From: Streptomyces sp. NBC_00654
GTDB taxonomy: Bacteria > Actinomycetota > Actinomycetes > Streptomycetales > Streptomycetaceae
Assembly: GCF_026341775.1 (NCBI RefSeq)
Contig: NZ_JAPEOB010000001.1
Span: forward strand, 1,736,001-1,800,000
DNA length: 64,000 nt
Direction of reading: 5' to 3'
The notes under the pieces are model-generated. The model did no database searches and was not told the origin of the DNA. It saw only the letters and a list, made by a program, of their open reading frames with translations. The first letter of the stretch is position 1. Every line of letters begins with the position of its first letter. Made by a program: the position numbers and the translations under genes. Positions 1 through 64,000 of the stretch are shown here, in pieces.

Positions 1-1266
1 GGCGCGGGCCGTGGCCGTGGCCGTGCCGACGGTCCCGTGGCGGGTCCGGCCGTCGGGCGCGTCGGCGAGGCCGAACAGTGGTACCGGCAGGCCGCCGCAC
101 GGGGACACCGGCGTGCCGCGCTGCACCTCGGCGCGATCCTGGAACAGCGGGGCGAGCTCAAGGAGGCCGGCCGCTGGTACCTCACCTCCGCCAAGGACGG
201 TGAGCCCCGCGCCGCCTGCGCCCTCGGCTTCCTGCTGCGTGACGCGGGCGACGAGGAGAGCGCGGCCGTGTGGTGGCTGCGTGCCGCCCAGGACGGCGAC
301 GGCAACGCCGCCAACGCCCTGGGGGCCCTGCACGCCGCACGCGGTGAGCAGCAGACCGCCGAGCGCTGGTACCGCGCCGCCATGGACGCGGGCGACGTCA
401 ACGGCGCCTACAACCTCGGGCTGCTCTGCGCCGCCCAGGACCGTACGCCGCAGGCCGAGCAGTGGTACCGCCGTGCCGCCTACGCCGGACACCGCGAGGC
501 CGCCAACGCCCTGGCCGTGCTCCTGCTCCAGGCCGGTGACCACACCGGGGCCGAGCCGTGGTTCTCCAAGGCCGCCGAAGCGGGCAGCGTGGACGCGGCC
601 TTCAACCTCGGCATCCTGCACGCCGGACGGGACGAGGACCGTACGGCGCTGGGCTGGTACCAGCGCGCGGCCGCGGCCGGGCACATCGATGCGGCGCTCC
701 AGGTCGGCATGGCCCTGCTGCGCGAGGGTGAGGAGCAGGAGGCCGAGCGCCACCTGCGCTGCGCCGCGGGCGGCGGCAGCGCCGAGGCCGCCTTCCGGCT
801 GGCCGGGGTCCTGGACTCGCGCCAGCCGCCGCCCGGACCGCCCGCGCTCGGCGAGCCGATGCCGGAGAGGACGGAGTGCGAGGAGTGGTACGAGCGGGCC
901 GCCCAGCAGGGCCACCGCCGCGCCCAGGTCCGGGTCGGGATGCTCTCCGCGGCCCGCGGCGACGTGGACAGCGCCGCGTACTGGTACCGCGAGGCGGCCG
1001 AGGCGGGCAGCCGTAACGGCGCCTTCAACCTCGGCCTGCTGCTCGCCCGCGAGGGCAGCGAGCGCGAGGCGGCCCTGTGGTGGAGCCGGGCCGCACAAGC
1101 CGGTCACGGCCGGGCCGCGCTGCGCCTGGCCCTGCTCGCCGCCCGCCGGGGCGAGCTCGCCGAGGGCCAGCGCTGGTGTGCGCGTGCCGTCGAGCTGGGG
1201 CCGGCGGAGGTCGCCGAGCGGGCGGCCCGGCTGCGCGAGGCGCTGCACCAGGAGCTCACCGCGTAG
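1..1266 (+). CDS. Sel1/TPR-repeat protein (5' end outside window)
   Basis: The reading frame is open from the first base, so the true start is probably upstream; an internal GTG lies at 37. The protein is almost entirely Sel1-like helical repeats of about 34-36 residues, recognisable by recurring motifs such as AEQWYRRAA, GHREAANAL and GAYNLGLL. About ten to eleven copies are visible. Sel1/TPR solenoids are protein-interaction scaffolds; no catalytic domain is seen. A proline-rich break interrupts the repeats near 820-860. The product is likely cytoplasmic, since no signal or membrane segment is visible in the part present. Its partner cannot be inferred from the neighbours, as the next gene is a tRNA. 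Confidence 0.85.
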   Translation, partial: GAGRGRGRADGPVAGPAVGRVGEAEQWYRQAAARGHRRAALHLGAILEQRGELKEAGRWYLTSAKDGEPRAACALGFLLRDAGDEESAAVWWLRAAQDGDGNAANALGALHAARGEQQTAERWYRAAMDAGDVNGAYNLGLLCAAQDRTPQAEQWYRRAAYAGHREAANALAVLLLQAGDHTGAEPWFSKAAEAGSVDAAFNLGILHAGRDEDRTALGWYQRAAAAGHIDAALQVGMALLREGEEQEAERHLRCAAGGGSAEAAFRLAGVLDSRQPPPGPPALGEPMPERTECEEWYERAAQQGHRRAQVRVGMLSAARGDVDSAAYWYREAAEAGSRNGAFNLGLLLAREGSEREAALWWSRAAQAGHGRAALRLALLAARRGELAEGQRWCARAVELGPAEVAERAARLREALHQELTA

Positions 1267-1428
1267 GAGGGCCCGGCCGCGCCTCCGGCCGGCCGGTCCG
1301 GACGGGGGCCCGGCCCCCTCGGGGTGGCCCCGGGTCCTGTGCGGGCCGGCCGGGGCGGGTCGCGGGCGCGGTGCGTCCCAATGAATTTGCACTGGTCGGC
1401 AGGGGTGCCGTAGTGTTGCATTCATCGA

Positions 1429-1502
1429 CGCGGGGTGGAGCAGCTCGGTAGCTCGCTGGGCTCATAACCCAGAGGTCGCAGGTTCAAATCCTGTCCCCGC
1501 TA
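1429..1502 (+). tRNA. initiator tRNA-fMet (CAT)
   Basis: The cloverleaf folds cleanly, with anticodon CAT at 1463-1465. Three consecutive G:C pairs (GGG/CCC) in the anticodon stem and an unpaired first position (C1 opposite T72) are the two hallmarks of initiator tRNA. The T-loop GTTCAAATC is present. The CCA end is not encoded: the discriminator A is followed by CT. A long perfect hairpin follows almost immediately. Confidence 0.95.
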
Positions 1503-1507
1503 CTGAA

Positions 1508-1547
1508 GACAGAGGCCCGGATCCTTCCAAGGATCCGGGCCTCTGTC
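1508..1547 (+). terminator. hairpin terminator after tRNA-fMet
   Basis: A perfect 17-bp stem (arms 1508-1524 and 1531-1547) closes a TTCCAA loop, starting six bases after the tRNA. It lies between the tRNA and the convergent ABC operon, so it may act in both directions. Confidence 0.8.
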
Positions 1548-1640
1548 ATGTTTCCTGCCCTGGAACCGGTGCCCCTGCCCTGGAACCGGTGCCCTGCCGG
1601 TGACGCCGGCCGAAAACCTCAGTTCCGGTGGCCGAAGGAC

Positions 1641-2777
1641 TCAGCTCCGGTGACCGACGGCCTCCCCGTACATCGCGCGGTCCACGGCCCGGTCCTCCGG
1701 CACCGGTGGGCCGTCCAGTACCCCCGCGTCCCCGTAGGCCTTCTGCAGCCGGTCCGTCGTGCCCTCCCGGATCTCCCAGTCCATCCGCATCGAGGGCGTC
1801 GAGCGCAGGACGGACCCGTCGGTCTTCAGCAGCTTCGCCAGAGTGGAGACGAAGGCGGGATCCGCCTTGTAGTCCCCGGCGAAGTAGGTGTTCACGGTTC
1901 TGATGTAGGCGCGCAGGAAGGCGACACCCGCGTCGGGGTCCTCGTTCAGCAGGGTCGGGCCGAAGAGCAGACCGCCCAGGGGTTCACCGAGCGGCTGACC
2001 GCCCAGGAACGCGTACTTCCCGTCGCCGTCGACCTTGCGCCAGACGGGGTCCAGCAGCCAGGCGGAATCCACGCCCCCGTTCCGCAGGGCGGTGAGCACG
2101 TCGGCGGATCCGAGCTGCTGGAAACCGATGTCGTCCAGTCCGCCGCCGTGCTTCCTCAGCGAGGTGTCCATCGGGTACATGATCACCGAGCCCTTGCCGA
2201 TCATGGTGCCGAGCCGCCGGCCCGCCATGTCGACCCGCTCGGCGCTCTCGCCGTCCTTGAGCCGTACCCACAGGCCGCTCTTCGAGGTGGCGGCGGGGGA
2301 GAAGTTCCCGGCCACCCACTTGATCGCGAAGCCGCCGTTGATGCCGTTCATCACGGCCGCCTCGGGGGCCGCCCACTGGGCGTCCACATCGCCTCTGGCC
2401 AGCAGCGGCAACGCGTCCGGGGTCGGCAGCACCTTCAGCCGGACGTCCAGTCCCTCCTTGGCGAACTCGCCCTGGGCCACCGCGACCTGGAGCGGAGCAA
2501 CGTACTCCGCGCTCAGCGTCCCGGTCGCGACGGTGATCGTCCGCTTCTTCCCCAGCGGCTTCGGGGCCGGTGCGCCCTTGTCGCAGCGGGCCGGTTCACG
2601 GTCCGGCGCGAGATCGGCCGGGTCGCTCCGGGCGGCCGGGCCGCACCCGGCGACGGGGGTGACGGTGCGTGGGGACCTGGGGGCGTCGTCCCGGGCGGTG
2701 CCGCCCTTCGCGCAGGCCGTCGCGGTGAGCAGGGATGCCGCGAGGAGCACGGCGGTGCAGCTGGTCCGGATACGCAA
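1641..2777 (-). CDS. ABC transporter substrate-binding lipoprotein (NMT1/SsuA-like)
   Basis: Extracellular lipid-anchored binding protein of a nitrate/sulfonate/pyrimidine-precursor class importer, about 378 residues. The start is taken as TTG at 2777 because GGAGG lies six bases upstream; the frame stays open further upstream but has no ribosome site there. An N-terminal hydrophobic stretch ends in a lipobox-like TATAC with Cys22 as the likely lipidation site (alanine rather than leucine at -3, so slightly atypical). The body shows the periplasmic-binding fold features of the NMT1/THI5-like family. It is the last gene of a three-gene minus-strand operon after the ATPase and permease. The substrate is not determinable from sequence alone. 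Confidence 0.85.
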   Translation of the reverse strand: MRIRTSCTAVLLAASLLTATACAKGGTARDDAPRSPRTVTPVAGCGPAARSDPADLAPDREPARCDKGAPAPKPLGKKRTITVATGTLSAEYVAPLQVAVAQGEFAKEGLDVRLKVLPTPDALPLLARGDVDAQWAAPEAAVMNGINGGFAIKWVAGNFSPAATSKSGLWVRLKDGESAERVDMAGRRLGTMIGKGSVIMYPMDTSLRKHGGGLDDIGFQQLGSADVLTALRNGGVDSAWLLDPVWRKVDGDGKYAFLGGQPLGEPLGGLLFGPTLLNEDPDAGVAFLRAYIRTVNTYFAGDYKADPAFVSTLAKLLKTDGSVLRSTPSMRMDWEIREGTTDRLQKAYGDAGVLDGPPVPEDRAVDRAMYGEAVGHRS

Positions 2778-2833
2778 CGGTGCCTCCGTACGAGTGGGAG
2801 TGCGGGGGGTACGGGCGGGGAAGGGGCGCGGGT

Positions 2834-3706
2834 TCACGACTGACCGCGGCCGCGGTCGCGCGGCGCCCACGGAGTGAGCAGCCGGCCGGCGATCCGGACC
2901 AGTTCGGAGAACACGACCCCGAGCACCGCCACACAGACGATCCCGACGAACATCACGTCGTTCTGGAACAGCGCCCTGGAGTCGAAGATCAGATGGCCGA
3001 GCCCGTCGGCCGCCGCGATCTGCTCGGACGCGACGATGACCAGCACCGCGACCCCCGCCGCGATGCGCGCGCCCACGAGGACGGCGGGCAGCGAGGCGGG
3101 CAGCAGCACATGCCGGAACATCTGCCAGGACGAGGCTCCGAAGACCCGGCCGGCATCCCGGTGACCGGCCGGGACGGCGAGGACGGCCGCCATGGTCGAG
3201 ATCCAGACGAAGAAGAAGACCGTGGCGGCGACGAGCGCGATCTGCGGCCCTTCACCGAGGCCGAACATATTGAGGAAGACCGGCAGGAGCGCGAGCTTCG
3301 GCACGACGTACAGGGCGTCCAGCAGCGGCTCCAGCGCCGCCCGTACGAGGGCGAGCGAGCCCATCAGCAGCCCCAGCGCGTATCCGGCGGCCGTACCGAT
3401 CGCATAGCCGCCGAGGACCCGCTTGAGCGTGGCCCACACATCGGGCCACAGTTCCCCGGCGGCCGCCCGGTCCCAGCCGTCGGCGGCGATGGTGGAGGGC
3501 GCCGGGTACACGCGTGCGTCGATCCAGGACCGCTCGGCCGCCAGCTGCCACAGGAGGACGAGCGCCAGCGGTACGGCGACGGCGAGCGTCAGTTCCAGGG
3601 TGCGGCGCCTGCGGTGGGTACGGGCCGGGCGCAGCTCGCGCGGTCCGGGCCGGCGGACCAGGACGTCGTCGCCGGCGGGCGTCGGATGCTTCACCGAGGT
3701 GCTCAT
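2834..3706 (-). CDS. ABC transporter permease (BPD type, SsuC/TauC-like)
   Basis: Integral membrane subunit of about 290 residues with six predicted membrane helices. It has the EAA-like cytoplasmic loop around GASSWQMFRHVLLPASLP, which contacts the ATPase. The ATG at 3706 overlaps the stop of the upstream ATPase gene (ATGA), indicating translational coupling. The protein belongs to the binding-protein-dependent permease family used by sulfonate, taurine, nitrate and HMP-type importers. It is followed about 57 bp later by the binding-protein gene. Confidence 0.9.
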   Translation of the reverse strand: MSTSVKHPTPAGDDVLVRRPGPRELRPARTHRRRRTLELTLAVAVPLALVLLWQLAAERSWIDARVYPAPSTIAADGWDRAAAGELWPDVWATLKRVLGGYAIGTAAGYALGLLMGSLALVRAALEPLLDALYVVPKLALLPVFLNMFGLGEGPQIALVAATVFFFVWISTMAAVLAVPAGHRDAGRVFGASSWQMFRHVLLPASLPAVLVGARIAAGVAVLVIVASEQIAAADGLGHLIFDSRALFQNDVMFVGIVCVAVLGVVFSELVRIAGRLLTPWAPRDRGRGQS

Positions 3707-4539
3707 GCCGGGACCGCCTCCCTGCGCACCTCGCCGCGCAGCACGTCCCACAGGTCGGCCTTCAGCGCGGCGAATTCGGTGGTCGCCCGGATGTCCCCGG
3801 TGCGCGGGCGGCCGAACGGCGGGCGGTGCTCGGCGATGATCCGGCCCGGCCTGGCGGACATCACCAGCACCCGGTCGCCGAGCAGGATGGCTTCTTCGAG
3901 GCTGTGGGTGATGAAGAGCACGGTGGTGCGCGTGTTCTGGGTGAGCTCCAGCAGCTCGTCCTGGAGGATCGTGCGCAACTGGGCGTCGAGCGCGGCGAAG
4001 GGCTCGTCCATCAGCAGCATCTCGGGCTCCACGGCGAGCGCCCGCGCGATGGCCACCCGCTGCCGCATCCCGCCGGAGAGCGCCGCGGGGTACGCGCCGG
4101 CGAACTCGGAAAGGCCCATCCGGGCCAGCCAGTCCCGGGCTCTGGCATCGGCCTCCTTGCGGGGTACGCGCTGGATGTCGAGGCCGAAACGGACGTTGGC
4201 GAGGACCGTCTTCCAGTCGTAGATCCCGTAGTCCTGGAAGATCATCGCCGCCGGCCGGGGCGAAGCCGTACGGATCTCCAGTTCGCCCGCGCTCGGGCGC
4301 AGCAGCCCGGCGGCTATCCGCAGCAGGGTGGATTTGCCGCAGCCGGACGGGCCGACGAGGCAGGTGAACTCGCCCGGCGCGATCTCGATGTCGACCGGTC
4401 CGAGGGCGGGCAGCAGTCCGGTGCCCCGTCCGAAGGAGCGGGCGAGCCCGCGGGCGCGGAGCTTGGGCGGCACGGGGCCGGGGGCGGTGTCGGAGGCGGG
4501 TGTTCCGGGCGGGGGTGGGGTCGGGTGCGCAGCTCCCAC
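3703..4539 (-). CDS. ABC transporter ATP-binding protein (SsuB/TauB-like)
   Basis: ATPase subunit of the same importer, about 278 residues from GTG 4539, which is preceded by GAGGAGA; an in-frame GTG at 4608 has no ribosome site. It contains Walker A GPSGCGKST, signature LSGGMRQRVAIARAL, Walker B MLLMDEPF and a switch histidine in TVLFITHS. The N-terminal roughly 40 residues are Pro/Ala-rich. Its stop overlaps the permease start. The order ATPase-permease-binding protein places the binding protein last. Confidence 0.92.
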   Translation of the reverse strand: MGAAHPTPPPPGTPASDTAPGPVPPKLRARGLARSFGRGTGLLPALGPVDIEIAPGEFTCLVGPSGCGKSTLLRIAAGLLRPSAGELEIRTASPRPAAMIFQDYGIYDWKTVLANVRFGLDIQRVPRKEADARARDWLARMGLSEFAGAYPAALSGGMRQRVAIARALAVEPEMLLMDEPFAALDAQLRTILQDELLELTQNTRTTVLFITHSLEEAILLGDRVLVMSARPGRIIAEHRPPFGRPRTGDIRATTEFAALKADLWDVLRGEVRREAVPA

Positions 4540-4731
4540 GGGTCTCTCCTCGCATCGTTCGAGGTGCGGATCCGCCGCGGACGACAGGCGCGGGGTGGCG
4601 TGATCCACGCGCTCGTCACCTGCGGAGGTGATCGCCGCAGACGATATGACGACCCGTCAGATTCGGGAAGGGGGTACGCGAAAGCCCCGGCGCGAGGAGC
4701 GTCGGGTCCGGGTGGGGATCGGTGGCGCGGG

Positions 4732-5151
4732 TCAGGCCGCGGCGGCGCAGCTCGGGCAGATGCCGCGGTACGTCACCTCGACGCCGGAGACCGTGAAGCC
4801 GAACCGCTCGTCGGCCGGCAGCTCCGCCAGCGGGTTGCCCGAGGGGTGCACGTCCCGGATGGTGCCGCACCGCGCGCAGACCAGGTGGTGGTGGGGGCGG
4901 TGGGCGTTCGGGTCGTAGCGCTTGGCCCGGCGGTCGGTGGAGACCTCCATGACCTCGCCCAGGGACACCATCTCGCCCAGGGTGTTGTACACGGTCGCCC
5001 GGGAGATCTCGGGAAGCCGGTCGACGGCCCTCGCGTGCACCTCGTCCGCCGTCAGGTGCACGTGGTCCCCGTCGAGGACCTCGGCCACGACACGCCGCTG
5101 CGCCGTCATGCGCCAGCCGCGTCCTCGGAGTCGTTCCAGCAGGTCACTCAT
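4732..5151 (-). CDS. catR: Fur-family peroxide regulator CatR
   Basis: Fur/PerR-type metal-dependent repressor of 139 residues. The winged-helix part (residues 1-80) contains the recognition helix region EISRATVYNTLGEM. The C-terminal part has the H-rich metal site HRPHHHLVC and two CxxC pairs (CARC, CPSC) typical of the structural zinc site. It is transcribed divergently from the catalase gene, the conserved catR-catalase arrangement in Streptomyces, where CatR represses catalase and itself and is inactivated by peroxide oxidation. The match to CatR is by context and family, not by a search. Confidence 0.9.
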   Translation of the reverse strand: MSDLLERLRGRGWRMTAQRRVVAEVLDGDHVHLTADEVHARAVDRLPEISRATVYNTLGEMVSLGEVMEVSTDRRAKRYDPNAHRPHHHLVCARCGTIRDVHPSGNPLAELPADERFGFTVSGVEVTYRGICPSCAAAA

Positions 5152-5210
5152 GGGCCCAGCCTAACAGTGAGGGGACCGAGTCCCGAATTGGTGTGACTTT
5201 GGATGTTCGC

Positions 5211-5238
5211 TTGACTTAGACAAAGTCCATCGTAGGAT
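5211..5238 (+). promoter_or_regulatory. catalase promoter with Fur-like operator
   Basis: A -35 TTGACT (5211-5216) and a -10 TAGGAT (5233-5238) are separated by 16 bp. A 7-1-7 palindrome GACTTAG-A-CAAAGTC (5213-5227) overlaps the -35 box and spacer, the geometry of Fur/PerR operators. A further half-site GACTTTG lies at 5195-5201. CatR is the obvious ligand. That assignment is inference from position and symmetry. Confidence 0.7.
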
Positions 5239-5320
5239 CGAGTTCGGCATAGGCCAAGGGACAGGCTGTGCGGGACATCGACAGATGACGAATGTGCAGG
5301 ACATGACGCAGGAGGCGCAC

Positions 5321-6772
5321 GTGACGCAGGGACCGCTCACCACGGAGGCCGGCGCGCCGCTGGCCGACAACCAGAACAGCGAGACCGCTGGCGCCGGCGG
5401 ACCGGTTCTCGTCCAGGACCAGGCACTGCTGGAGAAGCTCGCCCACTTCAACCGGGAGCGCATCCCGGAGCGCATCGTGCACGCCCGCGGCGCCGGTGCC
5501 TACGGCACGTTCACGCTGACCCGGGACGTCTCGCAGTGGACGCGGGCGAAGTTCCTCTCCGAGGTCGGCAAGCAGACCGAGACGTTCCTGCGCTTCTCGA
5601 CCGTCGCGGGCAACCTCGGCTCCGCCGACGCCGTGCGCGACCCGCGCGGTTTCGCGCTGAAGTTCTACACCGAAGAGGGAAACTACGACCTCGTCGGCAA
5701 CAACACCCCGGTGTTCTTCATCAAGGACGCCATCAAGTTCCCCGACTTCATCCACACCCAGAAGCGCGACCCGTACACCGGTTCGCAGGAGGCGGACAAC
5801 GTCTGGGACTTCTGGGGTCTGTCGCCCGAGTCGACCCACCAGGTGACCTGGCTCTTCGGTGACCGCGGCATCCCGGCCACCCTGCGCCACATGAACGGGT
5901 ACGGCTCGCACACGTACCAGTGGAACAACGAGGCCGGCGAGGTCTTCTGGGTCAAGTACCACTTCAAGACCGACCAGGGCATCAAGAACCTCACCCAGGA
6001 CGAGGCCAACAAGCTCGCGGGTGAGGACCCGGACAGCCACCAGCGCGATCTGCGCGAGTCGATCGAGCGCGGCGAGTTCCCGACCTGGACCGTGCAGATC
6101 CAGGTCATGCCCGCCTCCGAGGCGGCCACGTACCGCTTCAACCCGTTCGACCTCACCAAGGTGTGGCCGCACGCGGACTACCCGCCGATCGAGATCGGGA
6201 AGCTGGAGCTCAACCGCAACCCGGAGAACGTCTTCGCGGAGACCGAGCAGTCGATCTTCAGCCCCGCGCACTTCGTGCCGGGCATCGGGCCGTCCCCGGA
6301 CAAGATGCTCCAGGGCCGCCTCTTCGCCTACGGCGACGCCCACCGCTACCGCGTCGGCATCAACGCCGACCACCTGCCGGTGAACCGGCCGCACGCCACC
6401 GAGGCGCGCACCCACAGCCGTGACGGCTACCTGTACGACGGCCGGCACAAGGGTGCGAAGAACTACGAGCCGAACAGCTTCGGCGGCCCCAACCAGAGCG
6501 ACCGGCCGCTGTGGCAGCCCGCCGCGGTCACCGGCCCCACCGGCAACCACGTGGCGCCGAGCCACGCGGAGGACAACGACTTCGTGCAGGCCGGCAATCT
6601 GTACCGGCTCTACTCCGAGGACGAGAAGGCCCGGCTGATCGACAACCTGGCCGGGTTCATCGCCAAGGTCTCGCGCGACGACATCGCCGAGCGCGCGATC
6701 AACAACTTCCGTCAGGCGGACGGCGACTTCGGCAAGCGGCTGGAAGCCGCGGTCCAGGCCCTGCGCGGCTGA
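5321..6772 (+). CDS. katA: catalase (monofunctional haem catalase)
   Basis: Clade-type haem catalase of 483 residues converting hydrogen peroxide to water and oxygen. Start GTG 5321 is chosen because AGGAGG lies five bases upstream; in-frame ATGs at 5285 and 5303 are possible but lack a site. The catalase signature around the distal histidine ([12 protein letters not shown]), the NADPH/haem-pocket FSTVAGN and the proximal-tyrosine region [12 protein letters not shown] are all present. It is divergent from catR with a Fur-like operator between them, so it should be peroxide-induced. A hairpin terminator follows the stop. Confidence 0.96.
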
Positions 6773-6785
6773 GACCGGTCGGGGA

Positions 6786-6823
6786 CGGTGGGCCGGATTC
6801 CCCTCGGGGGCTCCGGCCCACCG
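6786..6823 (+). terminator. hairpin terminator after katA
   Basis: A 12-bp perfect stem (6786-6797 with 6812-6823) has a loop that is itself C/G self-complementary. It lies just downstream of the katA stop and upstream of the convergent CBS gene. Confidence 0.65.
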
Positions 6824-6842
6824 GCCGTTCCCGGGCCGCCGG

Positions 6843-7244
6843 TCAGCTCGCCAGACCGACGGTGCGGCGCCTGACCGGGGCCCAGCACCGGATGATGTCG
6901 CGCACCGAGACGACGCCCACCGGACCGGCGTCGTCCAGCACGACGAGATGGCGGAACCCGCCGTGCGTCATGGCTTCCGCGGCCTCCTCCAGGGTCCAGG
7001 TCGGGGCGGCGAACACCACGTCGGTGGTGGTGTGGGCGGAGGCGGTCTCCACGTCGGGGCTCTGTCCCGAGGCGATCGCGTCGAGGATGTCGCGCTCGGT
7101 GATGATCCCGAACCCGCTGGTGTCCGGGTCGTGGACGACGGCCGCTCCGACGCGGCGGGCGGACATCAGCCGGGCCGCCTGGCGGAGCGTATGGGTGGGG
7201 CCGATGGTCAGGACCATCGTGCTCATGGCGTCGCGGACGAGCAT
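6843..7244 (-). CDS. CBS-domain pair protein
   Basis: Small cytoplasmic protein of about 133 residues made of two tandem CBS domains (roughly residues 1-62 and 70-130). Such pairs bind adenosyl nucleotides and regulate partner proteins. Motifs VGAAVVHDPDT, GIITERDILDAI, FRHLVVLDD and GVVSVRDII are typical. The ATG at 7244 is preceded by AAGGAGG at about 11 bases. No fused effector domain is present, so the partner is unknown. Confidence 0.85.
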   Translation of the reverse strand: MLVRDAMSTMVLTIGPTHTLRQAARLMSARRVGAAVVHDPDTSGFGIITERDILDAIASGQSPDVETASAHTTTDVVFAAPTWTLEEAAEAMTHGGFRHLVVLDDAGPVGVVSVRDIIRCWAPVRRRTVGLAS

Positions 7245-7377
7245 GAAGGGAGCCACCTCCTTGGCGAGCCGGCCCGGGGGAGCCGGTCCTGTGAGCCGAT
7301 TCACAAGTTCACAAGTGGGGGGACTCTCAGAGTCGCACCCTTGGGGTGCGTCAACAAGGGGTCGGTGAAGAAAGTCT

Positions 7378-7403
7378 GTGGGGCGGGCAAAGGCCCGCCC
7401 CAC
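7378..7403 (-). terminator. hairpin terminator of hisN
   Basis: Perfect 11-bp G/C stem (7378-7388 with 7393-7403) with an AAAG loop, 40 bp beyond the hisN stop. Confidence 0.7.
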
Positions 7404-7442
7404 GTGTCCCGTGCGCCCCGTCGGTGACCGCGGGGACGGTGC

Positions 7443-8243
7443 TCAGTAGCGCTGGTTGAGGTAGCCGAGCAGCTCGTGGTGGAGCAGACCGTTCGAAGCT
7501 GCCGCGTTGCCGCCGCCCGGACCGGAGACGCCGTCCAGGCTGGTGAACCGCCCGCCCGCCTCCTGGACGATGATCGCGTTCGCCGCCATGTCCCACAGGG
7601 ACAGCTCCGGCTCGGCGGCGATGTCCACCGAACCCTCGGCGACCATCATGTACGGCCAGAAGTCCCCGTACCCACGCGTCCGCCAGCAGGCCCGGGTCAG
7701 GTCCAGGAAGCCGTCGAGGCGGCCCTGCTCCTCCCAGCCGCTCAGCGAGGCGTACCCCAGCGAGGCGTCCGCGATCCGCTCCACCTTCGACACCCGCAGC
7801 CGGGTCGCCGAGGTGAGGCTGCGGCCGGAGAACGCGCCCGCGCCCTTCGCCGCCCACCAGCGCCGGCTCAGGGCGGGCGCCGAGACCACGCCGACCACCG
7901 GCTGGAAACCGTCCTCGCCCGCCTCCATCAGCGAGATCAGCGTCGCCCACACGGGCACCCCGCGGACGTAGTTCTTGGTGCCGTCGATCGGGTCGATCAC
8001 CCAGCGCCGGGGGCCGGTGCCCTCGATCCCGTACTCCTCGCCCAGAATCGCGTCGCGCGGGCGGGCCCGGTGGAGATGGCCGCGGATCAGTTCCTCGGCC
8101 GCCTTGTCGGCCTCGCTCACCGGCGTCATGTCCGGCTTGGTCTCGACCTTCAGGTCGAGGGCCTTGAACCGGTCCATCGTCGCCGCGTCGGCGGCGTCCG
8201 CCAGTACATGGGCGAGGCGCAGATCATCGTGATAATCGGGCAT
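7443..8243 (-). CDS. hisN: histidinol-phosphatase, inositol monophosphatase family
   Basis: Mg2+-dependent phosphatase of 266 residues. The metal-binding motifs of the family are present: GEEYG (Glu), [15 protein letters not shown] (DPIDGT) and [17 protein letters not shown] (WD near the C-terminus). In actinobacteria this subgroup supplies histidinol-phosphate phosphatase for histidine biosynthesis, and from memory the syntenic Streptomyces gene is annotated hisN. A generic inositol or 3'-phosphoadenosine phosphatase role cannot be excluded from sequence. Confidence 0.85.
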
Positions 8244-8374
8244 GTCGTCACAGTATCCACCGGCACCCGGCGGGGGCTACATGGCCCCGGCCGGTGGTCC
8301 GGTGCGCGGGCCCTTGACAGTCGCGTGCGGCGCGTCAACTCTGAACCGCAGGTCCCCGGGCGTGGGAGGCGATG

Positions 8375-8923
8375 GTGCCGTCAGCGCGAGAAGCCCTGCT
8401 GGACGCCGCTCTGGCGGCCCTGGACGAACAGCCCTGGCGGACGGTGCGCATGGTTGACGTCGCCGCCCTGGCCGGAGTCTCGCGGCAGAGCCTCTACAAC
8501 GAGTTCGGCGGCAAGGACGGTCTGGCCCGCGCCCTGCTCGGGCAGGCGGCCGACGGCTATCTCGCCGGGGTCGAGAGGGCGCTGCGCGCGGACGTGGGTA
8601 CGGGCCGGGGGCCCGCTGCCGTCGCGCTCTGGACGGTCCGGGAGGCCCGGACGAACGCCCTGGTCAAGGCGCTGCTCACGGGCTTCTGGGGGGAACGCCT
8701 GCCCCGGTCCGCGGCGTCCCCGACGCCCGCCGAACTGCTCGGCCTGGCCCGGGACCGTGCCGTGGCCGCGCTGGCGGGCGGGCAGCCGCCGGAGGCCGCC
8801 GCCGAGCTGGCCGTGCGCTGCGAGACCGTGCTGCGGCTCGCGCTGTCCTACGTGATGGTGCCCGCGGAGGGCCGCACGGCACCGCTGATCACGGAAGCGG
8901 CGCGGCCGCGGGAGGCCTGCTGA
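8375..8923 (+). CDS. TetR-family transcriptional regulator
   Basis: Repressor-type protein of about 182 residues with the N-terminal helix-turn-helix (MVDVAALAGVSRQSLYNEFGGKDGL) and a divergent ligand domain. GTG 8375 is preferred over ATG 8372 because GGGAGG then has a five-base spacer. It is convergent with the SMR exporter gene 45 bp away, so it may control that exporter or an unlinked target. No palindromic operator was identified in its own upstream region. Confidence 0.85.
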   Translation: MPSAREALLDAALAALDEQPWRTVRMVDVAALAGVSRQSLYNEFGGKDGLARALLGQAADGYLAGVERALRADVGTGRGPAAVALWTVREARTNALVKALLTGFWGERLPRSAASPTPAELLGLARDRAVAALAGGQPPEAAAELAVRCETVLRLALSYVMVPAEGRTAPLITEAARPREAC

Positions 8924-8968
8924 CGGCCCGGTCACCGGGGTCGGCGGCCCGGGTGCGCGGGCCCGGGT

Positions 8969-9292
8969 TCAGTGGGAGGAGCCGGACAGCTGGAGGCCGA
9001 TCACACCGACGATCACCAGCGAGATCGAGACCAGTTTCAGGGTCGAGACGACGTCGTCGAGGAAGACCATCCCGTAGATCGCCGTACCGGCCGCGCCGAT
9101 TCCGGTCCACACCGCGTAGGCGGGGCCGACATCGAGCTTCTTGAGCGACAGCGTCAGCAGCCCGAAACTGCCGAGCGCGAACACACAGAACGCGACCGTC
9201 GGCCAGAGCCGGCTGAATCCGTGGCTCAGCTTCAGACACACGGCGAAGCCGGTCTCCAGCAGTCCCGCGACCACGACCAGCAGCCATGCCAT
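8969..9292 (-). CDS. small multidrug resistance (SMR) family exporter, SugE/Gdx-like
   Basis: A 107-residue membrane protein with four predicted helices. The first helix carries the essential glutamate in AGLLETGFAVCLKLS; the second loop YAVWTGIGAAGTAIYG is the SMR signature. SugE/Gdx members export guanidinium, whereas EmrE members export quaternary amines. The possible guanidine-III-like leader upstream favours the guanidinium subgroup, but that is inference. It works as an antiparallel dimer. Confidence 0.9.
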   Translation of the reverse strand: MAWLLVVVAGLLETGFAVCLKLSHGFSRLWPTVAFCVFALGSFGLLTLSLKKLDVGPAYAVWTGIGAAGTAIYGMVFLDDVVSTLKLVSISLVIVGVIGLQLSGSSH

Positions 9293-9329
9293 CGTCAGTT
9301 GCCTCCGTGTAGGTGACGCCCTCGTCCAG
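9293..9329 (-). promoter_or_regulatory. possible guanidine-III (ykkC-III)-like riboswitch
   Basis: On the minus strand, directly before the SMR start, the leader reads CTGGACGAGG, then CGTCA, a 16-nt loop containing ACACGG and GGAGGCAAC, then TGACG touching the ATG. The GGACGAGG core, the flanking stem CGTCA/TGACG and the 16-nt loop resemble the guanidine-III pseudoknot as I remember it. The second pseudoknot helix (CUGG with CGG) is imperfect. Sequestration of GGAGG by the fold would suit translational control. Confidence 0.4.
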
Positions 9330-9423
9330 CCCGTCGCGAGGTCCGGCTCGGTGCGATTAGCCCTTACCAGTCCCGGGAACTCGCAAACGTGCGCGAGTCG
9401 CCGGGCGCGTGACCCGGGCGGGC

Positions 9424-10440
9424 TCAGTCGCCCTCGCGCCGCTCACGCGTGGCGAGCAGCCTGCGCAGCGAGTACAGCCGCGCGGGGTCGGCGTGGCCCT
9501 CGGCGACCCAGGCGTCCAGCGCGCATTCCGGCTGGTTCTCGTCGTGGGTGCAGCCGCGCGGGCAGTTCTCGGTGCCGGGCTCCAGGTCGGGGAACGCGTT
9601 GATGACGCGCGAGGGGTCCACGTGGTGCAGCCCGAAGGACCGCACACCCGGGGTGTCGACCACCCAGCCCCGGTTGCCCGGGAGCGGCAGCGCGAGCGCG
9701 GACGTGGTGGTGTGCCGGCCGCGGCCGGTGACCGCGTTGACGACACCGGTCGTGCGCCGCCGGTCCTTCGGGACCAGGGCGTTGACCAGCGTGGTCTTCC
9801 CGACACCGGAGTGCCCGACGAACGCCGTGATCCGGTCGTTCAGCTGCTCGCGCACCCGGTCGGCCGCGTCGCCGTTCTCCAGCTCCTCGCGGCTGGTGAC
9901 GATGTAGGGGACCCCGAGCGGCGTGTACGTCTCCAGCAGCTTGTCCGCGGAGGCCAGGTCGGACTTGGTGAGTACCAGGAGCGGGGTGAGCCCGCCGTCG
10001 TACGCCGCCACCAGACAGCGGTCGATCATGCGCGGGCGCGGTTCGGGGTCGGCGAGCGCGGTGACGATCGCCAGCTGGTCGGCATTGGCGACGACCACCC
10101 GCTCGTACGGGTCGTCGTCGTCCGCCGTCCGGCGCAGCACCGAGCGGCGCTCACCGATCCGGACGATGCGGGCGAGGGTGTCCTTGTCGCCGGACAGGTC
10201 GCCCACGATGGAGACGGTGTCGCCCACCACGGCGGCCTTGCGGCCCAGTTCGCGGGCCTTCATCGCCATCACCGTACGGCCGTCGACGAGGCAGGTGAGC
10301 CTGCCCCGGTCGACGGTGAGGACCATGCCGTCCTGGGCGTCCTCGTGCTTGGGGCGGGTGTGCGTACGGGGCCGGTTGCCCTTGCGGTTGGGGCGGACGC
10401 GGATGTCGTCCTCGTCGGGGTTCTTGCCGTAGCGGCGCAT
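9424..10440 (-). CDS. rsgA: ribosome small-subunit-dependent GTPase RsgA
   Basis: Circularly permuted GTPase of 338 residues that helps mature the 30S subunit. The G4 motif TKSD precedes G1 GHSGVGKT and G3 DTPG, the diagnostic permuted order. An N-terminal OB-like region (residues 35-100) and a C-terminal zinc motif (CPRGC..H....C) are present. It lies 4 bp after aroA, so the two form an operon. Confidence 0.95.
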   Translation of the reverse strand: MRRYGKNPDEDDIRVRPNRKGNRPRTHTRPKHEDAQDGMVLTVDRGRLTCLVDGRTVMAMKARELGRKAAVVGDTVSIVGDLSGDKDTLARIVRIGERRSVLRRTADDDDPYERVVVANADQLAIVTALADPEPRPRMIDRCLVAAYDGGLTPLLVLTKSDLASADKLLETYTPLGVPYIVTSREELENGDAADRVREQLNDRITAFVGHSGVGKTTLVNALVPKDRRRTTGVVNAVTGRGRHTTTSALALPLPGNRGWVVDTPGVRSFGLHHVDPSRVINAFPDLEPGTENCPRGCTHDENQPECALDAWVAEGHADPARLYSLRRLLATRERREGD

Positions 10441-10444
10441 GTTC

Positions 10445-11785
10445 TCAGGCCCCGAGCATTCCGGTCCACATGTCCGGGAAGTCCGGCAGGGTCTTGGCGG
10501 TCGTGCTCACGTTCTCGATCTCCACTCCGGGGACGGCGAGGCCGATGACCGACCCGGCGGTGGCCATCCGGTGGTCGTCGTACGTATGGAAGACGCCCCC
10601 GTGCAGCGGGCGCGGGCGGATGCGGAGGCCGTCGGCGGTCTCCGTGACATCGCCGCCGAGCTCGTTGATCTCCTTGGTCAGCGCGGCCAGCCGGTCCGTC
10701 TCGTGCAGCCGCAGATGCGCGACACCGCTGAGCGTGGAGGGGGAGTCGGCCAGGGCGGCGACGGCCGCGATGCCCGGGGTCAGCTCGCCGACCTCGCTCA
10801 GGTCCACGTCGATGCCGTGGATGCGTCCGGAGCCGGTGAAGGTGAGGCCGCGCTCGGTGAGCTCGCAGCTGCCGCCCATCGCGGTGAAGATCTCGCGCAG
10901 CGCGTCACCGGGCTGCGTGGTGCGCTCCGGCCAGTCCGGGACGGTGACCCGGCCCCCGGTGACCAGCGCGGCGGCCAGGAACGGCTGGGCGTTGGACAGG
11001 TCCGGTTCGATGGTCAGATCGCGGCCGAGCAGAGCGGAGGGGGAGACCCGCCAGACGTTCGGTTCGCCGCCCGTCTCCGGCTCGTCCACCTGGGCGCCGA
11101 CGGCACGCAGCATGTCGACGGTCATCCGGATGTGCGGCATCGAGGGGAGGGCGGAACCCGTGTGCCGCACTTCCACGCCCTGGTTGAACCGGGGCCCCGA
11201 CAGCAGCAGCGCCGAGACGAACTGGGAGGACGAGGAGGCGTCGATGGCCACCGGACCGCCGTCCAGGGCGCCGCCGCCGTGCACGGTCAGCGGGAGCGCG
11301 CCGCGTCCGCCGTCGTCGATCCTGGCGCCCAGGGCACGCAGGGCGTCGATCACTCCGTTCAGGGGGCGCTCGTAGGAACGGGGGTCGCCGTCGAAGTGGA
11401 CCGGGCCGTCCGCGAGGGTGGCCACCGGGGGCAGGAAGCGCATGACCGTGCCGGCGTTGCCGACGTCGATCGTGGCCGGGCCGTGGAGTCCGGCCGGGAT
11501 GATCCGCCAGGCCTCGCCGGTGGCGTCCGGGCCGCCCTGGACGGCGGAGCTGGAGGACACCATCTCCTCGATGCCGACGCCCATCGCGCGCAGCGCCTGA
11601 GCCATCAGCAGGGTGTCGCGGGAGCGCAGCGGGCGGCGCAGCCAGCCCGGCTCGGCGGCGAGGGAGGCGAGAACGAGTGCCCGGTTGGTGACCGATTTCG
11701 ATCCGGGCACGGTGACGGTCGCGTCGACGGCTCCGCTCGCGTGGGGGGCGGGCCAGAGGGCGGGGTGCACGGAACTTTCGGTCAT
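10445..11785 (-). CDS. aroA: 3-phosphoshikimate 1-carboxyvinyltransferase (EPSP synthase)
   Basis: Shikimate-pathway enzyme joining PEP to shikimate-3-phosphate, about 446 residues. Visible motifs are the PEP/S3P-binding [38 protein letters not shown] and the C-terminal [15 protein letters not shown] 11785 is used, with only a weak GAGGG just upstream; GTG 11794 is an alternative. It forms a two-gene operon with rsgA, an association typical of Streptomyces. Confidence 0.96.
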
Positions 11786-11888
11786 GGCCCTCACTTTAGT
11801 GGCTCACCGCAAACCCGGATCCTGATCAAAAGGGCGGAAACCGGGGCGTAATCCAGGCGTGGTAGGGGCCGGGGCGGGGCAGGGGCCG

Positions 11889-12602
11889 TCACCGTCCCAG
11901 GAGCCAGCGCCCGCCGCCGATCAGCGAGCAGAGCGACACCGCGTGGAAGAAGAACAGCCACAGGGCCGCCGGGACGTCCGTGAGCCGTGCCAGCTGGTCC
12001 GCGTCGGAGTCCGGCGCACCGCCGTGCCGCCGCTTGGACTGGAGCTCGAAGGGCGGGCGCACGCCGCCCAGCAGCAGGAACCACACCGCCGCGTACGCGA
12101 ACGCCGACTGCACGGCGGCCGAGGTCAGCCAGGACACCAGCAGGAAGACCGTGCCCGTGAGGATCACGGTCAGGGCCCCGTACACATTGCGGATCATCAC
12201 GAGCATCGCGGCGAGCAGCGCGGTGGCCAGCCACAGCAGCAGTGTGATCCTGCCGTCGGCCAGCAGCCAGGCGCCGCCCAGGCCCAGCAGCGACGGCGCG
12301 GTGTACCCGGCCGCCGCGGTGAGGATCATGCCGATGCCGGTCGGTCTGCCGCGGCTCACGGTCAGCCCGCTGGTGTCCGAGTGCAGCCGGATGCCGGACA
12401 GCTGCCGTCCGGTGAGCAGGGCCACCAGTCCGTGGCCGCCCTCGTGCGCGATCGTGATCGCGTTGCGCGAGAGCCGCCATATGAGGTTCGGCACGACGGC
12501 GACGAGCGCGGCGGTGGCCGTGACGACCACCAGCCACTGCGCGGGCGCGGGCTGGGTGCCGAAGACGCGATCCCACAGATCGCCCAGTTCTGTCGCGTTC
12601 AT
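11889..12602 (-). CDS. M50-family membrane metalloprotease (site-2-protease-like)
   Basis: Polytopic membrane protein of 237 residues with about six hydrophobic segments. The zinc-binding HEGGH sits at the end of the second hydrophobic region (ITIAHEGGHGLVALLTG), and the conserved GYTAPSLLGLGGAWL segment follows. It matches the small M50B-like group common in actinobacteria. The substrate is unknown. It is divergent from the SRAP gene, with only about 53 bp between the starts. Confidence 0.8.
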   Translation of the reverse strand: MNATELGDLWDRVFGTQPAPAQWLVVVTATAALVAVVPNLIWRLSRNAITIAHEGGHGLVALLTGRQLSGIRLHSDTSGLTVSRGRPTGIGMILTAAAGYTAPSLLGLGGAWLLADGRITLLLWLATALLAAMLVMIRNVYGALTVILTGTVFLLVSWLTSAAVQSAFAYAAVWFLLLGGVRPPFELQSKRRHGGAPDSDADQLARLTDVPAALWLFFFHAVSLCSLIGGGRWLLGR

Positions 12603-12655
12603 TGGCCGGGCGGCTCCTTGCGGTCGTGGCGGGCGGTCGTGGCAGTCTGGCAGTT

Positions 12656-13471
12656 ATGTGCGGACGGTATGCAGCGAGTCGGCGGCCCGAGGACCTGACC
12701 GGACTCTTCGAGGTCGAGAAGTGGGAACCCACCGAGACCCTTGAGCCCGACTGGAACGTGGCACCGACCAAAGAGGTCTACGCGGTACTGGAGCGTCCTG
12801 TGAAGGACGCAGACGATCAGCGTCCGGTTCGCCAGCTGCGTGCCCTGAAGTGGGGACTCGTACCGTCCTGGGCCAAGTCGCCGGAGGGCGGCGCCCGCAT
12901 GATCAACGCCCGCGCGGAGACCGTGCACGAGAAGCCCTCCTTCCGTCGCCCCTTCGTGCAGCGGCGCTGCATCCTGCCCGCGGACGGCTACTACGAGTGG
13001 GTCACCGGCTCCGAGGAGCGGCAGCTGGAGGAGAGCGGGAAGAAGAAGCGGCCGCGCAAGCAGCCGTACTTCGTGACGCCCGCCGACGGTTCGGTCTTCG
13101 CGATGGCGGGGCTGTACGAGTTCTGGCGCGACCGGACCCTGCCCGACGACCATCCGATGGCCTGGTGGGTGACCTGCTCCGTGATCACCACCGAGGCGGA
13201 GACCACGCCGCTGGCCGTCGCCCCCGCCGAGGGCCCGGCCGCGCTGGCCGACATCCACCCCCGGATGCCGCTGATGCTGACCCCGGACCGCTGGGACGCC
13301 TGGCTGGACCCGGCGCGCACGGACGTCGAGGAGCTGCGGGGGCTGCTCTCCCCGCCGCCCGGCGGGCTGATGCGCGCCTATCCGGTGGGCACGGCGGTCA
13401 GCAACGTGCGCAACAACGGCCCCGAGCTGCTGGAGGAACTCGCGGCGCCGGAAGTCGCGACGCTGTTCTGA
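12656..13471 (+). CDS. SRAP/HMCES-family abasic-site DNA-protein crosslink protein
   Basis: SOS-response-associated-peptidase fold, about 271 residues. The start is fixed by the family: ATG followed directly by the catalytic Cys2 in MCGRYA. The other active-site residues are present: Asn in INARAETV, Glu in DGYYEW and His in DIHPRMP. These proteins form a thiazolidine link with abasic sites in single-stranded DNA and protect them. I see no actinobacterial LexA box upstream. Confidence 0.92.
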   Translation: MCGRYAASRRPEDLTGLFEVEKWEPTETLEPDWNVAPTKEVYAVLERPVKDADDQRPVRQLRALKWGLVPSWAKSPEGGARMINARAETVHEKPSFRRPFVQRRCILPADGYYEWVTGSEERQLEESGKKKRPRKQPYFVTPADGSVFAMAGLYEFWRDRTLPDDHPMAWWVTCSVITTEAETTPLAVAPAEGPAALADIHPRMPLMLTPDRWDAWLDPARTDVEELRGLLSPPPGGLMRAYPVGTAVSNVRNNGPELLEELAAPEVATLF

Positions 13472-13493
13472 CCGGGGCCCGCCGCGAGGCAGG

Positions 13494-14213
13494 ATGAACC
13501 GTGTGAGCCGTGACGAGAGCGTGCAGAAGAGTCCGGGTGAAAGCGCGCGGAAGGGCGCGCCTGTCGGCGTGCGGAGCCCGCGCAGGAGCGTGCGGAAGGC
13601 CGACACCGGGGCGGGCGAGGCCCGGATCACCTGGCTGCCCGCGCCCGACGCCCGTCTGGTGCTGGCGCTCGGCCACGGCGCGGGCGGCGGGATCGAGGCC
13701 CGGGACCTGACGGCCCTGGCCGCCGCACTGCCGGCGCGCGGGGTGACCGTCGCCCTGGTGGAGCAGCCCTGGCGGGTGGCCGGCAGGAAGGTGGCGCCCG
13801 CCCCGAAGACCCTGGACACCGGCTGGCGCGGGGTGTGGCCCGCGCTGGCCCGGCCGGGACTGCCGGTCGTGGCCGGCGGACGCAGCGCCGGAGCCCGGGT
13901 GGCGTGCCGGACGGCGACGGAGCTGGGCGCCCACGCCGTCCTGGCGCTCAGCTTCCCCCTGCACCCGCCGGGCAGGCCGGAGAAGTCCCGGGCGGACGAG
14001 CTGCTGGGGGCGGGCGTCCCCACCCTGGTGGTGCAGGGCGGCAACGATCCGTTCGGGCGTCCCGGCGAATTCCCGCCCGGCCCCTACGAACTGGCCGAGG
14101 TGCCGCACGGGGACCACGGCTTCGCGGTCCCGAAGAGGTCCGGCATGACCGAGGACGGGGCGATGGGTGTCCTCACCTCCGCGGTGACCGGATGGCTCGC
14201 CTCACTCGTATGA
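13494..14213 (+). CDS. alpha/beta hydrolase, TEX30/KANL3-like
   Basis: Hydrolase of 239 residues with a 40-residue basic, low-complexity N-terminus. The catalytic elements are visible: oxyanion region GHGAGGG, nucleophile serine in GGRSAGAR, acid in GGNDPFG and histidine in PHGDHGF. The start ATG 13494 follows GAGGCAGG. It lies between the SRAP gene and sigR. The substrate is unknown. Confidence 0.8.
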
Positions 14214-14242
14214 CCGCGTGGCCCGTGTGACGTGCGCACCCC

Positions 14243-14269
14243 GGGAATGCCGGATGCGGGGCCGCTGTT
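14243..14269 (+). promoter_or_regulatory. SigR-type autoregulatory promoter (sigRp2-like)
   Basis: GGGAAT (14243-14248) and GTT (14267-14269) are separated by 18 bp, matching the SigR consensus GGAAT-N18-GTT. It lies about 50 bp before the upstream in-frame ATG at 14320 that would give the long sigma isoform, and about 240 bp before the main GTG. Confidence 0.75.
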
Positions 14270-14505
14270 GTTCGAGGCGTCGGTACAAGCACGTCGTACG
14301 TGGAGAGGGAGTCCGTCGCATGGGTTCGACCATCTGCCCGCGCCGCTCGAACACCGCTGATCTGGAGTGGACGGTCCTGCACGCGGCCAGGACCACTCCC
14401 GAGCGGGCACCGGGCGGACCGGATCGACAGCCCGTCGCGAAGCCGGGTCGACTATTCTCCGATGCGAGCGGGTCCGGTTTCGGCTCCGCCACATCGTTGG
14501 AGGAG

Positions 14506-15168
14506 GTGGGTCCGGTCACTGGGACCGACACAGGGACCGACGACGGCCGCGCACAGGAGACGACCGCCGAGCGCAACGCGCGTTTCGAGCGGGACGCCCT
14601 CGGATTTCTCGATCAGATGTACTCGGCCGCACTGCGCATGACGCGCAACCCCGCCGACGCCGAGGACCTGGTCCAGGAGACGTACGCCAAGGCGTACGGA
14701 TCCTTCCACCAGTTCCGTGAGGGCACGAACCTCAAGGCGTGGATGTACCGCATTCTTACGAACACCTTCATCAACTCGTACCGCAAGAAGCAGCGCGAGC
14801 CCCAGCGCAGTGCCGCCGAGGAGATCGAGGACTGGCAGCTGGCGCGCGCCGAGTCGCACATGTCGACCGGCCTGCGTTCGGCGGAGTCCCAGGCTCTCGA
14901 CCACCTGCCGGACTCCGATGTGAAGTCGGCGCTCCAGGCGATCCCCGAAGAGTTCCGCATCGCCGTGTATCTCGCCGACGTAGAAGGCTTTGCGTACAAG
15001 GAGATCGCGGACATCATGGGGACTCCTATCGGTACGGTGATGTCCCGGCTGCACCGCGGCCGCCGCCAACTGCGCGGCATGCTGGAGGACTACGCCCGTG
15101 AGCGCGGGCTCGTCCCGGCCGGCGCCGGTGCCGGTGAGTCGGACGATCGGAAAGGCTCGGCCTCATGA
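14506..15168 (+). CDS. sigR: thiol-oxidative-stress ECF sigma factor SigR
   Basis: ECF sigma factor of about 220 residues with region 2 (residues about 30-100, [18 protein letters not shown]) and region 4 (about 145-205, [20 protein letters not shown]). GTG 14506 directly follows GGAGGAG and gives the [11 protein letters not shown]-terminus known from S. coelicolor SigR. The frame is open to ATG 14320 (preceded by GGAGAGGGAG), which would add 62 residues, equivalent to the unstable SigR' isoform described in S. coelicolor. The stop overlaps the rsrA start (ATGA), coupling sigma and anti-sigma. Confidence 0.96.
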
Positions 15169-15485
15169 GCTGCGGAGAGCCGCACGAGACGGATTGCTCA
15201 GAGGTTCTCGACCATCTCTACGAGTTCCTCGACCGTGAGATGCCCGAGGGCGACTGCACCAAGTTCGAGGTGCACTTCGAGGAGTGCTCCCCGTGCCTGG
15301 AGAAGTACGGCCTGGAACAGGCCGTGAAGAAACTGGTCAAGCGCTGCTGCGGTCAGGACGAGGTCCCGACCGATCTGCGCTCGAAGGTGATGGGCCGGAT
15401 CGATCTGATCCGTGCGGGCCAGGACGTTCCGGACCAGGACGTGGCCGTCGGCCCGGTGGACCGCTCGGCGGCCGCCACGGAGTGA
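15165..15485 (+). CDS. rsrA: redox-sensing zinc anti-sigma factor RsrA
   Basis: ZAS-family anti-sigma factor of 106 residues. The zinc ligands C11, H37, C41 and C44 (HFEECSPC) and the further cysteines C3, C31, C61 and C62 sit at the same positions as in S. coelicolor RsrA. Oxidation to a disulfide releases zinc and SigR. It is translationally coupled to sigR. Confidence 0.97.
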
Positions 15486-15509
15486 CATCGGCAGCGGGCG
15501 ACCGCTGTA

Positions 15510-15552
15510 CGGGTGAGGGCGTGCCGCGGACACCGCGGCGCGCCCTCACCCG
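15510..15552 (+). terminator. hairpin terminator after sigR-rsrA
   Basis: A 20-bp stem (15510-15529 with 15533-15552, one G-T pair) has an ACA loop, 24 bp after the rsrA stop. The rest of 15553-15927 holds no convincing gene or motif. Confidence 0.7.
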
Positions 15553-15927
15553 TTCCCGCCGCCGTGCGGGGGCCGGGACCGTCCGGGGCGCGGGCACAGG
15601 CCGCCGCGCGGTGGTCGAACAGCAGACCGACCCGTACCGGGAACAGCCGCTGAGCGCCCGGATCGTCGGGACGGCCGACGCTTGCGGGGACCCGTGCGGG
15701 GAAGGCGTGAGCGGGCCGCTCGGCACTCTGGAGCGGCTGCGGCCCGGCACCGGACACGACGACCGGCCGCAGGTGGTGCGGGCGTCGGCGAGAGTCCTGG
15801 CGCGGGGCGGTCTGACCCCGGTCCGGGCTGGGTAACCCATGGGTAATGAGCGGGCGTCCGGCCGGGCATGGTTGGATGCGAAAGCAGAGCGGAAACAGAG
15901 GGTGTCCAGTCGGGACAGGCGGGAATC

Positions 15928-16920
15928 GTGAGGATCTTCGGGAAGGTACGGCATCGGCCATCCGCATCATGGCGGCAGGCCACGGACCGCGCGTTCACGC
16001 TGATCGGCGACGGCCGGTACGAGGATGCGGGGGCGCTGCTGACGCGCGCGGCGGACCTGGAGCCCTGGCTCTCGGAGTCCTGGTTCAACCTGGCCCTGCT
16101 GCACAAGTTCCGGCACGACTGGGAGCAGGCGAGAGCGGCGGGCCTGCGGGCCGTCGCGCTGCTCGACCGGGAGTCCGGCGCGCCCGACTGGTGGAATGTC
16201 GGTATCGCGGCCACCGCGCTCCAGGACTGGCCGCTGGCGCGGCGGGCCTGGCAGGCGTACGGCCTCAAGGTGCCGGGCAGCGGCCAGCACAACGCGGCGT
16301 CGAACACCGAGCCGACCGGGATGGACCTGGGCAGCGCGGCGGTACGCCTGTCGCCCGAGGGCGAGGCCGAGGTCGTCTGGGGACGCAGGCTGGATCCGGC
16401 CCGGATGGAAGTGCTGTCGATCCCGCTGCCGTCCTCCGGGCGGCGCTGGGGCGAGGTCGTTCTGCACGACGGGGTGCCGCACGGCGAGCGGGTCACCGCG
16501 GCCGGGCCCTCGTATCCGGTCTTCGACGAGATCGAGCTGTGGGCGCCGTCGCCCGTGCCCACCTGGGTGGTGCTGCTGGAGGCGGCCACCGAGGAGGACC
16601 GGGACGCGCTGGAGCAGCTCGCCTCGGACGCCGGGTTCGCCGCCGAGGACTGGTCGTCCTCCGTCCGGCTGCTCTGCCGCGCCTGTTCGGAGAGCCGGAT
16701 GGAGAGCGACGAGGGTGACGGCGAGCACCTGGACCCGCACGACCACAGCGAGCCAGGCCACCCGGGGCCGCTGGGCCACCGGACGTCCGGTGACCTGTGG
16801 GTGCCGGAGCGCGAGTGCGGTATCGCGGCGCCCGCCGGGCTGGTGCGCGGGCTGCTGGACGGCTGGGTCGCGGACAGTCCGGACAGCCGGGAATGGCGGG
16901 ATCTCGAAGAAGTCTGCTGA
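15928..16920 (+). CDS. TPR-containing protein
   Basis: Cytoplasmic protein of about 330 residues. The N-terminal 110 residues carry two or three TPR-like helical pairs ([54 protein letters not shown]). The rest is a beta-rich domain I do not recognise. It ends with two cysteines in LLCRACSES and a His/Asp-rich stretch that could bind metal. GTG 15928 is chosen for the GGCGGG upstream; ATG 15868 in frame is the alternative. Its place between rsrA and def appears conserved in Streptomyces, from memory. Confidence 0.75.
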
Positions 16921-17045
16921 GCGGTGCCCGTAGGCTGTACGGGCACCGATCGCGGTGCTGGTTCTCCCGGTCACCCGGGTTCCCCGGTTTCTCCGGGTTC
17001 CGGGTCCATCGGGTCTCAGGTTTCGCAGGAAGGCGTACGGCGGAC

Positions 17046-17684
17046 ATGGCGCAGCAGGATACGGACGAGCAGATCAGCGTGGACGACGAGGGTTTCGTCG
17101 TGGACACCGAGGACTGCGAGGCACGTGAGGCGGCGTACCGCGAGCGCGGCACCTCCCGTCCGATCACGGTCGTGGGCAACCCGGTGCTGCACAAGGAGTG
17201 CAAGGACGTCACCGAGTTCGGCGACGAGCTGGCGCAGCTGATCGACGACATGTTCGCCAGCCAGCGGACGGCGGAGGGCGTGGGCCTGGCCGCCAACCAG
17301 ATCGGCGTCGACCGCAAGGTCTTCGTCTACGACTGCCCGGACGACGACGGCGTGCGGCACGTGGGCGTCATCTGCAACCCCGTTCTCGACGAGCTGCCGC
17401 CCGAGGCGCGGGTGCTGGACGACTCCAACGAGGGCTGCCTCTCGGTGCCGACGGCGTACGCGGAGCTGGCCCGCCCGGACTACGCGGTGGTGCGCGGCCA
17501 GGACGCCAAGGGCAACCCGGTCAAGGTGCGGGGCAACGGGTACTTCGCGCGCTGCCTCCAGCACGAGACCGACCACCTGTACGGCTACCTGTACATCGAC
17601 CGGCTCTCCAAGCGCGACCGCAAGGACGCGCTGCGGCAGATGGCCGAGGGCACCCCGCGCTACGAGGTCGTTCCGAACGACTGA
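17046..17684 (+). CDS. def: peptide deformylase
   Basis: Iron/zinc hydrolase of about 212 residues removing the formyl group from nascent proteins. The three motifs are intact: [17 protein letters not shown] and the HETDH metal site. The N-terminus carries about 38 extra, mostly acidic residues before the conserved [10 protein letters not shown] start of the domain. A GC-rich hairpin at 16923-16947 lies upstream and a strong terminator follows. Confidence 0.96.
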
Positions 17685-17720
17685 GTGCCGCCGGACCGGG
17701 TGACCGGGGCGCGTACGGGT

Positions 17721-17760
17721 GGGCCGGGGCCGCCGCCGGTGACGGCGGCGGCCCCGGCCC
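17721..17760 (+). terminator. hairpin terminator after def
   Basis: Perfect 17-bp G/C stem (17721-17737 with 17744-17760) with a six-base loop, 36 bp beyond the def stop. Confidence 0.75.
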
Positions 17761-17823
17761 CGATACCCCATCCCTCGTCCGGGTGAACCATGTGGCAGGT
17801 AACTGTCGCTTTTTCAGGGGCAG

Positions 17824-17852
17824 TTGACGCGCGTCGACTCCTGGGACAGGCT
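17824..17852 (+). promoter_or_regulatory. candidate promoter of the M15 peptidase gene
   Basis: TTGACG (17824-17829), a 17-bp spacer and CAGGCT (17847-17852) precede the AGGGAG ribosome site and ATG 17888. The -10 is weak but keeps the key A2 and T6 positions. Confidence 0.4.
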
Positions 17853-17887
17853 CGCCTGAACATCCCACGGTGATAGGGAGTCCCCCC

Positions 17888-18625
17888 ATGATCAGACGCA
17901 CCGCGCGCGTCCTGCTCGGACTTGTCATGACCATTGCTTTCGCGTGGGGCGGGGCGGTCGTGACCGCCGGCACCGCGCAGGCCGACGGCTGTTACACCTG
18001 GACCCGCACGCTCTCGCCCGGTGCCACCGGCAATGACGTCGTCCAGCTCCAGATCCGGGTGGCCGGCTACCCCGGCTACAACTCGGTGCTCGCCATCGAC
18101 GGCTCGTACGGCCCGGCCACCACGGCCGCGGTCAAGCGATTCCAGGCGGCGTACGGGCTGGCGGCCGACGGTGTCGCGGGACCGGCCACCCAGGCCAAGA
18201 TCTACGCGCTCCAGGACAGCGACTGCACCCCGATCCACTTCACGTACCCCGAGCACAACACCTGCAACAGCACCTGGGCCGGTGGCGCGGTCGCGGCGGG
18301 CACGGCCAAGGCCAACGCCCTGAGCACCATGTGGAAGCTGGAGGCCCTGCGGCACGCCCTCGGTGACCAGTCCATCCGCGTCACCAGCGGTTTCCGCTCC
18401 ACCTCGTGCAACGCGGCCGTCGGCGGGGCCACCAACAGCCGCCATCTGTACGGTGACGCGGCCGACCTCGGCGCCGGGCCGCACTCCCTGTGCACCCTCG
18501 CCAAGCAGGCCCGTAACCACGGCTTCAACGGGATCCTCGGCCCGGGATACCCCGGCCACGGTGACCACGTGCACGTCAACCAGGGGCCCAGCCACTACTG
18601 GTCGGCCTCCAGCTGCGGCATCTGA
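17888..18625 (+). CDS. secreted peptidoglycan-binding M15 (D-Ala-D-Ala) peptidase
   Basis: Exported protein of 245 residues. A signal peptide (RRTARVLLGLVMTIAFAWGG) ends near Ala-Gln-Ala. A peptidoglycan-binding type 1 domain follows (about residues 45-110, GATGNDVVQLQIRVAG and IDGSYGPATTAAVKRFQ). The C-terminal M15 zinc domain has SRHLYGDAADLG and GDHVHVN metal motifs. ATG 17888 is preceded by AGGGAG seven bases away. It likely trims cell-wall stem peptides. Confidence 0.9.
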   Translation: MIRRTARVLLGLVMTIAFAWGGAVVTAGTAQADGCYTWTRTLSPGATGNDVVQLQIRVAGYPGYNSVLAIDGSYGPATTAAVKRFQAAYGLAADGVAGPATQAKIYALQDSDCTPIHFTYPEHNTCNSTWAGGAVAAGTAKANALSTMWKLEALRHALGDQSIRVTSGFRSTSCNAAVGGATNSRHLYGDAADLGAGPHSLCTLAKQARNHGFNGILGPGYPGHGDHVHVNQGPSHYWSASSCGI

Positions 18626-18691
18626 GGACCGCCTCCCGTGCGGGGGTGCCGCGCCCGCGGAGCCCCCGCACACCCGGACGGCGGCGCCGGA

Positions 18692-19666
18692 TCAGGCGGC
18701 CCCGGACATCGCGGCCGGGCCGCGGAAGGTGCGGCGGTAGGCGTTCGGGGTCGTCCCCAGGGACCGTACGAACTGGTGGCGCAGCGCGGCCGCCGTGCCG
18801 AAGCCGGTCCGCCCGGCGATCGTGTCCACCGTCTCGTCCGAGGTCTCCAGCAGATGCTGGGCCAGCAGCACCCGCTGCCGCAGCAGCCAGCGGTACGGAG
18901 TGGTGCCCGTCTCCTGCTGGAAGCGGCGCGCGAAGGTGCGCGGGGACATATGGGCCAGACCGGCCAGCTGCTCGACCGTCATTTCCCGGTCGAGGTGGCG
19001 CTCCATCCAGGCGAGGGTGTCCCCGACCGTGTCGCACCTGGTGCGGGGCAGCGGGCGCTGGATGTACTGCGCCTGGCCGCCGTCGCGGTGCGGCGGTACC
19101 ACCATGCGGCGCGCGATGGCGTTGGCGGCGTCCGGGCCGTGCGCCTGGCGGACCAGATGCAGACAGGCGTCGATCCCGGCGGCGGTGCCCGCCGAGGTGA
19201 TCACCGGCCCGTCGTCCACGTACAGCACATCCGGCTCCACGGCGGCCAGGGGGAAGCGCCGGGCCAGCTCGTCGGCGTGCCGCCAGTGGGTGGTGCAGCG
19301 GCGGCCGTCCAGCAGCCCGGCCGCGCCGAGGACATAGGCGCCGGAGCAGACGCTCAGCACCCGCGCGCCGCGCTCCACGGCCCGGCGCAGGGCGTCCAGC
19401 ACCTCCGGCGGATACTCCCGCTCCATGAAATGGCTGCCCGCCGGTACGGCGATGAGGTCGGCCTCCTCCAGCCGGCCGAGGCCATGGGGCGTGCTGATGG
19501 TGAACCCGGCGTGCGTCCGCAGCTCGGGGCCCTCGGCCGAGACCACCGCGAAATCGTGCACCGGCAGACCCTCGTCGCTGCGGTCGAGCCCGAAGACCTC
19601 GCACAGCACACCGAGTTCGAACGGGTGGACCTCGTCGAGCAGCAGGGCGGCGACATTTTTCAGCAT
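18692..19666 (-). CDS. nrdS: AraC/GlxA-family regulator, candidate NrdS
   Basis: Regulator of about 324 residues: a DJ-1/PfpI-like domain (residues 1-185, with the nucleophile-elbow-like SVCSGAYVLGAAGLLDG) and a C-terminal AraC double helix-turn-helix (MTVEQLAGLAHMSPRTFARRF, TVDTIAGRTGFG). In S. coelicolor the class I RNR operon is described as nrdABS with an AraC-like third gene, and this gene lies downstream of nrdB on the same strand. A 388-bp gap containing an opposite-strand small gene separates it from nrdB here, so co-transcription is uncertain. Confidence 0.8.
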   Translation of the reverse strand: MLKNVAALLLDEVHPFELGVLCEVFGLDRSDEGLPVHDFAVVSAEGPELRTHAGFTISTPHGLGRLEEADLIAVPAGSHFMEREYPPEVLDALRRAVERGARVLSVCSGAYVLGAAGLLDGRRCTTHWRHADELARRFPLAAVEPDVLYVDDGPVITSAGTAAGIDACLHLVRQAHGPDAANAIARRMVVPPHRDGGQAQYIQRPLPRTRCDTVGDTLAWMERHLDREMTVEQLAGLAHMSPRTFARRFQQETGTTPYRWLLRQRVLLAQHLLETSDETVDTIAGRTGFGTAAALRHQFVRSLGTTPNAYRRTFRGPAAMSGAA

Positions 19667-19747
19667 GACGCCAGTGTGGCAGTAATTCGATGCTGTATGA
19701 CAGTCCTGCCACTGCCGGAACGGGTCCGCACGGACGACAGTAGAGGC

Positions 19748-19960
19748 GTGAACACATTCCTGAACTACCTGGGCATAACGGCTGTTTTCGCACTCTTCCT
19801 GCTGCCGACGTTCTTCGGGCTCGCCCGTGAACGCCGCATCGACCGGGAGCTGAGAGAAGCGGAACGGGCACACGGGGCGGAGCCCCCGCGAACGAAGGGC
19901 GCCGCGCGGCCGGTCACGGCCACACGGCGCCCCTCCCCCCGGAGCTGGGCCAGGATCTGA
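19748..19960 (+). CDS. small single-span membrane protein
   Basis: A 70-residue protein starting at GTG 19748, with GAGG five bases upstream. Residues about 4-24 form one hydrophobic helix (FLNYLGITAVFALFLLPTF), followed by a charged Arg/Glu-rich tail (RERRIDRELREAERA). The domain is unknown. It is divergent from the AraC-type gene and convergent with nrdB. Confidence 0.65.
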   Translation: MNTFLNYLGITAVFALFLLPTFFGLARERRIDRELREAERAHGAEPPRTKGAARPVTATRRPSPRSWARI

Positions 19961-19989
19961 CCCGGGCCGGGATCCGGTCCGGGCCCGGC

Positions 19990-20011
19990 GGACGGCCCGG
20001 AGAGGCCGTCC
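19990..20011 (-). terminator. possible terminator of nrdB
   Basis: GGACGGCC and GGCCGTCC arms (19990-19997, 20004-20011) around a six-base loop, 43 bp beyond the nrdB stop. No T-tract is visible. Confidence 0.35.
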
Positions 20012-20054
20012 CTGAGGAGTCGTCCTCCAGCAGCCGTCCTCCAGCAGCCGTCCT

Positions 20055-21071
20055 CTAGAAGTCGTCGTCGAAGCCGACCGACCCCTCCACCGCCACCTGG
20101 TAGGCGGACGGGCGGCGCTCGAAGAAGTTCGTCAGCTCCTGGACACCCTGCAGCTCCATGAACGAGAACGGGTTCTCCGAGCCGTACAGCGCCGGGAAGC
20201 CGAGGCGGGTGAGCCGCTGGTCGGCCACGCACTCCAGGTACTGCCGCATCGACTCGGTGTTCATGCCGGGCAGGCCCTCGCCGCACAGGTCGCGGCCGAA
20301 CTGCAGCTCCGCCTCGACGGCCTCCTTCAGCATGTCGGTGACCTGCTGCTGGAGCTCGTCGTCGAAGAGGTCCGGCTCCTCCTTGCGGACGGTGTCCACG
20401 ACCTCGAACGCGAAGTTCATGTGCATGGTCTCGTCACGGAACACCCAGTTGGTGCCCGTGGCGAGGCCGTGCAGCAGGCCGCGCGAGCGGAACCAGTACA
20501 CGTACGCGAAGGCGCCGTAGAAGAACAGCCCCTCGATGCACGCCGCGAAGCAGATCAGGTTCAGCAGGAAGCGGCGGCGGTCCGCCTTCGTCTCCAGCCG
20601 GTCGATCTTCTCGACCGAATCCATCCACCTGAAGCAGAACTGCGCCTTCTCGCGGATGGAGGGGATCTCCTCGACCGCGTCGAACGCCGCCGCCCGGTCG
20701 TCCGGATCGGGCAGATACGTGTCGAGCAGCGTCAGATAGAACTGGACGTGCACGGCCTCCTCGAAGAGCTGCCGCGACAGATACAGCCGCGCCTCGGGAG
20801 AGTTGATGTGCTTGTACAGCGTCAGCACGAGGTTGTTGGAGACGATGGAGTCACCGGTCGCGAAGAACGCCACCAGCCTGCCGATCATGTGCTGTTCGCC
20901 GGGGGAGAGCTTGGCGAGGTCGGCGACGTCGGAGTGGAGGTCGACCTCCTCGACCGTCCAGGTGTTCTTGATCGCGTCCCGGTAGCGCTCGTAGAAGTCC
21001 GGGTAGCGCATCGGGCGCAGGGTCAGTTCGAAGCCCGGGTCGAGCAGGTTCTTGTTCTCGTTGGAGCTCAT
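20055..21071 (-). CDS. nrdB: class I ribonucleotide reductase beta subunit
   Basis: R2 subunit of 338 residues housing the di-metal/tyrosyl-radical cofactor. Metal-site motifs visible are FEEAVHVQFY (E..H with the radical Tyr four residues after His) and RDETMHMNFAFEVVD (E..H). The tyrosine is retained, so it is not the Phe-type class Ic. Start ATG 21071 overlaps the nrdA stop (TAATG). The C-terminal tail ending FDDDF should dock to NrdA. Confidence 0.96.
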   Translation of the reverse strand: MSSNENKNLLDPGFELTLRPMRYPDFYERYRDAIKNTWTVEEVDLHSDVADLAKLSPGEQHMIGRLVAFFATGDSIVSNNLVLTLYKHINSPEARLYLSRQLFEEAVHVQFYLTLLDTYLPDPDDRAAAFDAVEEIPSIREKAQFCFRWMDSVEKIDRLETKADRRRFLLNLICFAACIEGLFFYGAFAYVYWFRSRGLLHGLATGTNWVFRDETMHMNFAFEVVDTVRKEEPDLFDDELQQQVTDMLKEAVEAELQFGRDLCGEGLPGMNTESMRQYLECVADQRLTRLGFPALYGSENPFSFMELQGVQELTNFFERRPSAYQVAVEGSVGFDDDF

Positions 21072-23476
21072 TACTGGCAGGCCTCGCAGGACTCGGGGTT
21101 TTCCAGGGAGCAGGCGATGGCGTCCGCGTCGGGAGCCTGGGCCTGCTGTACGGGGATGGGGGCGGCGGCGGACGCCTGGCCGGACGCGGCGCGGGCGATC
21201 CGGGTCGCCGGGCGCGACCGCAGGTAGTACGTCGTCTTCAGCCCCTGCTTCCAGGCGTACGCGTACATCGAGGAGAGCTTGCCGATCGTCGGCGTCTCCA
21301 GGAACAGGTTCAGCGACTGGCTCTGGTCGAGGAACGGCGTACGCGCCGCCGCCATGTCGATCAGTCCGCGCTGCGGGATCTCCCACGCGGTGCGGTACAG
21401 CGCCCGCACCTCCTCGGGGATCCAGGCGAAGCCCTGCACGGAGCCGCTCGCCTCGCGCAGCGCCTCGCGGGTCCGGGCGTCCCACACGCCGAGCTGCTTC
21501 AGCTCGTCCACCAGATAGGCGTTGACCTGGAGGAACTCACCGCTGAGCGTCTCGCGCTTGAACAGGTTGGAGACCTGCGGCTCGATGCACTCGTACACCC
21601 CGGCGATCGAGGCGATCGTGGCGGTCGGCGCGATGGCCAGGAGCAGCGAGTTACGCATCCCGGTCTTCGCGACACGGGCGCGCAGGGCCTCCCAGCGCTC
21701 CGGCCAGTTCAGCGCGGTGTCGTAGTGGTCGGGGTGCAGCACCCCGCGTGCGGTGCGGGTCTCGGCCCAGGCCGGGAGCGGGCCGGAGCGCTCGGCGAGG
21801 TCGCAGGACGCCTCGTACGCCGCGAGCATGATGCGCTCGGAGATCTTCGTGGACAGGGCCCGCGCCTCGGGGGAGTCGAAGGGCAGCCGGAGCTGGAAGA
21901 AGACGTCCTGGAGGCCCATCGCGCCCAGGCCCACCGGCCGCCAGCGCGCGTTGGAGCGTCCGGCCTGCTCGGTCGGGTAGAAGTTGATGTCGACGACCCG
22001 GTCCAGGAAGGTCACGGCGGTCCGCACGGTGGCGTCCAGCCGCTCCCAGTCGATGGACCCGTCCGCCACGAACGACCCCAGGTTGACCGAGCCCAGATTG
22101 CAGACGGCCGTCTCGCCGTCGTCGGTCACTTCGAGGATCTCGGTGCACAGGTTCGACGAGTGGACGACGCGGCCCGGCTCGGCGGTCTGGTTGGCGGTCC
22201 GGTTGGAGGCGTCCTTGAACGTCATCCAGCCCTGACCGGTCTGCGCGAGCGTACGCATCATCCGGCCGTACAGGTCCCGCGCGGGCATCGACTTGCGGGC
22301 CAGCCCCCTGGCCTCCGCCGCGCGGTACGCGGCGTCGAACTCGTCGCCCCACAGGTCGACCAGCTCGGGCACGTCGGCGGGCGAGAACAGCGACCACTGC
22401 CCGTCCGCGTCCACCCGGCGCATGAACTCGTCCGGGATCCAGTGCGCCAGGTTGAGGTTGTGCGTACGCCGCTGGTCCTCACCCGTGTTGTCGCGCAGCT
22501 CCAGGAACTCCTCGATGTCCGCGTGCCAGGTCTCCAGGTAGACGGCGGCGGCGCCCTTGCGGCGGCCACCCTGGTTGACCGCGGCGACCGAGGCGTCGAG
22601 CGTCTTCAGGAACGGCACGATGCCGTTGGAGTGCCCGTTGGTGCCCCGGATCAGCGAACCGCGGGCGCGGATACGGGAGTACGAGAGGCCGATGCCGCCC
22701 GCGTGCTTGGAGAGCCGCGCCACCTGGTGGTAGCGGTCGTAGATCGAGTCCAGCTCGTCCTTGGGCGAGTCCAGCAGATAGCAGGAGGACATCTGCGGGT
22801 GCCGGGTGCCGGAGTTGAAGAGGGTGGGGGAGGAGGGCAGGTAGTCCAGCCGGCTCATCAGCCCGTACAGCGCGGCGACCTCGTCCAGCGCGTGCACGCT
22901 CTCGTCCTCGGCCAGACCGGCCGCGACCCGCAGCATGAAGTGCTGCGGCGTCTCGATGACCTGGCGGGTGTGCGGGTGGCGCAGCAGATAGCGGCTGTGC
23001 AGCGTCCGCAGCCCGAAGTAACCGAAGCGGTCGTCCGCGCCGTCGGCCAGCGACCGCTCGACCAGCGCGTCGAGCGCGGCGGCGTGCAGCGCCACGAAGG
23101 CGGCCGTACGGTCGGCGATCAGGCCCTCGCGGTGCCCCACGGCGACCGAGGCGGAGAACGACACCGCGCCCTGGCCCGCCGCCTCGTCGGCGATGGACCG
23201 GGTCAGCAGCCGGGCGGCGAGCCGGGAGTAGGCGGGGTCCTCGGAGATCAGCCCCGCGGCCGCCTCGGTGGCCAGCGAACGCAGCTCCGCCTCGTCCGAC
23301 CGGGCGTTGCGGCCGCGCAGCGCGGCGGCGGCGACCCGTCCGGGATCGGTGTCGGGCAGATCGACGGTGAGGTCCGTCAGGGTCCGCAGCAGTGCGGTTC
23401 CCGGTGCGTCGGTCGTGGGCTCCGTCGGTTCGGCTGCGGCGGCGGCTGAAACCGGATCGGCTGGCGCGATGGTCAC
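21071..23476 (-). CDS. nrdA: class I ribonucleotide reductase alpha subunit
   Basis: Catalytic R1 subunit of about 801 residues. Radical-site SSNLCTEI (N-C-E), the redox cysteines in SSCYLLDS and AVCNLGSVNLG, PTATIASIAG and the C-terminal dithiol ESCEACQ are all present. Start GTG 23476 has GAGGG upstream. The N-terminus is low-complexity Ala/Pro/Thr for 30 residues and I do not recognise an ATP-cone, so overall activity may lack dATP inhibition through a cone. A cobalamin riboswitch precedes it. Confidence 0.96.
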   Translation of the reverse strand: MTIAPADPVSAAAAAEPTEPTTDAPGTALLRTLTDLTVDLPDTDPGRVAAAALRGRNARSDEAELRSLATEAAAGLISEDPAYSRLAARLLTRSIADEAAGQGAVSFSASVAVGHREGLIADRTAAFVALHAAALDALVERSLADGADDRFGYFGLRTLHSRYLLRHPHTRQVIETPQHFMLRVAAGLAEDESVHALDEVAALYGLMSRLDYLPSSPTLFNSGTRHPQMSSCYLLDSPKDELDSIYDRYHQVARLSKHAGGIGLSYSRIRARGSLIRGTNGHSNGIVPFLKTLDASVAAVNQGGRRKGAAAVYLETWHADIEEFLELRDNTGEDQRRTHNLNLAHWIPDEFMRRVDADGQWSLFSPADVPELVDLWGDEFDAAYRAAEARGLARKSMPARDLYGRMMRTLAQTGQGWMTFKDASNRTANQTAEPGRVVHSSNLCTEILEVTDDGETAVCNLGSVNLGSFVADGSIDWERLDATVRTAVTFLDRVVDINFYPTEQAGRSNARWRPVGLGAMGLQDVFFQLRLPFDSPEARALSTKISERIMLAAYEASCDLAERSGPLPAWAETRTARGVLHPDHYDTALNWPERWEALRARVAKTGMRNSLLLAIAPTATIASIAGVYECIEPQVSNLFKRETLSGEFLQVNAYLVDELKQLGVWDARTREALREASGSVQGFAWIPEEVRALYRTAWEIPQRGLIDMAAARTPFLDQSQSLNLFLETPTIGKLSSMYAYAWKQGLKTTYYLRSRPATRIARAASGQASAAAPIPVQQAQAPDADAIACSLENPESCEACQ

Positions 23477-23600
23477 GGGGATTTCCCTCGCTCGGCTGGG
23501 GGCCGGCGGGGAACGGGGGCAGCCGGGCAGCACGGTGCCCGGGGCGGGGCAGCACTGCGTACGGCGTCCACCGGCCCATCCGCGAGGCCCGGACGTCTTG

Positions 23601-23626
23601 GCGTCCGGTTCGGTCGAGCCGGACGC
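23601..23626 (-). promoter_or_regulatory. riboswitch expression-platform hairpin
   Basis: GCGTCCGG and CCGGACGC arms form an 8-bp perfect hairpin directly after the aptamer. Its first base overlaps the last of the P1 3' arm, so the two helices abut and may compete. There is no following U-tract, so the mechanism (rho-dependent or translational) is open. Confidence 0.5.
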
Positions 23627-23727
23627 GCTGTCGACAGGTCGTCGGACTTCGGGTGTGCAAAAGCACACTGAATACACCGTTGCGGGACAGTTCCGGATTC
23701 GCACCGGATTCCCCTGCGGCGACAGCG
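23626..23727 (-). ncRNA. cobalamin (B12) riboswitch controlling nrdAB
   Basis: On the minus strand the conserved cobalamin core is present in order: GGGGAATCCGGTGCGAATCC, CTGTCCCGCAACGG, and the B12-box-like AAGTCCGACGACCTG. P1 is an 8-bp perfect helix, CGCTGTCG (23720-23727) with CGACAGCG (23626-23633). It lies 150 nt before the nrdA start. A B12 riboswitch on the Streptomyces class Ia nrdABS operon is established; it shuts the oxygen-dependent enzyme off when B12 permits the class II enzyme. Confidence 0.93.
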
Positions 23728-23738
23728 AGCACGAGCAT

Positions 23739-23776
23739 ACATGTGGGGGCCGCCCGATGAGGCAGCCCCCACATGT
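23739..23776. terminator. long hairpin upstream of the B12 riboswitch
   Basis: A 16-bp stem with one G-T pair (23739-23754 with 23761-23776) has a six-base loop. It lies between the end of the lipoprotein gene and the aptamer, so it probably ends the lipoprotein transcript. Only about 11 bp separate it from the aptamer, so the nrdA promoter must lie upstream of it or overlap it. Confidence 0.5.
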
Positions 23777-23865
23777 TGTGTCGCGGGCCGTGGTGGGCCC
23801 TGTCGGAGTGTCAGCCGGTGGGCGAGCGGCGGCAGGCCGGGGAGCGGCTCCAGGCCCCGTTCCCG

Positions 23866-23898
23866 GCCCGCTTCAGGCCCGCTTCAGGCCCGCTTCCG
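23866..23898. repeat. short tandem repeat, GCCCGCTTCAG unit
   Basis: About three head-to-tail copies of an 11-bp unit lie in the non-coding stretch between the lipoprotein gene and the nrdA leader. No function is evident. Confidence 0.5.
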
Positions 23899-23981
23899 GG
23901 CCCGTTCCCGGCTCCCTCTCCGGGCCCCCTCCCCGGCTGCTCCGGCCTCGTACGGCGTGATCTCCCCGGCCGCGGAATCCC

Positions 23982-24647
23982 TCAGCCGCTCGCTCCCACG
24001 TCGTTGTTCGGGGCCCCGTCGCCGACCGGTGGCAGGTCGCCGCGTTCGACGGGACCCGCGCCGGGTGCCCGGCCCGCCGGGGGCAGGATCTCGTCGAGTT
24101 CACGGTCATCCGCGCGGTGCGCGGCCTCGGCGGCCGTGCGCAGGGTGTCGCGGTCGACCTCGCCGCGGGCTCCGCCGACCCGGACGACGACCTCGCCCTC
24201 CGCGCGGGCGTACTCATGGCTGTCCGGCGTCGAGCGGTACCAGTTCGCGCCGTCCCGCTCGCAGGCCGCCGGTGTGCCCGGGCCCCCGCCGGGCCGCGGG
24301 CCCGTCGCGCAGTTCGACGCCGTGAGTGTGCCGCGCTCCACGGAGAGCTGGATGCGCTTGCCGCCGGCCGCCACGTAGAAGCTCCCGAAGCCGTCGTCGC
24401 CGAGGACGCCGACGGACTGCCGGGCCAGGGTGTACCCGGGGACCTCGGTCACATAGACGTGGCCGGTGGTGGTCTGGATGGCCGCGGCCCTGGCCTCCAG
24501 CGCGGCCCGGCCGGGCCCCGGGGCGGAGGGGGCCGCGCCCCCGGGGCTGTCCGCATCGGGTCCGGGGGCCGGCTCCGTGCCGCAGGCCGCGAGTGTCAGC
24601 ACCAGCAGCACGGGCCACAGCCCGGGGAGCGGGGAGCGAGGGTTCAT
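23982..24647 (-). CDS. secreted lipoprotein of unknown function
   Basis: A 221-residue protein with a signal peptide ending in the lipobox LAAC (Cys22), so likely membrane-anchored outside the cell. A Gly/Pro/Ala-rich linker (residues 25-50) precedes a domain beginning HVYVTEVPGYTLARQSVG that contains one cysteine pair (ASNCATG, AACERDG). The C-terminal 60 residues are charged and disordered-looking. No family is recognised. Confidence 0.7.
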   Translation of the reverse strand: MNPRSPLPGLWPVLLVLTLAACGTEPAPGPDADSPGGAAPSAPGPGRAALEARAAAIQTTTGHVYVTEVPGYTLARQSVGVLGDDGFGSFYVAAGGKRIQLSVERGTLTASNCATGPRPGGGPGTPAACERDGANWYRSTPDSHEYARAEGEVVVRVGGARGEVDRDTLRTAAEAAHRADDRELDEILPPAGRAPGAGPVERGDLPPVGDGAPNNDVGASG

Positions 24648-24688
24648 GCCCGCATCCTCGCGTACGGTGACCGCCGTGCACAGCCGGA

Positions 24689-24746
24689 GAACGGCGCGGG
24701 CCGCCGCGCCTCCCGGGGAGACACGACGGCCCGCGCACCGCCGTTC
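24689..24746. terminator. possible terminator after mctP
   Basis: GCGGGCCG and CGGCCCGC arms with an outer imperfect GAACGG/CCGTTC extension enclose a 24-base loop directly beyond the mctP stop. Confidence 0.35.
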
Positions 24747-24753
24747 CGGCCGG

Positions 24754-26388
24754 TCAGCGAATGCCCGGCGCGACCGCCGCGGCCGGCGGCAGCTCCGCCT
24801 CGACGCCGGGGTCGCCCACATCGGCCGTGTAGTCGGCCGGCGAGGTCTCGTCGATGCCCGCCGGGGCCTTCAGCGCGTTCAGGACGAGGGTCAGGACGAT
24901 CACGACCACCACGTTCAGCACGAAGGCCGTCAGCCCGATGTAGCCGATCTCGCCGATTCCCGGAATCTCCTTCGAGGAGCCGCCGAAGTGCTTCTGGGTG
25001 GGGCTCGCCACGCCGTACGCGGCGAGCGTTCCGTACGCCATGCCGGCCGCCCAGCCCGCGAGCAGCGCCCAGCGGTGGAACCAGCGGGTGAACAGCCCGC
25101 CGACCAGGGCCGGCATCGTCTGGAGGATCCAGATGCCGCCGAGCAGCTGGAAGTTGATCGCGACCGTCTTGTCCATGGTGAGGACGAAGACCAGGGCCCC
25201 GACCTTGACCAGGAGCGAGACCACCTTGGAGACCTTGGTCTCCTGGGCGGGGGTCGCGTCGGGTTTCAGGAAGTCCTTGTAGATGTTGCGGGTGAAAAGG
25301 TTCGCCGCGGCGATGGACATGATCGCGGCGGGCACCAGGGCACCGATGCCGATGGCGGCGAACGCCACTCCGGCGAACCAGTCGGGGAACATGTTCTCGA
25401 ACAGCTGGGGGATGGCCAGCTGCCCGTTGTCCACCTTCACTCCGGCGGCGATCGCCATGAAGCCGAGCAGCGCCAGCATGCCCAGCATCAGGGAGTACAG
25501 CGGCAGGATCGTGGTGTTGCGCCGGATCACCTCGCGGCTGCGGCTGGAGAGCGTCGCCGTGATCGAGTGCGGGTACATGAAGAGCGCGAGCGCGGATCCC
25601 AACGCCAGTGTCGCGTAACCCCATTGACCCATGTCGCCGGGAACCAGCGAGCCGCGCGGCTGACCGGTCGCCGGATTCTTCTGGGAGAACGCCTCGCCCG
25701 CCTTGGCGAAGATGTCGTCGAAGCCGCCCAGCTTGATCGGTATGTAGATGATCGCCACCGCGATCACCAGATAGATCAGGCCGTCCTTCACGAATGCGAT
25801 CAGCGCGGGCGCCCGCAGCCCGGACGAGTAGGTGTACGCGGCGAGCACGGCGAACGCGATGAGCAGCGGCAGGTCCCTGACGAACCAGTGCGTGGTCTCT
25901 CCGCCGCCGACGCCCATGACGTCCAGCACCGCCTGGATTCCGACGAGTTGGAGCGCGATGTAGGGCATCGTGGCGAGGATGCCGGTGACGGCGACCGCCA
26001 GCGAGAGCCCCTTGGAGCCGAAGCGTCCGCGGACGAAGTCCGAGGTGGTGACGTAGCCGTGCTTGTGCGAGACCGACCACAGCCGCGGCAGGAAGGTGAA
26101 GATCAGCGGGTAGACGAGGATCGTGTACGGGACGGCGAAGAAGCCCGCCGCGCCCGCCGCGTAGATCGCCGCCGGGACGGCGACGAAGGTGTACGCGGTG
26201 TAGAGGTCGCCGCCCAGCAGGAACCAGGTGACCCAGGTGCCGAACGACCGTCCGCCCAGGCCCCATTCGTCCAGACTGGCTTCGTTCTCGGCCTTGCGCC
26301 AGCGGGCCGCCATGAAGCCGATGACCGTGACGGCCACGAAGAAGAAGATGAAGACGCCGAGCGCGACGCCGTTCACACCGTCCTTCAT
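24754..26388 (-). CDS. mctP: solute:sodium symporter (SSS), MctP-like monocarboxylate permease
   Basis: Membrane transporter of 544 residues with about 13 hydrophobic segments. SSS-family hallmarks are GGRSFGTWVTWFLLGGDLYTA near the N-terminus and GIGALVPAAIMSIAAANLFTRNIYK. The protein resembles the actinobacterial and rhizobial MctP type that imports short monocarboxylates such as lactate or pyruvate with sodium. Its ATG overlaps the stop of the upstream DUF3311 gene (ATGA), a pairing typical of this subgroup. Confidence 0.88.
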   Translation of the reverse strand: MKDGVNGVALGVFIFFFVAVTVIGFMAARWRKAENEASLDEWGLGGRSFGTWVTWFLLGGDLYTAYTFVAVPAAIYAAGAAGFFAVPYTILVYPLIFTFLPRLWSVSHKHGYVTTSDFVRGRFGSKGLSLAVAVTGILATMPYIALQLVGIQAVLDVMGVGGGETTHWFVRDLPLLIAFAVLAAYTYSSGLRAPALIAFVKDGLIYLVIAVAIIYIPIKLGGFDDIFAKAGEAFSQKNPATGQPRGSLVPGDMGQWGYATLALGSALALFMYPHSITATLSSRSREVIRRNTTILPLYSLMLGMLALLGFMAIAAGVKVDNGQLAIPQLFENMFPDWFAGVAFAAIGIGALVPAAIMSIAAANLFTRNIYKDFLKPDATPAQETKVSKVVSLLVKVGALVFVLTMDKTVAINFQLLGGIWILQTMPALVGGLFTRWFHRWALLAGWAAGMAYGTLAAYGVASPTQKHFGGSSKEIPGIGEIGYIGLTAFVLNVVVVIVLTLVLNALKAPAGIDETSPADYTADVGDPGVEAELPPAAAVAPGIR

Positions 26389-26639
26389 GCGGAGGCACCT
26401 CCCTTGCGGGCGCGCCGGTCACGCTGCCACAGCTTGTACGCGACCATCGTCAGCGCGGTCGAGAGCAGCACCCAGAGCATCTGGTACCAGTAGAAGAACG
26501 GGATGCCGATGAACGTCGGATCGACCTTCGCGTACGAACCCACCCAGAGCATCGCCACGAACGGGGCGGCGAGACAGAGCGCGATCACCACTCTCGTGGG
26601 GGTGACCGTCGGTGGTTTCGCCTCGGTATCTGCTGGCAT
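26385..26639 (-). CDS. DUF3311 small membrane protein
   Basis: An 84-residue protein with two hydrophobic segments (VVIALCLAAPFVAMLWVGSY and FYWYQMLWVLLSTALTMVAY) and a basic C-terminus. DUF3311 proteins are regularly encoded just before SSS permeases and are thought to be accessory subunits. It is translationally coupled to mctP. Confidence 0.85.
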   Translation of the reverse strand: MPADTEAKPPTVTPTRVVIALCLAAPFVAMLWVGSYAKVDPTFIGIPFFYWYQMLWVLLSTALTMVAYKLWQRDRRARKGGASA

Positions 26640-26761
26640 GTGGTGACTCCGTCCCCTCGCTGATCACCGGCTGCGGTCCGCGTGTGCGTCCGGCAACGGT
26701 GATGTATCGGAGAGAGTCACGGACACGGGAGTCATCCGGTTCACCCGTACGGGCAAGTCCG

Positions 26762-26803
26762 CGCGCACATACGCGTGCCCGTACGGGCACGCGTATGTGC
26801 GCG
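26762..26803. repeat. perfect 42-bp palindrome
   Basis: Every base from 26762 to 26782 pairs with 26783 to 26803 with no spacer, centred on GTAC and built from alternating purine/pyrimidine (CGCGCACATACGCG...). It lies 120 bp upstream of the DUF3311-mctP operon, in the 304-bp gap to dasR. Confidence 0.85.
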
Positions 26804-26813
26804 TGCGTACGCG

Positions 26814-26860
26814 GGCCCGTGCGCGCACACGCGTTTGGAACGCGTGTACGTGCGCGGGCC
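26814..26860. repeat. 22-bp imperfect inverted repeat next to the palindrome
   Basis: Arms 26814-26835 and 26839-26860 around a TGG loop differ only at three transition positions that can form G-U pairs in RNA. It shares the GCGCGCAC/ACGCG word content of the neighbouring palindrome. Confidence 0.7.
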
Positions 26861-26870
26861 TGGGAACGGA

Positions 26871-26913
26871 CAGGTGCGGCGGCCGGGAAGGTCGTCCCCG
26901 GCCGCCGCACCTG
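26871..26913 (-). terminator. hairpin terminator after dasR
   Basis: Perfect 17-bp stem (26871-26887 with 26897-26913) starting 31 bp beyond the dasR stop. Confidence 0.75.
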
Positions 26914-26943
26914 TGCCGTCCCTGCCGCCGGGGCGGCAGGGCC

Positions 26944-27807
<864 letters not shown>

Positions 27808-27854
27808 TTAGGTGTCGGTCCTATAACGGACGCGAGTGCACTTCTTATACACCC

Positions 27855-27883
27855 TTGACACCCCTAAAGGTCTAGGCCAAGCT
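27855..27883 (+). promoter_or_regulatory. candidate dasA promoter
   Basis: TTGACA (27855-27860) and CAAGCT (27878-27883) with a 17-bp spacer. The first dre-like site overlaps the spacer and -10, placing DasR to block polymerase. Confidence 0.5.
27866..27881 (+). promoter_or_regulatory. DasR-responsive element (dre), dasA site 1
   Basis: AAAGGTCTAGGCCAAG matches 11 of 16 positions of the known dre consensus ACTGGTCTAGACCACT, keeping the central GGTCTAG.CC. Confidence 0.7.
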
Positions 27884-27889
27884 CCCGGT

Positions 27890-27905
27890 ACTGGTCTAAA
27901 CCATT
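27890..27905 (+). promoter_or_regulatory. DasR-responsive element (dre), dasA site 2
   Basis: ACTGGTCTAAACCATT matches 14 of 16 consensus positions. It is centred 24 bp after site 1, i.e. on the same DNA face, about 90 bp before the dasA start. Confidence 0.88.
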
Positions 27906-27987
27906 AAAGACCAGGTCCAGCCCCAGCAGTACTCGTCGAATGTCTTCGCGGTGGGCGGGGTTGCAGCATCCCTGAGGAGGGTTTGGC

Positions 27988-29286
27988 GTGAAGCGCAAGC
28001 TCATCGCGGCGATCGGCGTCGCGGGCATGTTGGTTTCGATCGCAGCATGTGGTTCGGATGACAAGGCATCGTCCAAGGACCCGAAGGACCGTAAGGAAGA
28101 CCTGACGGTCTGGCTCATGGGTGACGCGCAGTCGACCTGGCCGGAACTGGTCAAGGACGTCAACGCCCAGTTCAAGAAGAAGTACCCCAATGTCACCGTC
28201 AAGGTCCAGTACCAGCAGTGGTCGGACAAGGTGAAGAAGCTCGACACCTCCCTCGGCGGCGACAAGTTCCCGGACGTTGTCGAGCTCGGCAACACCGAGA
28301 CCATGCAGTACATCCTCAATGGTGCGCTCGGCGAGATCGACCCCAAGAAGTACGAGAACTCGGACACCTGGATCAAGGGTCTGAAGGACACGTGCTCCTT
28401 CGAGGGCAAGACCTACTGCGTCCCGTACTACGCCAGTGCCCGTCTGGCTGTCTACAACAAGGACATGCTGAAGGCCGCCACCGGCAGCGACGTCCTCCCG
28501 CAGACCGAGGACGAGTTCCTCAAGGCCATGGACAAGGTCTCGGCCGAGCTGGGCAAGAAGGACAAGCGCGCCTCCTCCCTCTACTTCCCGGGCCGTTACT
28601 GGTACGCGGCGATGTCCTACGTCGCGGCGTACGGCGGCGAGGTCGCCAAGTACGACGAGGGCTCGAAACAGTGGAAGGCCAGCCTCTCCTCGCCCGAGTC
28701 GCAGAAGGGCATCGCCCACTACGTCGACCTGGTCAAGAAGTACAACAAGGCCGACCAGACGAAGGACGAGCAGGACCACGCCAACGTCATGGCCAACGAG
28801 AAGGCCGCGGTCATCTACGGCCAGGCCTGGGAGGCCGGCGGCGTCACCACGGGCGAGAACGGCAACCCGAAGCTCGACGGCAAGATCGCCACGGCCGGTA
28901 TGCCCGGCCCGGAGGGCAAGGCGCTCCCGTCCTTCATCGGCGGCTCCGACCTCGCGACGATCTCCAAGTCCAAGGTCCAGGACCTCGGCGAGGAGTGGAT
29001 CTCCCTCTTCACGAACGCGAAGTCGATGGACGTCCTCGCGTCGAAGAACATCCTCCCCAACAACGAGAAGCAGCTTGAGCCGCTGAAGGCCAAGCCGGAG
29101 ACGGCCCCCATCGCCAACGCGGTGCCGGACGCCTGGTTCACGCCGATCGCCCCGGGCTGGGCCTCGGTCGAGAAGGAGGAGATCCTCGAGAACCTCCTCC
29201 TGGACATCCTCAAGGGCACGTCGGTCGCCGACGCGGCCAAGAAGGCCGACGAGAAGATCGACGCCCTGATCAACAAGAAGGCCTAG
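27988..29286 (+). CDS. dasA: N,N'-diacetylchitobiose-binding lipoprotein DasA
   Basis: Family-1 (sugar) solute-binding lipoprotein of 432 residues. The signal peptide ends with lipobox IAAC (Cys21). The mature part is unusually lysine-rich and shows the sugar-binding-protein motif PDVVELGNTETMQYILNGAL. GTG 27988 follows GAGGAGGG. It is the first gene of dasABC, importing chitobiose with an unlinked ATPase (MsiK in Streptomyces); no ATPase gene is encoded here. A hairpin follows in the 273-bp gap before dasB. Confidence 0.95.
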   Translation: MKRKLIAAIGVAGMLVSIAACGSDDKASSKDPKDRKEDLTVWLMGDAQSTWPELVKDVNAQFKKKYPNVTVKVQYQQWSDKVKKLDTSLGGDKFPDVVELGNTETMQYILNGALGEIDPKKYENSDTWIKGLKDTCSFEGKTYCVPYYASARLAVYNKDMLKAATGSDVLPQTEDEFLKAMDKVSAELGKKDKRASSLYFPGRYWYAAMSYVAAYGGEVAKYDEGSKQWKASLSSPESQKGIAHYVDLVKKYNKADQTKDEQDHANVMANEKAAVIYGQAWEAGGVTTGENGNPKLDGKIATAGMPGPEGKALPSFIGGSDLATISKSKVQDLGEEWISLFTNAKSMDVLASKNILPNNEKQLEPLKAKPETAPIANAVPDAWFTPIAPGWASVEKEEILENLLLDILKGTSVADAAKKADEKIDALINKKA

Positions 29287-29463
29287 GAGCGTCCCTCACC
29301 CGGGGGGTGGGAGAAGGAGCGGGGCCGGGCGCGTGCGGCTGCGAGGCGGAGGACCGAGTCATGGCGGAGCCATGGTGAGCGACGACGACGCCGCGGATGT
29401 GCGTGCCCGGACCCGCGACGCCACCCCCCGGGTGCGGTTCGGTCCGAGTTCTCCGATCGTCAG

Positions 29464-29494
29464 GCGGGGGCCCGGCACTGCGCCGGGCCCCCGC
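29464..29494 (+). terminator. intercistronic hairpin dasA-dasB
   Basis: Perfect 13-bp G/C stem (29464-29476 with 29482-29494) with an ACTGC loop, 177 bp after dasA and 65 bp before dasB. It probably limits read-through or stabilises the dasA message, so that binding protein exceeds permease. Confidence 0.65.
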
Positions 29495-29559
29495 TCCTCA
29501 GCACAAGCACGCCGTGATTTCCGGGGGTTGCCTCGGACCCGCGATGGAAGGTCAGCCAC

Positions 29560-30573
29560 GTGACTGCCGCCGACACCAAGGCCGCCGGGCCACCGGTCTC
29601 CGAACCACGTGATCCCCGATCGACCGGGCCCCGGCTGTCCGAAGAGGACGGCGCCGGGCCCCGCGTACAGAAGAGGAAGCGGAAGAAGGGTGAACTCCTC
29701 CCCTACTTCCTGATCCTCCCGGCGATCGTGGCGATCGCCGCCGTCTATCTCTACCCGCTCGGCAAGACCGTGATCATGTCCTTCCAGGACATGGGCCGGC
29801 GTGAGCTGTGGAGCGGTGAGCCCGCACCATGGGTGGGCCTGAAGCAGTTCACCAACATCCTCGGCGACGACGAGTTCTGGTGGGTCACCTTCCGCACCGT
29901 GGTCTTCATGGCCATCTGCGTGACCCTGACCATGGCCCTCGGCCTCCTCATCTCCCTGCTGATGCGCCGGCTGTCCACCTGGGTCAGGCTCGTGCTGACC
30001 TTCTGCCTGATCGCCGCCTGGTCCATGCCGCTGATGGTCGCGGCCTCGATCTTCCGCTTCATGGCCGACTCCGACTACGGCCTGATCAACACCATGATCG
30101 CCAAGGTCGTGGGCGAGGACTTCCTCGGCCACAACTGGTACCTGGACCCGATCCAGGGCTTCACGATCATCGCCATCCTGGTCGTGTGGGGTGCCATTCC
30201 GTTCGTCGTCGTCACCCTGTACGCCGCACTCACCCAGGTCCCCAAGGAACTGGAAGAGGCCGCCTCGCTCGACGGCGCCTCCGGCTACGGCGTCTACAAG
30301 TACGTCACCTGGCCGGTCATCAAGCCGGTCTTCACCATGGTGGCCACGCTCTCCGTGATCTGGGACTTCAACGTCTTCGGCCAGATCTGGCTGCTGCGCG
30401 GCAACAAGCCCGAGCCGGAGTACGAGACCCTCGGCCTCTACTCCTACTCGAAGGCGTTCGAGTCCACTTCCTTCAGTCAGGGCACCGCGATCGCCCTGAT
30501 CACGGTGCTGCTGCTGTCCGGCGTGGCCGTGTACTACCTGCGCCAGCTCATGAAGACGGGAGAGGTCGAATGA
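29560..30573 (+). CDS. dasB: chitobiose ABC permease DasB
   Basis: MalF-type permease of 337 residues: about 45 basic and disordered N-terminal residues, then six predicted helices. The EAA loop is ELEEAASLDGASGYGVYKYV. Start GTG 29560, with GGAAGG upstream. The stop overlaps the dasC ATG (ATGA). Confidence 0.95.
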   Translation: MTAADTKAAGPPVSEPRDPRSTGPRLSEEDGAGPRVQKRKRKKGELLPYFLILPAIVAIAAVYLYPLGKTVIMSFQDMGRRELWSGEPAPWVGLKQFTNILGDDEFWWVTFRTVVFMAICVTLTMALGLLISLLMRRLSTWVRLVLTFCLIAAWSMPLMVAASIFRFMADSDYGLINTMIAKVVGEDFLGHNWYLDPIQGFTIIAILVVWGAIPFVVVTLYAALTQVPKELEEAASLDGASGYGVYKYVTWPVIKPVFTMVATLSVIWDFNVFGQIWLLRGNKPEPEYETLGLYSYSKAFESTSFSQGTAIALITVLLLSGVAVYYLRQLMKTGEVE

Positions 30574-31430
30574 GCACCACGACCGACACACAGACCCTGC
30601 GGCCGGACCGCAAGCAGAGCAGGATCGGCTTCGACATCCTGGGCCTGGGCATCGCCCTGGTCATGGTCTTCCCGGTCTACTGGCTGGTCATCAGCGCCCT
30701 GCGGCCCAACCGCGAGATCCGCTCGTACGACCAGACGCTGTGGCCCTCGTCGATCACCTTCGACAACTTCGTACGGGCCACCGAACAGCCGAACTTCGGC
30801 ACCGCGATCCAGTCGAGCCTCATCGTCTCGATCACCGCCGTGGTAGGCGGCATGATCATCGCGACCCTGGCGGCACTGGCCATCGGCCGCTTCCGCTTCT
30901 TCGGCCGCAAGGCCCTGGTCCTGATCATGATCCTGGTCCAGATGCTGCCGCCGACGGCGATGCTCATCCCGATCTACGCCCAGCTCAACGCCATGGGCGG
31001 GATCGACGAGTACTGGGGCCTCATCGTCGTCTACCTCGTCTCCACGCTGCCCTTCGCGACGATCATGATCCGCGGCTTCGTGGTGAACATCCCCGTGGAG
31101 CTGGAGGAGTCCGCGATGGTGGACGGCTGCACCCGCTTCGGTGCCTTCCGCCGCGTGATCTTCCCGCTGCTCGCACCCGGCCTCGCCGCCGCGTCGATCT
31201 TCGCGCTGGTCAACGCCTGGAACGAGTACCTCTTCGCGTACATCCTGATCAACGACAACTCCAAGTACACGCTGAACGTCTGGCTGATGACGTTCACGAC
31301 CGAGCGCGGTACCGACTACGGCGCGCTGATGGCGGCGTCGACCATGATCGCCCTGCCGGTCGTCGTGTTCTTCATGTTCATCCAGCGGAAGATGGCCGCT
31401 GGCCTCACTTCCGGCGCCGTGAAGGGATAG
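30570..31430 (+). CDS. dasC: chitobiose ABC permease DasC
   Basis: MalG-type permease of 286 residues with six membrane helices and the EAA loop ELEESAMVDGCTRFGAFRRV. It is coupled to dasB by a 4-base overlap. The GH3 hexosaminidase gene follows 10 bp later, so dasBC and the hydrolase are one transcript. Confidence 0.95.
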   Translation: MSTTTDTQTLRPDRKQSRIGFDILGLGIALVMVFPVYWLVISALRPNREIRSYDQTLWPSSITFDNFVRATEQPNFGTAIQSSLIVSITAVVGGMIIATLAALAIGRFRFFGRKALVLIMILVQMLPPTAMLIPIYAQLNAMGGIDEYWGLIVVYLVSTLPFATIMIRGFVVNIPVELEESAMVDGCTRFGAFRRVIFPLLAPGLAAASIFALVNAWNEYLFAYILINDNSKYTLNVWLMTFTTERGTDYGALMAASTMIALPVVVFFMFIQRKMAAGLTSGAVKG

Positions 31431-31440
31431 TGCGGGCCCC

Positions 31441-32961
31441 ATGACCACCCTCGTTTCCACTACGGACACGCTGACGCGCGACGCGCTCGCCGTCCTCCAG
31501 CCCGGGTTCACCGGCACCACCGCCCCGGACTGGGTCCTGCGCCGGGTCGGTGAAGGGCTCGCCGCCGTCGCGCTGTTCGGCCGCAACATCCAGACGCCCG
31601 AGCAGGTCGCCGCCCTCACCGCCCAGCTGCGGGCCGAGCGCGAGGACGTCCTCGTCGCGATCGACGAGGAAGGCGGTGACGTCACCCGGCTGGAGGTCCG
31701 GCAGGGTTCCTCGTTCCCCGGCAACCTCGCCCTCGGCGCGGTCGACGATGTGCACCTGACCCGGGACGTCGCCCAGGAGCTCGGCCGCCGGCTCGCCGAG
31801 TGCGGCGTCAACCTCAACTGGGCGCCGTCCGCCGACGCCAACTCCGACCCGGGCAACCCGGTCATCGGCGTCCGCTCCTTCGGGGCCGACCCTCGCCTCG
31901 TCGCCCGGCACACGGCCGCGTACATCGAGGGCCTCCAGGCCGCCGGTGTCGCCGCCTGCACCAAGCACTTCCCCGGGCACGGCGACACCGCGGTCGACTC
32001 GCACCACGCGATGCCCCGCATCGACGTGGACCTCGAAACCCTGCACGCCCGTGAGCTGGTGCCCTTCCGGGCGGCCATCGCGGCGGGCTCCAAGTCCGTG
32101 ATGACGGCGCACATCCTGCTGGCCGCGCTGGACTCCGAGCGTCCCGCGACCATCAGCCCGCAGATCCTCACCGGTCTGCTGCGCGAGGAGCTCGGCTACG
32201 ACGGCCTGATCGTCACCGACGCCGTGGAGATGCAGGCCATCGCCTCGACGTACGGCATAGCCCGCGGCTCCGTCCTCGCGATAGCCGCGGGTGCCGACGC
32301 CCTGTGCGTCGGCGGCGGGCTGGAGGACGAGCCCACGGTCCTGCTGCTGCGCGACGCGCTGGTCGAGGCGGTACGCAGCGGTGAACTGCCCGAGGAGCGG
32401 CTCGCCGACGCCGCGGCCCGGGTACGCGCACTCGCGTCCTGGACGCAGAGCGCGCGGGGGGCTGTCCCGGAGCCGGGCGCGGCAGCGCAGGAGGGGATCG
32501 CGCCCGGCACCGGAGTCAGCACCGACATCGGGCTGGTGGCGGCCCGCCGCGCGGTCCAGGTGACCGGCACGGCCGAGCGGCTCACCGGGCCGGCCTATGT
32601 GGCCGAGTTCAACCCGGCGCCCAACATCGCGGTCGGCAACGAGACCCCGTGGGGCCTCGCCGCCGACCTGGGCCGGCTGCTGCCCGGTACCGAGAGCGGT
32701 ACCTACGGCAGCGACAGCACGACGGCGGCGGCCGACGTGCTGGGCGCGGCGGGGGAGCGGCGCATCGTCGCCGTCGTCCGTGACGCCCACCGGCACGCCT
32801 GGATGGCCGAGGCCCTCGACGCGCTGGTGGCGGCACGTCCCGACACGATCGTGGTCGAGATGGGTCTTCCCCAGTCGGAGCCGAGGGGATCGTTGTACGT
32901 GGCCACCCACGGTGCCGCACGGGTCTGCGGCCTGGCGGCGGCGGAGGCCATCACCGCCTGA
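31441..32961 (+). CDS. dasD: GH3 beta-N-acetylglucosaminidase (DasD-like)
   Basis: Glycoside hydrolase family 3 enzyme of 506 residues that should split imported chitobiose to GlcNAc in the cytoplasm; no signal peptide is present. The NagZ-type catalytic Asp/His loop KHFPGHGDTAVDSHHAMP and the nucleophile region GLIVTDAVEMQAI are intact. A C-terminal domain (about 370-506) follows an Ala/Pro linker. It lies 10 bp after dasC. Confidence 0.92.
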   Translation: MTTLVSTTDTLTRDALAVLQPGFTGTTAPDWVLRRVGEGLAAVALFGRNIQTPEQVAALTAQLRAEREDVLVAIDEEGGDVTRLEVRQGSSFPGNLALGAVDDVHLTRDVAQELGRRLAECGVNLNWAPSADANSDPGNPVIGVRSFGADPRLVARHTAAYIEGLQAAGVAACTKHFPGHGDTAVDSHHAMPRIDVDLETLHARELVPFRAAIAAGSKSVMTAHILLAALDSERPATISPQILTGLLREELGYDGLIVTDAVEMQAIASTYGIARGSVLAIAAGADALCVGGGLEDEPTVLLLRDALVEAVRSGELPEERLADAAARVRALASWTQSARGAVPEPGAAAQEGIAPGTGVSTDIGLVAARRAVQVTGTAERLTGPAYVAEFNPAPNIAVGNETPWGLAADLGRLLPGTESGTYGSDSTTAAADVLGAAGERRIVAVVRDAHRHAWMAEALDALVAARPDTIVVEMGLPQSEPRGSLYVATHGAARVCGLAAAEAITA

Positions 32962-33022
32962 CCGCACCACCGGATCCGGCCCGTCCGGCGATCGAGGACC
33001 GCACCTCTCGCCGGACGGGCGT

Positions 33023-33072
33023 CGTACGACGGAGGGCCGGACACCACAGGGTGTCCGGCCCTCCGTCGTACG
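33023..33072. terminator. bidirectional terminator between dasD and nagB
   Basis: A 23-bp perfect stem (33023-33045 with 33050-33072) with an ACAG loop and TTT on the plus side lies between convergent genes. Confidence 0.88.
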
Positions 33073-33084
33073 TTTCCGCGGGTT

Positions 33085-33870
33085 CTAGATGCCCTGCCAC
33101 TGCGGCTTCGCCGCGAACGTGGCGCGGAAGTAGTCCGCCAGCTTCAGCTTCGACGCGGCGGCCTCGTCGACCACCACCGTCGCGTGCGGGTGCAACTGGA
33201 GTGCGGAGGCGGGCACGATCGAGGCGACCGGTCCCTCCACCGTCTGCGCGATGGCCTCGGCCTTGCCCTCACCGGTGGCCAGCAGGATCGGGTGCCGGGA
33301 GTCCAGGATCGTGCCGATGCCCTGGGTGATCACGTGGTGCGGCACCTGGGAGATGTCGTTGTCGAAGAAGCGCGCGTTGTCGACCCGGGTCTGCTCGGTC
33401 AGCGTCTTGATCCGGGTGCGGGAGGCCAGTGAGGAGCACGGCTCGTTGAAGCCTATGTGGCCGTCGGTGCCGATGCCGAGCAGCTGGAGGTCGACCCCGC
33501 CGGCCGCCGCCAGCGCCTTGTCGTACGCCTCGCAGGCGGCCTGGACGTCCTCGGCGGAGCCGTCGGGGCCCATGAAGGACGCCTCGGAGAGCCCGAGCGG
33601 CTCGACGACCTCGCGCAGCACCACGGAGCGGTACGACTCCGGGTGGCCCGCGGGCAGGCCGACGTACTCGTCCAGCTGGCAGATGCGGGCGCGCGAGGCG
33701 TCCACCGCACCGGAGCGGACGCCGGCCGCCAGCGCCTGGTAGATGGGCAGCGGGGTGGAGCCGGTGGCAACGCCGAGCAGGGCGTCGGGCTTGCGGCTCA
33801 GCAGGGCGCCGATGGCCTCCGCGATGAGTTCGCCGCCTGCCTTGGCATCCGGGACGATGACAACTTCCAC
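33085..33870 (-). CDS. nagB: glucosamine-6-phosphate deaminase
   Basis: Aldose-ketose isomerase/deaminase of 261 residues turning GlcN-6-P into fructose-6-P and ammonia. Family motifs are LGVATGSTPLPIYQAL, CQLDEYVGLP, GIGTDGHIGFNEP and the allosteric-site region DSRHPILLATGEGKAEA. Start GTG 33870. A dre-like palindrome 35 bp upstream places it under DasR. Since GlcN-6-P inactivates DasR, NagB also sets the inducer level. Confidence 0.95.
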   Translation of the reverse strand: MEVVIVPDAKAGGELIAEAIGALLSRKPDALLGVATGSTPLPIYQALAAGVRSGAVDASRARICQLDEYVGLPAGHPESYRSVVLREVVEPLGLSEASFMGPDGSAEDVQAACEAYDKALAAAGGVDLQLLGIGTDGHIGFNEPCSSLASRTRIKTLTEQTRVDNARFFDNDISQVPHHVITQGIGTILDSRHPILLATGEGKAEAIAQTVEGPVASIVPASALQLHPHATVVVDEAAASKLKLADYFRATFAAKPQWQGI

Positions 33871-33904
33871 GCTGTGCCTGCCGATCTGAAGAGTGGTGGA
33901 GTCA

Positions 33905-33920
33905 TGTGGTATAGACCAAT
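33905..33920 (-). promoter_or_regulatory. DasR-responsive element (dre) of nagB
   Basis: Read on the plus strand, TGTGGTATAGACCAAT keeps TGGT-N-TAGACCA of the consensus (12 of 16). It lies 35 bp upstream of the nagB start and about 150 bp upstream of the divergent SIS-domain gene. Confidence 0.82.
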
Positions 33921-34068
33921 CAAACTCCCAATCTAGCAGAACCCGGCAGCCGTCAGGTGAACCGTTCATCCCTTGGTCCTCCCGCTGATACGTCCGACGG
34001 TCCGCTGGCGGGTCCCCCCGGCACCGTGGTCGACTTGTCCGAAACGACGACACCGCAGGGAGGCACCC

Positions 34069-35148
34069 ATGTCCGCCACCTTCTCGGCCGGGCGGAACGG
34101 CCGCGGCGAGCACCCCGGCCGGATCATGTCCGGCGAAATGGCCGAGCAGCCCGGGATGCTGCGGCGCATCCTCGACCGGGGTGCCGCCGGGATCCGTGAG
34201 GTGGCCGCGGAGATCGCCGCCAGGAAGCCCCGCTTCGTCCTGCTCACGGCGCGCGGTACGTCCGACAACGCGGCGCTGTACGCGAAGTACCTGCTGGAGA
34301 TCCGGCTCGGCCTGCCCTGCGGCCTGGCGTCGATGTCCACCACGACGGCGTACGGGGCCAAGCCCGACCTCACCGACGTCCTGGTGATCACCATCAGTCA
34401 GTCGGGCGGCTCGCCCGACCTGGTGGCCTCCACGAAGGCGGCCCGGGAGGCCGGGGCGGTCACCCTCGCCGTCACCAACAACCCGGACTCCGCGCTGGCC
34501 GCGGTCTCCGAGTACCACATCGACATCCTCGCGGGCCCGGAGAAGGCGCTCCCGGCCACCAAGACGTACACCGCCTCCCTGCTGTCCCTCTATCTCTTCG
34601 TGGAGGGTCTGCGCGGCGGTGACGGCTCCGCCGCCGCCGTCCTGCCCGAGCTCGCCGAGGCGATCCTGGGGCGCGGGGACGAGGTCAGGTCGCTGGCCTC
34701 GCGCTACCGCTTCGCCGAGCGCATGGTCATCACCTCGCGCGGCTACGGCTACCCGACGGCCAAGGAGGCGGCCCTGAAGCTGATGGAGACCAGTTACATC
34801 CCCGCGCTCTCCTACTCCGGCGCCGATCTCCTGCACGGCCCGCTCGCGATGGTCGACAACATCTCCCCGGTGATCGCGGTCGTCACCGACGGACGGGGCG
34901 GCGAGGCCCTCCAGCCGGTCCTGGACCGGCTGCGCGGACGCGGCGCCGACCTCTTCGTGGTGGGTCCGAAGGCGCAGGTGGACGCGGCCTCCGCGGGCTT
35001 CGTGCTGCCGGCGGCGGGGGTGCCGGAGGAACTCCAGCCGATCCTGGAGATCCTGCCGCTCCAGATGCTCGCGTACGAGGTGACCATCGCCCGCGGCCAG
35101 GACCCGGACGCGCCACGCGCTCTGGCCAAGGTCACCGAGACCCGCTGA
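34069..35148 (+). CDS. SIS-domain sugar-phosphate isomerase/deaminase (GlmS-C-like)
   Basis: Protein of 359 residues with two SIS domains (about 25-170 and 195-340), resembling the isomerase half of glucosamine-6-phosphate synthase without the glutaminase domain. Motifs RGTSDNAALYAKYLLE, SQSGGSPDLVAS, SRGYGYPTAKEAALKLMET and the closing LAKVTETR are visible. ATG 34069 follows GGGAGG. It is divergent from nagB, so a second GlcN-6-P deaminase/isomerase role is likely but unproven. Confidence 0.88.
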   Translation: MSATFSAGRNGRGEHPGRIMSGEMAEQPGMLRRILDRGAAGIREVAAEIAARKPRFVLLTARGTSDNAALYAKYLLEIRLGLPCGLASMSTTTAYGAKPDLTDVLVITISQSGGSPDLVASTKAAREAGAVTLAVTNNPDSALAAVSEYHIDILAGPEKALPATKTYTASLLSLYLFVEGLRGGDGSAAAVLPELAEAILGRGDEVRSLASRYRFAERMVITSRGYGYPTAKEAALKLMETSYIPALSYSGADLLHGPLAMVDNISPVIAVVTDGRGGEALQPVLDRLRGRGADLFVVGPKAQVDAASAGFVLPAAGVPEELQPILEILPLQMLAYEVTIARGQDPDAPRALAKVTETR

Positions 35149-35311
35149 CGGGGCGAGGAGGCCACCGGCGGGGGAGCGGCGGCCCGTCGCGGGGCGGCGT
35201 CCGCCCCCGGGGCGGCGTCCGCCCCCGGGAACACCCGCGGGCCGCGGCGCCGGGACGGGACCCTCAGCCCGTCCGGCACCGCAGCCCGGAGCTACCTGGC
35301 CGGCGGTGTGC

Positions 35312-35336
35312 GGTGCCTCCGGCCACTGGAGGCACC
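35312..35336 (+). terminator. hairpin 1 after the SIS gene
   Basis: GGTGCCTCC and GGAGGCACC form a perfect 9-bp stem with a 7-base loop, within the 414-bp gap 35149-35562. Confidence 0.5.
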
Positions 35337-35372
35337 GGCGCGGTCAGGGCAGAGAGCGCCGGGTGCCTCGTT

Positions 35373-35397
35373 CCGCTCTCCTGTGCGGGGAGAGCGG
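35373..35397 (+). terminator. hairpin 2 after the SIS gene
   Basis: CCGCTCTCC and GGAGAGCGG form a perfect 9-bp stem with a 7-base loop, 19 bp upstream of a dre-like palindrome. Confidence 0.45.
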
Positions 35398-35415
35398 AGG
35401 ACTTGTTGTGAGCAT

Positions 35416-35431
35416 TGTGGACTAGACCAAT
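35416..35431 (+). promoter_or_regulatory. additional dre-like palindrome upstream of the sensor kinase
   Basis: TGTGGACTAGACCAAT keeps TGG..CTAGACCA of the DasR consensus (12 of 16; 13 if G is allowed at position 2). It shares TGTGG-N2-TAGACCAAT with the nagB site. It lies 132 bp before the kinase start and after the SIS-gene hairpins, so the kinase is the natural target. Confidence 0.65.
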
Positions 35432-35562
35432 TGCCTGTGTCTATCCGTAGGACAGACATTTTCCGGCCACACTTCCCCGCCGCACCCCCCGTCCCGCGGT
35501 GGCACGGAGCGGGGGCCCGATCGGTTCGGTACCTCTCGGTATCCACAGGTACGCTCGCACCC

Positions 35563-37038
35563 GTGCCCTCCATGAACGACCTCGTCCGCCAGCACACAGC
35601 CCTGAGTGACACCGACCTCGAGTGGCTGCATCTGCTGGTCTCGGAGTGGCAGCTGCTCTCCGACCTGTCCTTCGCCGACCTCGTCCTGTGGGTTCCGACC
35701 CGCGACGGGACCCGCTATGTCTCCGTGGCGCAGATGCGGCCCAACACCGGCCCCACCTCCTACCAGGACGACATGGTCGGCCACCTGGTGCCGCGCGGGC
35801 GCCGTCCGCTGCTGGACGCCGCCCTGGACGAGGGCCGGATCGTGCGCGAGGGCGACCCGGAGTGGCGCGAGGAGGTGCCGGTACGGGTCGAGTCCATCCC
35901 CGTACGCCGTGAGGGGCGGGTGCTCGGTGTCATCGCGCGCAATACCAATCTCCTCACCGTGCGCACGCCCTCCCGGCTGGAACTCACCTACCTCCAGTCC
36001 GCCTCCGACCTGGCCCAGATGATCGCCGCCGGGGCCTTCCCCTTCCCCGGCCAGCAGGTCGACATGGACGCGTCCCCGCGCGTCGGCGACGGCCTGATCA
36101 GGCTCGACGCCGACGGGGTCGTGCAGTACGCCAGCCCCAACGGCCTGTCCGCGTACCACCGTCTGGGGCTCGCCTCCGACCTCGTCGGCCACCACCTCGG
36201 TACCACCACGGCCGAGCTCGCCCCGTCCCGGGGGCCGGTGGACGAGGCCCTGGTCAAGGTGGCCAGCGGCTACGCGCCCCGCGAGTTCGAGGTCGAGTGC
36301 GCCGGGGGTGTCATCCAGCTGCGGGCCATTCCGCTCAAACCCAAAGGTGTGCGCATCGGTTCGCTGGTCCTGCTGCGGGACGTCACCGAACTGCGCCGCC
36401 GCGAGCGCGAGTTGATCACCAAGGACGCCACCATCCGGGAGATCCACCACCGGGTGAAGAACAACCTCCAGACCGTGGCCGCCCTGTTGCGTCTCCAGGC
36501 CCGCCGGATGGACTCGGAGCAGGGCCGCGAGGCGCTCAATGAAGCGGTACGGAGGGTCGGTTCGATCGCGATCGTCCATGAGACGCTGTCCCAGAATCTG
36601 GACGAGCGGGTCGAGTTCGACGAGATCGCCGACCGGGTCATCGCGATGGTCGCCGAGATCTCCCCCGGCAAGGTCACCTGCCGCCGGACGGGGCGCTTCG
36701 GCATCCTTGACGCGGAAGTGGCCACTCCGCTCTCGATGGTCCTCACCGAGGTGCTGCAGAACGCCCTGGAGCACGCCTTCACGGTGGCCGAGCGCGGCAC
36801 GGTGGACGTCTCCGCCGTCCGGGGCGGCTCGCCCACCGAGGGGCGGCTGCTGATCACGGTCACCGACGACGGGCGCGGTCTGCCCGAGGGGTTCGACCCG
36901 CAGCGGGCCGGCAACCTGGGACTCCAGATCGTACGGACCCTGGTGGAGGGTGAGCTGGGCGGAACCTTCGGGATGCTTCCTGGGCCCGAGCGCGGCACCC
37001 GGGTGGTGCTGGACCTCCCGGTCCGCAACGAGAAATAG
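35563..37038 (+). CDS. PdtaS-type sensor histidine kinase (GAF-PAS-HisKA_2)
   Basis: Soluble histidine kinase of about 491 residues with no membrane segment: GAF-like domain (1-155), PAS domain (165-280), HisKA_2 dimerisation helix with the phospho-histidine in EIHHRVKNNLQTVAALL (about residue 295), then an HWE/HATPase_c domain (VLTEVLQNALEHAF, TDDGRGLPEGFD, GNLGLQIVRTL). This is the PdtaS architecture, whose partner PdtaR is an ANTAR RNA-binding antiterminator; no such gene is in this window. GTG 35563 or ATG 35572 may start it. Confidence 0.9.
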   Translation: MPSMNDLVRQHTALSDTDLEWLHLLVSEWQLLSDLSFADLVLWVPTRDGTRYVSVAQMRPNTGPTSYQDDMVGHLVPRGRRPLLDAALDEGRIVREGDPEWREEVPVRVESIPVRREGRVLGVIARNTNLLTVRTPSRLELTYLQSASDLAQMIAAGAFPFPGQQVDMDASPRVGDGLIRLDADGVVQYASPNGLSAYHRLGLASDLVGHHLGTTTAELAPSRGPVDEALVKVASGYAPREFEVECAGGVIQLRAIPLKPKGVRIGSLVLLRDVTELRRRERELITKDATIREIHHRVKNNLQTVAALLRLQARRMDSEQGREALNEAVRRVGSIAIVHETLSQNLDERVEFDEIADRVIAMVAEISPGKVTCRRTGRFGILDAEVATPLSMVLTEVLQNALEHAFTVAERGTVDVSAVRGGSPTEGRLLITVTDDGRGLPEGFDPQRAGNLGLQIVRTLVEGELGGTFGMLPGPERGTRVVLDLPVRNEK

Positions 37039-37116
37039 ACGAGACGCGGGCGGGGAGCGGGCGGGGAGCGGCAGCCGGGGCGACGGACCGGCTGTGCGCG
37101 ACCGGCACAGCACAGC

Positions 37117-37146
37117 GGGCCCGGACCGTGGTAACGGTCCGGGCCC
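37117..37146. terminator. terminator between sensor kinase and wblE
   Basis: 13-bp perfect stem (37117-37129 with 37134-37146) with a GGTA loop between convergent genes. Confidence 0.7.
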
Positions 37147-37264
37147 ACTGTGTAGTGCTCACGTTGCGATGCGCTTCGGGGGTACTGCGCGCTGCGACTC
37201 GAAGGCGGGGCTGTGCGTACGCTCTGTACGCGCCGCCGGGCTGGGGCTCGTCGCGGGGGGTCGA

Positions 37265-37522
37265 TCAGGCGCTGGCGTTACGCGCCCGGTTGCGAGCGGC
37301 ACGGCGCTTCATCGCGCGGCGCTCGTCCTCGCTGAGGCCACCCCAGACGCCGGAGTCCTGGCCGGACTCGAGCGCCCACTGCAGGCACTGCTCCATGACG
37401 GGGCAGCGACGGCAGACGGCCTTGGCTTCCTCGATCTGCAGCAGCGCAGGACCGGTGTTGCCGATGGGGAAGAACAGCTCGGGGTCTTCCTCACGACAAA
37501 CGGCGTTGTGACGCCAGTCCAT
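37265..37522 (-). CDS. wblE: WhiB-like iron-sulfur regulator WblE
   Basis: An 85-residue WhiB-family protein (WhiB1 type). The four cluster cysteines C9, C37, C40 and C46 (AVCREEDP, CRRCPVMEQC) are intact, followed by the GVWGG turn and a basic C-terminal tail for DNA/sigma contact. ATG 37522 follows AAGGAGAGG. WhiB proteins bind region 4 of the principal sigma factor and often sense NO or O2. The 318-bp upstream region 37523-37840 holds no gene but an A8 tract and a probable long leader. Confidence 0.95.
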   Translation of the reverse strand: MDWRHNAVCREEDPELFFPIGNTGPALLQIEEAKAVCRRCPVMEQCLQWALESGQDSGVWGGLSEDERRAMKRRAARNRARNASA

Positions 37523-37840
37523 GGCTGCTACCTCTCCTTGGTATTACATGCTTGTTGCTTGTGAATGTGAACGCTTTCACGAATCCCCCCGCAGATGACG
37601 GGCCGACCCCCAGGAGAACTGGGTGTGGTCTGTGAGGTGAGGAGGGGTTCTGGCTCCCAGGGAGGCCGGTGTTGCGGGCCGTCCCGATCGCCATGTAGAG
37701 ATTCGCAAACCTCGGCGACGGATACAACCCCTTCTGGAAAGTTTTTTTTGATTCCTCGGTGTCGGCTAGGTCACAGCCGTACTTCTTAGGGGTGGGGGCC
37801 AGCCCAAACGTTCGAGTTAAAGGACTTTGGGCCCTTCCAC

Positions 37841-38809
37841 TCACACAATCACACGCAGTGCACGGCGTACGCCTGTGAACGTCACGCTCGTACGCAGTCC
37901 CAGGTGGTCACCGTCCATCTGGAAGGGCAGTGGCACCTTTGAATGCAAGGTGAAGTCCGTGAGGTCATGCAGTGAAACCGCGTGCTTTCCGTGCGGGCCC
38001 TTTTCGGGGCTCGAAGTGAGCAGCTGGGTGGCATAACGGGTCACCGCGGGGGTGGACAGCCGCTTCAGCCCGAGAATGTCCAGGCCGGTGTCGAAGGATG
38101 CCTTGGGAGAGGCGTACATCGGGCGATTGCCCAGGTAGGTCCACGGGGCGGTGTTGCAGATTATGGAGAGGGCGAGGTCGGTGACCGGGTCCTGGCCGGG
38201 CACGTCCAGCGTGATCATCCCGTGCCGCCGGTGCGGCTCCTCCAGGAATTGCCGGACCACCTGGCGTACGTAGAGCGCATGCGTCGACCGCCGACCGCGC
38301 TCGCGCTGTTGTTCGACCCGGCCGATGACCCCCGCGTCGAATCCGAGTCCGGCGCAGAAGGTGAACCAGCGGTCCGGAACCGACTCGTCCGCCGTGCCGG
38401 GGGTGCCGGCCGCCAGACCGAGGCCGACCGTCCGCTCGCTCCGCTGCTCCAGCGCGTCCAGGATCGCGCCCGTCGCCTCCACGGCGTCGTTGGGCAGTCC
38501 CAGCGCGCGGGCGAAGACATTGGTGGAGCCGCCGGGAACCACCGCGAGCTTCGGCAGGCTGTCCACATCGGGGCCGTTGTGCAGCAGCCCGTTCACGACC
38601 TCGTTGACCGTGCCGTCGCCGCCGAGGGCGACCACCAGGTCGATGTCGTCGCTGTCGGCGGCCCGGCGCCCCAGGTCCCGGGCGTGCCCGCGGTACTCGG
38701 TGGTCACCGCTTCCAGCTTCATCTCGCTCGCCAGGGCGTGAATGAGCACGTCACGGGTCCGCGCGCTGGTGGTGGTAGCAGCTGGGTTGACCACGAGGAG
38801 TGCGCGCAT
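37841..38809 (-). CDS. diacylglycerol/lipid kinase family protein
   Basis: DAGK-catalytic-domain protein of 322 residues. The nucleotide-binding motifs LVVNPAA, VALGGDGTVNEVVNGL and GGSTNVFARALGLP are intact, and the second beta-sandwich lobe is present. Such actinobacterial enzymes phosphorylate diacylglycerol, sphingoid-like or other lipid alcohols at the membrane surface. The start ATG 38809 has only a weak GGCGGG upstream. The substrate is not predictable. Confidence 0.85.
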   Translation of the reverse strand: MRALLVVNPAATTTSARTRDVLIHALASEMKLEAVTTEYRGHARDLGRRAADSDDIDLVVALGGDGTVNEVVNGLLHNGPDVDSLPKLAVVPGGSTNVFARALGLPNDAVEATGAILDALEQRSERTVGLGLAAGTPGTADESVPDRWFTFCAGLGFDAGVIGRVEQQRERGRRSTHALYVRQVVRQFLEEPHRRHGMITLDVPGQDPVTDLALSIICNTAPWTYLGNRPMYASPKASFDTGLDILGLKRLSTPAVTRYATQLLTSSPEKGPHGKHAVSLHDLTDFTLHSKVPLPFQMDGDHLGLRTSVTFTGVRRALRVIV

Positions 38810-39019
38810 GCCCGCCAGACTACCTATCGGGTGGTACCGCCCAGTAGTCCGGATCCCCCGCGTCCGCGGCCGGTGACGGAACGTGAACGGCCGCCGTCCT
38901 GGGCCCCGCGCCCGCCGCTCCGTGCTCCCGTGTCCCGCGCGCCCCGTACTCCGCGCCCCGTGCCCCACCCCCGTACCCCGGCTTCGCTTTCGCCGCCGGA
39001 GGATGCCAGTCTGAGAGGC

Positions 39020-39508
39020 GTGAGTACTCAGCAGAACACGCCCTCCCCGTCCGCCGCGGACGGAGGGGAAACACCGGAGACACCGGAGACACCGGAAACA
39101 CCGGAGAAGCCGGGCAGGATCGCCGTCCTCGCCGGAGTCAACGCCCTGGAAGGGGCGGCACTGGTCATCGGCGGGCTCTACATGCTGGTGATGGGGCTGG
39201 TCGGGCGGCCCGAGAGCCCCCAGCAGGCGGAGACGGGCGGGGTCACCCTCATCGCGCTCGGCCTGATTCCGCTGTTCGCGGCCCGCGGGCTGCTGCTGCG
39301 CCGCAGCTGGAGCCGGGGACCCGCGCTCATCACCCAGCTGATGGCGCTGCCGGTGGCCTGGACCCTGCTGCGGGCGCAGGGCGCGCTGATCCCCGCCGGG
39401 ATCGTTCTCGCCGCGGTGGCCGTGACCGGGCTCGTGCTGGTCATGAACCCGGCGACCACCCGTGAGCTGGGCATCCGCCGGGGGCCGCGGACGACCCCCG
39501 GCGCCTGA
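39020..39508 (+). CDS. small integral membrane protein with ETP repeats
   Basis: A 162-residue protein with four hydrophobic segments (AGVNALEGAALVIGGLYMLVM, GVTLIALGLIPLFAA, PALITQLMALPVAWTLL, GIVLAAVAVTGLVLVM). The N-terminal 35 residues contain four TPE units encoded by a 9-bp tandem repeat (39069-39105). GTG 39020 follows GAGAGG. Function unknown. Confidence 0.75.
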   Translation: MSTQQNTPSPSAADGGETPETPETPETPEKPGRIAVLAGVNALEGAALVIGGLYMLVMGLVGRPESPQQAETGGVTLIALGLIPLFAARGLLLRRSWSRGPALITQLMALPVAWTLLRAQGALIPAGIVLAAVAVTGLVLVMNPATTRELGIRRGPRTTPGA

Positions 39509-39583
39509 CCCGGGCATTTCCGGCACCCGGCCCGACCTGTGACCCGTCGCGTCCGCGCCGGGCCGGTGGCCGGTGCCCGTCCG

Positions 39584-40537
39584 CTACTCCTCCACGAGCA
39601 GCCGCTCGCGCAGCTGGGCGAGTGTGCGGGCCAGCAGCCGCGAGACATGCATCTGCGAGATGCCGACCTCCTGCGCGATCTGCGACTGGGTCATGTTCCC
39701 GAAGAAGCGCAGCAGCAGAATGCGCTTCTCGCGCGGCGGCAGGTCTTCCAGCAGCGGTTTCAGCGACTCCCGGTACTCGACACCCTCCAGCGCCTCGTCC
39801 TCGGAGCCGAGCGTGTCCGCGACCGCGGGCGACTCGTCGTCCGTGTCCGGGACGTCCAGGGAGAGCGTGCTGTACGCGTTGGCCGATTCCAGCCCCTCCA
39901 GGACCTCTTCCTCGGAGATGCCCAGCCGCTCCGCCAGCTCGTGCACGGTCGGCGAGCGGCCGTGCTGCTGGGAGAGCTCCGCGGTGGCCGTGGTCAGCGA
40001 GAGCCGCAGCTCCTGAAGACGGCGCGGCACCCGTACCGCCCAGCCCTTGTCGCGGAAGTGGCGCTTGATCTCGCCGACGACCGTGGGGGTCGCGTACGTC
40101 GAGAACTCCACGCCCCGGTCCGGATCGAACCGGTCCACCGACTTGATCAGGCCGATCGTGGCGACCTGGGTCAGGTCGTCCAGCGGCTCGCCGCGGTTGC
40201 GGAAGCGGCGCGCCAGATGCTCCACGAGCGGCAGATGCATCCGCACCAGCCGGTTGCGCAGCTCCGCCTTCTCGGGCGAGCCGTCGGGCAGCTCCCGCAG
40301 CTCGATGAAGAGTGCCCGCGCCCCGCTGCGGTCATGTGGATCGTGGTGCCCGTGCTCGCTCATCTGGACCGTCCGCTCTGCCTGCGACTGCTCCACCGCG
40401 ACCGTACGGCTCTCGGGCCCGTCCGCTCCGTCCACCGGATGCGGCCGGGCCTGTTGCTCAGGGATGGCTGCTGGGCGCACCACCCCGGGTCGGATCGTCT
40501 CGTCCCGCACAGAACCGTCCCCGTTCCCCTCGCTCAC
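39584..40537 (-). CDS. sigH: SigB-family stress sigma factor SigH
   Basis: Sigma-70 group 3 factor of up to 317 residues, with region 2 (LRNRLVRMHLPLVEHLARRFRNRG), region 3 and region 4 (MTQSQIAQEVGISQMHVSRLLARTL). GTG 40537 overlaps the prsH stop (GTGA), while ATG 40363 (259 residues) is a second start; S. coelicolor sigH is known to give nested products. The first 58 residues are low-complexity and precede the conserved core. It governs osmotic/heat stress and aerial development in relatives. Confidence 0.93.
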   Translation of the reverse strand: MSEGNGDGSVRDETIRPGVVRPAAIPEQQARPHPVDGADGPESRTVAVEQSQAERTVQMSEHGHHDPHDRSGARALFIELRELPDGSPEKAELRNRLVRMHLPLVEHLARRFRNRGEPLDDLTQVATIGLIKSVDRFDPDRGVEFSTYATPTVVGEIKRHFRDKGWAVRVPRRLQELRLSLTTATAELSQQHGRSPTVHELAERLGISEEEVLEGLESANAYSTLSLDVPDTDDESPAVADTLGSEDEALEGVEYRESLKPLLEDLPPREKRILLLRFFGNMTQSQIAQEVGISQMHVSRLLARTLAQLRERLLVEE

Positions 40538-40947
40538 GCCGGCCCGGGGCCCGCGCCGCGTTGCTTGTAGAGGCTGATGCTGACCGTACGGTCGTCGGCG
40601 ACCGTGGAGTCGACCTTGCCGGCCAGCGCGGAGAGCACCGTCCAGGCGAAGGTGTCACGTTCGGGCGCGCGGCCGTCCGTCGTGGGGGCCGACACCGTCA
40701 CCTCGAGAGAGTCGTCGACGAGACGGAACACGCAGCTGAGGACGGAGCCCGGCACGGCCTGCTGGAGCAGGATCGCGCAGGCCTCGTCGACCGCGATGCG
40801 AAGGTCCTCGATCTCGTCGAGAGTGAAGTCCAAACGCGCTGCGAGACCGGCCGTGGCCGTTCGCAGCACCGACAGGTAGGCACCCGCAGCGGGCAGCCGG
40901 ACCTCTACGAAGTCCTGATTCCCGGGCTCGCCTGCGATCTGGGACAC
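40534..40947 (-). CDS. prsH: SpoIIAB/RsbW-like anti-sigma factor PrsH (RshA/UshX)
   Basis: GHKL-ATPase anti-sigma factor of 137 residues. The fold is recognisable by LRTATAGLAARLDFTLDEIEDLRIAVDEACAILL (N-box region) and the C-terminal FAWTVLSALAGKVDS. GTG 40947 is chosen for the strong GGAGGTGAGG; the frame runs further upstream. It is translationally coupled to sigH by GTGA. Confidence 0.9.
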   Translation of the reverse strand: MSQIAGEPGNQDFVEVRLPAAGAYLSVLRTATAGLAARLDFTLDEIEDLRIAVDEACAILLQQAVPGSVLSCVFRLVDDSLEVTVSAPTTDGRAPERDTFAWTVLSALAGKVDSTVADDRTVSISLYKQRGAGPGPA

Positions 40948-41168
40948 CCTCACCTCCAAGGTGGCACAAACTCTTTCGAGGTTCCGGGAGAAGTGGCCCG
41001 GAGCCATGTGGTCCGTCGTCGGTTCCTGGCTCGGCGACGCTATCGCGACCCATGATGCCGTGTCGCCGAGACCCCTCACCCCGGCCGTCACTCATGGTAG
41101 ATCCATGTGTACGGACAGTGGCTAGGGGTCTGCGGCGGCCAATTGCGAAGAACCGGCGCCGCATTGAC

Positions 41169-41193
41169 GTACCCAGACGTCAGACGATCGAAC
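41169..41193 (-). promoter_or_regulatory. SigB/SigH-type promoter for prsH-sigH
   Basis: On the minus strand GTTC (41190-41193), 15 bp and GGGTAC (41169-41174) match the GTTT-N14-16-GGGTAC/T consensus of SigB-family sigma factors. It overlaps the last codons of the UBP zinc-finger gene and gives a roughly 215-nt leader to prsH. Confidence 0.6.
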
Positions 41194-41440
41194 CGTCCTG
41201 GAAGCACCAGCGCCAGCTCTCGCCCTGCTCGAAGCTCCGCATCACGGGATGACCGGACTCCTTGTAGTGCGCCGAGGCATGCCTCAGCGGCGACGAGTCG
41301 CAGCAGCCGACATGCCCGCAGGCCAGGCACAGCCGCAGCTGCACGGGGTGGCTGCCCGCCGCCAGGCATTCGAGACAGGTGCCGCTGAGCGGGGCGGGCT
41401 CGGGGCGCGGCAGTTCGAGAACGTGCGGGCACTCACTCAT
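41180..41440 (-). CDS. UBP-type zinc-finger protein
   Basis: An 86-residue protein consisting of one ZnF-UBP module: CPH.., CLEC, CLACGHVGCCD, H and HYKESGHPV supply the Cys/His zinc ligands. In eukaryotes this module binds free ubiquitin C-termini; bacteria lack ubiquitin, so the ligand is unknown. ATG 41440 has no ribosome site, but TAATCT lies seven bases before it, so a leaderless mRNA is possible. Confidence 0.85.
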   Translation of the reverse strand: MSECPHVLELPRPEPAPLSGTCLECLAAGSHPVQLRLCLACGHVGCCDSSPLRHASAHYKESGHPVMRSFEQGESWRWCFQDGSIV

Positions 41441-41475
41441 GATTGCCAGATTACGACGGATGCGAGGACCGTGAG

Positions 41476-43077
41476 ATGGACGCATTGCCGCTGGTGGCCC
41501 TGATCGCGGCCAGTGCGGCGGTCGCGGGGGCGGCGCGCCGGACCCCCGTGCCCCCGCCGCTGCTGCTGGTCGCCGTGGGTCTGGTGGCCTCGTACCTTCC
41601 CGGGGTGCCGTCGTACACCCTGGACGCGCACATCGTGCTCCCGCTGCTGCTGCCGCCGCTGCTCTACACGGCGGCGGTCGACAGCTCGTACCTCGATCTG
41701 CGGGCCAACGCGCGGCCGGTCGCGCTGCTCTCCGTGGGGTACGTGCTCTTCGCGACCGTGGCGGTGGGCTGGCTCGCCTATCTGATGGTGCCCGACCTGC
41801 CGCTCACCGCGGCGCTGGTCCTCGGGGCGGTGATCGCCCCGCCGGACGCCGTGACGGCCGCCGCCATCGCCCGCCGGGTCGGGCTGCCCGCCCGGGTCAC
41901 CACGATCCTCCAGGGCGAGTCCCTGGTGAACGACGCCACCGCGATCACCGCCTTCAAGGTGGCGCTGGCCGCCGCGGTCGGTGAGGGGATGAGCTGGGGC
42001 GCCGGGATCGGCGAGTTCCTGCTGGCGGCGTTCGGCGGGGTGGGTGTGGGTCTGCTCCTGATGGTGCCGCTGCACTGGCTGCGCACCCACCTCAAGGAGG
42101 CGCTCCTCCAGAACACGCTGTCCCTCCTCATCCCGTTCGTGGCGTACGCGGCGGCCGAACGGGTGCATGCCTCCGGAGTGCTCGCCGTCGTGGTCGTCGC
42201 GCTCTATCTGGGGCACCGTTCCTGGCAGGTCGACTTCGCGACCCGGCTCCAGGAGGCGGCGGTCTGGAAGATGGTCGCGTTCGTCCTGGAGTCCGCGGTG
42301 TTCGCCCTCATCGGGCTCCAGCTGCCCTTCGTACTGAAGGGGCTCGGCGCGTACGGGGTGGGGGAGGCGCTCGGCTACGCGGTCGTGGTGTTCCTCGCGG
42401 TCGTCGTGGTGCGGTTCGTCTGGGTCTACCCGGCCACCTATCTGCCCCGGTGGCTCTCCCGGCGGATCCGGGAACGCGAGCCCGGGACCGACTGGACCGC
42501 CCCGCTGATCGTGGGGTGGGCCGGGATGCGCGGCGTCGTCTCGCTCGCCATCGCGTTCTCGATCCCGATGGTCACCCATGACGGTGAGGACTTCCCGGCC
42601 CGGAACCTGGTGCTGTTCCTGACCTTCACCACGGTCATCGGCACGCTGGTGATCCAGGGCCTGACCCTGCCCCTCCTGGTGCGGGTGCTGAAGCTCCCGG
42701 GGCGTGACGCGCAGGCCGAGACGCTGGCCGAGGCGCAGGCGCAGAGCGAGGCGTCCACGGCCGCCGAGGAACGTCTGGAGGAGCTGCTGTCCGACGAGCA
42801 CAACCGTCTGCCCCCGCCGCTGGCCGACCGGCTGCGCACCGTGATGGAGCGCCGGCGCAACGCCGTGTGGGAGCGGCTGGGCGCGGCCGACCCGGTCACC
42901 GGGGAGTCGGCGGACGACACCTATCGCCGCCTGGCCCGGGAGATGATCGGGGCGGAGCGCGAGGTCTTCGTGCGGCTGCGCGACGAGCGGCGGATCGACG
43001 ACGAGATGATGCGGACCCTGCTGCGGCGGCTCGACCTGGAGGAGGCGGCGGCCTACCGGGAGACCGACGACTCGTAG
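41476..43077 (+). CDS. CPA1-family Na+/H+ antiporter
   Basis: Membrane antiporter of 533 residues with about 12 helices (1-420). The ion-site motif GAVIAPPDAVTAAAIARR and GESLVNDATAI are characteristic of NhaP/CPA1 exchangers. The cytoplasmic C-terminus (430-533) is a charged helical domain that may be regulatory. Start ATG 41476, with GAGG upstream; 36 bp divergent from the UBP gene. Confidence 0.92.
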   Translation: MDALPLVALIAASAAVAGAARRTPVPPPLLLVAVGLVASYLPGVPSYTLDAHIVLPLLLPPLLYTAAVDSSYLDLRANARPVALLSVGYVLFATVAVGWLAYLMVPDLPLTAALVLGAVIAPPDAVTAAAIARRVGLPARVTTILQGESLVNDATAITAFKVALAAAVGEGMSWGAGIGEFLLAAFGGVGVGLLLMVPLHWLRTHLKEALLQNTLSLLIPFVAYAAAERVHASGVLAVVVVALYLGHRSWQVDFATRLQEAAVWKMVAFVLESAVFALIGLQLPFVLKGLGAYGVGEALGYAVVVFLAVVVVRFVWVYPATYLPRWLSRRIREREPGTDWTAPLIVGWAGMRGVVSLAIAFSIPMVTHDGEDFPARNLVLFLTFTTVIGTLVIQGLTLPLLVRVLKLPGRDAQAETLAEAQAQSEASTAAEERLEELLSDEHNRLPPPLADRLRTVMERRRNAVWERLGAADPVTGESADDTYRRLAREMIGAEREVFVRLRDERRIDDEMMRTLLRRLDLEEAAAYRETDDS

Positions 43078-43967
43078 GGCGGGCCGGTCACCACGGCGGT
43101 CACCGTCGTTCCCGGTGCGAAGGCGCCCTCCTCGGTGAGGGCCGTCAGCGCGTACAGCATCTTCGCGACGTACATCCGCTCGACGGGCAGCCCGTGCCGG
43201 TCCTCGAAGTCCTCGGCGAAGGCGTGCAGCTCCGGGGGCGTACGGGCGTAGCCGCCGAAGTGGAAGCGTTCGTCCAGGGACCACCGCCCGGCGCGACGGC
43301 CGAAGGCCTCGTGCTGGAGCCGGGTCACCTCGCCCCCCAGGAAGCCGCCGCGCAGGACCGGGATGCCCAGCGCGCGCTGACCCGGATCCAGGCCTGCGGC
43401 GAGGCCGGCCAGGGTGCCCCCCGTCCCGCACGCCACGGCGGCCACGTCGGTGCGCCCGCGCAACTCCTGCCCCAGGGCTGTGCAGCCCTGTGCGGCCAGG
43501 GCGTTGCTGCCGCCCTCCGGGATGACACAGACCTCCCCGAAGAGGCTCAGCAGCCCCTCCAGGACCTCTGGACGGGTCTTCGCCCGGTACGTCGCGCGGT
43601 CCACGAAGTGCAGACGCATGCCGTCGGCCGCGCAACGGGCCAGTGAGGGGTTGAGCGGACGGTGGGCCAGTTCGTCGCCGCGTACGACGCCGATCGTGGG
43701 GAACCCGAACAGCCGCCCGGCGGCCGCGGTGGCCCGCAGATGGTTGGAGTAGGCACCGCCGAAGGTGAGCAGGGGCGATCCGGCGGCGGCCGCGAGGTTG
43801 GGCGAGAGCTTGCGCCACTTGTTGCCCGGCAGGTCCGGGTGGATCAGGTCGTCGCGCTTGAGCAGCAGCGTGACGCCGTGCCGGGCGAACCGCTCGTCCT
43901 CGGCCGGCCGCAGCGGCGAGGGGAGGCGGGGCCGCGGCCGGGCGGGACGGGGGGCTTCGTGGTGCAT
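43053..43967 (-). CDS. PLP-dependent D-cysteine desulfhydrase/ACC deaminase family
   Basis: Fold-type II PLP enzyme of 304 residues. The cofactor lysine lies in PGNKWRKLSPNL, the substrate loop is FGGAYSNHLRATAAAG, and the phosphate-cup-like sequence is CGTGGTLAGLAAGL. Whether it acts on D-cysteine or 1-aminocyclopropane-1-carboxylate cannot be told here. Its 3' end overlaps the antiporter 3' end by 25 bp (convergent). Confidence 0.88.
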   Translation of the reverse strand: MHHEAPRPARPRPRLPSPLRPAEDERFARHGVTLLLKRDDLIHPDLPGNKWRKLSPNLAAAAGSPLLTFGGAYSNHLRATAAAGRLFGFPTIGVVRGDELAHRPLNPSLARCAADGMRLHFVDRATYRAKTRPEVLEGLLSLFGEVCVIPEGGSNALAAQGCTALGQELRGRTDVAAVACGTGGTLAGLAAGLDPGQRALGIPVLRGGFLGGEVTRLQHEAFGRRAGRWSLDERFHFGGYARTPPELHAFAEDFEDRHGLPVERMYVAKMLYALTALTEEGAFAPGTTVTAVVTGPPYESSVSR

Positions 43968-44011
43968 GCGTCCATTGTCGCCGCGGGGCGGCCCCGGGGG
44001 GCGGCCGTGGG

Positions 44012-45208
44012 TCAGCCGGCGGCGAGCCAGAGGTCCGGGCCGAACACCTCGTAGTGGATGTCGGACGCCCGGACGCCCGAGCCCAGCAGCTGGCCGCGGA
44101 CGGCGCGCATGAAGGGGAGCGGGCCGCAGAGATAGGCGTGCGTTCCGGGCAGGACGGTGATACCGGTCAGATCGACCGTCCCGGTGCGGCCGGCGGGGTG
44201 GCCGGGCTCCGGGTCCTCGTACCAGAAGTGCGCTTCGGCGCCGGGGAGTTCGCCGGTGAGCAGCGTGTGCTCGGCGCGCAGCGCGTGTGCGGCGGGCGAG
44301 CGGTCGCCGTGCACGACGGTGACGGGGGAGCGGTGGCCGGTGTCCACCAGGTGCTCCAGCATCGAGAGCATCGGGGTGCAGCCGATGCCCGCGGAGGCGA
44401 GCAGCAGGGGCGCGTCCGTGTGGTCGAGCACCAGATCCCCGTAGGGGACGGAGACGCGCAGCCGGTCGCCGGCCCGGGTGTGCTCGTGCAGCTGCCGGGA
44501 CACCTCGCCGTCCGGGGTCCCTTCCCCGCGGACCCGCTTGACGGTGATCGAGCGCAGCGGGGACCCGGGGGAGCGGGAAAGGCTGTACTGGCGTATCTGC
44601 CGGGCCCCGTCGGGCAGTTCCAGCTGTACGGAGACGTACTGGCCGGGCCGGAAGGAGGGAGCGGCGGTTCCGTCCACGGGGCGCAGCCGGAAGGTGGCGA
44701 CGTCCTCGGTCTCCTCGGTCCGGTCCACCACCTCCCACTCGCGCCACACATCACCGGCGACGACGCCCCGCTGGGCGTACAGGCGCTCCTCGATGGAGAT
44801 CAGCGCGCCCGCCATCAGCCAGTAGACCTCGTCCCAGGCGGCGGCGACCTCCGGAGTGACGGCGTCGCCCAGCACCTCGGCGATGGCGGCGAACAGATGG
44901 GTGTGCACCACCTCGTACTGTCCGGCGGTCACCCCGAGCGAGGCGTGCTTGTGGGCGATGCGGCCGAGCATCACGTCGGGACGGGTGTCCGGGTGCTCGA
45001 CCAGTTGGGTCGCGAAGGCGGCGATGGAGCCGGCGAGGGCCTGGCGCTGGGCGCCGGAGGCCTGGTTGCCGCGGTTGAAGAGGTCGCGCAGCAGCTCGGG
45101 GTGGGCGTCGAAGAGCTTGCGGTAGAAGAGGTCCGCTATCTCCCCGATGGCCGCGCCCACGGCGGGGAGGGTGGCACGGACGGTGGCGGTCGACGTCTCG
45201 GAGAGCAT
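44012..45208 (-). CDS. hmpA: flavohaemoglobin (nitric oxide dioxygenase)
   Basis: A 398-residue enzyme turning NO into nitrate. Globin domain (1-140) with B10 Tyr29 and proximal His88 (RIAHKHASLG); FAD domain with RQYSLSRSP; NAD domain with GIGCTPMLSMLEHL and the C-terminal YEVFGPD. ATG 45208 follows GAGGAG. It lies 154 bp downstream of nsrR on the same strand, with an NsrR-like half-site in the gap. Confidence 0.95.
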   Translation of the reverse strand: MLSETSTATVRATLPAVGAAIGEIADLFYRKLFDAHPELLRDLFNRGNQASGAQRQALAGSIAAFATQLVEHPDTRPDVMLGRIAHKHASLGVTAGQYEVVHTHLFAAIAEVLGDAVTPEVAAAWDEVYWLMAGALISIEERLYAQRGVVAGDVWREWEVVDRTEETEDVATFRLRPVDGTAAPSFRPGQYVSVQLELPDGARQIRQYSLSRSPGSPLRSITVKRVRGEGTPDGEVSRQLHEHTRAGDRLRVSVPYGDLVLDHTDAPLLLASAGIGCTPMLSMLEHLVDTGHRSPVTVVHGDRSPAAHALRAEHTLLTGELPGAEAHFWYEDPEPGHPAGRTGTVDLTGITVLPGTHAYLCGPLPFMRAVRGQLLGSGVRASDIHYEVFGPDLWLAAG

Positions 45209-45254
45209 CGGTGGACTCCTCAGGGTGGGATGACGGCGTAATTAATTGGTATGG

Positions 45255-45267
45255 GAGATGCGTATTT
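45255..45267 (-). promoter_or_regulatory. candidate NsrR half-site at hmpA
   Basis: GAGATGCGTATTT on the plus strand, 47 bp upstream of the hmpA start, resembles the AAGATGCATTT NsrR half-site of enteric bacteria. The flanking sequence is AT-rich for this genome and likely contains the promoter. Confidence 0.45.
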
Positions 45268-45362
45268 TTGGCCGCGACGGACCGCTCCGTGCGCTGACCC
45301 GCGTGCGGGCGCGGGGCGACGGAGTGCCGGAACGGTGGTGCGGGGGAGTGCGGCCCGGCGGG

Positions 45363-45809
45363 TCAGTCCGGTGCGGGGCGGGCGCTGATGCCTACCAGCA
45401 GCGGGCCGGTGGGGGAGACGACGAGTTCGGCGACGGTGACCGGGTCGAGGGTGGCGTAGAAGGCATCCTCGGCCAGGCGCAGGGCGCCGCGCAGACGACA
45501 GGCGGAGCGCAGCGGGCACGGGGTGTCGCCCTCGCACTCGACCACTTCGCCCGTACCCTCCAGTTCACGTACGAGCTTGCCGACCGAAGCGCGGTGGCCC
45601 GCCGAGGTGAGGGTGAGTCCGCCGCCGCGGCCGCGGCGCGCGTCGACCAGACCGAGGTGCTGGAGCCGGGCGACGACCTTGGCGGTGTGGGTGTACGGCA
45701 CCCGCATCGTGGCCGCCACCTCCCGGGTGGTCGGCGGATCGTCGTCCCGCGCGACGGCCAGTCGCATGAGCACGCGCAGTGCCACATCGGTGAATCTCGT
45801 CAGCCGCAT
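45363..45809 (-). CDS. nsrR: NO-sensing Rrf2-family repressor NsrR
   Basis: A 148-residue Rrf2 regulator. The winged helix spans 1-75, and the Fe-S ligands are Asp8 plus Cys92, Cys98 and Cys104 (ECEGDTPC...C), one residue offset from the numbering I recall for S. coelicolor NsrR. NO attack on its [4Fe-4S] cluster should derepress hmpA and nsrR itself. Confidence 0.93.
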   Translation of the reverse strand: MRLTRFTDVALRVLMRLAVARDDDPPTTREVAATMRVPYTHTAKVVARLQHLGLVDARRGRGGGLTLTSAGHRASVGKLVRELEGTGEVVECEGDTPCPLRSACRLRGALRLAEDAFYATLDPVTVAELVVSPTGPLLVGISARPAPD

Positions 45810-45830
45810 GGGCGCCAGAGTAGATAAGTG

Positions 45831-45849
45831 GCATCCAAGATGCAAATTA
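45831..45849 (-). promoter_or_regulatory. candidate NsrR operator at nsrR
   Basis: GCATC-CAA-GATGC inverted repeat followed by AAATTA, 22 bp upstream of the nsrR start. It shares GATGC plus an A/T run with the hmpA site. Confidence 0.5.
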
Positions 45850-45987
45850 ACCGGAGCGCCGGGCGACACGGAACACCGTGCCCCGACTTGGGCCCGGTTA
45901 GTCACACTCATTTGTGTAATGGCGCTGCGACTCATCGTGCTGAAAGGCTTCTTCGCGCAGGTCAGTCCATGATCGAAAGGACGTCAG

Positions 45988-47394
45988 ATGTCCGTTGGTG
46001 AAGAGGTTCGCGACACGCAGGGCCCGCCGCAGCAGAGTCTCGGCACGGCCGCTGCGCGGAACCTCGCGACGACCACCAAATCCGCGCCGCAGATGCAGGA
46101 GATCACCTCGCGGTGGCTGCTGCGCATGCTGCCGTGGGTGCAGGTGCAGGGCGGCACGTACCGGGTGAACCGACGGCTCAGCCACGCGGTGGGCGACGGC
46201 CGGGTGACCTTCGTGCAGACCGGCGACCAGGTCGCCGTCATCCCCGCCGAGCTCGGGGAACTGCCCGCGCTGCGGGACTTCGGCGACCAGGAGGTCCTCG
46301 CCGAACTGGCCCGCCGGTGCGAACAGCGGGAAGTCGCCGCGGGAGAGGTGATCGCCACCGCGGGGGACGCGGCGGACCGGGTCCACCTGCTGGCGCACGG
46401 CAAGGTGGAGAAGGTCGGCTCCGGTCCGTACGGGGACGAGGCGGTGCTCGGAGTCCTCGCCGACGGCTCGTACTTCGGCGACCACAGTCTGGTCGACGGT
46501 GACGCCGCCTGGGAGTACACCACCCGCGCCCTCACCCCCTGCACGCTCCTGACCCTGCGCCGCGCGGACGTGCTCAACCTCGCGGACCGCGCCGATTCCC
46601 TCCGGGATCATCTCGCCGGTGTGCTCTCCATCCCGCAGCAGCGGACCAACCACTACGGCGAGGCGGCGATCGATCTCTCCGCGGGCCACGTGGGAGAAAC
46701 GGTTGTCCCGCACACCTTCGTCGACTACGACGCGGCGCCGCGCGAGTACGAACTGAGCGTGGCCCAGACCGTGCTGAAGGTGCACAGCCGGGTCGCCGAT
46801 CTCTACAACCAGCCGATGAACCAGACCGAGCAGCAGTTGCGGCTCACGGTCGAGGCGCTGCGCGAGCGCCAGGAGCACGAGCTGATCAACAACCGTGAGT
46901 TCGGGCTGCTGAACAACTGCGACTACGGGCAGCGGATCCAGCCGCACGACGGGGTGCCCAGCCCCGACGACATGGACGAACTGCTGTCGCGCAGGCGGGG
47001 TTCGAAGATGTTCCTCGCCCATCCGAAGGCCATCGCCGCCTTCGGCCGCGAGTGCAACCGGCGCGGTCTGGTGCCGGAGAGCGTGGACATCGGCGGCCAC
47101 CATGTGCCGGCCTGGCGCGGGGTGCCGATCTTCCCGTCCAACAAGATCCCGGTCAGCGACACCCGCACCACGTCGATCATCTGCATGAGGACCGGCGAGG
47201 CCGAGCAGGGCGTCATCGGACTCCAGCAGAGCGGCATCCCGGACGAGATCGAGCCGAGCCTCTCGGTCCGCTTCATGGGCATCGACGAGCAGGCGATCAT
47301 CTCCTACCTCGTCACCGCGTACTACTCCGCCGCGATCCTCGTCCCGGACGCCCTCGGCGTACTGGAGAACGTCGAAGTGAGCCGCTGGCACTGA
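45988..47394 (+). CDS. eshA: EshA: family-2B encapsulin shell protein with cNMP-binding domain
   Basis: A 468-residue shell protein. The N-terminal arm (1-90, [26 protein letters not shown]) and the C-terminal HK97-type part (about 225-468) carry family-2 encapsulin sequences such as [25 protein letters not shown] and [15 protein letters not shown]. Between them sits a cyclic-nucleotide-binding domain (about 95-215, [23 protein letters not shown]). EshA is known in S. griseus and S. coelicolor for growth of sporogenic hyphae. ATG 45988 follows AAAGGA. The next gene is a polyprenyl synthase, one of the recognised family-2 cargo classes. Confidence 0.92.
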
Positions 47395-47400
47395 CCCCTT

Positions 47401-47436
47401 CGGCGGGCCGGGCGGCGCGGGCCGCCCGGCCCGCCG
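47401..47436 (+). terminator. intercistronic hairpin eshA-polyprenyl synthase
   Basis: A 16-bp perfect G/C stem (47401-47416 with 47421-47436) with a GCGG loop begins 7 bp after the eshA stop and ends 39 bp before the next start. It is likely a partial terminator or 3' stabiliser that sets shell production above enzyme production. Confidence 0.65.
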
Positions 47437-47474
47437 CCCCGCCCGTATCCACCGCACCCACAGGGGGAGTGACC

Positions 47475-48524
47475 ATGACCATGACGAGTACGGACGCCAC
47501 GACGGAAGGGCACGAGGCCGCGGTGCTCCTGGAGCGCACCCGCGACATCGTCGACCCGCACCTGCGATCGGCGGTGGAATCGCTGCCCGGCGGGATACGC
47601 CGAGTCGCGATGTACCACTTCGGCTGGGAGAACGCGGACGGCACCCCGGCCGACGGGCAGGCCGGCAAGGCCATCAGACCCGCGCTGGTACTGGCCGCCG
47701 CCAGGGCGCTGGGCGGTGACCCGGACCAGGCGCTGCGGGCCGCCGTCGCCGTGGAGCTGGCGCACAACTTCACGCTGCTCCACGACGACGTCATCGACGA
47801 GGACACCACCCGCAGGCACCGGCCCACGGCCTGGGCGGTCTTCGGTATCCCGGACGCCGTCATCGCGGGCGACGCCCTGCTCGCCCTCGCCCAGCGGCTG
47901 CTGGCGGAGGACCCGCACCCGGCCTCCGCCCGCGCCTCCGCGCGGCTCGCCTCGTGCGTGATCGAGCTGTGCGCCGGACAGCAGGCCGACTGCGCCTTCG
48001 AGGAGCGCGGCCCCGAGGAGGTCTCACTGGACGAATGCCTCGCCATGGCGACCGCCAAGACCGGCGCCCTGCTCGGCTGCGCGTGCGCGCTGGGCGCGCT
48101 CTACGCCGGGGCGGGGGAACGGGCCGTCGGCGCGATGGACGGCTTCGGGCGCGAGGCGGGTCTCTCCTTCCAGCTCATCGACGACCTGATCGGCATCTGG
48201 GGCGACCCGGCCCGGACGGGCAAGCCGGTCGGGGCGGATCTGGCCGCCCACAAGAAGTCCCTGCCGGTGGTGGCGGCGCTCACCTCCGGTACCCCCGCCG
48301 CCGCCGAACTCGCCGCGCTCTACCGGGGCGCCATGAACACCCGCGGCGAAGTGGAGCGGGCAGCCGACGCCGTCGAGCTGGCCGGTGGCCGGGACTGGGC
48401 GCAGGTCTGCGCGGCCGACCGGATGGCACGCGCGGTGCACCATCTGTCCCGGGCGGTGCCCGACCCCGCCGCGGCGGGCGATCTGCTGTCGCTGGCCGAA
48501 TTCGTCACGCGCCGGACCCACTGA
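47475..48524 (+). CDS. polyprenyl (geranylgeranyl-type) diphosphate synthase, probable encapsulin cargo
   Basis: Trans-prenyltransferase of 349 residues condensing IPP with allylic diphosphates. The first Asp-rich motif is LLHDDVIDED and the second is FQLIDDLIGIWGD, with the substrate lysine/arginine in GKAIRPALVLAAA and GADLAAHKKSLP. ATG 47475 lies five bases after AGGGGGAG. Only about 15 residues precede the first helix, so there is no long disordered targeting extension. Its position behind eshA suggests encapsulation. Chain length cannot be set from sequence alone. Confidence 0.9.
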   Translation: MTMTSTDATTEGHEAAVLLERTRDIVDPHLRSAVESLPGGIRRVAMYHFGWENADGTPADGQAGKAIRPALVLAAARALGGDPDQALRAAVAVELAHNFTLLHDDVIDEDTTRRHRPTAWAVFGIPDAVIAGDALLALAQRLLAEDPHPASARASARLASCVIELCAGQQADCAFEERGPEEVSLDECLAMATAKTGALLGCACALGALYAGAGERAVGAMDGFGREAGLSFQLIDDLIGIWGDPARTGKPVGADLAAHKKSLPVVAALTSGTPAAAELAALYRGAMNTRGEVERAADAVELAGGRDWAQVCAADRMARAVHHLSRAVPDPAAAGDLLSLAEFVTRRTH

Positions 48525-48532
48525 CCGCCCTC

Positions 48533-48575
48533 CCGTGACCGGCCTCCCGTGACCGGCCTCCTGTGACCGGCTTCC
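48533..48575. repeat. 14-bp tandem repeat
   Basis: CCCGTGACCGGCCT-type units recur about three times just after the polyprenyl synthase stop. Non-coding; no evident function. Confidence 0.5.
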
Positions 48576-48639
48576 GGTCCCAACTCTAGGATTCCACCCG
48601 TTGGTTGAGGTCGGGCTGGAGAAGGGGCGGGAGCCGGTC

Positions 48640-49236
48640 ATGGGTGTACGGACACGACGGGCGGACGCACGGGACAGGGACCTGGTCGTCTCGGTCCTGG
48701 AAGAGGCGTTCCATCACGATCCGGTCAGCAGCTGGGTCTTCCCCGAGGAGGAGCACCGGCGCGCGGTGCACGGGAAGTTCCTCGGCGTCTTCGTCGACGT
48801 CACGCTCACCGAGGGCCGTATCGACGTGCTGGAGGACGGCACCGCCGCGGCCCTGTGGCTGCCGGTGCCCGCGGGGGAGCCCGAGGAGGAGGACCCCACA
48901 CCCGCGCTGATGCGGCGGACCGCGGACCCCGGCAACGAACGGTGCGAACTCGTGGGCCGGCTCACCGGCGCCATCCACCCGCACGACCGGGCCCACGAGT
49001 ATCTGCTCATGATCGGTGTCTCCCCCGGACACCAGGGGGAAGGCCTCGGGGCGGCCCTGATCGAGCAGGTCCTGGAGCGCTGCGACCGCGACGGCGTCCC
49101 GGCCTATCTGGAGGCGAGCAGCGCCCGCAGCCGCAGCCTCTACGAACGGCTGGGATTCACCTTCATGGGCACCACCGTCGAGCTCCCGGACGGCCCCTCG
49201 ATGTGGCCGATGTGGCGTGAACCGGACGCGGGTTGA
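48640..49236 (+). CDS. GNAT-family N-acetyltransferase
   Basis: About 198 residues. The acetyl-CoA motif A reads LLMIGVSPGHQGEGLGAALIEQVLERC and motif B SRSLYERLGFTFMG. A central insertion (about 75-105) is acidic (EPEEEDPTP). ATG 48640 is preferred; TTG 48601 in frame is an alternative. Substrate unknown. It is separated by the short tandem repeat from the encapsulin pair. Confidence 0.85.
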   Translation: MGVRTRRADARDRDLVVSVLEEAFHHDPVSSWVFPEEEHRRAVHGKFLGVFVDVTLTEGRIDVLEDGTAAALWLPVPAGEPEEEDPTPALMRRTADPGNERCELVGRLTGAIHPHDRAHEYLLMIGVSPGHQGEGLGAALIEQVLERCDRDGVPAYLEASSARSRSLYERLGFTFMGTTVELPDGPSMWPMWREPDAG

Positions 49237-49293
49237 AGCGCAGGTGGAGGGCGCCACGGCGACCCGGCCGGGTACGGGCTACAGTCCCTGCTC

Positions 49294-49962
49294 ATGACAG
49301 ATGAGTCGTGGGCAGGCTGGTACCGGGACCGCGAGGGTTCCGAGGCCGTCGTACTCACCACGGACGGACGGCAACTCCGCATCCGGATCAGGGGCGTCGA
49401 CTTCGAGGGCGAAAGCTTCGACGGCCTCGGACCGGTGTCCGGCATACCTCCGGAGAACGACCGGTTCGTCCTGGCGGACGGCATGCTCACCGACTGCGTA
49501 CTGGAGTGGGATCTGCCGATCCCGGTCCTCTCCGCGGGCACGGTGCGCCAGGCCACGCTCGGTTGCCTGCTGTCGTTGCGCCGCAGCGATCCCGACCTGT
49601 ACCTCGCCCTGCACCTGGACGGCGCGGTCTACGAATCGGCCCGCGCCGAACGGGACTTCGCGTCGGCGATGGCCACGATCCAGCGCATCCTGCCGTCCGG
49701 CACGCAGGTGCAGACGTGCATCGCCTGCGCCTTCTCCGACTACTTCCCGGCACCCGTCCGGGGCCTCTCCGGCGCGCTCGCCTGCTTCCGCGGGGCGAAG
49801 GACGCCTACCGGGGCGCCGCGGGCGAGGGCGATGTGCTGGACCTGTGGGACCGGCGGACCGGTTTCGTCCAGGAGATCTGGAGCTGCCGCGAGTTCGAGG
49901 CCCGCCCGGCCGAGGGCGCCGGGACCGGCCACCGGGGAGCGTTCCCGCTGGAACTCGCCTGA
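49294..49962 (+). CDS. conserved hypothetical protein
   Basis: A 222-residue soluble protein beginning MTDESWAGWYRDREG. It has a beta-rich N-terminal half and two cysteines in QTCIACAFSDYFP. No membrane segment, signal or recognised catalytic motif. I believe related proteins are common in Streptomyces (possibly a DUF6304-like family), but this is from memory. Confidence 0.6.
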   Translation: MTDESWAGWYRDREGSEAVVLTTDGRQLRIRIRGVDFEGESFDGLGPVSGIPPENDRFVLADGMLTDCVLEWDLPIPVLSAGTVRQATLGCLLSLRRSDPDLYLALHLDGAVYESARAERDFASAMATIQRILPSGTQVQTCIACAFSDYFPAPVRGLSGALACFRGAKDAYRGAAGEGDVLDLWDRRTGFVQEIWSCREFEARPAEGAGTGHRGAFPLELA

Positions 49963-49980
49963 CAGTCGTCTCCGAGTGGG

Positions 49981-50015
49981 CGGAGGGCCCGGCACCGATG
50001 GTGCCGGGCCCTCCG
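49981..50015 (+). terminator. hairpin terminator
   Basis: 16-bp perfect stem (49981-49996 with 50000-50015) with a GAT loop, 18 bp after the preceding stop. Confidence 0.8.
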
Positions 50016-50076
50016 TCGCGCCGCGCACCTCTCCTGCCCGGAGCCGCCGGTGCTCCGGCCGGGCGGATGCTCCCGG

Positions 50077-50127
50077 CCCGCTGACGGTCCGGGCCCGCTG
50101 ACGGTCCGGGCCCGCTGACCGTCCGGG
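50077..50127. repeat. 17-bp tandem repeat, three copies
   Basis: CCCGCTGACGGTCCGGG occurs three times head to tail (one base change in copy 3), then decays. It is non-coding, just upstream of the DUF1648 promoter. Confidence 0.75.
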
Positions 50128-50165
50128 CCCGCCGACCCGAAGACCCGGCCCGCGCCCACCGCGCC

Positions 50166-50202
50166 TTGTTGCGCGCGCATTGTTCTACTAACATGCGAAC
50201 AA
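50166..50202 (+). promoter_or_regulatory. promoter and GntR operator of the DUF1648-GntR operon
   Basis: TTGTTG (50166-50171), a 17-bp spacer and TAACAT (50189-50194) form the promoter. A perfect inverted repeat TTGTTC-N11-GAACAA (50180-50202) straddles the -10. A YtrA-type GntR regulator is encoded as second gene, suggesting autorepression. Confidence 0.6.
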
Positions 50203-50213
50203 CGGAGGTTTTC

Positions 50214-51185
50214 ATGAGACGTAGGAACCTTGGCCGCGTCACCCTCGCGGGCCTGCCCTTTCTGATCGCCCTGCTGGTCGACCTGATCCTGTTCGCCGCC
50301 CTCAGGGACCGGCTGCCCGACCGGCTGGCGAGCCACTTCGACGCCGCCGGGGACATCGACGGCCATGTCGGCCGGACCTGGTACGTCCTCGGCATCGTGC
50401 TGGCGCTCGGCGTGCTCGGCGTGCTGTGGACCTGGACGGTGGCGAGGGGTACGTTCCACGGCCCGTCCCACCACCGGATCATCGCCGGGGGGTACGCCCT
50501 GGCGGCGTTCTTCGGCTATGTGCTCGCGGCGGTGCTGTTCGTCAACCTGGACGCCACCGAGGGCGACCCCGCCGGCGGATTCCCGCTGTGGCAGCTCGCC
50601 GCGGCGCTGGGGACCGGTGTCCTCGGCGGCGGGCTGGGGCTGCTGCTCGCCCGGCTCGTCCCGGCGCCGCAGGACCCGCGAACGGGCCCGGGACAACTGC
50701 CCGGTGAGCGGATCGCGCTCGCCGACGGGGAGGTCGCCGGCTGGGCCCGCAGCGCCGGTTCCTGGTGGCTGCCGCTGTCCACGCTCGCGCTCCTCGCCGC
50801 GGCGGTCGTCCTCCAGTTCGCCGTCGGGTGGCTCGCCGCGGTGCCGCTGCTGCTCCTCGGGCTGGCCCTGCTGACCTTCTCCCGGCCCTGCGTCACCGTG
50901 GACCGGCGCGGGCTCACCGTCGCCGGACTGCTGCCCTGGCCGCGCGTCCGCGTCCCCCTGGAGCGCATCGAGTCGGCGGACAGCCGGGAGGTCGACGCCC
51001 TTGCCGAGTACGGCGGCTGGGGCTACCGGATCCGCCCCGGCCGGAGCGGGGTCATCATCCGCTCGGGCGAGGCCATCGTGGCCAGGCTGGTGGGCGGCCG
51101 CGACTTCGCCGTCACCGTCGACGACTCGGCGACCGGGGCCGCGCTGCTGAACACCCTCGCCGACCGGCAGCGGGCGGGGCGCTGA
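50214..51185 (+). CDS. DUF1648-domain membrane protein
   Basis: A 323-residue protein with about six hydrophobic segments. The N-terminal DUF1648 region reads LPDRLASHFDAAGDIDGHVGRTW; the C-terminal third is a cytoplasmic beta-rich domain (VPLERIESADSREVDAL) of the bacterial-PH type. ATG 50214 follows GGAGG. Such proteins are commonly paired with short GntR regulators; the next gene starts 2 bp after its stop. Confidence 0.82.
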   Translation: MRRRNLGRVTLAGLPFLIALLVDLILFAALRDRLPDRLASHFDAAGDIDGHVGRTWYVLGIVLALGVLGVLWTWTVARGTFHGPSHHRIIAGGYALAAFFGYVLAAVLFVNLDATEGDPAGGFPLWQLAAALGTGVLGGGLGLLLARLVPAPQDPRTGPGQLPGERIALADGEVAGWARSAGSWWLPLSTLALLAAAVVLQFAVGWLAAVPLLLLGLALLTFSRPCVTVDRRGLTVAGLLPWPRVRVPLERIESADSREVDALAEYGGWGYRIRPGRSGVIIRSGEAIVARLVGGRDFAVTVDDSATGAALLNTLADRQRAGR

Positions 51186-51187
51186 CC

Positions 51188-51553
51188 ATGCTCTTCCGGG
51201 TCGACCCCACATCCACCGTGCCGCTCGGTGACCAGATCGCCGCGTCGGTCCGCCGTGCCGTCGCCGACGGCGCGGTGACCCAGGGGGAGCGGCTGCCCGC
51301 CGCCCGGGTGCTGGCCGAGTCGCTGGGCGTCAATGTCCACACGGTGCTCCGCGGCTATCAGCGGCTCCGTGAGGAGGGGCTGATCGAGCTGCGCCGGGGC
51401 CGCGGGGCCGTCGTCACCGGCGGAGCCTCGCCGCACCGGGCCCGGCTGCTGGAGCGCGTACGGGAAGTGGTCTCGGACGCGCGGGAGCTGGGCATGACGG
51501 AGGACGAGCTGCTGGCTCTCGTCCGTGCCGAACTGGGCGGGTCCCCCCGGTAG
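51188..51553 (+). CDS. GntR-family regulator, YtrA subfamily
   Basis: A 121-residue short GntR protein: winged helix at 10-75 (LPAARVLAESLGVNVHTVLRGYQRL) and a minimal dimerisation tail of two helices, the YtrA layout. It is co-transcribed with the DUF1648 gene and probably binds the TTGTTC/GAACAA repeat at the operon promoter. Confidence 0.88.
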   Translation: MLFRVDPTSTVPLGDQIAASVRRAVADGAVTQGERLPAARVLAESLGVNVHTVLRGYQRLREEGLIELRRGRGAVVTGGASPHRARLLERVREVVSDARELGMTEDELLALVRAELGGSPR

Positions 51554-51586
51554 GGCCGAGTGCCGGTGTTCTTGGAGCCGTTCAGC

Positions 51587-51627
51587 CCACAAGGGGCCAC
51601 CCCGCGGTGCGGGATGGCCCCTTGTGG
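51587..51627. terminator. bidirectional terminator
   Basis: A 13-bp perfect outer stem (51587-51599 with 51615-51627) plus an inner CCCGC/GCGGG stem lies between convergent genes. Confidence 0.7.
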
Positions 51628-51715
51628 CATGGGGGAACCGGTGGCCGGTGCGCGGTGTGCGGCGTTGCCGCCGGGAGCGGTGGCGCCGGGTGCCGTACCT
51701 GCCCGTACGGGGGCG

Positions 51716-52396
51716 TCAGGAGGTGGCGCGGGCCAGCGCGGCCGCGAAACCGTTCTGCCACAGGTAGTTCACCTGCGACTTCTCGCTCGCGTTCGGGTAG
51801 GCGTTGGTGCAGGACGTGCCGGGGCCGCCGCCCGACATGAGCTCGCTGCACGGACCGGAGTAGTGGTCCGGAAGGCCGAGCACGTGCCCGGTCTCGTGGG
51901 CCGTGACCCGGGTCGAGTCGTACTGCTGGTTCTGCGCGTAGTCGAGGAAGATGTACCCGTTGCCGTGCCCGTCGGTGCTCGCGTACGAGCCTCGCGAGTC
52001 ATTGCCCTCGTAGTAGGTGAAGTCGGCGTTGGAGCCCTGCTGGAGCTTGACGTTGGAGACCGAGCTGTTCCAGATCTGCGCGCTGCTGGCTATCTGGCTG
52101 CTGAAGCTCGGGGCGTTGGAGGCGTTGTAGACGACGGTGACCGCCTGCGTGCCCGGGTTGGCGGCACGCTTCTCGGCGACGGACTTCACCACCGCGTCGA
52201 AGAACGCCCGGTTGGCCGCGGCGTTCTCGCTGGACCCCTCGTACGCGGCGAAGCTCGCCTGGGTGCCGGCCGCGGAGCCGGTGGGTGCGACAGGGGCCGG
52301 AGCCGAGGCGAGCGCCGGTGCGGTGCCCAGTGCGGCGACGAGCCCGAAGCCGATGCCGACGACGGCCGAGGCGAAGGCGGTCCTGGAGTTTCTCAT
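51716..52396 (-). CDS. snpA: snapalysin-type secreted zinc metalloprotease (M7)
   Basis: A 226-residue preproprotein: signal peptide (1-31), short propeptide, then the M7 domain. The extended zinc motif [11 protein letters not shown] (His, His, Asp ligands) and the Met-turn SELMSGG are intact, and two further cysteines form the expected disulfide (GPC, TSC). ATG 52396 follows TAGGAG. It is divergent from a LysR regulator, the standard snpA/snpR (mprA/mprR) arrangement. Confidence 0.93.
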
Positions 52397-52518
52397 GGGG
52401 GGTTTCTCCTACGTGTCCGATGAACCCGTGCCGCGGGGGTGTCCGGTGACCGGACTCGGTACGGGTGCGGTACGGGGAGAGTGTGGGGGAGCACCGGTCC
52501 CGCGCGGATGATGTCAAT

Positions 52519-52539
52519 CCGCGATAGCGCCGCCCTATC
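52519..52539. promoter_or_regulatory. LysR-type operator between snpA and its regulator
   Basis: GCGATAG-N7-CTATCGC is a perfect 7-7-7 inverted repeat and contains the LysR T-N11-A pattern (T52523, A52535). It sits in the 311-bp divergent region, nearer the protease. Confidence 0.7.
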
Positions 52540-52707
52540 GCCCGGCCGGTCCCCGAGCGGGGCCCGGCCGGGCGCCCTGGTGCCACGCGCACCGGAACAG
52601 CACGGCATCAGCACGTTTCGGTCGCCCCAACACCCGCTGAATTGACGCCCTTTGGTGGGGTTGCGGCGTCTGGTGCCGGGTGTGCGGGCCGCCATACTCT
52701 CGGCTGC

Positions 52708-53661
52708 ATGGAGCTTGAGGTGAGACACCTCAGGGCGCTCTGCGCCATCGCCGAAACGGGAAGCCTGCACCAAGCGGCCCGGCGTCTCGGCGTCAGCCAG
52801 CCCTCCCTGACCACCCAGCTGAAACGCATCGAGAACTCCCTCGGCGCCGAACTGTTCCGGCGCGAACGGACCGGATGCCGGCCGACCCTGCTGGGCCGGG
52901 CCGTTCTCAGCAGGGCCCGCCCCCTCGTCGACGGGATGAGCGCACTGGTCACCGACGCGCTGGCGGAGGCCGAGGCGGCCCGCCCGCGCGGGGCGCGGCT
53001 GCGCATCGGATCGACCGCGAGCCGGGTCATCGGCGGCTGGCTGCGCAGGCTGCGGGTCCGGCTGCCCGGCACCGACATCTCGCTGCGGGTCGATGTGTCG
53101 GCCCACGCGCTGCTGCGCACCGTCGAGGCGGGCCGCCTCGACGTCGCCTTCGTGCACGAGGTGGAGGGCAGCCCGCTGTCCATACCGGACGGCCTGGAGC
53201 AGCGGGTGCTCCTCGACCGTGAACCGCAGTTCATCTCGCTCGCCCGGGACCATCCGGCGGCAGCCCGCCCGGTGGTGGAGCTCGGTGATCTGGCCGGGGA
53301 CCGGTGGATGGTGGACCCGACGGTGGACGGCGAGTGGGACGGGGTGCGCCGGGTGCTCGGTGCCGCCGGACTCGACCCGCCCGTGCTGCACGGCGACTAC
53401 CTCACCGCCGCCTCCCTGGTCGTGCTCGGTGAGGCGGTCGCCCCCTGCCAGCCCACCTCGGGGCCGCGCGACGACATGGCGATCCGCCCGCTGCGCGACG
53501 ACCCGCTCGCCGTGCGGCTGCTGCTGGTCTCGCGCCCGGAGGCCGATACGGAGGCGGTGTACGGGGAGTTGGAGGCCGCCTACATGGAGGCCGCCCGGCA
53601 GGTGACCGGCTACCACGAATGGCTGCTGCGCCACCGCAGCCCGCTGGCGCGCGCACTCTGA
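52708..53661 (+). CDS. LysR-family activator of the protease gene
   Basis: LTTR of 317 residues: helix-turn-helix (TGSLHQAARRLGVSQPSLTTQLKRIE) and a periplasmic-binding-like effector domain (90-300). Divergent from snpA with a T-N11-A palindrome between them. Family precedent is activation of the snapalysin gene (SnpR/MprR). Confidence 0.9.
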   Translation: MELEVRHLRALCAIAETGSLHQAARRLGVSQPSLTTQLKRIENSLGAELFRRERTGCRPTLLGRAVLSRARPLVDGMSALVTDALAEAEAARPRGARLRIGSTASRVIGGWLRRLRVRLPGTDISLRVDVSAHALLRTVEAGRLDVAFVHEVEGSPLSIPDGLEQRVLLDREPQFISLARDHPAAARPVVELGDLAGDRWMVDPTVDGEWDGVRRVLGAAGLDPPVLHGDYLTAASLVVLGEAVAPCQPTSGPRDDMAIRPLRDDPLAVRLLLVSRPEADTEAVYGELEAAYMEAARQVTGYHEWLLRHRSPLARAL

Positions 53662-53680
53662 CACCCGGCACCGGCCTCCC

Positions 53681-53747
53681 CGCCCGGCCGCGGGTTCCCG
53701 GTACGGGGTACGGCCGAGGGTCCGCCGCCCGGCCGCGGGTTCCCGGT
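53681..53747. repeat. 22-bp direct repeat
   Basis: The same 22-bp sequence (beginning CGCCCGGCCGCGGGTTCCCG) occurs at 53681-53702 and 53726-53747, upstream of the epimerase gene. Confidence 0.6.
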
Positions 53748-53804
53748 TCTGCTGACAGCGTGGTCATGTTCCCGGCCGGGCGTCCGGCGGGCAGAGTCAT
53801 CACC

Positions 53805-54797
53805 ATGAAGGTACTGATGCTGGGCGGTACGGAGTTCGTCGGACGCGCCGTCACGGAGGCCGCCCTGGCCCGGGACTGGCAGGTCACCGTCTTCCACCGC
53901 GGTCACCACGCGCCGCCGCCGGGCGTGACCGCGCTGACCGGCGACCGGACGGGCGGCGAGGGCGGCCTGGTGGCCCTGTCCGAGGGCTCCTGGGACCTGG
54001 TCGTCGACACCTGGAGCGGCGCGCCCTCGGCCGTCCGGGACGCCGCCCGGATACTCAACGGGAGAGCGGGGCACTACACATACGTTTCCAGCCGTTCCGT
54101 GTACGAGTACCCGGCCCCGGCCGGACTCGGCGAGGACGGCCCACCGGTGTCCGGCGCCTCTCCCGACGCGGGCGGTGACGTCCCGTACGCCCTGGCCAAA
54201 CGCGGCGGCGAGCTGGCGGCGCTCGACACGTTCGGCGACCGTGCGCTGCTGGCCCGCGCGGGCCTGATCATCGGCCCCGGCGAGAACATCGGCAGACTGC
54301 CCTGGTGGCTCGGCCGGACGGCCCGCGGCGGACCGGTCATCGCCCCGGGCCCCCGCGACGCGGCGCTCCAGTACATCGACGCCCGCGACCTGGCGAGCTG
54401 GCTCCTGGACGCCGCCGCGAGCGGGCTGAACGGCGCGTACAACACGGTCAGCCGCCCCGGTCACGCCACGATGGGCGAGCTGCTGGACTCCTGTGTGCGG
54501 GTCACCGGATCCGTCGCGGAACTGCGCTGGACCGACCCCGGGAAGCTGCTCGCGGCAGGCGTCGAGCCCTGGAGCGACCTGCCGATGTGGCTGCCCGCCG
54601 GAGAGCTCCACGACACGCTGTACCAGGGCGGCCACACCAAGGCGTACGCCGCCGGACTGCGCTGCCGGCCGGTCGGGGAGACGGTCGCCGACACCTGGTC
54701 CTGGCTGTGCGGGCGGGGCGGCGTCGCGCCGCACCGCCCGGACCGGCCCCCGGTCGGCCTCGATCCGCGGACCGAGGAGAAGCTGCTGGCCGCCTGA
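53805..54797 (+). CDS. NAD-dependent epimerase/reductase-like protein (atypical SDR)
   Basis: A 330-residue Rossmann protein. The nucleotide motif is MLGGTEFVGRAV (GGTxFxG, the atypical SDR variant), and YTYVSSRSVYEYP and PYALAKRGGE give the Ser/Tyr-type catalytic region, though the canonical YxxxK spacing reads YALAK. Substrate unknown. ATG 53805 has no strong ribosome site. Confidence 0.82.
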   Translation: MKVLMLGGTEFVGRAVTEAALARDWQVTVFHRGHHAPPPGVTALTGDRTGGEGGLVALSEGSWDLVVDTWSGAPSAVRDAARILNGRAGHYTYVSSRSVYEYPAPAGLGEDGPPVSGASPDAGGDVPYALAKRGGELAALDTFGDRALLARAGLIIGPGENIGRLPWWLGRTARGGPVIAPGPRDAALQYIDARDLASWLLDAAASGLNGAYNTVSRPGHATMGELLDSCVRVTGSVAELRWTDPGKLLAAGVEPWSDLPMWLPAGELHDTLYQGGHTKAYAAGLRCRPVGETVADTWSWLCGRGGVAPHRPDRPPVGLDPRTEEKLLAA

Positions 54798-54915
54798 GCC
54801 CCCGGCGTACCCCGCCTCCGAGGGGCTCGTGCCCGAACTCCCGCATTCCATGAAACCGGCCACATCCGGCGTGTCATACAGGGTGAATAAGTAGTAAAGC
54901 TGCATATTTCCCGGC

Positions 54916-56307
54916 ATGGGAGAACAGGCGCACAGGCACGGCAGGCGGATCAAGGCGGCGACCACGGTGGCGACGGCGGCGGCCATGGTGGGCATGTTCG
55001 CGCCCGCCGCGGCGGCGGACCCGCTGCCCGGTGGGCTGGGACCCTGTCTCGGCAGCGACTGCCCGTCCACCTGGAACGATCCGAACAACGGACCGGTCGC
55101 CGGGTTCGACAGCAACATCAATATCTACGTCGGCGGTGACTTCCTCGTCAGGGAGGCGGCTGCCGAGGCCGAAGGGAAGATCGTCACCCTCGGCGTCTTC
55201 GACATGGACAAGCGTCCGGGCGCCTCACAGATCTACAACGTCGGTGTGGCCGGGGTCGGTTCGCGCGTGCCGCCGCCGGACGGCTCCGACTATCTGACGG
55301 TGGGCGGCGACGTGACCATCGCCCCCGGCGAGCGGCTGCTCGCCGAAGAGGGCTCCCACTCCGGGAGAGTCGCCCACGGCGGTGGCCTCACCGGCACGGT
55401 CAACCCCACCGGCGCCCCGCACTTCGTCCAGGACGCCACCGCACCGTACGAGGCACTGCGCGCCCAGCTGGCCGGGGCGAGCCACTGCTACGCCTACGAG
55501 GGCGATGCCCACCGCGGGGCGACGGGCACCTGGCGGACGACGGGCGACACCACCACGTTCACCGGTGACGGCACCTCGGCCGTCCAGATCTTCGACGTGG
55601 ACGCGGATCTGGTGTCCGCCGCGGGCGGTGACACCGGCTTCGCCTTCGCGGACATCCCGGACGGAGCCACGGTCCTGGTCAATGTGTACGGCAGCACCCG
55701 CCGCGTCAGCACGCTCATGGACACCCTGCCCGATCCGGGGCTGCGCGAGCACCTGCTGTGGAACTTCCCGGACGCCACCGGCCTCACGCTGTCCGGCTCG
55801 GGCCAGTTCCAGGGCAGCGTCCTGGCCGGCCGGCCCACCGGAACGACGACGCTCCGGATGAGCGGGACCAACGGCCGGTTCTACACGGCCGGTTCGCTCA
55901 CCCACAGCTCGGCCGGTGAATCGGGCGGCCAGGAGCTGCACGCGTACCCCTTCGTCGGCGACCTGCCCGCCTGCGGCACGGAACCCACGCCCACTCCCAC
56001 CCCGACGGAACCGACCCCCACTCCGACGGAGCCCACCCCGACCCCGACGGAGCCCACCCCGACCCCGACGGAACCGACCCCCACGCCCACCGAGCCCACC
56101 CCCACCCCGACCGAGCCGACCCCGACCCCCTCGGAGAGCAGCCCCGGCCCCAGCCCCTCGCACTCACCGGGCCACCCCGGCGGCGAACTCCCGCACACCG
56201 GCTCCCGGGGCGGCGAATGGATCATCGGAGGCATCGCGGCAGCACTCGTCGCGGCCGGTGGAGCGGCCCTGGTGACCGCGCGCAGGGCACGCCGCCGCAA
56301 CGGCTGA
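54916..56307 (+). CDS. cell-wall-anchored choice-of-anchor A protein (LPHTG)
   Basis: A 463-residue surface protein: signal peptide (1-34), a choice-of-anchor A beta-rich domain (60-350, [12 protein letters not shown] and [12 protein letters not shown]), a stalk of about seven EPTPTPT heptads (about 356-405), then LPHTG (425-429), a hydrophobic helix and a basic tail for sortase attachment. A CATATT lies seven bases before ATG 54916, so it may be leaderless. No sortase gene is nearby. Confidence 0.88.
55981..56125. repeat. 21-bp coding repeat for the Thr-Pro stalk
   Basis: About seven copies of a 21-bp unit encode EPTPTPT heptads of the surface protein. Copies differ mainly at third positions. 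Confidence 0.85.
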
Positions 56308-56342
56308 TACCGGCGCGCGGGCCCAGACCTTAGCGTGGCCGG

Positions 56343-56684
56343 ATGACCGAACCGCTTCTGCACATCACGGAGGAACCCCTGTGGGAGGCGGCGCGCGGGA
56401 AGGGCAGGTACGAGATGTCCACCCGCGGCCGCACCCTCGGGGAGGAAGGTTTCATCCACTGCTCGCTGCCCCACCAGCTCGCCGGTGTGGCACAGATGCT
56501 GTACGGGGCCGATGACCAGGGCCTGGTGGTCCTGGTCATCGATCCCGGCCGGCTCACGGACCCCGTGCGGTACGAGGCCGTGAAGCCGGGCGGAGAGAAG
56601 TTCCCGCACCTGTACGGACCGCTTCCGGTGGACGCGGTCGTGGAGGTACGGCCCTGGCAACGAGAGGAAGGCGAAACCCAGTGA
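56343..56684 (+). CDS. DUF952 family protein
   Basis: A 113-residue protein with the DUF952 pattern (LLHITEEPLWEAA, GFIHCSLPHQLAGVA, FPHLYGPLPVDAV). The conserved His/Cys positions suggest an enzyme-like pocket, but no function is established. Its end overlaps the start of the next gene. Confidence 0.88.
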   Translation: MTEPLLHITEEPLWEAARGKGRYEMSTRGRTLGEEGFIHCSLPHQLAGVAQMLYGADDQGLVVLVIDPGRLTDPVRYEAVKPGGEKFPHLYGPLPVDAVVEVRPWQREEGETQ

Positions 56685-57562
56685 TCGGCCCCCTCACCGC
56701 GGTGACCGGAGCGAGCGGCGCGGTCGGCGGCCGGGTCGCCCGGCGGCTCGCGCGCACCGGCGTCCCTGTCCGCCTGCTCGGCCGCGACCCGTCCCGGCTG
56801 CCGGACCTGCCCGGCGCGGTCCACGCGCCCCCGGCCCCCTACGGCGACGCGGAAGCGATGCGCCGCGCCCTGGACGGGGCACACACCCTGTTCCTGGTCT
56901 CCGCGCACGAAAGCCCCGACCGGGTGCGCCAGCACACCACGGTGGTGGACGCGGCCGTCGCCGTGGGCGTCGAGCGGATCGTGTACGTGTCGTTCCTCGG
57001 CGCCGCACCGGACGCGACGTTCACCTTCGCCCGCGACCACTGGCACACCGAGGCACACATCCGCACCAGCGGGCTGCGGTACACCTTTCTCCGCGACAGC
57101 CTGTACCTCGCCGGTATCCCGGCGATGACCGGCGCCGACGGCGTCCTGCGCGGGCCGGGCGGCGACGGCAGGGTCGCGGCCGTCGCGCACGAGGACATCG
57201 CCGACTCCGCCACCGCCGTACTGCTCGACGAGAGCACCGGCCATGACGGCCGGGTCCACGACCTCACCGGACCCGAGGCGTTCACCCTGGCCGAAGCCGC
57301 CGAGGAGCTGAGCCGCCGCACCGGACGGACGGTCCGTTACGTCCCCGAGACCCGGGAGGAGGCCTACGCCTCCCGGGCCGGGTACGGAGCCGAGGACTGG
57401 GAGGTGGCCGGCTGGGTCACCTCGTACGAGGCCATCGCGACCGGTGAGATGGCGACCGTCTCGGACGCCGTACCGGCCCTCACCGGGCACCCGGCCATGA
57501 GCCTCGCCACCTATCTGGAGGAGAACCCGGACAGCTACCGCCATCTGCTCACCGGGTCCTGA
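56681..57562 (+). CDS. NmrA-like NAD(P)-binding protein
   Basis: A 293-residue SDR-like protein. The Rossmann motif VTGASGAVGGRVARRLA and the HTLFLVSAHE, RIVYVSFLGA segments mark the NmrA/quinone-reductase-2 type. No YxxxK dyad is evident. GTG 56681 overlaps the DUF952 stop, so the two are coupled. Confidence 0.85.
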   Translation: MIGPLTAVTGASGAVGGRVARRLARTGVPVRLLGRDPSRLPDLPGAVHAPPAPYGDAEAMRRALDGAHTLFLVSAHESPDRVRQHTTVVDAAVAVGVERIVYVSFLGAAPDATFTFARDHWHTEAHIRTSGLRYTFLRDSLYLAGIPAMTGADGVLRGPGGDGRVAAVAHEDIADSATAVLLDESTGHDGRVHDLTGPEAFTLAEAAEELSRRTGRTVRYVPETREEAYASRAGYGAEDWEVAGWVTSYEAIATGEMATVSDAVPALTGHPAMSLATYLEENPDSYRHLLTGS

Positions 57563-57649
57563 CGGTACGGGGCCGCCGGCCCACGGCAGCGCGGCCGACG
57601 GTCCAGGACCGCCGGCCCAGGACACCGCCGGCCCGGGACACCGCCGGGC

Positions 57650-58819
57650 TCAGCGCCACGGAATGTGGCGCCAGGGACTGCCCTCGCTCTCCGCCAGAAG
57701 GCGGTGGGCGAGGACGTTCTGCTCGTAGAACGGCCCGTACTCCTCGTCGTCGAAGCGCAGCACCCGGCCCAGCGCGTACGCCGCCGAGAACTCCTCCCAC
57801 GAACGGTAGGCCGACTTGCCCAGCGCCCCGGCGTACACGATCGCCTGCTCCGCCTCCGCCTGGGTGCAGTAGCGGGCCGACAGCCCCCAGCGCGCCAGGT
57901 TCACGGCGCGCCCGTAGTCGTAGGCGACCGTGGTGCGCACCCTGCCGTCGGGCGGCAGCAGACCGTCCGCCCGGAACCGGGCCTCGTACCGGATGATCCT
58001 GCGCACCAGTTCCTCGATGCCCCGTACGTCGTCGGGGTCCGCCCCGATGTCCTGGGCGTGACCCGCGGCGGTCTCGCGCCACAGATCGGCCGAGGGCGGC
58101 TCGCCGTGCACGACCCGCAGCTGCTCCCGGGCACGGAGCGCGAAGTCCGGCTCCGGCGGGCTGTTGCGGGCGTCCAGCAGGGCGTTCAACTGCTTCTGCC
58201 AGCCCGCGTGATCGGTGATCCCCCAGGAGTCGCGGAGCTGCTCGCGCTCCTGTGTGTAGGCGCGGAAGACCGTGCCGATCTCGTTCCACGGCACTCCGTT
58301 CCCGATCGCCAGATGAACCCCGCAGGCCAGCCCGTAGGCCAGTGGACCGTGCAGCGCGCCGTGCCGCAGCGCGAGCAGCCTGCCTCCGTCGGGGCGGTCG
58401 TTCTCGGCGTAGCAGCGCAGCCACACGGCCCGGTGCGGAGGTGCGGTGGGCAGCAGGAGCTGGGCGGGCGTACCGACGTTGACGCCCAGCAGCTCCCGGG
58501 GGTCCGGCCAGTCGAACTCGGCGATCCACCGCAGCGAGACCCCCCGGAACACCCAGTCCGGATGCCACGGCGGCAGCATCCCGCGGGTGAGCACCGGCAT
58601 GCAGACCTGTCCCGACGGGTCCCTGTGCGGACGCCAGGTGATCACCCTGGGATCGGCGTCGACCTCGGCCTTCGGCGCGGGGATGTACAGCTCCGCCCCG
58701 GCCAGCACCCGCAGTTGGGCCTCCGTGTCACCCCGCAGCCCGGCCTCGTAGAGCAGTTGCTCGGTCTCGGACGGCGGGTACCAGGGAGCCGGGTGTGCGG
58801 CCGGCGGGTGCGGGTTCAT
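57650..58819 (-). CDS. DUF1266 protein, copy 2
   Basis: About 389 residues. An SseB-like N-terminal half (VLTRGMLPPWHPDWVFRGVSL) and a C-terminal DUF1266 domain (WGITDHAGWQKQLNALLD, AVNLARWGLSARYCTQAEA, AYRSWEEFSAAYALGR). It ends RHIPWR. It starts at ATG 58819, overlapping the stop of the upstream paralogue (ATGA). Function unknown. Confidence 0.82.
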   Translation of the reverse strand: MNPHPPAAHPAPWYPPSETEQLLYEAGLRGDTEAQLRVLAGAELYIPAPKAEVDADPRVITWRPHRDPSGQVCMPVLTRGMLPPWHPDWVFRGVSLRWIAEFDWPDPRELLGVNVGTPAQLLLPTAPPHRAVWLRCYAENDRPDGGRLLALRHGALHGPLAYGLACGVHLAIGNGVPWNEIGTVFRAYTQEREQLRDSWGITDHAGWQKQLNALLDARNSPPEPDFALRAREQLRVVHGEPPSADLWRETAAGHAQDIGADPDDVRGIEELVRRIIRYEARFRADGLLPPDGRVRTTVAYDYGRAVNLARWGLSARYCTQAEAEQAIVYAGALGKSAYRSWEEFSAAYALGRVLRFDDEEYGPFYEQNVLAHRLLAESEGSPWRHIPWR

Positions 58820-60072
58820 GACCAAGGGATGTTCCGGTAGGGGCTCGTGGGGTCCTGGGTGAGGATGCGGTGCTGGGCCAGCGACTCCTGGACCGTGTGG
58901 CCCGTCCCCTCGTCCTCGTCGAAGTGGATCAGCCGGGTCAGGCAGTAGCCGAGCGAGAAGTCCGCCCAGGAGCCGTACGCGCGACGGGCCAGAACGCCGA
59001 TCCGCAGGACCGCCTGCTCGGCCTCGGCCGGCTCGCAGAAGCGGGCTCCCAGGGCGAGCCGCACCACGTTGACCGCCCGCCCGTGGTCGAACGCGGCCAG
59101 GGTGTCGACGCGGTCGTCCGGCGCGAGGAAGCCCTCGGCCCGGAACAGGTCCTCGTAGCGCACGATCCGCCGCAGCGCCTCCCGTGCCTCCGCGAGATCC
59201 TCCGCGTCGGCGCGGCGTGCGGCCGGCGTACCGGTCACCGCCTCGGACCACTCCTGGTGGGAAGGCGTGCGGCCGAGCCGGGTGGCGAGGGCGGACCGGG
59301 TGCGCAGGACGGTCTCATGGACCCGGCCGACCAGGCGGGTCCGCATCAGGGAGTCGAGCCGTTCCCGGTAGTCGGCTCGGTGGTGGATGCCCCAGGGGCT
59401 GCGCAGCCGGGCCTTGTCCGTCGGGTAGTCCTCGTACACGGCACCGAGCTGGTTCCAGACGAGGCCGTTGTGCAGGGCGAGATGGGCGCCGAGGGCCAGC
59501 CCGTGCGCGAGCGGCCCGTGCAGCGCCCCGCCGCCAAGGGTGAGCAGCCGGCCCGCCCGCGGCCCGCCGGACCGCGCGTCGGCCTTCAGCCATGCCCGGT
59601 GGTGCCGGGTCCGGGCCTCGACGAGGGCGGCGTACGGCGTGCCGTGATTGACCGAGAGCCACCGGCGGTCCCGCGGCCAGGCGAGGGCGAGTTCGGCGAG
59701 CCGGGTCCGGCGGAACACCCACTCCGGATGCCAGGGCGGCAGCATGCCCGGGGTCAGCACGGGGACACAGATCCGGCCGGTCGCGGGATCGTGGAACGAG
59801 GGGAGCGGGGCGGTGAAGCCGGGGGTGTCGGCGTGCAGCCGGGGGACGAGTACATACAGCGGGGTACGGGAGAGGGCGTCCAGGACCGCGTCCGCGCCGC
59901 CGCGTGACGTGGCCTCGTACAGCTCCCGCTCGATGTCCGTCGGCGGCGCGGCGCCGTGTTCCGCGTACGGTCCGGCGGGCGGCGTGGGGCCGGCTCCCGG
60001 GTGCGACGGCGCCGGCAGGCCGGTGGTGCTGTGTGTGTGCGGCCCTGCCCCCGCACCGGTCCCCGTGGTCAC
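58816..60072 (-). CDS. DUF1266 protein, copy 1
   Basis: A 418-residue paralogue of the gene that follows it, with a 45-residue Gly/Pro/Thr-rich N-terminus. The same blocks recur in the same order: VLTPGMLPPWHPEWVFRRTRL, GALHGPLAHGLALGAHLALHNG, WGIHHRADYRERLDSLM, GRAVNVVRLALGARFCEPAEAEQ and a closing NIPWS. GTG 60072 starts it. The pair is a tandem duplication. Confidence 0.82.
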   Translation of the reverse strand: MTTGTGAGAGPHTHSTTGLPAPSHPGAGPTPPAGPYAEHGAAPPTDIERELYEATSRGGADAVLDALSRTPLYVLVPRLHADTPGFTAPLPSFHDPATGRICVPVLTPGMLPPWHPEWVFRRTRLAELALAWPRDRRWLSVNHGTPYAALVEARTRHHRAWLKADARSGGPRAGRLLTLGGGALHGPLAHGLALGAHLALHNGLVWNQLGAVYEDYPTDKARLRSPWGIHHRADYRERLDSLMRTRLVGRVHETVLRTRSALATRLGRTPSHQEWSEAVTGTPAARRADAEDLAEAREALRRIVRYEDLFRAEGFLAPDDRVDTLAAFDHGRAVNVVRLALGARFCEPAEAEQAVLRIGVLARRAYGSWADFSLGYCLTRLIHFDEDEGTGHTVQESLAQHRILTQDPTSPYRNIPWS

Positions 60073-60109
60073 GGGACGATCCTACGAAACGGTGACCGGG
60101 CGGGGACGG

Positions 60110-60817
60110 TCACCAGGGAACGGGCCCGAAGTTCCCGACGAAGCCGCCCGTGGGGCCGTCGGCTCCCGACATCGCCGTCCGCACGATGATCCCGGCGCCC
60201 TCCTCGACGCTCAGGATCCCTCGGTGGCCGTTCAGATCGGTGGCCGTCCAGCCGGGATCCACCGCGCTGAACCGGATCGCGGGGTACGTCATGGCGTACT
60301 GCGCGGTGAGCATGTTCAGGGCGGCCTTGGAGGAGTTGTAGCCGAGGCTCGGGTAGTAGACGGGCAGCAGGGGGCGGTAGCGCTCGGGCGCGGCGGCGAT
60401 GGCCAGGGAGCCGAGTCCGCTGCTGACGTTCACCACGGCCGGCGACTCACCGGCCTCCAGGAGCGGCAGGAACGCCTGGGTCACACGCACGACCCCGAGG
60501 ACATTCGTCTCGTACACCGCGCGCACATCCTCGGCCGTCATCTCGCCGGGCTCCTTGAGGGGGCCCGTGATGCCCGCGTTGTTCACGAGGACGTCAAGGC
60601 CTCCGCTCCGCTCGCGCACGGCCGCCACGGCCGCCCGTACGGTTTCGTCGCTGGTCACATCGAGGAGAACGGCGTGTGCGCCGATCTCCTCGGCGACCGC
60701 CCGTCCCCGGTCGAGGTCCCGTGCGCCGAGATGGACGGTGTGGCCCGCCTCGACCAGCCGCCGTGCCGTCTCCCGGCCGAGGCCCCTGGTGGCGCCGGTG
60801 ATAAGAGTCGTCGTCAC
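60110..60817 (-). CDS. SDR-family oxidoreductase
   Basis: A classical short-chain dehydrogenase of 235 residues: TGATRGLGRETA cofactor motif, NNAG, catalytic Ser in VVNVSSGLGS and YNSSKAAL (YxxxK). The arginine after the glycine motif (GARDLDRG) suggests NADP(H). Its GTG overlaps the stop of the upstream TetR gene (GTGA), so it is in the TetR operon. Confidence 0.9.
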   Translation of the reverse strand: MTTTLITGATRGLGRETARRLVEAGHTVHLGARDLDRGRAVAEEIGAHAVLLDVTSDETVRAAVAAVRERSGGLDVLVNNAGITGPLKEPGEMTAEDVRAVYETNVLGVVRVTQAFLPLLEAGESPAVVNVSSGLGSLAIAAAPERYRPLLPVYYPSLGYNSSKAALNMLTAQYAMTYPAIRFSAVDPGWTATDLNGHRGILSVEEGAGIIVRTAMSGADGPTGGFVGNFGPVPW

Positions 60818-61575
60818 GGTCGCGCACTCCCGGAAGAGCGGCTGACACCGGCTTCAGTACGGACACCGGCTTCAGTACGGGCACCGGCTTCGGCACGGGC
60901 ACCGGCGTCGGTCCGGGCCGCGGGTTGTGTGGCGTGGGCGTGCAGGAAGGTGTCGACCGCCGCCCCTGTCACGGCGCGCAGTTCACCGTCCGGGACCTGT
61001 CGGGTGCCGAGCCGGGATCGGATGTCCATCGGCCCCAGGAGCAGGGCGAGGAACTGCTCCGCCGCCAGGTCCGGGTCGTGGGTCCGCAGCCGTCCCGAGA
61101 GCGTCAGCCGCGCCAGCCGGTCCGCGAGGGTGTCCATGACGCGCCGCGCCCCCTCGTGCTGTACGACATCGAGCAGTTCGGGAAACCGGGTGGCCTCGGC
61201 GTGCATGAGCCGGCGCAGCGCCCATGACTCCTCGGTGGAGTGGGAGCGCAGGAGCCGGTGCCCTGTGAGCTCCAGCGCGGCGCGCAGGTCGTCCCCCGGT
61301 TCGCGCAGTCCGTCGAGCGCGGCGAGTTGATGGCCGACCGTGCGGGCGGCGACGGTCTCCATCGCTTCGCGGAACAGGGACTCCTTGTCGCGGAGGTGGT
61401 TGTAGACGGTGGGCTTGGCGACGCCCGCCTCGGCCGCGATCTCCTGCACACAGGACTGCCCGTACCCCTCGCGGGCGAAGACCCGGAAGGCGGCGTCGAG
61501 GATGGCCCTCCGCTTGTCGATGCGTCCGCGTGAGGTGTCTCGCCGGGGCGCGGGAGAGGTTCTGGATTCCGTCAC
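60814..61575 (-). CDS. TetR-family regulator of the divergent exporter
   Basis: About 253 residues from GTG 61575. Helix-turn-helix SCVQEIAAEAGVAKPTVYNHLRDKESLF; a C-terminal TetR_C ligand domain. The last 30 residues are (R)TEAG-type repeats encoded by an 18-bp tandem repeat at 60844-60915. Divergent from a DHA2 exporter, with two TGAAC/GTTCA-type palindromes in between. Confidence 0.9.
   Translation of the reverse strand: MTESRTSPAPRRDTSRGRIDKRRAILDAAFRVFAREGYGQSCVQEIAAEAGVAKPTVYNHLRDKESLFREAMETVAARTVGHQLAALDGLREPGDDLRAALELTGHRLLRSHSTEESWALRRLMHAEATRFPELLDVVQHEGARRVMDTLADRLARLTLSGRLRTHDPDLAAEQFLALLLGPMDIRSRLGTRQVPDGELRAVTGAAVDTFLHAHATQPAARTDAGARAEAGARTEAGVRTEAGVSRSSGSARP
60844..60915. repeat. 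18-bp tandem repeat in the TetR C-terminus
   Basis: About four copies of an ACCGGCTTCAGTACGGGC-like unit encode the Thr-Glu-Ala-Gly tail of the regulator. Confidence 0.6.
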
Positions 61576-61605
61576 CCCGTCAGCGTACCGTCGCAACTCG
61601 AAGAA

Positions 61606-61621
61606 TGAACCAATGAGTTCA
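61606..61621. promoter_or_regulatory. TetR operator 1
   Basis: TGAAC-CAATGA-GTTCA inverted repeat, 31 bp upstream of the tetR start; probable autoregulatory site. Confidence 0.55.
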
Positions 61622-61667
61622 GTCTTCTGGGCGTATTGGTTGCCCGGCTCCGGCGGAGGCCGTTATG

Positions 61668-61685
61668 TTGAACCGACCGGTTCAA
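61668..61685. promoter_or_regulatory. TetR operator 2 at the exporter promoter
   Basis: TTGAACCG-AC-CGGTTCAA is a perfect 8-2-8 palindrome sharing TGAAC/GTTCA with operator 1. It overlaps a possible -10 TATGTT (61664-61669), whose -35 TTGCCC (61640-61645) lies 18 bp upstream. Confidence 0.7.
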
Positions 61686-61721
61686 GTGATGTTCCATGAC
61701 GTTCCTGATGGAGTTGCGACT

Positions 61722-63191
61722 ATGTCCACAACGCGGGATGGCCGTCTGGACCCCGGGCTGCTGCGACTGATCGGCGTGGTCCTGCTGGGCGGGATCATGG
61801 GGATCCTCGACAGCACGATGGTGGCCGTCGCGGCCGACACGCTCTCCCGAGAGTTCAAGACCTCGCTGACGTCGGTCAGTTGGGCCTCGACCGCCTATCT
61901 GCTCACGCTGACCATCACGATCCCGGTCGCCGGCTGGGCGATCGGCCGGTTCGGCGCCAGGCGGCTGTGGCTGTTCGGGCTGGTGCTGTTCCTGGTGGGC
62001 TCGCTGGCGTCCGCGCTCGCCTGGAACCTGAGCAGCCTGATCGTCTTCCGGATCGTGCAGGGCTTCGGTTCCGGTGTGCTCGATCCGCTCGTCCTGGTGA
62101 TCCTGGCCCGGGCGGCGGGTCCGAACCGGGCCGGACGTGTCATGGGCATGATGGGTGTGGTGCTGTCGCTCGGCCCGGTCCTCGGCCCGGTGCTCGGCGG
62201 GGTGGTGCTCGAATCCCTGGACTGGCGCTGGATGTTCTTCATCAACCTGCCGGTCGGGATCGTGGCCTTCCTGCTCGCGACGCGGGTCATCCCGGCCGAC
62301 CCGGCCGGCGCACGGTCCGGGACCCGGCTGGATGTCACCGGCTTCGCGCTGATGGCCCCCGGCTTCGCCGCCATGGTGCTCGGCCTCACCCAGGCCGGCG
62401 AACACGCCGGATTCGCGGCGTCGTCCGTGCTCGTCCCGCTGGCCATCGGCCTCGTCCTGCTCATCGGTTACGTACTCCACGCACTGCGCGCCCGGCGCGT
62501 CCCGCCGCTGATCGATGTCCGGCTCTTCAGCAGCCGCAGCTTCGCCGCGAGCGTCACCGTCCAGGGGCTCGTCGGACTTGCCACCTACGCGGGCCTGTTC
62601 GCGCTGCCGCTCTATTACCAGCTGCTGCACGGACACGGGGCCCGCGCGGCCGGGCTGCTCGTGGCGCCGCTGGGCCTGGGCTCCGCACTCGCCATGCCGC
62701 TCGCGGGACGGCTCAGCGACCGGATGGGGGCCCGCACTCCCGCCCGGTGCGGCGCGGTCGTCGCGGCGCTCGGCGCGTTCGCACTCACCCGCGTCGGCGG
62801 CGACAGCGGCGAACTGTGGTCGGCGCTGGGCGCCTTCGCGATCGGCCTCGGCCTGGGCGCCGTCGGCGCGCCCACCATGGGCGCGCTCTACCGGACGCTG
62901 CCCCCGGAGAAGGTGCCGCAGGGCAGCTCGGTGCTCTACAACCTCAATCAGCTGGGCGGCGCGCTCGGCGTCGCGCTCGTCACCCTGATCCTCGCGACGG
63001 CGGGGGCGGACAACGGGAATCGGGCCGACGCGGTCAGTGGGTTCCACAGCGTCTACTGGTTCGTGACCGCGGTCTGTGTGGTCATCCTGATCGCCACGCC
63101 GCTGCTGCCCGGAAGGCCCGAGGCCCTGCCCGCCGCGGCGGCGGTGGAGCCGGAGGGAACCGCGGCGAAGGAACCCGCCGCCGGCGCGTGA
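61722..63191 (+). CDS. DHA2 (EmrB/QacA)-type MFS drug exporter
   Basis: A 489-residue major-facilitator protein with about 14 helices. Motif D1 LDSTMVAVAADTL, motif A GRFGARRLWLFG, and the antiporter motif C GVVLSLGPVLGPVLGGV are intact. ATG 61722 with GGAG upstream. Control by the divergent TetR protein is expected from the operator pair. Confidence 0.93.
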   Translation: MSTTRDGRLDPGLLRLIGVVLLGGIMGILDSTMVAVAADTLSREFKTSLTSVSWASTAYLLTLTITIPVAGWAIGRFGARRLWLFGLVLFLVGSLASALAWNLSSLIVFRIVQGFGSGVLDPLVLVILARAAGPNRAGRVMGMMGVVLSLGPVLGPVLGGVVLESLDWRWMFFINLPVGIVAFLLATRVIPADPAGARSGTRLDVTGFALMAPGFAAMVLGLTQAGEHAGFAASSVLVPLAIGLVLLIGYVLHALRARRVPPLIDVRLFSSRSFAASVTVQGLVGLATYAGLFALPLYYQLLHGHGARAAGLLVAPLGLGSALAMPLAGRLSDRMGARTPARCGAVVAALGAFALTRVGGDSGELWSALGAFAIGLGLGAVGAPTMGALYRTLPPEKVPQGSSVLYNLNQLGGALGVALVTLILATAGADNGNRADAVSGFHSVYWFVTAVCVVILIATPLLPGRPEALPAAAAVEPEGTAAKEPAAGA

Positions 63192-63420
63192 GAACGGTGC
63201 TCCGCGGCCACGCCGGTACCGGAGAGGCGGCGGAAGCGGCAGCACCGGAGACCGCGAGGGCGACCGGGGTCACCGCGACGGCCGCCCGCGCCAGCGGCCC
63301 CGCCGATTTCACCCGGATGGCCGCGTCCGGGTGGCCGCACCCCGCCGGGCGGCGGAGCCTCAGGGTTCGTAGGCCACACCCGGATTTCGGGGTCTGTCGA
63401 TCGGACTGTGGAGGTCCCCC

Positions 63421-63843
63421 ATGAGCAACGCGGCGCAACAGCACCGGACACCGGCATCCACGACGAACTCCTGGGCGACCGGCGGCCTCGTCTTCGCGGG
63501 GGTCCTGATGCTTGTCGAGGGAATCCTCGGCATCTTCCAGGGCATAGCCGCCATCGCCGAGGACGACGTCTACACACGGTTCGGCGACTACGTGTTCAAG
63601 TTCAACCTGACCGGCTGGGGCTGGATCCACCTGGCCCTCGGCATCGTCCTGTTCATCACCGGGTTCGGGCTGCTCAAGGAGTCCTCCTGGGCGCGCGGCC
63701 TGGGTATCGGGCTGGCCGCACTGAGCATCATCGCCAACTTCATGTTCCTGCCGTACCAGCCCATCTGGGCCCTGGTCCTCATCGCCATCGGGATCTTCGT
63801 CATCTGGTCCCTGAGCACCGTCGAGCCCGACGGCAAGATCTGA
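63421..63843 (+). CDS. small four-helix membrane protein (DUF7144-like)
   Basis: A 140-residue protein with four hydrophobic helices (VFAGVLMLVEGILGIFQGIAA, GWGWIHLALGIVLFITGFGLL, and two more). The W-x-HL.LGI.....G pattern is common in a Streptomyces family I recall as DUF7144. ATG follows GGAGG. Function unknown. Confidence 0.8.
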   Translation: MSNAAQQHRTPASTTNSWATGGLVFAGVLMLVEGILGIFQGIAAIAEDDVYTRFGDYVFKFNLTGWGWIHLALGIVLFITGFGLLKESSWARGLGIGLAALSIIANFMFLPYQPIWALVLIAIGIFVIWSLSTVEPDGKI

Positions 63844-63858
63844 CCGGGCACCACGGCC

Positions 63859-63885
63859 ACCGCCGCCCGGTAACCGGACGGCGGT
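63859..63885 (+). terminator. hairpin terminator
   Basis: 12-bp stem with one mismatch (63859-63870 with 63874-63885) and a TAA loop, 16 bp after the stop of the small membrane protein. Confidence 0.6.
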
Positions 63886-63934
63886 GCCCGCGTACGTCAT
63901 GGGTGACCGACGGGAAGGCCGGCGGGCCGCGCCC

Positions 63935-64000
63935 CTACTTCAGGGCCGGGGCCGCGGAGGCGGCCGAGGGCTCCTCCGCGGGCTGACGGATCAGCGTCGA
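63935..64000 (-). CDS. 3' end of a gene running off the right edge
   Basis: On the minus strand an open frame enters from the edge and ends in TAG with STLIRQPAEEPSAASAAPALK. Codons keep the G/C third-position bias of the neighbours. Too short to assign. Confidence 0.4.
   Translation of the reverse strand, partial: STLIRQPAEEPSAASAAPALK

Follow-up and report, generated by a model that had tools for sequence, protein, structure and literature searches.

A stretch of 64,000 nucleotides from the genome of Streptomyces sp. NBC_00654 (the window) carries a gene for an encapsulin shell protein, followed on the same strand by a gene for a polyprenyl diphosphate synthase (PT), which raises the question of which enzyme, if any, this shell serves. 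Operons of a Family 2B shell and a PT form a published class (PMC8346489, PMC8049743), and the pair in the window is a widespread member of it. Two features of the system are not captured by the class description: the PT is dispensable, and the presence of geosmin synthase tracks that of the shell from genus to genus, also without linkage of the two genes. The features on which this account rests are collected in Table 1.

Table 1. Features of the shell locus in the window and of the geosmin synthase gene in the same genome.
Feature	Position	Strand	Details and basis
Conserved blocks 5' of the shell gene	45898..45950	+	alignment of 26 loci
Family 2B encapsulin shell gene, most likely of EshB type	45988..47394	+	468 aa, ATG start; NF041163, Pfam and PDB matches
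Insertion with cyclic-nucleotide-binding fold	46327..46590	+	shell residues 114-201; Pfam cNMP_binding PF00027, 62.3 bits
Perfect 16-bp hairpin in the shell-PT intergenic gap	47401..47436	+	no T run after it; fold z-score
PT gene	47475..48524	+	349 aa; NF041169, Pfam polyprenyl_synt, AlphaFold2 model
First Asp-rich motif, DDVIDED	47784..47804	+	PT residues 104-110
Second Asp-rich motif, DDLIGIWGD	48180..48206	+	PT residues 236-244; DDxxG, not DDxxD
Two-domain geosmin synthase	G000:C2:706703-708913		contig other than that of the shell

The shell gene, its product and its surroundings

The shell protein matches the NCBIfam model for Family 2B shells (NF041163) with 772 bits over residues 17-466, against a cut-off of 400, and the Pfam SrpI-like domain PF19307 with 458 bits over residues 216-465. 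Among solved structures, it aligns with 9bhu (681 bits, over residues 11-467), 9bje (623.5 bits), 9bix (606.4 bits) and SrpI 6x8m (303.8 bits; E 2e-89). We take 9bhu to be the EshA/2-MIB encapsulin, while 9bje and 9bix are presumably the two-component Family 2B encapsulin of S. lydicus. The AlphaFold2 model of the shell has a mean pLDDT of 53.7, too poor for a fold search, and the SrpI-like (HK97-type) domain of the protein is thus assigned from its sequence alone; icosahedral assembly would follow by analogy with the solved relatives. The genome contains one 2B shell gene.

The Arg of the phosphate-binding cassette is essential for cyclic-nucleotide binding. In the inserted fold of the window shell, its position is occupied by Trp175; the corresponding stretch of a Crp-like protein encoded in this genome is GPRTAT (the two were paired by eye, with one inserted residue). 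This Trp is found in 173 of 174 EshB-class shells and 59 of 62 other 2B shells, or 232 of 236 distinct 2B shells in total, where, as in the motif counts below, open reading frames covering less than 85% of the query were left out (shell, 6/270; PT, 5/189; geosmin synthase, 16/128). Nucleotide gating is unlikely, since the 2B insertion domain has been reported not to bind cyclic nucleotides (PMC12407261) and the cassette residues agree with that report. A preliminary description of the locus had identified a Family 2B shell with a cyclic-nucleotide-binding domain inside it, which the NCBIfam match and the two Pfam domains bear out, and had further called the shell nucleotide-gated, a term that finds no support here.

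The same description named the protein EshA and quoted a developmental role for it. The name EshA belongs to the shell encoded in the 2-MIB operon (SCO7699, with SCO7700-7701; vnz_35035-35045) (PMC3878966, PMC5839063, PMC6428758), and its paralogue SCO5249 is EshB (PMC3878966); SCO5250 has been included among the isoprenoid pathway genes (PMC7494193). The window shell adjoins a PT, with no PF19086 cyclase match closer than about 245 kb, and this context fits the pair of SCO5249 and SCO5250. In the shell tree it falls in the EshB-class clade; in 70 genomes, EshB-class shells are at least 75% identical, against at most 69% for paralogues. Judged from its gene context, the shell is most likely EshB (SCO5249 type) and not EshA, and the developmental role quoted for it belongs to EshA.

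The conserved blocks 5' of the shell gene are probably a promoter or activator site, and a weaker form of them precedes most other EshB-class shells. The first block has no other site in the genome at two or fewer mismatches, and in a regulon search of this genome with the promoter block the sole exact match was the shell gene itself; at three mismatches there were five other sites, versus three for a backward control. The hairpin between the shell and PT genes has a fold z-score of -2.47 against 200 dinucleotide shuffles and might determine how much of each product is made relative to the other.

Divergent from the shell gene, positions 44012-45848 hold genes for a flavohemoglobin-like protein and an Rrf2-type (NsrR-like) regulator, both identified by reading the sequence. 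A palindrome at 45826-45848, conserved in 26 aligned loci, adjoins the start of the regulator gene. Control of the shell by NO was rejected as a general feature, as the palindrome lies away from the shell block and the Rrf2-type gene lies in the fetched stretch of only 28 of 100 loci. By eye, the translation of positions 51716-52396 on the minus strand resembles a secreted metalloprotease of the snapalysin type.

The adjacent synthase and its loss

Taken mechanically, the PT reading frame begins at 47052, within the shell gene. The start chosen is the ATG at 47475, which follows a Shine-Dalgarno-like GGGGGAG, with a GTG at 47469 and an ATG at 47481 as alternatives. The protein matches the NCBIfam model for polyprenyl transferase cargo of family 2 encapsulins (NF041169) with 498.6 bits (cut-off 450), and its second-best match is the IdsB GGPP synthase model (376.1 bits, under the cut-off of 475). 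Among solved structures, its AlphaFold2 model (mean pLDDT 91.0) matches best the S. coelicolor polyprenyl synthetase 3nf2 (43% identity), and GGPP synthases come next; the PT is probably a GGPP-type (C20) enzyme. In the second Asp-rich motif, D236, D237, L238 and G240 are invariant across 13 aligned PTs.

A disordered N-terminal domain of 50-100 residues is reported to be typical of PT cargo (PMC8346489). In the predicted structure of the window PT, residues 1-9 are the single stretch with pLDDT below 50, and by this model the enzyme has no disordered tail. Tail calls on 101 PTs, including that of the window, gave 40 short and 57 long, with no call for 4, and this split is rough because the caller chose doubtful start codons at some loci; at least six of the long calls look short by eye (L084, L087, L119, L150, L161, L169). 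In the PT tree, 12 long-tailed sequences sit in one clade together with 3 divergent ones, thus the short form is probably the older. Where a PT accompanies both a shell and geosmin synthase in another family, its tail is short in 4 of 5 cases. An ERRxPI-like motif, considered as a common element of long tails, was seen in a minority and dropped.

A same-strand shell lies upstream at 99 of 100 PT loci, which were drawn from the best-scoring PT matches and are syntenic with one another. Among the named shell loci, 80 were returned, of which 4 were too short and left out; a whole PT adjoins the shell in 72 of the 76 with at least 1.5 kb downstream of it. Because the two genes are paired at these frequencies from either side, their association is not due to chance. 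The preliminary description had presented the synthase as following the shell directly, complete with both Asp-rich motifs and without a long tail, and all of this stands, with the second motif read as DDxxG.

The pairing is not obligatory. Among 295 genomes of the genus, 289 have a match above the cut-off of the shell model and 227 have one above that of the cargo-PT model. The best cargo-PT match is weak (E >1e-135) in 69 genomes (68 are under the cut-off by the search tally), and 18 of these have an EshB-class shell (75-91% identity; paralogues at most 69%). No whole PT stands next to the shell in 12 of the 18. Beside these shells, PT sequence is absent within 1.5 kb in ten cases, four of which have geosmin synthase nearby; two others have deletion remnants, two have broken frames, one has a partial match and three have a divergent whole PT. 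At L179 (G236) and L182 (G101), PT remnants with differing internal deletions lie downstream of intact EshB-class shells. In S. griseus NCTC13033 (L381), the shell and the PT adjoining it are each 90% identical to those of the window; in S. griseus BIG105 (L420), the shell is present but no PT accompanies it.

On the shell tree, well supported branches force at least six changes of the PT-less label, in a quick tree and with a label that takes in rows with divergent or broken PTs. Values of dN/dS are 0.09-0.20 in seven comparisons with PT-less shells and 0.12-0.16 in two PT-bearing pairs; PT-less shells remain under purifying selection, and the PT is a dispensable partner of the EshB-class shell. 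In several lineages the shell has persisted after the PT was lost, so the PT alone cannot account for its existence. The reverse situation, a PT without its shell, occurs once in 100 loci (L139, in G076), where the promoter block now stands before the PT, and this genome has a paralogous shell elsewhere.

A geosmin synthase gene on another contig

The two-domain geosmin synthase of the window's genome scores 1188.9 bits against the NCBIfam model for terpene cyclase cargo of family 2 encapsulins (NF041168; cut-off 1200), and its gene lacks the conserved promoter block of the shell. In a class-wide sample of 394 actinomycete genomes, geosmin synthase is found in 92 and a shell match in 100. Of the genomes with geosmin synthase, 91 have a shell match, and in the 92nd (G388) a contig end truncates the shell; the shell occurs in 9 of the 302 without geosmin synthase, a comparison uncorrected for phylogeny. 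Counted by genus, and again uncorrected for phylogeny, the shell is present in 20 of 20 genera with geosmin synthase versus 1 of 117 without it. The one control gene, ectoine synthase, was present in 10 of 40 non-Streptomyces genomes in which shell and geosmin synthase co-occur (sampled from 52) versus 2 of 40 non-Streptomyces genomes with neither gene (sampled from 293).

Within the 295 genomes of the genus, geosmin synthase is missing in 5 of 6 genomes without a shell versus 3 of 289 with one (Fisher p 1.9e-8, uncorrected for phylogeny), where the shell-less genomes include G050, which is 82% complete, and G102, which has a partial geosmin synthase and about 1420 contigs. The three Streptomyces with a shell and no geosmin synthase are G099, G265 and G273, the last of which also lacks the PT. 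It is the one exception among eight PT-less genomes tested, the other seven of which have geosmin synthase. Further 2B shells are present in many Streptomyces and could therefore host geosmin synthase instead of EshB; an EshB-class shell is the single shell match in 11 of the 40 Streptomyces of the class sample, with the best four candidates per genome scored.

Physical linkage of the two genes varies. Among 26 geosmin synthase loci fetched from outside Streptomyces, 15 have a shell in the stretch, of which 5 also have a PT, and the other 11 have no shell in the stretch yet a shell match in the genome. Among 77 further loci with flanks of at most 1.5 kb, L266 and L281 have a shell in the flank, and the other 75 have none there. 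At L343 (G204) and L344 (G051), an EshB-clade shell lies directly upstream of geosmin synthase, which takes the place of the PT. At L350, an EshB-clade shell is downstream of geosmin synthase, and at L349 it is divergent, with the geosmin synthase frame broken.

The sequence GPTGLGTSAAR has been proposed as the targeting sequence of terpene cyclase cargo in Family 2B systems (PMC8346489). It is present exactly (GGPTGLGTSAARVTRL) at the C-terminus of the geosmin synthase of the window's genome, which ends in GGPTGLGTSAARVTRLMAQLSGSSV. The motif or a close variant of it occurs in the interdomain linker or at the C-terminus in 102 of 109 distinct geosmin synthases, compared with 3.2 on average, and 11 at most, in shuffled regions. 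A narrower first pattern had found 90 of 109; the pattern was widened after variants had been seen, and the shuffles were run with the wide one. Encoded beside a shell, 24 of 24 geosmin synthases have the motif, and so do 78 of 85 others (after correction for L266 and L281). In L224, L268, L269, L273, L275 and L277, there is no C-terminal motif, and a GPGTSAAD version is kept in the interdomain linker. The seven geosmin synthases without the motif include that of G238, where EshB is the sole shell found and the PT is gone; the absence of the motif in this genome is therefore a point against loading in trans.

A proposed terpenoid-enzyme compartment and its alternatives

Taken together, these observations suggest a model in which terpenoid enzymes would be housed in a compartment assembled from the EshB-type shell. 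A frequent though dispensable partner or client would be the PT, probably a C20 synthase, which would not depend on a disordered tail, and geosmin synthase, encoded elsewhere, would enter in trans through its GPTGLGTSAAR motif; enclosure may confer a benefit, and geosmin synthase may be the client that best explains the persistence of the shell. In this general form, with the PT as an optional partner or client and geosmin synthase as a client in trans, the model seems to us evenly balanced between right and wrong. The more specific proposal, that EshB is an overlooked compartment of geosmin biosynthesis in Streptomyces with geosmin synthase as its main client in trans and the tail-less PT as an optional one, is tentative, and we hold it with slightly less than even confidence. 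Geosmin is made from FPP, and since the PT looks like a GGPP synthase, a metabolic link between the PT and geosmin is doubtful. In the open-licence literature, which does not include the 2-MIB shell paper, no statement of geosmin synthase as a trans client of EshB in Streptomyces was found.

Other readings place the PT differently. The shell could enclose the adjacent PT and nothing else, with loading by the folded enzyme or its first helix in place of a tail. Enclosure of the PT is also the reading of the preliminary description and of the published class; the adjacency at 99/100 and 72/76 loci, the cargo label in NCBIfam and the published class (PMC8346489) are in keeping with this. We nevertheless consider it distinctly unlikely, given that 12 of 18 genomes keep the shell at low dN/dS with no whole PT beside it, and that this PT lacks the disordered domain of 50-100 residues that PT cargo is reported to have. 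Conversely, the PT may not be enclosed at all and may work as a cytosolic neighbour in the same pathway, with terpene cyclases as the sole clients of the shell. Its lack of a tail would be expected in that case, as would the unrelaxed constraint on the shell after loss of the PT and the retention of PT and promoter block at the G076 locus from which the EshB gene has gone, although the paralogous shell of that genome means that its PT may still have a host. The near-universal pairing and the placement of a PT between shell and geosmin synthase in another family also speak against a purely cytosolic PT, which appears doubtful.

It could also be that EshB has no enzyme cargo and acts, for example, in development or the stringent response, with the co-occurrence of geosmin synthase mirroring shared descent in actinomycete lineages. 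In line with this, the promoter of SCO5249 is up-regulated during development (PMC3878966), the gene appears in a table from a transcriptome of differentiation (PMC3610822), a review connects EshA with ppGpp (PMC6627660) and three shell-bearing Streptomyces lack geosmin synthase. Against such a role stands the coincidence of 20/20 versus 1/117 genera, which holds even where the genes are far apart and is not seen with ectoine synthase, and we regard it as unlikely. If the trans-client reading is correct, geosmin, the compound that gives soil its earthy smell and one of the best-known bacterial natural products, would be produced inside or on a protein shell in most Streptomyces, the cargo of Family 2B shells would no longer be predictable from gene neighbours alone, and the retention of the shell after loss of the PT would be explained. 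Even if the trans-client reading is wrong, the correction of the name and the tail-less PT remain, and natural strains with the shell alone or the PT alone offer direct tests of loading.

Compared with the Family 2B PT operons already described (PMC8346489, PMC8049743), the locus shares the inserted cNMP fold and the adjacent PT, and both of its proteins pass the corresponding NCBIfam models; it differs in that the PT there is reported typically to have the disordered N-terminal domain. EshA (SCO7699, vnz_35035) belongs to the same shell family, as the 681 bits against 9bhu show, but is encoded in a 2-MIB operon, whereas the window shell stands with a PT and has no terpene cyclase match nearby. 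The Family 2B encapsulin of S. lydicus (PMC12407261) is of the same shell family as well (623.5 and 606.4 bits) and has two components, in contrast to the single 2B shell gene in this genome. Closest to the proposed partnership are the myxobacterial geosmin clusters, which contain encapsulins (PMC12224551), and the geosmin-synthase-like cyclases of family 2 encapsulin systems (PMC8346489): the same two components and a GPTGLGTSAAR-type motif recur, and while those clusters pair geosmin synthase with an encapsulin, the genome of Streptomyces sp. NBC_00654 encodes its geosmin synthase on another contig.
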